Positions 1-36,404 of a DNA stretch of 36,404 nucleotides are shown here, piece after piece. The notes under the pieces were generated by a model. The model saw only the letters and a list, made by a program, of their open reading frames with translations, did not search any database and was not told where the DNA came from. The position numbers and the translations under genes are program-made. This DNA is from Runella sp. (GTDB lineage Bacteria > Bacteroidota > Bacteroidia > Cytophagales > Spirosomataceae), in NCBI GenBank assembly GCA_027486105.1, contig JAIXPV010000586.1:1-36404 (forward strand), written 5' to 3'. The number at the start of each line of letters is the position of its first letter. The stretch's first letter is position 1.

Positions 1-384
1 CGTAGGACGCAGTCCTTTAAAAAGATAAACATCAATGCCATTGGACGAAAAAACGTTGGCTGTCACCTGAGCAAAAACATCCGATTTGATGCGGCAATCG
101 TGGGCAATGGCTACGCTAATTTTTTGTCCTGCAAAGGTTTTATTCAAATAATTGGCCAATCCCTGCGTTGCTGCTCCTACCGTATATTGGTTCATGCGGT
201 TTGAGCCAATGCCAATCAAACCACGCAGACCGCCCGTGCCAAATTCTAAATCTTTATAAAATGAGTCAGTAAGTTCAGTAAAATTTTGTTTATCAACCAG
301 TTGCTGAATGTCAGCCTTGGTATCGGCATCATAATTACCGCTAAGCCATAGGTCTACTTTGGTTTGTACAGCAGCTTCGAGCAT
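1..384 (-). CDS. Phosphoglucomutase/phosphomannomutase family protein, N-terminal part (C-terminus outside window)
   Basis: Reverse-strand translation MLEAAVQTKVDLWLSGNYDADTKADIQQL...LEFGTGGLRGLIGIGSNRMNQYTVGAATQGLANYL is typical of the N-terminus of alpha-D-phosphohexomutases; open to the window edge. Confidence 0.85.
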   Translation of the reverse strand, partial: MLEAAVQTKVDLWLSGNYDADTKADIQQLVDKQNFTELTDSFYKDLEFGTGGLRGLIGIGSNRMNQYTVGAATQGLANYLNKTFAGQKISVAIAHDCRIKSDVFAQVTANVFSSNGIDVYLFKGLRPT

Positions 385-767
385 AATGTTTTGAGTTTTG
401 TAGTTACAGTTTTGGACAAAAAAGCAGAAACGTCCCCAAATTTAACGACTCATCCGAATCTTGCAACTTTATGTTTTATTTAACGCCAATTTTATGCCGC
501 CAAAATAACCTTCTGTTGGCTTTAATCCTGTAAAGACACTACCCTCATTTTTTCTTTTTCGGAGATAAATCTACCATTACGCTCATTTTTTTCTCAATTC
601 TATTCCGCTTGACGGCACAAATTTGAAAAAAAAATCGTTTTAAAAAGTGGATACACGGCCTAAACTGTCTATAAAAGCAGTAACGTTTAGTGATACCGTT
701 GGTATGACTTGCTAGGATACTCAATACGTTAGAAAATCGTTTTATTTACTTAATAGCCATCAATACA

Positions 768-1607
768 ATGCAGTTACAGCCGATTGACAAACGCTCGGGA
801 CTTACCCCCGAGGAGTTCAGAGAACAATACCTTTTGCCCGCCCGCCCAGTCGTTTTTCGCGACCTTGCGGCCGATTGGCCCGCTACCCAAAAGTGGACAT
901 TTGAGTACTTAAAACAAAATTACGGACACTTAAAAGTCCCACTTTTCGGCAATGACTTCCACGATGCTGGCAAAGGCTACATGAGTCCCAAAGTTCACAT
1001 GCCTTTTGCCGAATACCTCGATTTGATTCAAGCGGGGCCTACCGAACTACGGATGTTTTTGTATAACATCTTCCAACACGCCCCCGAACTCGTCGACGAT
1101 GTCAGAATGCCGACCATCATGCCAGGGTTCGTCAAAGAATACCCTTTTATGTTTTTTGGAGGACAGGGCGCAGTGGTAAAATTACACTATGATATCGACT
1201 GCTCTTCGGTTTTTCTGACCCAGTTTCAGACCCGAAAACGGGTAACGCTGTTTGCTCCCGACCAAAGTCGTTTTTTGTATCAACATCCTTTTACGGTGCA
1301 GAGCCACGTAGATGTTTTGCAGCCTGATTATGAAAAATTCCCCGCCTTCAAAAAAGCGGTGGGCTGGGATACCGTGCTCGAACACGGCGAGACCATTTTT
1401 ATCCCCTCTACTTTTTGGCACTTTATCCAGTACGTAGACGGCGGTTTTTCCATCGCTCTTCGAGCCAACGACAGCGTGTTTACCCGGCTACGTGGTGTGT
1501 CAAACATTGTCCGGCATTTTGTGGTCGATAAGGGCATGAACAAGCTGCTTGGCCCCCGGTGGAAACATTGGAAAGAAGAAAAAGCCGCCGAACGCGCCAT
1601 GGCGTAG
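768..1607 (+). CDS. Cupin-like / JmjC-type (Cupin_8) protein
   Basis: ORF 279 aa; HYD metal-binding motif (KLHYDIDCSSVFLTQ) and distal histidine (IFIPSTFWHFIQYV), typical of the cupin_8/FIH-like fold. Confidence 0.8.
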   Translation: MQLQPIDKRSGLTPEEFREQYLLPARPVVFRDLAADWPATQKWTFEYLKQNYGHLKVPLFGNDFHDAGKGYMSPKVHMPFAEYLDLIQAGPTELRMFLYNIFQHAPELVDDVRMPTIMPGFVKEYPFMFFGGQGAVVKLHYDIDCSSVFLTQFQTRKRVTLFAPDQSRFLYQHPFTVQSHVDVLQPDYEKFPAFKKAVGWDTVLEHGETIFIPSTFWHFIQYVDGGFSIALRANDSVFTRLRGVSNIVRHFVVDKGMNKLLGPRWKHWKEEKAAERAMA

Positions 1608-1661
1608 TATGAGCCCCTCCCAAGGCATTTTCGGAAAGTTGGGACACGGGGTATCATTTTA

Positions 1662-1703
1662 CAAAAAAGTAAGCGTTAAGCAGATACTCCGCTTAACGCT
1701 TAC
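1662..1703 (-). terminator. Rho-independent terminator for the GyrI-like gene (between convergent genes)
   Basis: Perfect 13-bp inverted repeat gtaagcgttaagc (1669-1681) / gcttaacgcttac (1691-1703); read on the minus strand it is followed by TTTTTT. Confidence 0.8.
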
Positions 1704-1726
1704 CAAATAATGCTTCGCTTTCAATC

Positions 1727-2179
1727 TTATCTCACCCCTACCTGCACTTCGGTGATGTTGTTTTCAGGCGTTTCAAAATCCATATTGATGTACATTTCCC
1801 GGCACTCATCGGTCATGTGAAGTCCTTGGGCATGGAGTTGACGAATGAGGGTTTCGTAGATTTTGGGCAGTTGCTCCCATGGCCCTTCCAATACGGCGGA
1901 GACACACTTAAACCCCGCAATTCGCCGCCACTCGAACTCCGACGAAACCACTTCTTTTTCTTGAATAGGAAGCGCTATTTCCAACAGAAATTTTGTATAT
2001 GGCTGCCCGTCGGTACCATAATAATTCCAGTGAATGCCCCCCGTAACCATCAAATCAAGGCGCACCGCTTCGCGGTAGAGACTTTTGGCCACGTGAGCCA
2101 CGTGGTTTGATAATTCTGGCAGGGTGGTTTCGACGCGAAAAACCAGGGCATTGTACGGTTTTGATTCTTTGATATTCAT
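1727..2179 (-). CDS. GyrI-like / effector-binding domain protein
   Basis: 150 aa ORF; small effector-binding-like sequence (HVAKSLYREAVRLDLMVTGGIHWNYYG...FLLEIALPI...FKCVSAVLEGPWEQLPKIYETLIRQL). Confidence 0.6.
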   Translation of the reverse strand: MNIKESKPYNALVFRVETTLPELSNHVAHVAKSLYREAVRLDLMVTGGIHWNYYGTDGQPYTKFLLEIALPIQEKEVVSSEFEWRRIAGFKCVSAVLEGPWEQLPKIYETLIRQLHAQGLHMTDECREMYINMDFETPENNITEVQVGVR

Positions 2180-2197
2180 GGCTGTATGGGTGGTTGT

Positions 2198-2626
2198 TTA
2201 GTTTTGAGGATAGTCGAAATTCACCATCCATTTGATGCCAAATTTATCGGTCGTCATTCCGAAATAAGCCCCCCAGAAGGTATCCTGAAGCGGCATTTCA
2301 ACTTCTCCCCCTTCGGCCAATCCGTGAAAGATTTTTTCGGCTTCTTCTTTGCTTTCAGCCCCGATAGCCAACGACAGATTGTTTCCCAGCGTAAGCGTAT
2401 GACCCATAGATTCGAGGGCGTCGGTTCCCATCAGAATCGTATTGCTGCCAATCGGCAAAGCCACATGCATGATTTTGTCCTGATCGGCGGCTGATAATTT
2501 ATCCGCCTCTGGGGTGTCTTTAAAACGCTGAAGTCCGACAAATTCTCCCCCAAAAACTGATTTGTAAAAGTTAAACGCCTCTTCTGTGTTTCCTAAAAAG
2601 TTCAAATACGGATTGACTGTTGCCAT
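2198..2626 (-). CDS. VOC family protein (PhnB/glyoxalase-like)
   Basis: MATVNPYLNFLGNTEEAFNFYKSVFGGEF...DTFWGAYFGMTTDKFGIKWMVNFD is characteristic of PhnB-like VOC proteins. Confidence 0.9.
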   Translation of the reverse strand: MATVNPYLNFLGNTEEAFNFYKSVFGGEFVGLQRFKDTPEADKLSAADQDKIMHVALPIGSNTILMGTDALESMGHTLTLGNNLSLAIGAESKEEAEKIFHGLAEGGEVEMPLQDTFWGAYFGMTTDKFGIKWMVNFDYPQN

Positions 2627-2719
2627 GGTTGTGTTTTGTTTAAAGTTATTTAAAATGACTGATTATTTAACTTCAACAAAGGTACAACCCGTTAGTGACA
2701 ACGGTATGTCAGTAGGGTT

Positions 2720-3664
2720 TTAGGAAAGATAATGCTCCTGAATTTCGAGGGCCAAGGTGTGCATCATGTCTTTCATTTTTAGGGGGCTTTCTACGCTAAC
2801 GTGCTTACCAAACGTCAGCAGCCAACGGCCCATTCCTTCAAAAAATTGCGTCATAAATGTCATTTTGACGTATTTGTCGTGTACTTCTTCCGAGAGGAAT
2901 CCCCACGTATAGCGTTGCTCCTGCATAAACATCGCCGCTCCTTTGTGCACCCAAATGGTCACTTCTTCGAGCTGCTCCTCTACGCGCAGGCGGTCAAGGT
3001 AGGCTTGCAGGGTAAGTAAGTTTTGTTTCGGAAAAAACACCTCTGTATTGGTCAGGTTCTGAATCCGGTCAACCCTAAAATCACGGTAATCGTCCCGCAG
3101 CCGACAATAGGCAATCAAATGCCAATGAGAACCGTAATGCACCAAACCGATCGGTTCAATTTCGCGCTGTGTACTCTGGCTATGAAAATTGGTAACGTAA
3201 TCAATCCCCAGTACCTGCTGCCGCACAATGGCCTGTTGAATCTGATTGAGCAGATGTACCGAAAAAGGCTCCGCGCGCTGCCGTGCCAGCACCTCCACCC
3301 GCGACTCGAGGTCTTCTAAGTGTTCTTTTTCGTTTCGTTTCAGCACGGATTTGATTTTGTAAAACGCGGAATCAAACCCTTGCCGCAACGACTCATCAGC
3401 CATTTTTCCAATCAATTTGGCCCCAAACAGCAGCGCACTGGCTTCTTCGTTGGTAAACATAACGGGCGGCAGATGGTAGTCTTCCAAAAAATAGCCCACG
3501 CCCGCCTCAGCCCCAATGGGTACGCCGGCTTCTTCCAAGGCCCGGATGTCGCGGTAGACGGTGCGTAAACTCATTCCGAAACGGTCGGCAATTTCTTGCG
3601 CTTTTACGACGCGTTTGGATTGTAACTGAATCAAAATGGCGGTAAGTCGGTCGATACGGTTCAT
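2720..3664 (-). CDS. YafY-family transcriptional regulator (HTH_11 + WYL domain)
   Basis: N-terminal HTH (MNRIDRLTAILIQLQSKRVVKAQEIADRFGMSLRTVYRDIRALEEAGVPI) and WYL-type region (HYGSHWHLIAYCRLRDDYRDFRVDRI). Confidence 0.92.
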   Translation of the reverse strand: MNRIDRLTAILIQLQSKRVVKAQEIADRFGMSLRTVYRDIRALEEAGVPIGAEAGVGYFLEDYHLPPVMFTNEEASALLFGAKLIGKMADESLRQGFDSAFYKIKSVLKRNEKEHLEDLESRVEVLARQRAEPFSVHLLNQIQQAIVRQQVLGIDYVTNFHSQSTQREIEPIGLVHYGSHWHLIAYCRLRDDYRDFRVDRIQNLTNTEVFFPKQNLLTLQAYLDRLRVEEQLEEVTIWVHKGAAMFMQEQRYTWGFLSEEVHDKYVKMTFMTQFFEGMGRWLLTFGKHVSVESPLKMKDMMHTLALEIQEHYLS

Positions 3665-3773
3665 AAGAGGAAAGGCTGTTTGACGAAATGACGGGCAGAA
3701 TTTGCGGTAACATTTTGCAAACTGCCGATTCCGTTATAGTATTGAGTATGATTTTCAAAATTCATAAAAAACC

Positions 3774-4229
3774 ATGACTTCACGCCTTTTTTCGTTTCTT
3801 TTTCTGCTTTTATTCATGGCTTGCCACCGCCCCGCCGACAACGTACAGGAGGCACAAACCCGCCTCACGAGCGTACCGAAATGGGAAATTCAGGAAATAT
3901 TGATGGACGAAGCCCCCATCTTTAAGGACGGAAAAAGCGTACCGCACATCAGCGGGGTAGAATTTGATACCTACATGGATTGGGTGCGGTTTTTGCCCGA
4001 CGGCAGTTTTGAGGGCCATTTTAAAGGAGCCACCGACACCAAAAAATTTCAGTGGGAAGCCTATGTGAAGCAAAACGTCGTTGCGCTACGAGATACGAGC
4101 ACCAAAACAGGCGGCTGGAATATCTACCCGCGCAATGTGTATGAAGATGGGTTTGAAATGGAAACCCGCAGCAGCGTATATGACCCACCACGGGTAACCA
4201 AGCTGACGCTGAAGTTTAAGCCGCTCTGA
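3774..4229 (+). CDS. Hypothetical lipoprotein
   Basis: 151 aa ORF with signal peptide and lipobox-like MACHR; no recognised domain. Confidence 0.6.
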   Translation: MTSRLFSFLFLLLFMACHRPADNVQEAQTRLTSVPKWEIQEILMDEAPIFKDGKSVPHISGVEFDTYMDWVRFLPDGSFEGHFKGATDTKKFQWEAYVKQNVVALRDTSTKTGGWNIYPRNVYEDGFEMETRSSVYDPPRVTKLTLKFKPL

Positions 4230-4286
4230 AAACAAGCCACGATTTAAGCATAAAAGATACTATTGGTGGCGTAACAGATCAGCATC

Positions 4287-5585
4287 TCATTTATCAAATT
4301 CAATCACATACTCCGACTTGTATTCGCTTTTTTCGGGTTTGATGTACTTGATATAGAGGCGCGCCTTCTTGCCCAAACGCATACAAGTATGTTTGTTGGC
4401 GATGTCTTCGGGGGTATTCATGGGTTGAAGCGAGGGATACCACATAATAAAACCAGGCTTGTCGAGCAACAATTGGGGTTTTGTCCATGCTTGAGAATTG
4501 TTGCCCTCACCCAAGTCTTTGTTTTTATTGAACGAAATATACACGCTGCTGCCTTTCCAAGAGCTGCCTGTTACTTTGCCCATCAGCATCACCCAACAGT
4601 TGAGGTAAGTGTTCCAACTCACCGACGGCCCCCAGTGAAACCCACCCGTGGGCGAAGAAGCAGGGCCGCCGCCTTCGCTCATCGGGATTTGTAATGAAGC
4701 AATGGGCGCACCAAAACCATTGTAGGCCGCGCTAAACTCTTTTCCGTTCCAACGCAGGGCTTTGCCAACTGGGTTGTCTAAATCTTTGAGCGCAATACGC
4801 GCCACGCTGATACACTGACCTTTATGTTCGTCTTCGCGCTGGTAGGAGGCCTCATCGTATACGCCTGGGAAGCCGTATTCTCCATAAAACAGGTACAAAT
4901 AGTCGCCCACGGCCACTGCCGAGGGGTCGCCTACGCCGCCCGCAAAGGTTTTGGAGGTATTATGTGGTTTGAGAATCATGCGGGGTTGGAGGTCTTCGAT
5001 AAATAGCCCTCGGTTGTCCCAGCTACGCCCGCCGTCCACCGACTTCATGATGCCGATACGACACACGGCGGCGGGAGATTTTGGCCCCGTGAGTCCTTCG
5101 GGCCATTTATGGTCAATGTAGCCTTCGCCCGTTTTGGCGTCGTAGGGAAGAGTGGCGGGGTAGTTTTCGTTGTGATAAACGGCATAAAGGGTTTTTCCTG
5201 TGGCATCGTTGGGGTCTTGATAGACCGTCTCAAACCATGCCGCTCCGTGCAGTCCCTCCTGCCCGATGGGCACATTTGGCGGCATTTGGGGTTCGGTAAA
5301 GTCCTCGGCTTTGCGCCTGAAGGCTTCTTCGGCGTGGCGGCCATCTGCAAATTTTAAGTCGTGGGCCTCTCCCCAAACGGGGTCTTCGCCGTATTTGCCG
5401 GGAAAAATACGAAACGTATCTCCCACCCAAGCCTCGGCCATGTTGCAGTCTACAAAGTTGTTGAAATACACCGTATCGGCAGCAATGAGTTTGAATTTGG
5501 GCGCAAAGGAAGAGGTTTCTTCTTTGCCAGGCTGACAAGCAGCCATCCATAAAGCTACGCCCATCATTAAAAGGTATGGTTTCAT
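4287..5585 (-). CDS. Putative exported lipoprotein, glycosidase/sialidase-like beta-propeller
   Basis: 432 aa; lipobox-like MAACQ; propeller/glycosidase-like motifs (SVDGGRSWDNRGLFIED, GVGDPSAVAVGDYLYLFYGEYG). Confidence 0.55.
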   Translation of the reverse strand: MKPYLLMMGVALWMAACQPGKEETSSFAPKFKLIAADTVYFNNFVDCNMAEAWVGDTFRIFPGKYGEDPVWGEAHDLKFADGRHAEEAFRRKAEDFTEPQMPPNVPIGQEGLHGAAWFETVYQDPNDATGKTLYAVYHNENYPATLPYDAKTGEGYIDHKWPEGLTGPKSPAAVCRIGIMKSVDGGRSWDNRGLFIEDLQPRMILKPHNTSKTFAGGVGDPSAVAVGDYLYLFYGEYGFPGVYDEASYQREDEHKGQCISVARIALKDLDNPVGKALRWNGKEFSAAYNGFGAPIASLQIPMSEGGGPASSPTGGFHWGPSVSWNTYLNCWVMLMGKVTGSSWKGSSVYISFNKNKDLGEGNNSQAWTKPQLLLDKPGFIMWYPSLQPMNTPEDIANKHTCMRLGKKARLYIKYIKPEKSEYKSEYVIEFDK

Positions 5586-5637
5586 TGTGCAAAAGGTCTA
5601 TGATACTTTTCAGGTAAAAGGCAATAGAAGTGGGATT

Positions 5638-7794
5638 TTACCAATTGGTTTCTTTTGGTACCCATTTTTTTAGCTCTGGAATGATATACTCCTCATACGC
5701 GGCGGCGTTGTCTGTGCTTTGACTTTCTATTTCAGAACGGAGTTCATTGACAAGCTGATACTTGAACGATCCGTAATCGGGAAGTTGATTTTTGTCTTTC
5801 AAGTGCTGAATAAAAATATCGGCCTTTTGTAATACTACTTTGGTAAATACGCCCGCCACAACGGCCATCGGAATGGATAAAAATGCACCTGCTGTAGCAA
5901 TACCCGTTGTGACAGATACCAACGCGCTGGTAGAAACTGTAAAAAGCTCTTTTGAAGATTCTTCGGTTAGTTTTTCCCAAAGCGTGGCGTTGATTTCGGA
6001 AGTGCTGGCCTTGGCCTGTTTGAAAACCTTTAAGTAATGGTACAAACTGTGCGTGGCCAATACGCCCAACTGCTCGCGGCAGTAGAAATATTTAAGGTAG
6101 TATTCAAAATACACCGCGTCGGTATCCCAAGTTCTAATGAGTTCGGCAATGCGGAGTTCTAAGGCTTCGCTGTTGGAGGCAAGGGTTTTGAGTTCGGCAA
6201 AATCTTTCTCGGCTTGGTTCTGTCGCCAACGACTTTGTTCGGCTACGGGGTCGGCGCAAAGCTGCTGGTGATACTGCTTGTCGAGGGTAATGAGGGCTTT
6301 GGCAAACAACTGCGTACGGAGGCGAAGTAAAGCTATTTCGCTGAGAGTAAATGCCTCCCAAAGCGGGGGCGATTGGTAAGGCGCATCGCCTTCTTGGCGC
6401 ACCAACTGCACCGCTTCCACGATTTCGGTGTGCAGCAGGTAAGCGTGAATGGGTGCTAAAAAATCGGGTTCATCGAGAGGGAGGGCACGGGGCGCAAAGC
6501 CGTGCAAAAACTGAGGTTGGGGTTGGTTGAGTTCCCAGCGACGGATACGTTCTATTTTTTTGTCTAAGTCCTCGCGCCGACCGAGTTTTTCGAGCGTAAG
6601 CACTTGCATGTAGGCAGCGGGCGGAAACTGCAAAAATACTTTGGTGAAGCAGTGGTACGCTTGCTCAACTTGCCCCGTATAAAAAAACAACAAACCCGCG
6701 TAGTACATTTCTGTTTGTGCAGCGGACGAGGCCGTGGTTGCCTTAAACGACTCGTAAAAATCCTGCGCTTTTTCGAGGGCGTTGGCGCGGATGCTTTCGG
6801 TGGGTTCTTGAAATGCCTCCGCCGAGCGCAGGTAGTAGTATTCCTCGCGCAGACTGAGTTCGTGGTCGAGTTGGTTGTCAAGGATTTCGTCAAAAATTTG
6901 GAAAGCCGTACCTACCGTACCCATCTCAAAATGCACGTAGCCAAGCAAGGTGTGGTAAGCGGTGGGCTGCTTGGTGGCGGCCTCTCGCAGCGTATCCACC
7001 TGCGCCAAGTACGCATCCACGACCCGACATTGCGCCTCGGTTTGACTAAATAACCCCTGAAAACTCAACAACGCCTCCGCTATGGGTACTTTCTCCACCA
7101 TCTGCCGCACCACATAAGGAGCAGCGGCCATATCTCGAAAAAATACGGCTAAATGAGAAAATTGTTGAGCAATTATCCCGCCCTCATCCAACGTTACAAA
7201 CCTTACCCAATCGGCTTGGGCAAGGGCATTTTCGCCAATATTTTTGTACACAGCTCCTCGATTGTAGTAACCTGAAGCAAATTCGGGATTTAATTCAATG
7301 GCTTTGGTAAGGTCTTCAATCGCCTTTGCGTATTGCTTTTGGTCATAGTACACACTTCCTCGATTGTAGTAAGCCAAAAGCTCGTCGGGATTTAATTCAA
7401 TGGCTTTGGTGAGGTCTTCAATGGCCTTTGCGTATTGCTTTTGGTCATAGTATGCTGCTCGTCGATTGATGTACGTCGAAGCAAATTCTGAATTTAATTC
7501 AATTGCTTTGGTATAGTCTTCAATGGCCTTTGTGAATTGTTTTTGGTTATGGTAGGCATTTCCTCTGTTGTTGTAAGCAAAAAGCTCGTTGGGGTCTATC
7601 TCAATGGCTTTGGTGAGGTCTTCAATGGCCTTTGCATGTTGCTTTTGGACATTGTACGCATTTCCTCGATTGGTGTAAGCCTTAGTATATTCGGGGTTGA
7701 GTTCAATGGCTTTGGTAAAACAAACAATGGCCAGTTCAAAGTCTTGGTTTTGGTAGGCTTCAAGGCCTTGGTCAAAGTATTCTTAGGCAGTCAT
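5638..7794 (-). pseudogene. TPR-repeat protein with in-frame stop at codon 4 (MTA*EYFDQGLEAYQNQDFELAI...)
   Basis: The open frame continues from the listed ORF (TTG at 7375-7377) upstream to 7782 through intact TPR units. An ATG lies at 7792-7794 with TAA at 7783-7785 in the same frame. No ATG/GTG/TTG occurs between the stop and 7377. Confidence 0.65.
7240..7740 (-). repeat. Tandem 102-bp TPR-encoding units
   Basis: The ttcaatggctttggt-like motif recurs with exact 102-bp (34-codon) spacing near 7294, 7396, 7498, 7600 and 7702; units encode KAIEDLTKAIELNPE..AYYNRG..YYDQKQYA. Confidence 0.9.
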
Positions 7795-7854
7795 GGGGCT
7801 TGTGCTAATTGAGGTTGGGTAAAACCAAAGAGACGTACAAAAGTGGGTCTTTAC

Positions 7855-8135
7855 TCATAAAATCAATTGTAAGTCTTTGACGATGTAGGGGCGTAGTGCA
7901 GGCAATACCGACTGTTCGGTCACTAAGTCAACTTTTACGCCCAGCAAATCGCTTAGTTCTAATTCTACGCTATCAAATCAAGTAAATTGATAGTTTTCTC
8001 AAATCTAACTAAGATGTCTAAATCGCTGTCAAGCCGTTGCTCGTTGCGTGCATACGAACCAAAAATACCAACCCTAATCGGGCGATAAGGTCGCAGATGG
8101 TTCAGAATTTGTTGCTTTTGAGCTTCCTTAATCAT
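7855..8135 (-). pseudogene. Frameshifted MntA-like minimal nucleotidyltransferase
   Basis: Minus-strand MIKEAQKQQILNHLRPYRPIRVGIFGSYARNEQRLDSDLDILVRFEKTINLLDLI, then stop at 7965-7967; the next frame continues SVELELSDLLGVKVDLVTEQSVLPALRPYIVKDLQLIL*. Consistent with a 1-nt deletion near 7970-7973. Confidence 0.8.
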
Positions 8136-8172
8136 CTCAGAAAGTGTTTTTTACAATTATACCCCAAAAACA

Positions 8173-11100
8173 TTATTTAAGCCCCAACCCCTCATACACC
8201 ACCTGCATAATGGCCGTGCGGACGTTGAGGGTGGGGATTTTGTTGTTGTCGCGCGTGGGATAGACGCGGTTGGAAAGGAAAACGTAGTTGAGGTTATAGG
8301 CGGGGTCGTTCCAAATCATAATACCCGTATAACCCGTATGGCCGTAGCTCATCGGCGTGGCACTTTTGGGCGCATTACCGCAATCTCTTCCCCGACAAGG
8401 TTTATCAAAGCCTATCCCACGACGCGACTCAGGGAATTGATAACTCGTAAACTCGTTCATGGTGTTTTCGGAAATAAACGACTCACCGCCGTAGCTGCCT
8501 TTTTGGAGGTACAGTTGTGTTACTTTCATGAGGTCGTTGGCGTTACCAAAAAGCCCCGCGTGACCGCTGAGCCCACCCAACATACTGGCGCCTTCATCGT
8601 GTACGCGCCCGTGGATGAGCGTTTCGCGGTAGAAAGTATCCCGCTCACTGGGCACAATTTTGCTCAAATCATAAAAGCGTCGCGGATTGAAAGTCAGCGA
8701 ATTAGCACCTATTTTACGATAAACGTTGGTTTTTAAATAATCTTCAAACGGCACCCCCGTGATGTTTTGCACCACCTGCGGGTACAGAATGAAAGATAAG
8801 TCTGAATAGATGTATTCCTTTTTCTCGTTAAGCGGCGATTCGCGAATGGCATCGAAAATCTTCTTTTGGTATTTTTTGTGCAACCAAAGGCTATCCGTCA
8901 CCTGAACCGTGTACGGCCCATGGGCGGTTTTGCCCCAGCTAAAGGTCTTTTTCTTCCAAGTACCGTCGGCATTTTTGGTATCACGCCAGAATGGAATCCA
9001 CGCTTTCAGGCGCGCCTGGTGCGTCAGCACTTGCCGCCAGACCAAATCGGCTTTGTTGGATTTGTCATAACTGGGCAAATAATCCTTCATCGTTCCGTCC
9101 AGATTGAATTTGCCTTCGCTGTGCAATCGTGCCAAGGCCATGGTCGAGCCAGCAATCTTGGTTACCGACGCAAAATCGTACAAATCCGTCAACTGAACGG
9201 GGCGCGGCGGCACATTTACCATCTTCAACGGAGTTGGATACACATGCGTGCCGTAGGCTTTGCGATAAAATACCTTTCCGTCTTTGGCGAGCTGAACCAC
9301 GATACTCGGCGTTGCTTTTTGGGCAATGGCGTTGTTGGCCAATGAGTCAATCTTGAAGGAAAGCCATTGGCTATTTAACCCCACTTCTTCGGGAATCGTG
9401 TATTTGAGGCGACCGATGGCAGGAATGTCTAAACCCGCACCGTAGCCAAACTGCGCATTGACCGTTACGGGGAGTTTGCCTTTGGCAGGAATGGCTCCAA
9501 ACAACAATTGCGCCGACAATTCTTCGGTAAACGGCGTCAATTGGTAGGCCATCACTAGTGCTTTGGCATTTGAAATATCCTCCAATTTATTGAGCGAATA
9601 CGCATTTCCAAAAACCGTTATGATTGAATTACCGTTGTTGGCCAACTCTTTTACCCACGTGGCCGTAGTGGGCGTGATCCCATAATTTGTTCCAGGACGG
9701 ATGTTGTTGAGGTGCGCTCCTACCAGCACCACATCATAGCTTTTCAGCGCCGCCCGAACACGCGATTGCACGCTGTCGGGGGTTTGAGGATGAATGATAA
9801 AATGGTCTACGTTGGTATATAAAGAAAGTGTTTTTTGGAACGTAGTCAGGTCGCCCGTTGAGGCTGTTTCATTGCGTGTACCCAAGGCCACGATACCATC
9901 TTTGGTGGCCGCTGTGGCAGCAGGCGCATCAGTTAAGGAAACGGAAGCAATCGTTATTTTATCTAAATGCTTAATGGGCAAAATATAGCCTTCATTTTTC
10001 AAAACCGTCAGCGCATTTTCGGTCAGCAGTCGATTGAGCAATTCAGATTCTTTGTCATTAATATCGGCGATCAGATTTTTGGTTTCAATGGGTTTGAATT
10101 TATCTAATCCAACCCACGCTTTGGCGGCCAATACTTTCTTGACCCGCGCGTCTATTTCGGCCTGACTGATGCGCCCTTCGGCAATGGATTTTTTGATTTC
10201 GGCAATGGCGGCGGATACGTTGGGGCTAAATTCTAGCACATCCATACCTGCTTCCAGTCCTTTGGCGTCGCCAGTTCCGTTGGGGAAATACTTGGTTAAG
10301 CCTTTCATGTTCATTGCATCCGAATAAATAAGGCCGTTGAAGTGCAGTTGGTCTTTCAATAAGCCCGTCACGATAGGTTTTGAAAGCGTAGAAGGCACAT
10401 TTTTGGCCGTATCCAATACTGGTATTGCCAAATGGGCCATCATGATGCCGTCGGCACCTTTCTCGATGAGTTTACGGAAAGGGTACAATTCTACGGAGTC
10501 TAACCGCGCGCGGTTGTGCGGAATAACGGGCAATTCAAAATGCGAATCAACGCCCGTATCGCCATGACCAGGGAAGTGTTTGAGCGAACTCAAAATCCCC
10601 CCGTCCTGCATTCCTTTCATGTACGCATACGATTTTTCGAATACTTTTTGGGGATTTTCACCAAACGACCGAAAGTTAATAACGGGGTTGTTGGCGTTGT
10701 TGTTAACGTCGACCGAAGGGGCAAAATTGATGTGGATGCCCAAGCGTTTTTTTTGTGCCGCCAGCGCTTTGCCCATTCTATAAATCAGGTCATCATTGCC
10801 CTGAATCGCCCCCAGCGTCATCTGGTATGGGAAGCGCACCGCACTGTCTAGGCGCATGGCCAAGCCCCATTCGGAGTCCATTGCCACCAGCAGCGGCACT
10901 TTGGAAATCGACTGATAGTAATTGGTCAGTTGCGCCTGTTGCACCGGAGCACCCTGAAAGAAAATAACGCCACCCACTTTGTAGTCGCGAATATACTGCG
11001 CCACCACGCGCGGGTTTGAGAAAGTAGTGTCGATGATGACTCGTTTGGGATTCATGGGATACCCGTGGGCCGCCACCATAATCAGCTGCGCTATGCGCTC

Positions 11101-11238
11101 GTCGGGCGTCAGGCTATTAAAGACCGAATCTACCCAGCGTTGGTTAGGGTTTTGCAAAAAAGGTGGTGTAATTTGGGCAAAAGAGGAAGTTGCAATGCAA
11201 AAAAATGAAAAGAGAAATAAAAACAGAGGCTTTTTCAT
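8173..11238 (-). CDS. GH3 beta-N-acetylhexosaminidase fused to C-terminal serine beta-lactamase-like (class C/S12) domain
   Basis: NagZ-type GH3 motifs (SSLKHFPGHGDTGVDSHFELP, IYSDAMNMKGL) in the N-terminal half; C-terminal half has DFASVTK (SxxK) and a beta-lactamase/penicillin-binding-like sequence (YSDLSFILYPQVVQNITG, SYGHTGYTG). Confidence 0.9.
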   Translation of the reverse strand: MKKPLFLFLFSFFCIATSSFAQITPPFLQNPNQRWVDSVFNSLTPDERIAQLIMVAAHGYPMNPKRVIIDTTFSNPRVVAQYIRDYKVGGVIFFQGAPVQQAQLTNYYQSISKVPLLVAMDSEWGLAMRLDSAVRFPYQMTLGAIQGNDDLIYRMGKALAAQKKRLGIHINFAPSVDVNNNANNPVINFRSFGENPQKVFEKSYAYMKGMQDGGILSSLKHFPGHGDTGVDSHFELPVIPHNRARLDSVELYPFRKLIEKGADGIMMAHLAIPVLDTAKNVPSTLSKPIVTGLLKDQLHFNGLIYSDAMNMKGLTKYFPNGTGDAKGLEAGMDVLEFSPNVSAAIAEIKKSIAEGRISQAEIDARVKKVLAAKAWVGLDKFKPIETKNLIADINDKESELLNRLLTENALTVLKNEGYILPIKHLDKITIASVSLTDAPAATAATKDGIVALGTRNETASTGDLTTFQKTLSLYTNVDHFIIHPQTPDSVQSRVRAALKSYDVVLVGAHLNNIRPGTNYGITPTTATWVKELANNGNSIITVFGNAYSLNKLEDISNAKALVMAYQLTPFTEELSAQLLFGAIPAKGKLPVTVNAQFGYGAGLDIPAIGRLKYTIPEEVGLNSQWLSFKIDSLANNAIAQKATPSIVVQLAKDGKVFYRKAYGTHVYPTPLKMVNVPPRPVQLTDLYDFASVTKIAGSTMALARLHSEGKFNLDGTMKDYLPSYDKSNKADLVWRQVLTHQARLKAWIPFWRDTKNADGTWKKKTFSWGKTAHGPYTVQVTDSLWLHKKYQKKIFDAIRESPLNEKKEYIYSDLSFILYPQVVQNITGVPFEDYLKTNVYRKIGANSLTFNPRRFYDLSKIVPSERDTFYRETLIHGRVHDEGASMLGGLSGHAGLFGNANDLMKVTQLYLQKGSYGGESFISENTMNEFTSYQFPESRRGIGFDKPCRGRDCGNAPKSATPMSYGHTGYTGIMIWNDPAYNLNYVFLSNRVYPTRDNNKIPTLNVRTAIMQVVYEGLGLK

Positions 11239-11343
11239 GTAAATCAGCGATAATGCCGGTGTTGATGGTTATTGATAGTCAAAGGTTGAAAAAAGGTAGG
11301 CATAAGTCAAATCTCGTTGCCAAAAAGATTGTGACCTCCCACA

Positions 11344-11379
11344 AAAAGCCCCACCAAAACCAACTTCGGTGGGGCTTTT
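11344..11379 (-). terminator. Rho-independent, possibly bidirectional terminator
   Basis: aaaagccccacc ... ggtggggctttt stem with a T-run on either strand; lies downstream of the ELWxxDGT gene on the minus strand. Confidence 0.75.
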
Positions 11380-11688
11380 ATCTATTTATTAGTAATGCTT
11401 TATTTAGGGGTTTGTGCTTCTTAGGTAGCTGTAAAATGTAGAATAAAAAATAAAAAAATATCAATACAAATTACTTATAATCAAACTATTGCAATTTTCA
11501 TTAAGTTTAAAACTCACATCAATCAGGCCATCTTTATTACTTAAATAAATGCGCAAAATTAATTTATACTTCACACTGAGGCGCTAAGTTTTAGATAATC
11601 AACTTTTATACTCTTTGCGCTACTGCGACTTTGCGTGAATAAATTTGCTTAATTACTTAGATAATTTCATTTACAAAAAAAGGAGTCT

Positions 11689-14600
11689 TTAATCGGTTCC
11701 ACATCCTTCAATCTGCGCTTTGAATACCGCCCCCGCTTTGACCTCAAAGCCCGGTCTAAATTCTACGGACTTGCCCGCCTGATAGATTACATCGCTATAG
11801 GTGTTCAGTAGATTTGCGGCTTCAATTCGATGCTCTACCTTAAAATGATGGATAGCTCCTAAAGCCGTTGTTTCGCCGGGATTGCTAAAGATATACTCCT
11901 GCGGGCATTCGGGGCGCATACTCCACAACTCCCTGCCAACATCGGCCCGATAAGCCGAAAAATAAACCCGGCCGTTATGGGCCGAAACTAATTGCGGCGA
12001 AGAGCTGCGGATTCCCGCATCAATGTCCGTCAATCGTACTGTACCTGAGACAGTTCCGTCCGAACGGTACAATTCGTAGCTTTTTTGTTGGGAGCCAGAA
12101 GCAAGAGAAGATTCGTAGGCATTCAAATACAACGAACTATCTCCTTTCGTCATTCGATAGTCAGAAAACAACGTACTTTTCAGTGGTTGGGTCCCCTGAG
12201 CGGTGCCGTTTGATTTCCAGAGTTGTTGGTTAGCAAGAAAATAAAGCTCATTTTTAAAAGTTACCAACGAAAAAGGATTAGAACTGCCTGTTCCTGAGGT
12301 AATATCTTTGACCAATGCTGTCCCTGCCGCCGTACCATCCGACTGCCACAGTTCAGTTCCGTTTGTTGCATCTGATGCTCTAAAAAAGAGTTTTCCATTA
12401 TAGACAATCAACGGCCCGTAGGATTCTTCAAAATAGGGGTTTCGTCCAAAACCGCTGGTCGGCCCCGAATAAATGTCTCTGACCAGCCTCGTGCCCATGG
12501 CTGTACCATCCGACCGCCAAAGTTCATAGCCTAAACTGTCGGTATTAGCAATAAAGTAAAGGGTATCATTATACACTACAAAACCATAAGGCATTGAACT
12601 CGACGCCCCCGCATTAATATCCTTGACCAACGTAGTAGTTGAATCAGTGCCATTTGTGCGCCACAATTCAACGCCAACGTTGGCAGCTCCCTGAGCTGCA
12701 AAATACAGAAATCCTTTATAAGGAATCATTTTTACGGAGGAATCTGCCGCCGAAAAGCTCTGGGCGGGTACTCCCGCTATTTTATCAGTTATCTTATAAA
12801 AACCACTTTGACTGCTTTTATAGAGTCCGTTGGATAGAAAATAAAGTTCATTGTTAAGAGTGGCAAACAGTACTTTTTGGGGAGTGGGCGAAAAAGTATC
12901 AAAAACCTTCGTTGGGGCGGTCTGGCCGTTAGTTTTCCACAAATAGCGCCCGTTGACCATCCAATAAAGCTCATTTTGAAAAACGGTAAAATTATTAAAG
13001 TAGGTAGAAAAAACCGTTGTTCCGGCCGAATGCCCCAAGCTTTCCGAGGTGTTTTTGGTAAAGTCAGCGTACAGCGATGCATTGGTAGCGGCGCTATCAG
13101 TCCTCCATAGCTCTGTCCCCGATTTTCCGTCGTTGGCTGTAAAGAACGTTGAATTGTTAAAATGTACCACTCGACCAAACGGACTCACAGAAGAATTGGC
13201 CGTTTCGGTATTCATATCCTGGACCAAGGTGGTATTGGCCTGCGTTCCATCGGTGCGGTACAACTCAAACCCACAAGCGGGGCTGTAAGCCGTAAACAAA
13301 ACACCCGTCCCTAGCGCCATCGGCACCACACGGGCCAGTTCAAGGCCTAAACTTAGATTCAGGCTTTTGACCAAGACTGTTCCTGCGCTCGTACCATCCG
13401 ATACCCACATTTCGGAGGCATCGCTGGGAGAAGACGCCCTCATAAACGCTATTTTATTGCCAAAAGCAAACGTAGCATTGGTTTCAAAGTAAGAACTGAA
13501 GGTAGAATCAGCGATATTTTTTACCAAAATCGTACCTACTGTGGTGCCGTTCGTTTTCCATAATTCTCGACCATTGATGCCATCATTTGCAAAAAAGAAA
13601 AGGGTGGCTCCAGCCACGGTGAAGCCTGGATTTGAACCAAAAGTCACATCATTATAGGCTCCCGAGCCCAGATTGATGTCTTTTAGCAAGGTGGTTCCAG
13701 CGGTGGTCCCGTCTGATTTCCACAACTCAAACCCTTTCACACCTTCCGAAGCGATAAAGAATAATTGATTGTTAAACACCACGGGGTTTGTCACGTGTCG
13801 CAAAGAATCTTTCACTACTTGGGTGCCCAAGGCCGTACCGTTGGATTTCCACAACCGGGTAGAAACGCTATCATAAGCCGTAAAATACAACTGATTATTA
13901 AGGACTTGTAAATTTCTCGGCCCACTTCCAATCGTTCCAGTATGAATATCTTTCACCAAGACCGTTCCTGCACCGTTGGATTTCCATAATTCGCAACCAT
14001 TAGCGCCATTGGCTGCCTGAAAAAACAAAGTGGTATCAACGACTGCAAAATTAGCTGGGTAGCTCCCCAAAACCCCAGTGTTAATATCTTTCACCATCAC
14101 GGTTCCTGTAGCCGTGCCATCCGTCCGCCACAATTCTGCTCCGTTTACCCCATTATTGGCCTGAAAATACGCCTTTGTTCCAATTACTTTAAACGACTTT
14201 GGATTACTGTCTGCACTTCCAGGGTTAATATTTTTAACCATGTAAGTACCCGCAGCTGTCCCGTTCGTACGCCACAATTCAACGCCCGTACTATCTTGCA
14301 AAAAACTGAAATACAGCACATTATTTAAAACACCCAGTACATTCATGTAAGAATTTCCTGAGGCAGTATTAAACAATTCGGTGGTCCCTGTGATAGAACC
14401 ATTGGTTTTAAACAAGCCGTAGCCACTGCCGTGTTTATGCGCCAAAAAAACCAGCAACCCATTAAAATTCGTCAGATTGGTGGGCGATTGTATATAATCC
14501 CCGGTGGCCGTCATATCTAGCAAAACTGTTCCACTGGGTGTACCGTCAGTTTTGTACAGCAACGTCTCTTTTTCAGACGAGGCAGTATAATAAACCGCTC

Positions 14601-14766
14601 CACTGATGTTGACTGCATTGGCTACGTCCATCGTACTCGCGTTTGTGCCATACACATCCTTGAGTAGTTGTTGTCCATATGATTGAACGAATAAAAGAAG
14701 ATAAAAAATGGTTGTGCAAAATTGTTTCATAACGTTTAATTCAAGCCCGTACTGCCAAACTACCAC
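11689..14766 (-). CDS. ELWxxDGT-repeat exported protein
   Basis: 1025 aa; many copies of ELW(R/K)(T/S)(D/N)GTxxGTxLVKDI; probable signal peptide after MKQFCTTIFYLLLFVQSYGQ; C-terminal YQAGKSVEFRPGFEVKAGAVFKAQIEGC motif common in Bacteroidota surface proteins. The start may be an internal Met. Confidence 0.9.
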   Translation of the reverse strand: MVVWQYGLELNVMKQFCTTIFYLLLFVQSYGQQLLKDVYGTNASTMDVANAVNISGAVYYTASSEKETLLYKTDGTPSGTVLLDMTATGDYIQSPTNLTNFNGLLVFLAHKHGSGYGLFKTNGSITGTTELFNTASGNSYMNVLGVLNNVLYFSFLQDSTGVELWRTNGTAAGTYMVKNINPGSADSNPKSFKVIGTKAYFQANNGVNGAELWRTDGTATGTVMVKDINTGVLGSYPANFAVVDTTLFFQAANGANGCELWKSNGAGTVLVKDIHTGTIGSGPRNLQVLNNQLYFTAYDSVSTRLWKSNGTALGTQVVKDSLRHVTNPVVFNNQLFFIASEGVKGFELWKSDGTTAGTTLLKDINLGSGAYNDVTFGSNPGFTVAGATLFFFANDGINGRELWKTNGTTVGTILVKNIADSTFSSYFETNATFAFGNKIAFMRASSPSDASEMWVSDGTSAGTVLVKSLNLSLGLELARVVPMALGTGVLFTAYSPACGFELYRTDGTQANTTLVQDMNTETANSSVSPFGRVVHFNNSTFFTANDGKSGTELWRTDSAATNASLYADFTKNTSESLGHSAGTTVFSTYFNNFTVFQNELYWMVNGRYLWKTNGQTAPTKVFDTFSPTPQKVLFATLNNELYFLSNGLYKSSQSGFYKITDKIAGVPAQSFSAADSSVKMIPYKGFLYFAAQGAANVGVELWRTNGTDSTTTLVKDINAGASSSMPYGFVVYNDTLYFIANTDSLGYELWRSDGTAMGTRLVRDIYSGPTSGFGRNPYFEESYGPLIVYNGKLFFRASDATNGTELWQSDGTAAGTALVKDITSGTGSSNPFSLVTFKNELYFLANQQLWKSNGTAQGTQPLKSTLFSDYRMTKGDSSLYLNAYESSLASGSQQKSYELYRSDGTVSGTVRLTDIDAGIRSSSPQLVSAHNGRVYFSAYRADVGRELWSMRPECPQEYIFSNPGETTALGAIHHFKVEHRIEAANLLNTYSDVIYQAGKSVEFRPGFEVKAGAVFKAQIEGCGTD

Positions 14767-15105
14767 ATGTTAAATAATAAACTCGCATTCTAATATACGA
14801 TAAAAATTAGGAATTGAAACACCATTTTATATACTATAATACTACAACAGACGGGATATATATTAAACAAAATATACCTAAACGACAAATTTAAAATATT
14901 TCATTTAAAAACAAACTTAAAATATCATTGCGTATCATCGGCTGGGGGTATTTTTCTAAAAAAGACAAAAGAGTTATTTTAGGTAGAAGATTTGGTTTTA
15001 AAAGGCAATAATCCAGCAGCTACTTAGTGGGTGACTACCAAGTAGTGTACCTAGTAAACCATCGTTTTGTGGTATCAAACTGCTTTATTGCACGGTTAGT
15101 CAGTA

Positions 15106-15309
15106 ATGACTTTAACCACTTTTGACGGCAATGTGACCCATACCATGGAACTCAATCGCCTAAAAGCCGAAAATGAGCATTTACGCAAGCCAATGCCAAA
15201 CAGGAAGAAACCATCAGGGTATTGGGAAGTAACATTAAAAATCTTACTCAAACCAACTCTTCAAATGGGAAAATAAATGAGCAAAGAAGGTTACAAAGAC
15301 ACCCTTGAT
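15106..15309 (+). pseudogene. Frame-broken coiled-coil ORF relic
   Basis: MTLTTFDGNVTHTMELNRLKAENEHLRK in one frame; after the coiled coil a different frame continues ANAKQEETIRVLGSNIKNLTQTNSSNGKINEQ, more coherent than the in-frame continuation. Confidence 0.35.
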
Positions 15310-15321
15310 TATCAATAAATT

Positions 15322-15357
15322 AAAAAAGGGAGAACCCATAGAGGCTATCCCTTTTTT
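15322..15357 (-). terminator. Terminator downstream of ricT
   Basis: aaaaaaggga ... tccctttttt 10-bp inverted repeat, 22 nt beyond the ricT stop. Confidence 0.7.
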
Positions 15358-15379
15358 ATTGAATTATGACCAAACTGAG

Positions 15380-16624
15380 TTACTTCTTCTCCCCTCCCCC
15401 TCTTGGTGGGTTATTGGTTTTATTGGGGTTGGCGGCATTGGCCTGAGGATTTCCCCCACCTCCGCCTTTTTTCTTTTTGTTTCTATTGCGATTGCCGCTT
15501 TGCTGCTGATCACGGTCACGGCTACTGAATTTTTTATCCATTTTCGCCAAATCGCTATTGATACCAGGAGCTGGCAACAACGACACGAGCTCTTCGATTT
15601 CGAGTACTTCCAACGAAACCGGTTTTTGTCCTTTGGCATTTAGACTCAATATCCGGTTGACGTTTTCCAGCGAGATTGGGTGCCAAGTGGTGCTGTCATT
15701 CTCGTAGCCAAACCACATGATTTTCTTGAAAATATCCGTTTTCTGAAGATGTGCTTTTCCTTTTTGGGTTTGGAGAGGCGCATCTACATGCGGAATATCT
15801 TTGAGGGCATCAATGTAGGTTTCGAGTTCGTAATTCAAACAGCACTTCAATCGCCCGCACTGACCCGACAATTTGGTCGGATTTAGCGACAAATTTTGAT
15901 AGCGTGCGGCAGAAGTGGTGATATTTTTGAAATCGGTCAACCACGTAGAGCAACATAATTCGCGACCACAGGCACCGATACCACCCAAACGCCCCGCCTC
16001 TTGACGAAGACTAATCTGGCGCATCTCGATACGGGCTTTAAATTCTCCCGCCAATACTTTGATTAATTCACGAAAATCCACGCGCTCGTCGGCTGAATAA
16101 TAGAAAGTGGCTTTGGTGTTGTCTGACTGAAACTCTACATCCGAGAGTTTCATATTAAGTTTCATGTCTTTGACCAACTCTCGGGCGCGGTACATGGTAG
16201 TAAGGTCACGAGCGATACTTTGCTCGTGCTTTTCCAAATCGCGCGGAGTGGCTATTCGATAAATGCTCTTCAGGTTTTCGTCATTGGCCACTTTCTTTTT
16301 GACCATTTGCAGGCGAACCAAATCTCCCTGCAATGATACTGAGCCAATATGATATCCAGAGGCCATCTCGCACACGACGTAGTCGCCAGTGTGTAAATCG
16401 AGTTGATTTATGTTGCGAAAATACTCTTTACGTCCGCCCTTAAATTTAACTTCTACGACATCAAACCGTTTCATCACTGGCACATCCATATCGCTGAGCC
16501 AATCAAAAACGTTCATTTTATTACAGCCACCCGTTCCACAAGCGCCATTATTTTGACAACCGGACGTTTTTTCAGTCAGGCCACGCGTACCGCAACCTCC
16601 GGTTGAACATGATTTACAGGACAT
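15380..16624 (-). CDS. ricT: PSP1 domain / RicT (YaaT)-like protein with Cys-rich N-terminus
   Basis: Cys-rich MSCKSCSTGGCGTRG...; PSP1 core (VVEVKFKGGRKEYFRN) and RIEMRQISLRQEAGRLGGIGACGRELCCSTWL...LSGQCGRLKCCLNYE, diagnostic for the family. Confidence 0.92.
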   Translation of the reverse strand: MSCKSCSTGGCGTRGLTEKTSGCQNNGACGTGGCNKMNVFDWLSDMDVPVMKRFDVVEVKFKGGRKEYFRNINQLDLHTGDYVVCEMASGYHIGSVSLQGDLVRLQMVKKKVANDENLKSIYRIATPRDLEKHEQSIARDLTTMYRARELVKDMKLNMKLSDVEFQSDNTKATFYYSADERVDFRELIKVLAGEFKARIEMRQISLRQEAGRLGGIGACGRELCCSTWLTDFKNITTSAARYQNLSLNPTKLSGQCGRLKCCLNYELETYIDALKDIPHVDAPLQTQKGKAHLQKTDIFKKIMWFGYENDSTTWHPISLENVNRILSLNAKGQKPVSLEVLEIEELVSLLPAPGINSDLAKMDKKFSSRDRDQQQSGNRNRNKKKKGGGGGNPQANAANPNKTNNPPRGGGEKK

Positions 16625-16635
16625 AATTTATAGAA

Positions 16636-16670
16636 TAGTGAGTAGTGAGTAGTGGGTAGTGAGTAGTGAC
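16636..16670. repeat. 7-bp tandem repeat (tagtgag), five units
   Basis: tagtgag tagtgag tagtggg tagtgag tagtgac. Confidence 0.9.
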
Positions 16671-16731
16671 GGGGCTGCCCCAGCAGTAGTGAGTATTTTA
16701 ATACTGACCACAATCCACTAATCACCAGCCC

Positions 16732-18021
16732 CTAGTCGTTATAACGGATTAAATCCAATCCAATATCTTTGCGATAATATTTTCCTTCAAATTGTACCGT
16801 TGCTGCTGCCTTTTGAGACTTACTAACTGCTCCTTCGAGCGAGTTTGCTAAGGCGGTTAAGGTCAACACACGGCCTCCGTTGCTGAGTACCTCGCCATTT
16901 CCATTGGCGACGGTCCCTGCGTGGAAGACGAGCACGTCTTCTATTCTTTCTAACTCTGCAATTTTCTTGCCTTTTTCGTACGCTTCAGGATATCCCCCCG
17001 ATACAAGCACCGTAGTCACGGCTGTTTGCGGCGAAATCAGCAAATCGCTTTCCGCTAGCTTTTGGTCAGCGGCAGCGAGCAAAAGCGTCACAAAATCGGA
17101 CTGAATACGCGGCAATACCACCTCCGTTTCGGGGTCGCCCATGCGCGCATTGTATTCAATCACGTAAGGTTCACCTTTTACGTTCATTAAACCAATAAAA
17201 ATAAATCCGACATATCGGATTCCTTCGGCCTGCAAACCCGCCAAGGTAGGCTTAACGATTTTGTTTTCTACTTTCCGTAGAAAGTTTTCATCTGCAAACA
17301 CAACTGGTGACACGGCCCCCATTCCGCCTGTATTGGGCCCTGTGTCTTTTTCTCCGATTCGCTTATAGTCTTTTGCCTCGGGCAAAATTTTATAGTTGAT
17401 ACCGTCCGTTAATACAAAAACAGACAGTTCGATTCCCCTCAGAAACTGCTCAACGACCACTTTGTTTCCAGCATCGCCAAACTTGGCGTCTACCAGCATA
17501 TCTTGCATGGTAGCTTTGGCAGTGGCGATGTTTTCGGCAATAATAACCCCCTTACCCGCGGCCAATCCATCGGCTTTTAAAACAATGGGCAAAGCGTGTG
17601 ACTCCAGAAAGGTAAGGCCTTCTTCGAGCGTTTCGGAGGTAAATGTGCGAGAAGATGCCGTAGGAATCCCATACTTCAACATGAAGTTTTTGGAAAAATC
17701 CTTGCTTCCTTCCAGTTGGGCACCCAGTCGGTCGGGGCCTACGATTTTGACTCTTGAAAGCTCAGGGCGCGCTTTCAAGAAATCAACAATCCCATTGACC
17801 AGCGGCTCTTCTGGCCCCACAATCACTAATTTAATTTTGAAGTCCGCAATTGCTTTCGCAGTTGCTTCAAAGTCATTATAGCTAAAGGGAAGATTGGTCG
17901 CTACTTGAGCGGTACCTGCATTGCCAGGGGCTACATACAACTCATCACAGTGTGGGCTTTGGGCAATTTTCCAAGCAAAAGCGTGTTCACGTCCGCCCGA
18001 ACCAAGGATTAGAATGTTCAT
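16732..18021 (-). CDS. purD: Phosphoribosylamine--glycine ligase
   Basis: MNILILGSGGREHAFAWKIAQSPHCDELYVAPGNAGTA ... GPEEPLVNGIVDFL ... DTGPNTGGMGAVSP ... EYNARMGDPETEVVLPR. The ORF-track start (18069) adds 16 non-conserved residues. Confidence 0.97.
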   Translation of the reverse strand: MNILILGSGGREHAFAWKIAQSPHCDELYVAPGNAGTAQVATNLPFSYNDFEATAKAIADFKIKLVIVGPEEPLVNGIVDFLKARPELSRVKIVGPDRLGAQLEGSKDFSKNFMLKYGIPTASSRTFTSETLEEGLTFLESHALPIVLKADGLAAGKGVIIAENIATAKATMQDMLVDAKFGDAGNKVVVEQFLRGIELSVFVLTDGINYKILPEAKDYKRIGEKDTGPNTGGMGAVSPVVFADENFLRKVENKIVKPTLAGLQAEGIRYVGFIFIGLMNVKGEPYVIEYNARMGDPETEVVLPRIQSDFVTLLLAAADQKLAESDLLISPQTAVTTVLVSGGYPEAYEKGKKIAELERIEDVLVFHAGTVANGNGEVLSNGGRVLTLTALANSLEGAVSKSQKAAATVQFEGKYYRKDIGLDLIRYND

Positions 18022-18066
18022 CTTTATAATATAAAAGGGATCGCTACGAGTACGATGTTGAGTATT

Positions 18067-18108
18067 CATAAAATTAAGAACAAACCTGCGTTTGTTCTTA
18101 ATTTTATG
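18067..18108. repeat. Perfect 19-bp inverted repeat with 4-nt loop between recQ and purD
   Basis: cataaaattaagaacaaac (18067-18085) - ctgc - gtttgttcttaattttatg (18090-18108). Confidence 0.95.
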
Positions 18109-18123
18109 GGGTTAGCTTTCCAC

Positions 18124-20364
18124 CTAGTTTGCTACTTCTGACAAGAATTTGATACGCATCAATCGGAGTTCGTCTTCGGTGACGTCTTCTTCCGCCAACT
18201 CATCCATGGCCACTGCAATACTATCTGTTTCGGTTGCCATGAAGTAATCATAAATATCCCGTTGGCGGTCACGGTCCATAATCTGATTGATGTAGTAATC
18301 AAGGTTTAGTTTTGTACCGGAGTAGCAGATGTGCTCAATCTCCTCAATCAACTCGTCCATCCCAAGCCCTTTTGCTTCCGCAATCTCATCCAAATCCACT
18401 TTTCGGTCTATCTGCTGAATAATAAAAATCTTCACTTTAGACTTGTTAGCTGCTGATTTTACAACTACGTCTTTAGCGGTTTCTATCTCATTTTCTTCAA
18501 CGTATTTGGTGATTAAATCAATAAACGGTCTTCCAAATTTCGAAACTTTTCCCATTCCGACCCCATTGATTTGGGCCATTTCTTGGGACGTAGTGGGATA
18601 AGTAGTGGCCATTTCTTCCAACGACGGATCTTGGAAAATCACGTACGGAGGGAGGTTTTTTTCTTTCGCCAACTTCTTACGCAGTGCTTTTAATAAACCT
18701 AAAAGCGCTTCATCGTAGGCATTGCCCCCGCCAGCAGGGGCAAGATCGGTTACATCTTCTTCGTCATTTGCTTTCTGAATCTCACTTTCATCAAACGTAT
18801 GATCTTTGGAAATCGTAATCGGATAAGGGTCTTTGATAAATTTGCGTCCCTTTTCGGTCATTTTTAAGACCCCAAAATTTTCGGAGTCTTTAGACAGAAA
18901 TCCAAAAATCACCAGTTGGCGAATCATCGAACGCCAGAACTCCACACCGTATTCCTCCCCTTCCTCTTCATCTTTAAATTTGCCAGCCCCATACATTTCG
19001 AGCTTGTTGTGCTCATAGCTGGTTACGTAGATGTTGTCGGTTGCGGTAATCAAATCGGCAATGTGGTCTCCATCAAACCGCTCATCGGTTTGGTCAATGG
19101 CTTTAAGGACCAAAACCGCCTCTTCCTGAATCCTGATCCGCTGCGTAGGCTTAACGCAATTGTCGCAAAACCCGCAGTCTTTCTCCATGTACTCCCCAAA
19201 ATAACTCAACAACTGACGGCGGCGGCAGGCGCCGAGGTTGGCGTAGGCCACCATTTCGTTGAGCAAATGGCGGGCATTGTCACGTTCGGTAACGGACTTA
19301 TCTTTGTTGAATTTCTCCAGTTTTTGAATATCGTCGATGCAATAAAACATGACGCAATTTCCTTCCAGACCATCGCGGCCAGCACGTCCTGTCTCTTGAT
19401 AATAGCCTTCCAATGATTTGGGGGCGTCATAGTGAATCACAAACCGCACGTCGGGCTTGTCAATTCCCATTCCAAAAGCAATCGTTGCCACAATCACGTC
19501 GGCTTCTTCATTGAGAAAGGCATCCTGATTGTGCATCCGAGTCGATGAGTCCAACCCTGCGTGATACGGAAGTGCTTTTACATCATTGACATTCAGCAAA
19601 TTGGCAACTTCTTCCACCGTTTTGCGGCTAAGGCAATAGATGATACCCGATTTACCTTTGTTGTTTTTAATGTATTTGATAAGTTGTTTATTAACATCTC
19701 CTAATTTAGGGCGAACTTCGTAGTAGAGGTTTTTACGGTTAAACGATGTTTTAAACATCGCTGCTTCTTCCATCCGTAAGTTTTTGACAATGTCCTGCTG
19801 TACTTTGGGCGTAGCAGTGGCGGTCAAAGCAATAAGCGGCAGCTCAGGGTTGATGTTGTCAATAATTCCTCGGATACGGCGATATTCGGGCCGAAAATCA
19901 TGGCCCCACTCAGAAATACAGTGCGCTTCGTCTACCGCTACAAAAGAAATATTGGCTCTTTGTAGAAAATCAAGGTTCTCCTCTTTGGTCAACGATTCTG
20001 GAGCAATGTATAACAGTTTTAGGGTCCCGTCTAAGGCATCTTTTTTAACTTTATTAATTTCAGCCTTGTTGAGGGTAGAATTCAAAAATTGGGCATTGAT
20101 TCCGAAAGCATTGAGTTGATCCACCTGATTTTTCATCAACGCAATAAGGGGCGAGATAACGATAGCAATACCTTCGGTTGTTATCGCGGGCAGCTGATAG
20201 CACAGGGATTTACCAGCACCAGTAGGCATAATCACAAAGGTATTATTGCCGCCCATGATGCTATTGATGATAGCCTCCTGCTCTCCTCTAAACTGACTGT
20301 AACCAAATATTTCTTTGAGTCGCTCTTTAAGCGTATGCTGTACGCCTGTGTCTACCTGAATCAT
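18124..20364 (-). CDS. recQ: ATP-dependent DNA helicase RecQ
   Basis: Helicase motifs (FVIMPTGAGKSLCYQLPA, AVDEAHCISEWGHDFRPEYR, IALTATATPKVQQDI, YYQETGRAGRDG), Cys4 zinc region, RQC and HRDC-like C-terminus. Confidence 0.97.
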   Translation of the reverse strand: MIQVDTGVQHTLKERLKEIFGYSQFRGEQEAIINSIMGGNNTFVIMPTGAGKSLCYQLPAITTEGIAIVISPLIALMKNQVDQLNAFGINAQFLNSTLNKAEINKVKKDALDGTLKLLYIAPESLTKEENLDFLQRANISFVAVDEAHCISEWGHDFRPEYRRIRGIIDNINPELPLIALTATATPKVQQDIVKNLRMEEAAMFKTSFNRKNLYYEVRPKLGDVNKQLIKYIKNNKGKSGIIYCLSRKTVEEVANLLNVNDVKALPYHAGLDSSTRMHNQDAFLNEEADVIVATIAFGMGIDKPDVRFVIHYDAPKSLEGYYQETGRAGRDGLEGNCVMFYCIDDIQKLEKFNKDKSVTERDNARHLLNEMVAYANLGACRRRQLLSYFGEYMEKDCGFCDNCVKPTQRIRIQEEAVLVLKAIDQTDERFDGDHIADLITATDNIYVTSYEHNKLEMYGAGKFKDEEEGEEYGVEFWRSMIRQLVIFGFLSKDSENFGVLKMTEKGRKFIKDPYPITISKDHTFDESEIQKANDEEDVTDLAPAGGGNAYDEALLGLLKALRKKLAKEKNLPPYVIFQDPSLEEMATTYPTTSQEMAQINGVGMGKVSKFGRPFIDLITKYVEENEIETAKDVVVKSAANKSKVKIFIIQQIDRKVDLDEIAEAKGLGMDELIEEIEHICYSGTKLNLDYYINQIMDRDRQRDIYDYFMATETDSIAVAMDELAEEDVTEDELRLMRIKFLSEVAN

Positions 20365-20561
20365 CCTCGTGACTTATAAATTTTAGTGGCTTTTACTCTC
20401 CTGATTTACAGGGATTTGTATAGCTTTTGTGGTGAGTTGGAATGTAAAAAAATAACGATTATCCAGAGTTATGACAATCCGTTGTAATCGGACCCTGAAC
20501 TCCAGTATCTAAGTTTGAAATTAGTAAAAATTATCAAATTTGACACAACAAATTTTTAGCC

Positions 20562-20584
20562 GTAAAAAAAAACATTTTTTTTAC
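20562..20584. repeat. A-tract/T-tract inverted repeat between DUF4293 gene and recQ
   Basis: GTAAAAAAAA-aca-TTTTTTTTAC; may act as terminator or be a structural A/T tract. Confidence 0.6.
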
Positions 20585-20696
20585 TGAACTACCCAAAATG
20601 ACTAACAACATACTGATACCCAAAACCTTGCAGGATTTTTACTTAGCAAAATAGGGAGAAAATTTGTCTAAAAATATCCATAATACGTAGGTTTAT

Positions 20697-21170
20697 TTAT
20701 CGCATCCGCTCCTGCGAACGAACAAATTTCTCGTCGCGACGTATGAAACGGTTGGCAAGGACGTTGGCCAACATGGCTAATATGAGGGAATAAAAACCAA
20801 GTCCGAAATCGCCATTGGCGGTAGGATCAAAAAGATTTTTGGCTTTTCCAAACACAAAATACATGACCAAACCCATTATAATCGTCATAAGTACGGAGTT
20901 GGCGGCACATAATCCCGACTGAAGCAAACGGTTTTTATATTGAGACAACGCAAAAGCGGCCAATGCTGCCACGAGGGCCCCCAGCAAAGTAAGGTACCAC
21001 ACTGGCGTGATAACCGAGCTAGTGCCTTGCTGGTGGATAAGCCGCAGGGATGTCAAATGAACTGATTGGGTTGTATCTAATGCTGTTTTATCCCAAATAG
21101 GCAGGGAAATCATACCGCCCATTCCTACGGCAACCAAAGCTAAAAAAAGTGATTGAATACGCTGTAACAT
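20697..21170 (-). CDS. DUF4293 family membrane protein
   Basis: MLQRIQSLFLALVAVGMGGMISLPIWDK with four predicted TM segments, typical DUF4293. Confidence 0.85.
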   Translation of the reverse strand: MLQRIQSLFLALVAVGMGGMISLPIWDKTALDTTQSVHLTSLRLIHQQGTSSVITPVWYLTLLGALVAALAAFALSQYKNRLLQSGLCAANSVLMTIIMGLVMYFVFGKAKNLFDPTANGDFGLGFYSLILAMLANVLANRFIRRDEKFVRSQERMR

Positions 21171-21377
21171 AACTTGTTAGTAGTTATTCTTATTTGTTTT
21201 TAATGATTTAGTAACTAATAAAGGATGGCAAAGGTAATCAATTGACTATAATTTTGATACACCCGCGAGAGGGAAGATTTCAAACCCACTTACCAACGCA
21301 AACGTTAGACTACAGCACATCATTTTGATAGATAAACTTTATTTTTACGAAAAAATCAGCATTTAAAAGAATCAAGT

Positions 21378-22919
21378 ATGCTTTCAAAAACCTTCGGCAG
21401 TGCAGTGTATGGCGTCAATGCCACTATCATTACCATTGAAGTAACAGTAGGTCAGGGAATGCGTTTTTTTATGGTGGGATTGCCCGACAGTGCCGTAAAA
21501 GAAAGTGAACAGCGGGTGGAAGCATCGCTGAAATACTTTAATTACCGCATGCCTCGCCAAAAAGTGGTGGTTAATCTGGCGCCAGCCGATATTCGGAAAG
21601 AAGGCTCAGCGTATGATCTGCCCATCGCACTGTGTGTACTTCAGGCCTCCGACCAATTGGTCACCCACAAAAATCTGGAAGACTACATCATCATGGGAGA
21701 ACTTTCACTTGATGGCAACCTCCGCCCCATCAAGGGGGTATTGCCCATTGCCATCGAAGCCCGTAAATTAGGATATAAAGGGTTCATTCTTCCCGCTGCC
21801 AACGCCCACGAGGCGGCGATTGTCAATAACCTAGACGTGATTCCCGTCGAAAACCTCAAAGATGCCATCGAGTTTTTTGAAGGCACGCAAGACATTACAC
21901 CCATAACCATTGATACCAGGGATATTTTCAATAGCACCCTCAACGAGTATGATGCTGATTTTGAACATGTTCAGGGACAGGAGAACATCAAACGCGCACT
22001 CGAAATTTCGGCCGCGGGTGGGCACAATGCCATTATGATTGGCCCTCCAGGCTCTGGAAAAACGATGTTGGCGAAGCGCATTCCGTCCATTTTGCCACCT
22101 TTAACGCTTCACGAAGCCCTCGAAACGACCAAAATACATTCCGTTGCGGGCAAATTGGGCACCAAAGCCGCGCTTATTTCACGGCGGCCGTTTCGGGCAC
22201 CCCACCATACCGTAAGTGATGCCGCCTTGGTAGGCGGGGGGTCGTTTCCCCAACCAGGCGAAATCTCCTTGGCACATAACGGGGTGCTATTTCTGGATGA
22301 ACTTCCCGAATTTAAACGTACCGTTTTGGAAGTAATGCGGCAACCGCTCGAAGAACGCCGCGTAACCATTTCTCGCACCAAATGGGCCATTGAGTTTCCC
22401 GCTAATTTTATGCTCATTGCGAGCATGAACCCTTGCCCTTGTGGTTATTATAACCATCCTGAAAAAGAATGTGTCTGCCCACCAGGGGCGGTGCAGCGCT
22501 ATCTGAACAAAATCAGCGGCCCGCTCCTCGACAGGATTGATTTGCACGTTGAAGTCACGCCCGTTTCGTTTGACCAAATTGCCTCTACCCGCAAATCTGA
22601 AAACAGCGCCGCCATCCGCGAGCGCGTCATCAAGGCCCGCCAAATTCAAACCGAGCGCTTTAAAGAAAATACAGGTATTTACTGCAATGCTATGATGCCA
22701 TCGCAAATGGTAAAAGAAATCTGTGACATAAATCCTGCGGGCAAGGTCTTGCTCAAAACCGCCATGGAACGCCTCGGGCTTTCGGCGCGGGCGTACGACC
22801 GTATACTGAAAGTATCACGCACCATTGCGGACTTAGCCGCCAGTCCCGACATCAAAATTGAACATTTAGCCGAAGCCATTCAGTACCGAAGTTTGGACCG
22901 GGAAAGTTGGGCGGGGTAG
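21378..22919 (+). CDS. YifB family Mg-chelatase-like AAA ATPase (ComM-like)
   Basis: [32 protein letters not shown], Walker [14 protein letters not shown], Walker [21 protein letters not shown]. Confidence 0.96.
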
Positions 22920-22955
22920 AGCTATATTTATTTTAATGGTTAAATTTGCACTACT

Positions 22956-24653
22956 ATGTCAAAAATATTCTTCGAACAATCAAGACCTACATTTTCGGAA
23001 ATTATAGGTAACGGAAAAACCTTTGAAGTTCCTAATTATCAACGAAATTATAGTTGGCACTATGATGAGTGGGAGGATTTGTGGTTAGATATTGAAGAGC
23101 TCAACTCAGACGACAATCATTACATGGGTTATGTTGTTCTTAAGCGTACGCCCAATCCTAAACATTATGAAATAATTGACGGACAACAACGAATTACAAC
23201 GCTAAGTATTATTTGTCTGGCATGTATTAGTCTGTTACAAGATTGGATAAACGACAATATTGAGGCTGAAGACAATCGAAAAAGATTAGAATTAATACGA
23301 ACAGGTTATATCGGCTTTTTGGAAGGGCGTACGCTGGTTACTAAAGCAAAGCTAAGGTTGAATCGGATAAATGAATACTTTTTCAGAAGCTACTTAGTTC
23401 AGTTGCGTAAACCCAGCAATATAAGCAGCGAAAAACCTTCCGTTCAAAAATTATACAAAGCTTTTACTTATTTTAAAAAAAAGGTAGAAGAAAAGTTTGA
23501 ATCAAATAAATCTGGCGCGGCTTTGTTTGATTTTGTAGACGGTAATTTAGGTAGTAATTTATTCTTCACACTTATTGAAGTAGGTGATGATACAAATGCT
23601 TACAAAATTTTTGAAACTCTTAATGCACGAGGGGTAAAACTGTCGGCTTCTGATTTACTGAAAAATTATTTATTTTCTCTAATCTTATCTGATTCACCTG
23701 CATTGGTAGAAGATTTAGATATGAAATGGGACGCCATAAACGACATTCTGGGAAATACAGAAGTTACTACCTATTTACGCCATTATTGGAATGCTCGCCA
23801 AAATAAAATCGAACGAAAATCCACCTTATTCAAAGCGTTAAAAAGAAAAGTGGCTAAGCAACAGGAAGCATTGGACTTATTAAACAGCTTGGAAGAAAAT
23901 GTTAGTGTATATGCAGCGTTAAGTGATGAAAATAATGCATTGTGGTCGGATGATGAGAGAAAATCCATTAAAGAGCTGAATTTATTTGACGTAACTCAGT
24001 GCTACTCTTTATTGCTTGTCGCGAAAGAGAAGTTAGCACCTAGCGAATTTGTAAAGCTACTTAAGGATATAGTTGTCATAAGTTTTAGGTATAACATCAT
24101 AGGCGGACAAAATCCTAATGAGTTGGAAAGAGTATATAACGACGCTGCCAACAAAGTGTTCAGGGGAGAACTAACAGCCGCAAAGGCAATTTTTAAATCA
24201 TTGGAAAGCGTATATATAGCGGATACAAATTTCAAAAATGACTTTGCTACAAAATCAATTAATACAAATAAAGCAAATCAACTCGTTAAGTATATCCTCT
24301 CAAAACTCGAAAGACAATACGGAGGAAACGAAATAGATTTAAACGATAAGTCGGTAACGATTGAACATATTCTACCCGAAAAGCCAACGGATGAGTGGAT
24401 TGAGGCGTTCCACAACACAGATACTTCCCAATATATCTACCGAATCGGAAATTTAACATTATTAAAAACCAATACTAATAATACTGTTGGAAGAAAACTC
24501 TTTGCAGTTAAATACCCTGAATACAAAAAAAGTGATTTTAAATTAAACAATTCACATCTTGAGTACGATAAATGGGATGCAAGTACAATAAGCAGCAGGC
24601 AAAGAGACATGGCTACAAAAGCTATCTCCATTTGGAAAATAAATTATTTGTAG
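22956..24653 (+). CDS. DUF262 + DUF1524 protein (GmrSD-like, putative restriction/defence nuclease)
   Basis: N-terminal DUF262 motifs (FEVPNYQRNYSW, IIDGQQRITTLSI) and C-terminal DUF1524 HNH-like motif (TIEHILPEKPTDEW...YRIGNLTLLKTNTNNTVGRKLFAVK). Confidence 0.9.
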   Translation: MSKIFFEQSRPTFSEIIGNGKTFEVPNYQRNYSWHYDEWEDLWLDIEELNSDDNHYMGYVVLKRTPNPKHYEIIDGQQRITTLSIICLACISLLQDWINDNIEAEDNRKRLELIRTGYIGFLEGRTLVTKAKLRLNRINEYFFRSYLVQLRKPSNISSEKPSVQKLYKAFTYFKKKVEEKFESNKSGAALFDFVDGNLGSNLFFTLIEVGDDTNAYKIFETLNARGVKLSASDLLKNYLFSLILSDSPALVEDLDMKWDAINDILGNTEVTTYLRHYWNARQNKIERKSTLFKALKRKVAKQQEALDLLNSLEENVSVYAALSDENNALWSDDERKSIKELNLFDVTQCYSLLLVAKEKLAPSEFVKLLKDIVVISFRYNIIGGQNPNELERVYNDAANKVFRGELTAAKAIFKSLESVYIADTNFKNDFATKSINTNKANQLVKYILSKLERQYGGNEIDLNDKSVTIEHILPEKPTDEWIEAFHNTDTSQYIYRIGNLTLLKTNTNNTVGRKLFAVKYPEYKKSDFKLNNSHLEYDKWDASTISSRQRDMATKAISIWKINYL

Positions 24654-24665
24654 CCATTTATCTCT

Positions 24666-26036
24666 TTACGTCACATCCCTATATAACTCCTCTACAACCC
24701 TACGGCCCGACTCAATCGCACCGTGAACTGTGCCGCTGTGGCCGCCGTAGTGCGTAGCTTCGCCCGCAAAATAAACTTTGCGCTGTACAGGCAACGACAG
24801 CGTTTGGCGGGTTAGGAGTCCGCCGCCACCCACGATGGGGTATGAATAAGCGCCCTTAATAAACGGGGCTTTACCCCAATCCATGAGACGGGCATTGGTA
24901 AGGGCACCAGAGGCAACACCTTTTCCATAAATCACATCTAACTCTTTGATGATACTTTGAATCGCCGCCGCGCTCGATTGCGCACTGAGGGCTTCGGCTC
25001 TTTCACCCATCGTCAAACCCGTCAAAACAAAGGATTTTGTGCTGCGCCCGTTTGAACTTACCCGATATTCGGGCACTGCGCCAGAAGTATACACTGAATC
25101 GGTGGCAGCATCCCAAAAACGTTGATTAAACTCCAATATTACTTTAATTCCCGCCCCCATACCAATACTCCTAATAGAAGCAATCTTAGATTCTGGAAGC
25201 GCGGGAGTAAACTGTAAATCAGTGCTTTGTAATACAGCAAGCGGCACCGTTATAATCACTTTGTCTACATAACGCCGCTGGGCTTGGGCATCTTCCAACA
25301 TGATGCGTTCGTTGGTATAATCAATACGCTTGATTTGCGTATTAAGTACAACTCTTGGCAGTATGTTTTTGAATTTTTCTTCTAAAACCGAAGTTAACGA
25401 GCGGTTTGCGAGCAAAAACTCTCCCTCTCCCGCAGACCAAGCTTGGCGCTCCTCCGTCGTACCCAAAACACTCAGGCGGTTGGCCGACGTACCGTGGGCA
25501 TTGGCCACCAAAGCATCGGCGATGTGCCGCACTCCTGTCGCTAATTTGGCCGATTCCATGTATTGAAGCAAGGTAGTGTCGGCGCCCGAATAATTCATAG
25601 CCTGTTGAGCCAAAGACACGGCGGCTTTGAAATCGGCGTTATTGCCCCATTGGGTTTCGGAAAGAACTTGATTACCAATTTGATAGAAATCTATCGAGGT
25701 GTTGGGCACAAAAGAAGCACCCGATTCTTTGACCCAATCGTACCACAGCGAGCGGTTTCCTTGAATTTTTTCGGCACCCAGTTCAATATCGAAATCTGTA
25801 AAACCTTTCAGCGAACGAATTCGTCCGCCAATCTGGTCAGCCGCTTCATAAATGGTATAATTTGCTTTCTTTTCTGCCAACAAATAGCCAGCATACAGCC
25901 CCGCCGCCCCCGCTCCGATAATAGCAATCTGTCCTTTGTACTCTCGCTCCGCATAGGGATCTTCTTCTTTACAACTGCCAAAGGCAATGGCTCCAGTGGT
26001 AAGGACGGTATTTTTGATAAAATCGCGACGTTGCAT
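24666..26036 (-). CDS. FAD-dependent amine oxidase (flavin monoamine oxidase family), Tat/lipoprotein signal
   Basis: RRDFIKN Tat-like motif, GSC lipobox, IAIIGAGAAGLYAGYLLAEKKANYTIYEAADQIGGRI Rossmann motif, YFAGEATHYGGHSGTVHGAIESGRR. Confidence 0.93.
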   Translation of the reverse strand: MQRRDFIKNTVLTTGAIAFGSCKEEDPYAEREYKGQIAIIGAGAAGLYAGYLLAEKKANYTIYEAADQIGGRIRSLKGFTDFDIELGAEKIQGNRSLWYDWVKESGASFVPNTSIDFYQIGNQVLSETQWGNNADFKAAVSLAQQAMNYSGADTTLLQYMESAKLATGVRHIADALVANAHGTSANRLSVLGTTEERQAWSAGEGEFLLANRSLTSVLEEKFKNILPRVVLNTQIKRIDYTNERIMLEDAQAQRRYVDKVIITVPLAVLQSTDLQFTPALPESKIASIRSIGMGAGIKVILEFNQRFWDAATDSVYTSGAVPEYRVSSNGRSTKSFVLTGLTMGERAEALSAQSSAAAIQSIIKELDVIYGKGVASGALTNARLMDWGKAPFIKGAYSYPIVGGGGLLTRQTLSLPVQRKVYFAGEATHYGGHSGTVHGAIESGRRVVEELYRDVT

Positions 26037-26114
26037 AGTGGTGAGTTAATGAGGATTCAGTGGTGCTTTTTCTTACGTTTGAAAGTTCTCGTTCTCTATT
26101 TTTCAATGGCACAT

Positions 26115-26603
26115 TTAGTCAAAAACGCTTACTTGGCTATCATCCGTACATTGGTTAAGCAATTCTTGGTTGGTCTTGTGTAAAACGGGGTGTACAAAAT
26201 CAGGGGCGATTTCGACCAAGGGCACCAATGTAAAACGACGTTGGTGCAATCTGGGATGAGGTAAATGTAGGTTTTCCGTATCCAAAACCAGGTCAGAATA
26301 ATAAAGCATATCAATGTCAATCACTCTAGCCCCCCACCGTAAACGCCGTTCGCGACCCAGCTGTTTTTCAATTTCAAGCGTTCGACTCAGCAATTCTTCA
26401 GGCGTCAACATCGTTTCAATGCTAATTACCTGATTCAAAAAAGCGGGTTGGTCGGTCACTCCCCACGGAGCCGTTTCGTACAAATGCGACTGCGATATAA
26501 CTGGTGCAATACGTTCCGAAATCAAGTCCGTTGCTTTCGCTAAGGTGGCTTCTCGCTCGCCCAAGTTTGCCCCTAACAATAAAAAAACTGATGGTTGATT
26601 CAT
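26115..26603 (-). CDS. folK: 2-amino-4-hydroxy-6-hydroxymethyldihydropteridine diphosphokinase
   Basis: VFLLLGANLGEREATL, LYETAPWGVTDQPAFLNQVI, GRERRLRWGARVIDIDMLYY, LPHPRLHQRRFTLVPLVEIAP. Confidence 0.96.
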   Translation of the reverse strand: MNQPSVFLLLGANLGEREATLAKATDLISERIAPVISQSHLYETAPWGVTDQPAFLNQVISIETMLTPEELLSRTLEIEKQLGRERRLRWGARVIDIDMLYYSDLVLDTENLHLPHPRLHQRRFTLVPLVEIAPDFVHPVLHKTNQELLNQCTDDSQVSVFD

Positions 26604-26686
26604 GCCGTAAAGGTAGGAAAACAAAAATAATGAAAAGAAACGGCCGCCTTCTGTCTTTCAATAAAAATTGCTAACGCTTCACGAAC

Positions 26687-27592
26687 ATGAACATTATTAC
26701 TAAAATAAAGGTAACGGTATTTGGTATTTTGTCGGCGCTGACCTGCCTTGCACAGCAAGAAATCGCACTTTACCCAAGCACCGTGCCCAACGCAAAAGAC
26801 GTTGTAAATGAAGAAGTCAGAACGACTTCAAACGTCGTATCCAAAGTTTCTCAACCTACCCTCACGGTGTTTTTACCTCCAAAAGGCAAAGCTACAGGTG
26901 CAGCCGTAATCATCTGCCCAGGAGGCGGTTATGGCGTTTTGGTCATCACAAGAGAAGGCTACGATGTGGCCGAGGCTTTTACCAAGCAGGGCATCGCGGC
27001 ATTTGTGTTAAAATACCGACTGCCAAGCGACAAGACCATGATTGACCCTTCCATCGGCCCACTGCAAGATGCGCAGCAGGCCATCAAAACCATTCGCCAA
27101 CGCGCCGTTGAATGGAACATCGACCCCAAGAAAATCGGCATCATGGGCTTTTCCGCAGGCGGGCATTTGGCCGCCACAGCAGGAACGCATTTTGAGAAAC
27201 CCGTCCTTCCCACAACCGACAGCATCAGCGTCCGACCCGATTTTATGATTTTGGTATACCCCGTCATAAGTTTCATGGAAGGTATTGGACACAGAGGTTC
27301 GGGAATGAACCTTCTGGGCAAAAACGCTTCTTCCGAGCAAATCAAGCTTTTTTCCAACGAACTTCAGGTAACTTCTTCAACACCACCCGCTTTCATCACC
27401 CACTCAAGCGACGACACCGTGGTGCCCGTTTCCAACAGTCTGCTATTTTACGAAGCCCTCCAAAAAAACAGCATTGCAAGCGAGCTGCACATTTATTCAA
27501 AAGGGGAACATGGCTACTTAAAAGTTCCTGCCTTTGATGAGTGGTTTGGCCGTTGTCTGCACTGGATGACCACGGCGGGTTTTGTAAAGTAG
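26687..27592 (+). CDS. Alpha/beta hydrolase (esterase/acetylxylan-esterase-like, exported)
   Basis: AAVIICPGGGYGVLVITREGYDVAEAF, GFSAGGHLAATAGTH nucleophile motif, HSSDDTVVP, EHGY. Confidence 0.92.
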   Translation: MNIITKIKVTVFGILSALTCLAQQEIALYPSTVPNAKDVVNEEVRTTSNVVSKVSQPTLTVFLPPKGKATGAAVIICPGGGYGVLVITREGYDVAEAFTKQGIAAFVLKYRLPSDKTMIDPSIGPLQDAQQAIKTIRQRAVEWNIDPKKIGIMGFSAGGHLAATAGTHFEKPVLPTTDSISVRPDFMILVYPVISFMEGIGHRGSGMNLLGKNASSEQIKLFSNELQVTSSTPPAFITHSSDDTVVPVSNSLLFYEALQKNSIASELHIYSKGEHGYLKVPAFDEWFGRCLHWMTTAGFVK

Positions 27593-27715
27593 GAGGTATG
27601 AGGCTGGAAATAGGAGATAGGAAGTAAGAAATATGAACCCATTATTACTCTCTGCCTCTTATTTTCTACTTCTGACCTCCTACTTCTTATTTCATCTTTC
27701 TTCCCTCCCCTTTCC
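27590..27715. repeat. Inverted pair of purine/pyrimidine-rich 'tacttctta/tattt' intergenic repeats
   Basis: Left arm (~27590-27640) read on the minus strand gives SYFLLPISYFQPHTSYF; right arm (~27645-27700) read on the plus strand gives SYFLLLTSYFLF: the same short repeat family in opposite orientation. Confidence 0.6.
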
Positions 27716-27762
27716 AACCTTTTCCTTCCGTTGGCTGCTCTTTGAGATTGAAAGCCAAATTC

Positions 27763-28281
27763 ATGACCGAAAAAGAACTGATTCAACGCTGTCTTTCCGA
27801 CGACCGTGCCGCCCAACGTCTTCTGTACGACCGTTATAAATCGGCCATGTACACGTTGGCCTACCGCATCACGGGCGATTTTGACGAAGCCAACAGTGCC
27901 TTGCAGGACACGTTTTTGTCGGTGTTTCGCAACTTGGCCCAATATCGCGGCGAGGCTACGCTAGGCGCTTGGATTAAGTCGATTTTGGTTCGAAAGGCGT
28001 ATCACAATGCCCAAATAAAACGGCAATATATTTTGATGGATGAAATCCCGACCGACACCACAACCATCGACTGGGGAAACGACTCTATTGAGGCCGCGCA
28101 TTTAGAAAAAGCCATTTTGAACCTGCCCGAAGGCACGCGAACCGTATTTGTATTGACCGAAATCGAAGGCTATACCCACCGCGAAGTAGCCGAAATGCTG
28201 GGCGTGTCGGAGGGAACCTCTAAGTCGCAATTGTTTTACGCAAAAAAACGGTTGAGAGAAATGTTGAAGAATACACCGTAA
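27763..28281 (+). CDS. RNA polymerase ECF-type sigma factor
   Basis: MTEKELIQRCLSDDRAAQRLLYDRYKSAMYTLAYRITGDFDEANSALQDTFLSVFRNL (sigma-70 r2) and LPEGTRTVFVLTEIEGYTHREVAEMLGVSEGTSKSQLFYAKKRLREML (r4). Confidence 0.95.
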   Translation: MTEKELIQRCLSDDRAAQRLLYDRYKSAMYTLAYRITGDFDEANSALQDTFLSVFRNLAQYRGEATLGAWIKSILVRKAYHNAQIKRQYILMDEIPTDTTTIDWGNDSIEAAHLEKAILNLPEGTRTVFVLTEIEGYTHREVAEMLGVSEGTSKSQLFYAKKRLREMLKNTP

Positions 28282-28448
28282 GGAACAGGGCTTGCCTCTG
28301 CCCGAAAAGGGTATTAGGATTACCTCTGAAGAGTGGTTTGGGATGCTCAAATTCCAACCGTCAGTTTCAAAGAAGCCTTTAAGGTTTTACATTCAAAACA
28401 GTGCTTTCGGATTCTCAAATCCGAACCAATAAACAGACAAGACGCAGG

Positions 28449-29009
28449 ATGAAAAATTCATTGAAAGATACACTTCCGCAGTATTGCCCGCCTGAATCGG
28501 TCTGGGAAAATATTGAGCAGGCTCTCAATGAAGCGCCTTTGCAGGAAGCCCTGAGCAAGCTACCCACCTACGAGCCGCCCGTTCAGGCTTGGGTGGAGAT
28601 TGCCGCACAACTGCCAAACTCACCAAGAACGTGGTGGCGATATGCGGCCGCCGCCGCCGTGGTGTTGGCGGTAGGAATTGGTGGGTATGTGGCCATGCAA
28701 CCAAACGCCGAAAAGGCAGCTATTTCGTATTCACAGGAAAAAATCAATCCCAAAACAAGGGTCGCCCCAGACGAAACCATTGACCAACAATACGCTCAAT
28801 TACAGGCACTTTGCAAAGACAAAGTAACGATTTGTGAAAAGCCTGAGTTTAAACATCTCAAACAAGAACTCGACAATCTTACGGCGGCAAGCAACCAACT
28901 CAAAGACGCGCTCGGCTCGTACAATACTGATGCAACTTTGTCGGCTCAACTTTCTGAAATTGAGCAAGAACGCGCCGATATTCTTCGAAAACTTAATGAA
29001 AGAATATAA
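28449..29009 (+). CDS. Putative anti-sigma factor (single-TM)
   Basis: Immediately downstream of the ECF gene; one TM segment WWRYAAAAAVVLAVGIGGYVAM; C-terminal coiled coil. Confidence 0.7.
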   Translation: MKNSLKDTLPQYCPPESVWENIEQALNEAPLQEALSKLPTYEPPVQAWVEIAAQLPNSPRTWWRYAAAAAVVLAVGIGGYVAMQPNAEKAAISYSQEKINPKTRVAPDETIDQQYAQLQALCKDKVTICEKPEFKHLKQELDNLTAASNQLKDALGSYNTDATLSAQLSEIEQERADILRKLNERI

Positions 29010-29028
29010 TCACTACAGCCAAATAGCC

Positions 29029-29841
29029 ATGAAAAAACGAATCATTTTCAATCTGTGGAGATTCCCGCCCCCTTTACAAAAGGATTGGCAGTCATCAGGC
29101 TATGCTCATAGCGCCCGAAGGATTCCGTTCATTTTTACATTATTCATTTTGCATTTTACAATTTGCGGTTTAAATGCTTCTGCGCAAACCTTGCAGGTAG
29201 TGACCAAAACGGTCGAGAAAACATTTGCGGCTGACCGATACCCCAAAGTTAGGGTGTGGGGCGAGCGCAGCGACATTGAAATAACGCCCTGGAACCACAA
29301 TGAAATCAAAGCCGTCGTTGAACTGACGGCCAAACATCCCGACCGGCACACGGCCGAAAAAGATCTCGAAACCCTGCATTACACCGCCGATAAATCGGGC
29401 AGAGCGGTGAGCCTGCGCAATTTTGTGGTATTGACCAAAAACGGAGCCAAGCCCCAATCCAACCTCAAAGCACGCTTTACACTGTTTGTGCCAGCAAATT
29501 GTGCGGTAGAAATTCAGAACAGTTTCGGCAAAACAACCGTCAAAGGACTCCAAACGGTGACGCAACTGCAAACGGAGTTTTGCACGGTAGAACTAACCGA
29601 CCTGCGCGGAAACATCACCGCTCGCACGCAATTCGGCGCTTTGAAAGCCGACAACCTCAGCGGCACACTCAGCGTAGTGGCGGAGCGCACCGACCTGCTG
29701 CTCCAACAAATCAAGGGCGAATGCCGCGTACGGGCGCAACACGGAAGCCTTGACATTCAGACCGATAAGTCGCAGGTAAAACTAGACGTAGAAACCAAAA
29801 ACACTGAACTCCGCAACGGCACCACCGTGGCCAAGCATTAA
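29029..29841 (+). CDS. DUF4097-like exported (adhesin-like beta-helix) protein
   Basis: Signal-like hydrophobic stretch then repetitive strand pattern (VRVWGERSDIEITPW, NSFGKTTVKGLQTVTQLQTEFCTVELTDLRGNITARTQFGALKADNLSGTLSV) typical of DUF4097. Confidence 0.65.
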   Translation: MKKRIIFNLWRFPPPLQKDWQSSGYAHSARRIPFIFTLFILHFTICGLNASAQTLQVVTKTVEKTFAADRYPKVRVWGERSDIEITPWNHNEIKAVVELTAKHPDRHTAEKDLETLHYTADKSGRAVSLRNFVVLTKNGAKPQSNLKARFTLFVPANCAVEIQNSFGKTTVKGLQTVTQLQTEFCTVELTDLRGNITARTQFGALKADNLSGTLSVVAERTDLLLQQIKGECRVRAQHGSLDIQTDKSQVKLDVETKNTELRNGTTVAKH

Positions 29842-29859
29842 CTTAAACAGTCCGAAAGT

Positions 29860-31167
29860 ATGCAAAAGTTATTATTTTTTTATTTGATAATCACCAGTTC
29901 CTCTTTACTGATGGGGCAAATAGACAGCACTCACCTCAAACATACTCAACAAGCAGGAACACTTGAAAAACAGGAATTTGTTTCTGCGGCTGATTATATT
30001 TTCAAAACTCATGAAGAAAATACGTGGTTACTAAAAGCCAATTATACTGGTACACTTACCGGCCGCTCTGTCAAGGGTGATTTAGAATACACGCTGGAGA
30101 TGGGAGGAGAAGTAAAATTAAGCCCTTCCTTCTCCATCAATGCTTTGATGGGATATAATCACAAATCCGAAGAAGTTGTTCGAGGGTTTGTCTATGGGCA
30201 GATAGAGCCAAGGTGGTATTATAACATGGCCAAACGTATTTCTAAAGGCCAAAGTGCCAATAATTTTTCGGGAAGTTACTTTTCCGCTAAAATCATGAGA
30301 TTTACCAAGCGCCATCCTGAAGAAAGCCAAACCCAGATTATTCCCCAAGATCGCTTCCTGCTTTCTTATGGTAAGCAGTATCGAATGTTTAAACACGGAT
30401 TTTTCGATTTCAGCCTAAATGCTGGTTGGCAAAAAGACAGAAAGTACACTCCCCAATATGTTTATGACAATCTCAGACAAAGGTATCAACTCACGGGTTC
30501 ACAACTAACCCCCCAACATGGTTTTGTGGTAAGTTCTGAAATTAGGTTAGGACTGACTTTGAGCAAATTAAGTCCAAAAACGAATGTTACTACTTGCGAT
30601 ATTTTTAGATGTTTTGAAGAAGAGTATCGCATGTTTAAGATAGATATGACAAAGCTTTTTTATATAGCGCCAAACAATGCAACCATCTCTTTATCAACAG
30701 CCTATGAACAAAAAATCAAACAGTCAGCATGGTCACTTAATCAGGAATTTCGGATGGATTATGGCTATCATTACAATCATACTGTTTTTTCTGCCACTAG
30801 CTCTAGTACTGAAGAAAGTAATGGTTTTACCTTGCGCTATGTCATAGAACCTCGATACTATTACAGTCTCAAAAAAAGAATCTATCAGGGCAAGTCTGCC
30901 AACAACCTTTCTGGTACCTACGTAGCGCTACACCATGTCAACACCTTTTATTATACTTTTTTGAACTTGAGTGCGGCTGATGCTCATTTACGCGCCCGTT
31001 TTGTTTCCGCCCTAGGGGCCGTTTGGGGCGTACAGCACCGGCTTTTTTCAAAAGGATTTGTAGATGCAAAAATTGGCGTTGTGCGCAAACTCAACGAACG
31101 ATTTCACGATTTTATCATCCCAGGTGTTAACCCTATTTTAGATATTAAGGTCGGCTTCGCCCTCTAA
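29860..31167 (+). CDS. Exported outer-membrane-like protein, internally duplicated, paralog A
   Basis: Signal peptide; two copies of module [IEPRWYYNMAKRISKGQSANNFSGSYFS.. / IEPRYYYSLKKRIYQGKSANNLSGTYVA..] followed by [YGKQYRMFKHGFFDFSLNAGW / WGVQHRLFSKGFVDAKIGVVR]. Confidence 0.75.
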   Translation: MQKLLFFYLIITSSSLLMGQIDSTHLKHTQQAGTLEKQEFVSAADYIFKTHEENTWLLKANYTGTLTGRSVKGDLEYTLEMGGEVKLSPSFSINALMGYNHKSEEVVRGFVYGQIEPRWYYNMAKRISKGQSANNFSGSYFSAKIMRFTKRHPEESQTQIIPQDRFLLSYGKQYRMFKHGFFDFSLNAGWQKDRKYTPQYVYDNLRQRYQLTGSQLTPQHGFVVSSEIRLGLTLSKLSPKTNVTTCDIFRCFEEEYRMFKIDMTKLFYIAPNNATISLSTAYEQKIKQSAWSLNQEFRMDYGYHYNHTVFSATSSSTEESNGFTLRYVIEPRYYYSLKKRIYQGKSANNLSGTYVALHHVNTFYYTFLNLSAADAHLRARFVSALGAVWGVQHRLFSKGFVDAKIGVVRKLNERFHDFIIPGVNPILDIKVGFAL

Positions 31168-31179
31168 ACCTCCATAGCC

Positions 31180-32616
31180 ATGAAAAAATTATCCCTCTTC
31201 CTTTATTCTACTTTCTACCTCCTAAGCTACACCTTCGCCCAAACCGACTCCGTCCGCATTACCCACACGCAGGAGACTGGAACGCTCGAAAAACAGCGTT
31301 TTATAGACCAATATGATTATGTCTTTATGACCAAAGAGCCTACGAAGTGGATGGTGAAGGGGTATGGGAATGTAAATAATTTACTCGGTTCTGAAATTTT
31401 CCAAGGTGGGTATATAAAAAGGACGGTTGATTTTAGAGTGGGCGTAGAACGAAAGTTAAGTCCTTCCTTTTCTATTGCCATAGAAGCAGCTCGAAATCCT
31501 ATTTCTACGTTTAGAAAAAATGGCTTTTTTGATTATTCAGATTACTATTCAACCAGCCGCAAACGGTGGGTTACATCCGCCGAACTGAGGTGGTACTATG
31601 ACATGGCAAGCCGCATCAGACAAGGAAAAAACAGCAACAATTTTTCGGGGAATTATCTGTCGCTCAGATACGAAAGAGTCTGGCAAAATGAAAATTCTGT
31701 TGCTACGGGGTTTTCAGGCACACATGGCAAATGGAATACCGACTATTTCGGCAGTTATTACCATTCTCAACTCAGTCTGAATTATGGTATCCAACGACGT
31801 TTTTTCAGATACGGTCTTATTGATTTTTCGATTGGATTAAATCGAAACACTGACCAGCTAATCCACCGAAAATATACTTTTTTAAATGGGGACAATTCAA
31901 TCAAGCAACCTATAGATTGGAATAACATTCAAAGCAGTTCTACATCCACTCCGCAGCACAATTGGTCCATCACGACTAATTTTAAAGTAGGTTTAGCCTT
32001 GGCTGACTTTAAAAAAGCCTCAGAAGTCGCCCCCAGACAAGTCTTCCAAACACTTGAAAATGAAAATCAAATGTTGAAAATTAGTTGGCCCAGAATATTA
32101 CTCAGCACTTCTGCTCAGACATTTAATGGAAGTATTGGTTACGAACAAAAAATTGCCAAATCTGCGTTTTCAATCAACACTTATTTGAATTTCTCCTTCT
32201 ATAACTCTTTTATAAAAAACACCACAATATACGATCCTGCGACAAAAACAAACTTTACAAGTAATAGTCAAAGCTCAAGCATTGGCGGCTTTTTACATCT
32301 TCAGCCACGTTGGTATTTTTTGATGAATCGTCAGGTGGCTCTGGGAAAAACTGGTACTAATTTATCAGGAGTTTATGCGGGCTTGAACAATGTTGGTTTT
32401 GGTTCATACGGGTTTTCAAAAAACGACCTATACAAAAACACGTTTAGGTTCTCTCCCATTTTTGTAAATACAGGCTTGTTAATGGGCTATCAACGGAAAT
32501 TATTTCAAAAGGGCTTCATTGACATAAACCTCTCAAAAGGGCTAATTAACCGTCATCCTTATTTACTTGGTCCAAGCAACTTCATTTTTGACTTCAAACT
32601 CGGCTTTGCCCTCTAA
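31180..32616 (+). CDS. Exported outer-membrane-like protein, internally duplicated, paralog B
   Basis: Same N-terminal signature (HTQETGTLEKQRF vs HTQQAGTLEKQEF) and same two-module layout (AELRWYYDMASRIRQGKNSNNFSGNYLSL; LQPRWYFLMNRQVALGKTGTNLSGVYAGL). Confidence 0.75.
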   Translation: MKKLSLFLYSTFYLLSYTFAQTDSVRITHTQETGTLEKQRFIDQYDYVFMTKEPTKWMVKGYGNVNNLLGSEIFQGGYIKRTVDFRVGVERKLSPSFSIAIEAARNPISTFRKNGFFDYSDYYSTSRKRWVTSAELRWYYDMASRIRQGKNSNNFSGNYLSLRYERVWQNENSVATGFSGTHGKWNTDYFGSYYHSQLSLNYGIQRRFFRYGLIDFSIGLNRNTDQLIHRKYTFLNGDNSIKQPIDWNNIQSSSTSTPQHNWSITTNFKVGLALADFKKASEVAPRQVFQTLENENQMLKISWPRILLSTSAQTFNGSIGYEQKIAKSAFSINTYLNFSFYNSFIKNTTIYDPATKTNFTSNSQSSSIGGFLHLQPRWYFLMNRQVALGKTGTNLSGVYAGLNNVGFGSYGFSKNDLYKNTFRFSPIFVNTGLLMGYQRKLFQKGFIDINLSKGLINRHPYLLGPSNFIFDFKLGFAL

Positions 32617-32732
32617 ACCTCCACAGCCATGAAAACCACCCCTTTAGAGAAGGTCTTCTTTAAAATGTCACTTTGATTATTTATCACTGAACCACGCCCA
32701 AAAGCATCCCTGCATTTTTTGGCGTTTTTATG

Positions 32733-32740
32733 TACTTTTG
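32733..32740 (+). promoter_or_regulatory. Candidate Bacteroidota -7 box TAnnTTTG
   Basis: TACTTTTG, last base 17 nt before the ATG of the nucleotidyltransferase gene; no clear -33 TTTG at ideal spacing. Confidence 0.35.
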
Positions 32741-32756
32741 TCAAAAAGACATTGGT

Positions 32757-33095
32757 ATGAGTCACCGCGCTATTCCTTCCGAACTCAAATCGTTGCTGGC
32801 AGATCTTAAAAAAGGGCTATTGGATTTATATGGTGAACGTTTACATCAGGTGATTCTCTTTGGCTCCTATGCCCGTGGGGAACAGCGTGAGGAGTCGGAT
32901 GTAGATGTACTGGTAGTTCTGAATGATGAAAAAATCCATCCTCTTACCGAAATAAGCAACATGTCGTTGATGAACAGTGATTTAGGATTAAAATATGATA
33001 AATGGATTTCAACCATCCCAGTAGTCAAAACTCGGTTTTCTTCATTGAAACTACCGTTATATGAGAATGTAAGAGAAGACGGTATAGAATTATGA
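32757..33095 (+). CDS. Minimal nucleotidyltransferase (MNT) domain protein, HEPN partner
   Basis: VILFGSYARGEQREESDVDVLVVL = GSxARGxxxxxSDxDxxV signature; ATGA overlap with the next gene. Confidence 0.9.
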   Translation: MSHRAIPSELKSLLADLKKGLLDLYGERLHQVILFGSYARGEQREESDVDVLVVLNDEKIHPLTEISNMSLMNSDLGLKYDKWISTIPVVKTRFSSLKLPLYENVREDGIEL

Positions 33096-33472
33096 ATTCT
33101 CTGATCATTTTTCAAAAAGCGGAAGACTGTTTGCAGGATGCAACTGATTTTTTGGAGCAAGGGCGTTATGAAGCTAGCGTAAATCGCGCGTATTACGCTA
33201 TTTTTCATTGTATTCAGGTTTTACTTTGGATAGAAAACATTCATACTAAATCTCACGAAGGAGCTCATAATCAATTCCGATTGAAATACATTAAAACGGG
33301 GATTTTTCCATTGGATTCTAATATTTGGCTACAAAAATCTTATGAAAAGAGACGATTTAGCGACTATGATTATGACGACATTATCTCTGAAGAAGCCAAT
33401 GAATCCGTAGAAAATGCCAAAAACTTTTTTAATATAACTTACCAATTCCTGAGTCAAAACTCCCACCTCTAA
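33092..33472 (+). CDS. UPF0332-type HEPN domain protein
   Basis: AEDCLQDATDFLEQGRYEASVNRAYYAIFHCIQVLL...SHEGAHNQFRLKYIKTGIF...EKRRFSDYDYDDIISEEANESVENAKNF matches the UPF0332/PF05168 layout. Confidence 0.9.
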   Translation: MNSLIIFQKAEDCLQDATDFLEQGRYEASVNRAYYAIFHCIQVLLWIENIHTKSHEGAHNQFRLKYIKTGIFPLDSNIWLQKSYEKRRFSDYDYDDIISEEANESVENAKNFFNITYQFLSQNSHL

Positions 33473-34408
33473 ATGAATTATATAAAAGCATTTGCCCCAG
33501 CCACCGTTGCCAACGTAGCCTGTGGGTTTGATATTTTTGGATTTGCACTCGACGAACCCGGCGACATTGTAGAACTACGCAAACGCGATGAGCCCGGCAT
33601 CATTATCAAAGACATCATCGGCGACGAAGGCCGCCTCCCGCGCGAACCTGAGCGCAACGCCGTGTCGGTAGTGATGCTTAAATTCCTAGAACACATCGGT
33701 TCTACCCAAGGGGTAGAAGTAACACTTCACAAAAACATGCCTTTGGGCAGCGGGATGGGTTCTAGCTCAGCCAGCTCGGTAGTGGGTATTTTTGCCATCA
33801 ATGAGCTGTTGGGCCGTCCGTTGACGCAACGGGAATTGTTGCCGTTTGCCATGGAAGGCGAGCGAATCGCCTGCGGTGCCGCCCACGCCGACAACGTGGG
33901 GCCATCGCTCTTGGGTGGGTTTGTGGTTATTCGCAGCTATTCGCCGTTGGATGTCTTCAAGGTCAAAGTTCCTGACGAACTGTATTGCACGCTGGTCCAT
34001 CCCGACGTAGAAGTAAATACCAAAGATGCCCGTTATATTTTACGCAACGAAGTGTCGCTCAAAAACACTATTTCTCAAATGGGCAACGTAGCAGGGCTGA
34101 TTGCGGGGCTGATGCAAGAAGATTACGACTTGGTCAGCCGTTCGATGGTGGATGTTATCATTGAGCCAGTACGCTCCATTCTTATCCCTGAATTTGACCA
34201 CGTAAAACAAGCCGCCCTCGACAGCGGGGCGTTGGGGTGCAGTATCTCTGGTGCGGGGCCGTCTATGTTTGCCCTCAGCCGTGGCCGCGACACCGCCGAG
34301 CGCGTTGCCAAAACCATGAGCGAAGCCTTCGGCAGCGTGGGCATTACCACCAAAAGTTACGTATCTCAAATCAACCAACAAGGCCCCAAAGTACTGGAAA
34401 CAGCATAG
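33473..34408 (+). CDS. thrB: Homoserine kinase
   Basis: GHMP kinase motif MPLGSGMGSSSASSVVG; KAFAPATVANVACGFDIFGFAL; GALGCSISGAGPSMFAL. Confidence 0.96.
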   Translation: MNYIKAFAPATVANVACGFDIFGFALDEPGDIVELRKRDEPGIIIKDIIGDEGRLPREPERNAVSVVMLKFLEHIGSTQGVEVTLHKNMPLGSGMGSSSASSVVGIFAINELLGRPLTQRELLPFAMEGERIACGAAHADNVGPSLLGGFVVIRSYSPLDVFKVKVPDELYCTLVHPDVEVNTKDARYILRNEVSLKNTISQMGNVAGLIAGLMQEDYDLVSRSMVDVIIEPVRSILIPEFDHVKQAALDSGALGCSISGAGPSMFALSRGRDTAERVAKTMSEAFGSVGITTKSYVSQINQQGPKVLETA

Positions 34409-34532
34409 ACCCACCACATTGGGCCAGACATCGCGTCTGACCGAAAGCGCGTAAAACAATAATTGGTCGAAACGTACAAACAGGGCAGAAGCAAGGCCTG
34501 CCCCTACATATTTTTAATTATAAAATTATATC

Positions 34533-36017
34533 ATGCTTTCTTCAAAACTCAAAACCGCCATATTTCTGCTATTCGCCACCTCATCGGTTTCTGCGCAATC
34601 GCTCAAAAAACTGCCCGAAACCAAATATTCACGGGCCGAAGTAGAAATGAACATGCGCTTTTTGGCCTCCGACGAGTTGCAGGGGCGGCGCACGGGTGAG
34701 CAGGGCAACTTAGTTGCGGCTCGGTACCTCGCGGAGCAGTTTCGGTTTATGGGCATCAAGCCAGCTCCCGGACAAACCACTTATCTGCAACCCGTTCCGT
34801 TTGTGATTCAAAAGAGTGCCAAAGAAGGACTTTTGATTGCCAACAATGATACCTTACACTCGGGTAAAGAATTTGTCATTTTGGGAGGAGGTCCCGCCAA
34901 CTTCAGCGCCGATGTGGTTTTTGTGGGCTATGGACAAGCCGCCGATTATACAAAAGATGTGAAAGGCAAAATCGTGGTAGCGCAGGTAGGCACGCCCGAA
35001 TCAAAAACACCGCAGGAAATCTTTGCCGCCGCCAACGATAAGCGCAAACTTGCCACCGAAAAAGGAGCCGCCTTGCTCATTGAACTGTTTACCGCCCAAA
35101 TCCCCTGGAACTTAGCTTCCCGGTATTTCGGAAATGAAAAACTGAGTTTGGACAATGGAACAAGCACGGGCGTAACGCACCTTTGGGTCAATGGCCAGCA
35201 AAAAAAATATACAGATTTATTTAAAAGTGGTGCCTCATCGGCCAAGTTTTACACCACCGGCCGTGACCAACAAAATATCCTTTCGTATAATGTGGTGGGG
35301 GTAATTGAAGGAACCGACCCCATGCTCAAAAACGAATACATTGTGGTATCGGCCCACTTTGACCACGTAGGCATGGGCAAAAAAGGTGGCAATACCTACA
35401 CCCCAGCCGACAGTATTTTCAACGGTGCCCGCGACAATGCTTTCGGGACGGTGGCCATGCTGACCGCCGCTAAGACCTTATCCCTCCAACCCGCTAAACG
35501 TTCTATTTTGCTGATTGGCTACACGGCTGAGGAAGTGGGATTGTTGGGGAGCAAATATTATGCAGAGCACCCGTTGGTACCGCTGAATCAGTGCGTTTTT
35601 AACCTCAACAGCGACGGAGCCGGCTACAGCGACAAAACGCTCGTATCGGTCATTGGTCTCGACCGCACCAACTGCAAAGCAGAAATCGAAGCAGGTTGCA
35701 AAGCCTTTGGATTAGGCGTTTTTGGCGACCCTGCCCCCGAGCAGGGCCTTTTCGACCGCTCAGACAACGTAAACTTAGCGGCCAAAGGCATTCCCGCCCC
35801 GGATTTCGCACCAGGATTCAAAAGCTTTGACGGTGAGATTGCCAAGTATTACCACCAAGCCACCGACAATCCCGACTCGGTAGATTTTGATTATCTCTTA
35901 AAATTCTGCCAATCGTTTGCTTATTCGGCCCGGCTCATTGCCAACAAGCCCGTTCGTCCTTACTGGATTGCTGGCGATAAGTATGAGCCCGCCGCCAAGG
36001 CGCTTTATGGGAAATAA
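34533..36017 (+). CDS. M28 family metallopeptidase with PA-like insert, exported
   Basis: Signal peptide; VVSAHFDHVGM, GARDNAFGTVAMLTAAKTL, YTAEEVGLLGSKYYAEHP, FNLNSDGAGY zinc-ligand motifs. Confidence 0.95.
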   Translation: MLSSKLKTAIFLLFATSSVSAQSLKKLPETKYSRAEVEMNMRFLASDELQGRRTGEQGNLVAARYLAEQFRFMGIKPAPGQTTYLQPVPFVIQKSAKEGLLIANNDTLHSGKEFVILGGGPANFSADVVFVGYGQAADYTKDVKGKIVVAQVGTPESKTPQEIFAAANDKRKLATEKGAALLIELFTAQIPWNLASRYFGNEKLSLDNGTSTGVTHLWVNGQQKKYTDLFKSGASSAKFYTTGRDQQNILSYNVVGVIEGTDPMLKNEYIVVSAHFDHVGMGKKGGNTYTPADSIFNGARDNAFGTVAMLTAAKTLSLQPAKRSILLIGYTAEEVGLLGSKYYAEHPLVPLNQCVFNLNSDGAGYSDKTLVSVIGLDRTNCKAEIEAGCKAFGLGVFGDPAPEQGLFDRSDNVNLAAKGIPAPDFAPGFKSFDGEIAKYYHQATDNPDSVDFDYLLKFCQSFAYSARLIANKPVRPYWIAGDKYEPAAKALYGK

Positions 36018-36032
36018 GTGATTGTTTTTTGC

Positions 36033-36040
36033 TAATTTTG
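36033..36040 (+). promoter_or_regulatory. Candidate Bacteroidota -7 box TAnnTTTG
   Basis: TAATTTTG ending 17 nt before the antitoxin-like ATG. Confidence 0.35.
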
Positions 36041-36056
36041 TTAAAATAACAAAAAG

Positions 36057-36251
36057 ATGGTAGAGGCTCAAACCAGAAAAAAAGTACACGAATTGATTGA
36101 CAGTGTAGAAGATGAATCTATTTTGGAAATAGTTGTGGCATTATTAAAAAGAGAAATAGAACGCGAATACACTGCCAATGATTACCGTAAAGCCGCTGTC
36201 ATGAATGGCAGCCGGGTCGTTGCTAAATCATTCAAAAATTATGAAGGGTAA
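36057..36251 (+). CDS. Small antitoxin-like protein (partner of PemK/MazF-like gene)
   Basis: 64 aa, charged (MVEAQTRKKVHELIDSVEDESILEIVVALLKREIEREY...); overlaps the downstream toxin-like gene by 11 nt. Confidence 0.65.
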   Translation: MVEAQTRKKVHELIDSVEDESILEIVVALLKREIEREYTANDYRKAAVMNGSRVVAKSFKNYEG

Positions 36252-36404
36252 GGTATCCCAATGGGAGGTTGTTGAAGTTAATTTTCAAATGCCCGATGGA
36301 CGTTTTCTTCCTCATCCTGCTTTAGTTGTTTCAAATGATGAACTCTTCCTTGATGAAGAGTTTTTCTATGCCGTATTAATGACAACCAAAAATTATTTTC
36401 CAAA
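36241..36404 (+). CDS. PemK/MazF-like toxin, N-terminal part (truncated by window end)
   Basis: MKGKVSQWEVVEVNFQMPDGRFLPHPALVVSNDELFLDEEFFYAVLMTTKNYF resembles the PemK-like 'G-vv-v-f...g...HPalVvS' N-terminus. Confidence 0.6.
   Translation, partial: MKGKVSQWEVVEVNFQMPDGRFLPHPALVVSNDELFLDEEFFYAVLMTTKNYFP

Follow-up and report, generated by a model that had tools for sequence, protein, structure and literature searches.

Single and doubled OmpA-class barrels in a conserved ECF sigma, anti-sigma and toast-rack operon of Cytophagales carry a motif of the anti-sigma

In Runella sp., two adjacent genes encode proteins that each contain two copies of one module, and according to structure models this module is an eight-stranded outer-membrane barrel of the OmpA/Ail class. 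In a conserved operon for an ECF sigma factor, an anti-sigma factor and a toast-rack protein, the barrels are the output end, and their N-terminal tails share a short periplasmic motif with the anti-sigma, which has lost it at a locus where the barrels are lost as well. It is tentatively proposed, with a probability of roughly 45%, that the barrels would be the outer-membrane arm of a sigma switch, coupled to it by the peptide that they have in common with the anti-sigma. The genes lie in what is here called the window, the whole stretch of 36,404 nucleotides that was analysed (contig JAIXPV010000586.1).

On the plus strand of the window, the genes for the ECF sigma factor, the anti-sigma, the toast-rack protein, ORF A and ORF B are followed by an MNT/HEPN pair, by thrB, which we take from sequence knowledge to encode homoserine kinase, and by a peptidase gene. 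The ECF sigma gene (27742-28281), the first gene of the conserved operon, is certain, as had been annotated before, with Pfam matches to Sigma70_r2 (5e-9) and Sigma70_r4_2 (2e-15), and its true start is probably the ATG at 27763. The anti-sigma (28449-29009, aligned with n=26 homologues) matches the NCBIfam anti-sigma profile with 2.7e-8, which is below the cut-off. The next gene (29029-29841) encodes a secreted protein with a signal peptide that was read from the sequence; this protein alone stays below cut-off (0.0065 to PF22744), but because 17 of 20 relatives match PF13349 (DUF4097, best 5.9e-14), it can be assigned as toast-rack, in agreement with the DUF4097-like gene of the first-pass annotation. 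ORF A (29860-31167) encodes a two-module outer-membrane barrel protein of 435 aa, as modelled by AF2, and ORF B (31180-32616) its two-module paralogue of 478 aa, with 35% identity over 431 aa. From the anti-sigma gene to ORF B, the genes are separated by 19, 18 and 12 nt, the 12 nt lying between ORF A and ORF B. The closest orthologues of the window are found in R. defluvii, R. limosa and R. aurantiaca, and the ORF B orthologues of other Runella are 76% identical.

An identical spacer, GGCTT(C/T)GCCCTCTAAACCTCCA(T/C)AGCCATGAAAA, follows ORF A as well as ORF B (31148-31185 and 32602-32640), and 3' of ORF B it runs into an ORF of 15 codons, apparently all that is left of a third tandem copy. An MNT-type nucleotidyltransferase (NTP_transf_2, 1.5e-11) and a HEPN protein (1.5e-13) are encoded at 32730-33472, between ORF B and thrB, likely as an MNT-HEPN toxin-antitoxin module, and some other Runella have small ORFs at this position.

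The fold is most easily seen in a natural single-module relative from another Runella locus (L070, 251 aa), which comes with its own ECF, anti-sigma and toast-rack genes. AF2 models this protein with exactly eight strands and a short helix in one turn, and the best class of PDB structures found by Foldseek is that of the eight-stranded barrels OmpA, Ail, OprF, NspA and OmpX (TMt about 0.5-0.65). The AF2 model of ORF A (27 homologues, pLDDT 76.6, pTM 0.71) has 8+8 strands, with the same short helix in both halves; by DSSP, eight strands each belong to module 1 (residues 56-234, 30025-30561) and module 2 (residues 257-435, 30628-31164). In ORF B, the alignment places the modules at about 31342-32013 and 32056-32613. 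Every strand of the module has one hydrophobic, outward face and one polar face, and the inward composition is similar in single, N-terminal, C-terminal and Hymenobacter-type modules. The eight up-and-down strands, the hydrophobic outward face, the short periplasmic turns and the signal peptide are all characteristics of the OmpA class. In the model, the text PRWYYxMxxRIxxGKSANNxSGxY corresponds to strand 4, a long periplasmic turn and strand 5, and GxQxRxF to strand 6 with the turn after it; almost all of the near-invariant residues are found at this periplasmic end, and length variation is found at the opposite end. AF2 strands, Foldseek class and outward faces speak for the outer-membrane beta-rich module that had been proposed from the sequence, but the fold is not the uncharacterised one that had been supposed: it is an ordinary eight-stranded OmpA-class barrel with a profile-profile tie to DUF3575.

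This tie is a remote one. Candidates for a named family of the barrel from Pfam, NCBIfam, PHROGs and PDB sequence searches were all sub-threshold; ORF A and ORF B reach the threshold of no Pfam, NCBIfam or PHROG family, and they match neither DUF3575 (PF12099) at its gathering cut-off of 21.1 bits nor OMP_b-brl (PF13505 / PF13568) at the HMM cut-off. No DUF3575 match was obtained in the window genome at 1e-5, and the best relative reached 0.0013. By hhalign, the module aligns with DUF3575 with P-values of 1.5e-11 (probability 97%) and 4e-12, and an OmpA-like barrel alignment as negative control gave 0.033 (probability 1.5%). The module is thus, as far as profiles can tell, a remote, sub-threshold relative of DUF3575, and the earlier view that no named family can be assigned holds at threshold level but not for the profile-profile comparison. 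DUF3575, a family of Bacteroidota outer-membrane barrels, has the same eight-stranded layout and the key residues YER, PExRYY, GxQW and LDxFxGPG, but it lacks the long RIxxGKSANNxSG periplasmic turn of the module, and 0 of 9 aligned DUF3575 proteins are doubled. With OmpA, Ail, OprF and OmpX the single module has the fold class in common; there is no match at the sequence level, and the window proteins differ also by their signalling-like N-terminal tail and the paired fusion.

The motif [EQ][PL]R[WY]Y occurs at 30205, 30847, 31582 and 32302, at most 10 nt from the positions given in the first-pass annotation, and the four module copies, two in each of the adjacent ORFs, are therefore as described there. 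The SFSIN-like text, the K(V/L)GFAL ends and the N-terminal tags HTQ..GTLEKQ.F all match the sequence as well, and the GxQxRxF element is present in all four copies, except that copy 4 has K for R. In Smith-Waterman comparisons of the halves, which in all cases exceeded the background of 500 shuffles, the z-scores were 15.9 for the two halves of ORF A and 9.1 for those of ORF B, versus 41 for the two N-terminal and 31 for the two C-terminal halves. As halves at the same position are more alike than halves within one protein, the module was doubled first and the gene copied afterwards, which is the order that had been suggested and which is in line with a tree of 124 modules. In this tree, 40 of 42 C-terminal modules form one well-supported clade, the N-terminal modules group separately, and the single-module proteins stand apart, which fits a single old fusion that may have been followed by many tandem gene duplications. 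Tandem doubles number 2 to 4 in Runella and 2 to 3 in Siphonobacter-like genomes, and Dyadobacter has several loci per genome. The linker of ORF A (residues 243-255) contains a CD(I/V)xxC pair that is conserved in most double proteins and possibly forms a second disulfide.

The doubling can be read in two ways. It is somewhat probable that each double protein forms two separate eight-stranded barrels side by side, as a multi-barrel outer-membrane protein. Each module has a complete inward charged set (E in all N-terminal, C-terminal and Hymenobacter-type modules; R, G and Q in nearly all), the inward volume and charge of each module are the same as in single-module proteins, unlike barrels are fused in loci of the Hymenobacter and Spirosoma types, and the AF2 double model fits 16-stranded porins poorly (TMq 0.16-0.28). 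The pTM of 0.71, on the other hand, implies that the halves are confidently placed relative to each other, the Foldseek top hits of the double model, for which the superpositions were sub-optimal, are barrels of 12-16 strands with no eight-stranded barrel among the 50 matches listed, and a closure of beta9 with beta16 is not accompanied by residue co-variation. One merged 16-stranded barrel per double protein, which would be the natural equivalent of the engineered tandem-OmpX pore, could also be formed, with a chance that we put a little short of even. Besides the pTM of the ORF A model, a PgaA_barrel match in 1 of 27 relatives (2.6e-4) and weak co-variation of beta8-beta9 and beta1-beta16 (p about 0.05-0.1), with none for beta9-beta16, point to it, but beta1-beta8 co-variation is equally high, the TM to 16-stranded barrels is low, and the interior composition is the same as in single-module proteins. 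The closing-strand signals are mixed and the data are thin: mean-field DCA and mutual information were applied to 115 and then 146 double proteins, with an effective number of about 64-71, and the positive controls were weak.

For both architectures there are known counterparts. Multi-barrel outer-membrane proteins have reportedly been described by Solan et al. in 2021 (cited in PMC8592465 and PMC9603273). More than one barrel per chain would be the common feature, but the examples treated in these two papers, GfcD/YjbH, are larger and unlike the present ones, for which close single-module relatives and the operon context survive. A tandem OmpX pore is said to have been engineered by Arnold et al. 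in 2007. Barrel evolution through strand duplication is treated in PMC6340704, and the tandem OmpX cited there resembles the double proteins in that an eight-stranded unit was doubled; it is an engineered doubling, whereas the one described here is natural, and single-module relatives of it still occupy the same slot of the operon.

The ECF, anti-sigma and toast-rack genes are located 5' of the barrel gene or genes in nearly all of the operon loci that were examined, with gaps that are mostly below 50 nt and often 4-nt overlaps. The operon was found across Runella, Dyadobacter, Siphonobacter, Spirosoma-like and Hymenobacter-like genomes (the last two labels being inferred from group codes), so that the synteny across Cytophagales loci substantiates the conserved ECF / anti-sigma / DUF4097-type / barrel operon, and gene spacing and synteny suggest that its genes are co-regulated. 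None of the ORFs in the loci examined joins two of the ECF, anti-sigma, toast-rack and barrel profiles. Across Cytophagales, the family comprises single-module proteins, tandem doubles (Runella, Dyadobacter, Siphonobacter) and, in the Hymenobacter-like group, fusions of the module with an OmpA-like barrel that is unrelated to it; accordingly, the barrel slot can hold single barrels, 2-3 tandem single barrels, tandem doubles or such fusions. The latter are slot proteins of 440-500 aa (L174-L184), whose unrelated barrel matches PF13505 with 1.5e-4, below cut-off. Three Spirosoma-like loci (L054 3485-5950, L057 6906-9410, L065 6468-8936) encode two additional outer-membrane proteins, about 390 and 430 aa long, between the toast-rack and barrel genes, one of which, in L065, holds two OMP_b-brl domains and is another double barrel. 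Many family barrels of Dyadobacter are encoded outside the operon. A sister operon of ECF, anti-sigma and toast-rack genes that has no barrel gene is widespread in the order (L377-L382, L383-L412) and occurs also in the window genome (G000:C652 = L390).

The anti-sigma has cytoplasmic LPxYxPxxxxWxxI repeats, one TM helix, a periplasmic motif and a coiled coil. The alignment of 26 homologues contains only four invariant columns, E113, C138, C145 and L153, and E113 is the Glu of the motif. The LPxYxPxxxxWxxI text occurs twice in the cytoplasmic part, as two putative sigma-contact helices, and the two invariant Cys of the coiled coil are six residues apart and probably form a disulfide.

The N-terminal tag of the barrels had been noted before, but that the anti-sigma has a copy of its motif is a finding outside the first-pass annotation. 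The barrel tails and the anti-sigma of the operon carry the same linear motif [IV]x[YF][ST]xE, in anti-sigmas about 10-15 residues past the TM helix, in barrels about 6-10 residues past the signal peptide and ahead of strand 1. In the window, the anti-sigma has ISYSQE just periplasmic of the inner membrane (28722-28739) and ORF B has ITHTQE (31258-31275), so that ISYSQEK faces ITHTQET; other such pairs are ISYSQEK / ISYSEEK in L207 and IAYSEEV / ISYGEET in L188. In ORF A the motif is degenerate and has lost its Glu (LKHTQQ, 29935-29952), which the R. defluvii orthologue keeps (LTHTQE). The strict motif is present in 52 of 63 operon anti-sigmas (1.4 expected by shuffling, maximum 6), 77 of 119 operon barrels (3.6 expected) and 20 of 27 family barrels outside the operon (0.9 expected), counts for which Fisher values overstate independence, the loci being related by descent. 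The motif is short, and its strict form is missing from about a quarter to a third of the barrels. It was found in 0 of 73 toast-rack proteins, 0 of 22 anti-sigmas of barrel-less operons and 0 of 16 distant relatives outside any ECF operon, and even a looser pattern occurs in other secreted proteins of the loci at chance level (7 of 78 versus 7.2 expected). At a syntenic locus of another Runella (G119, L375), the toast-rack and barrel genes are gone and the ECF gene is kept; of the orthologous anti-sigma, the cytoplasmic and TM parts remain, whereas the motif and the coiled coil have disappeared.

Both peptides face the periplasm, one being anchored at the inner and one at the outer membrane. 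From this arrangement we infer that the copies of the motif may dock to a common site, most simply on the toast-rack protein, as the operon encodes no further periplasmic protein. In that case the barrels would either compete with the anti-sigma or be connected to it through the periplasm, the amount or state of outer-membrane barrels would set the release of the sigma factor, and this factor would activate its own operon. A more specific version, in which the sigma factor would sense barrels by peptide mimicry, with interchangeable docking peptides that are read by the periplasmic toast-rack protein and not via a TonB receptor, a DegS-type protease or a fused tether, is rather unlikely. As sister toast-rack operons without barrels have no strict motif, the toast-rack protein alone does not require it. 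At the equivalent place, anti-sigmas of barrel-less sister operons have PTYA(K/R)E, a YA(K/R)E-like version, in the same family and not in other families, so that a role of the toast-rack protein as universal reader of YxxE is no more than a hypothesis.

It is also possible, if somewhat doubtful, that the sigma factor has the barrels simply as effectors, made under envelope stress as structural or surface proteins of the OmpA/Ail kind, and that the motif is a sorting, chaperone or protease signal with no switching role. The OmpA-class fold agrees with this, as do the members outside the operon and the other, unrelated barrel proteins in the slot, and up to four tandem copies and diverse paralogues look like surface diversification. 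A general signal is, however, difficult to reconcile with a motif that is confined to the anti-sigma/barrel pair, at chance in other secreted proteins and at zero in toast-rack proteins and barrel-less-operon anti-sigmas, and that the anti-sigma loses where barrels are lost. That strand pairing would hold the two peptides directly together, without the toast-rack protein as receptor, is improbable: both segments are beta-like with alternating hydrophobic and polar residues, and near-identical as in the L207 pair, but motif pairs within a locus are not more similar than permuted pairs (1006 of 5000 permutations were as high), so that there is no lock-and-key co-variation, and the toast-rack gene nearly always accompanies the pair.

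A switch by docking would be the split-protein counterpart of the Dma anti-sigmas of Bacteroides. In these dual membrane-spanning anti-sigmas of Bacteroides thetaiotaomicron, one chain comprises the anti-sigma, a TM segment, a disordered tether and the barrel (PMC13088901). Both systems have an ECF sigma factor, an anti-sigma and an outer-membrane barrel in one circuit, and in Bacteroidota only, but Dma is a single chain, whereas here the anti-sigma and barrel genes are separate, with the toast-rack gene between them and a peptide in common (PMC13088901); a Dma-type fusion of an anti-sigma domain and a barrel in one polypeptide does not occur in the loci. Dma genes are defined by an adjoining cognate sigma of the ECF21 group, and here an ECF gene adjoins that was recognised at the Pfam level. 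Toast-rack (DUF4097) membrane-stress operons, too, link the toast-rack protein to a transcription regulator, sometimes a sigma factor, but for these an intracellular Toastrack was predicted (PMC11237479), whereas that of the window has a signal peptide and its operon adds outer-membrane barrels.

There are thus precedents for the fold, for the ECF/anti-sigma logic and for toast-rack stress operons, while the gene combination, the occurrence of single alongside doubled forms in the same slot, and the common peptide were not found in open-licence PMC papers. In the literature searched, the one clear case in which anti-sigma sensing in Bacteroidota is linked to a barrel is that of the Dma proteins. 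A peptide that is common to an anti-sigma and an outer-membrane barrel, and that is lost along with the barrels, provides a simple target of two residues, and as single, tandem-double and mixed-double barrels are found in the same slot, the natural family, and not engineered OmpX alone, lends itself to studying how one eight-stranded barrel became doubled.
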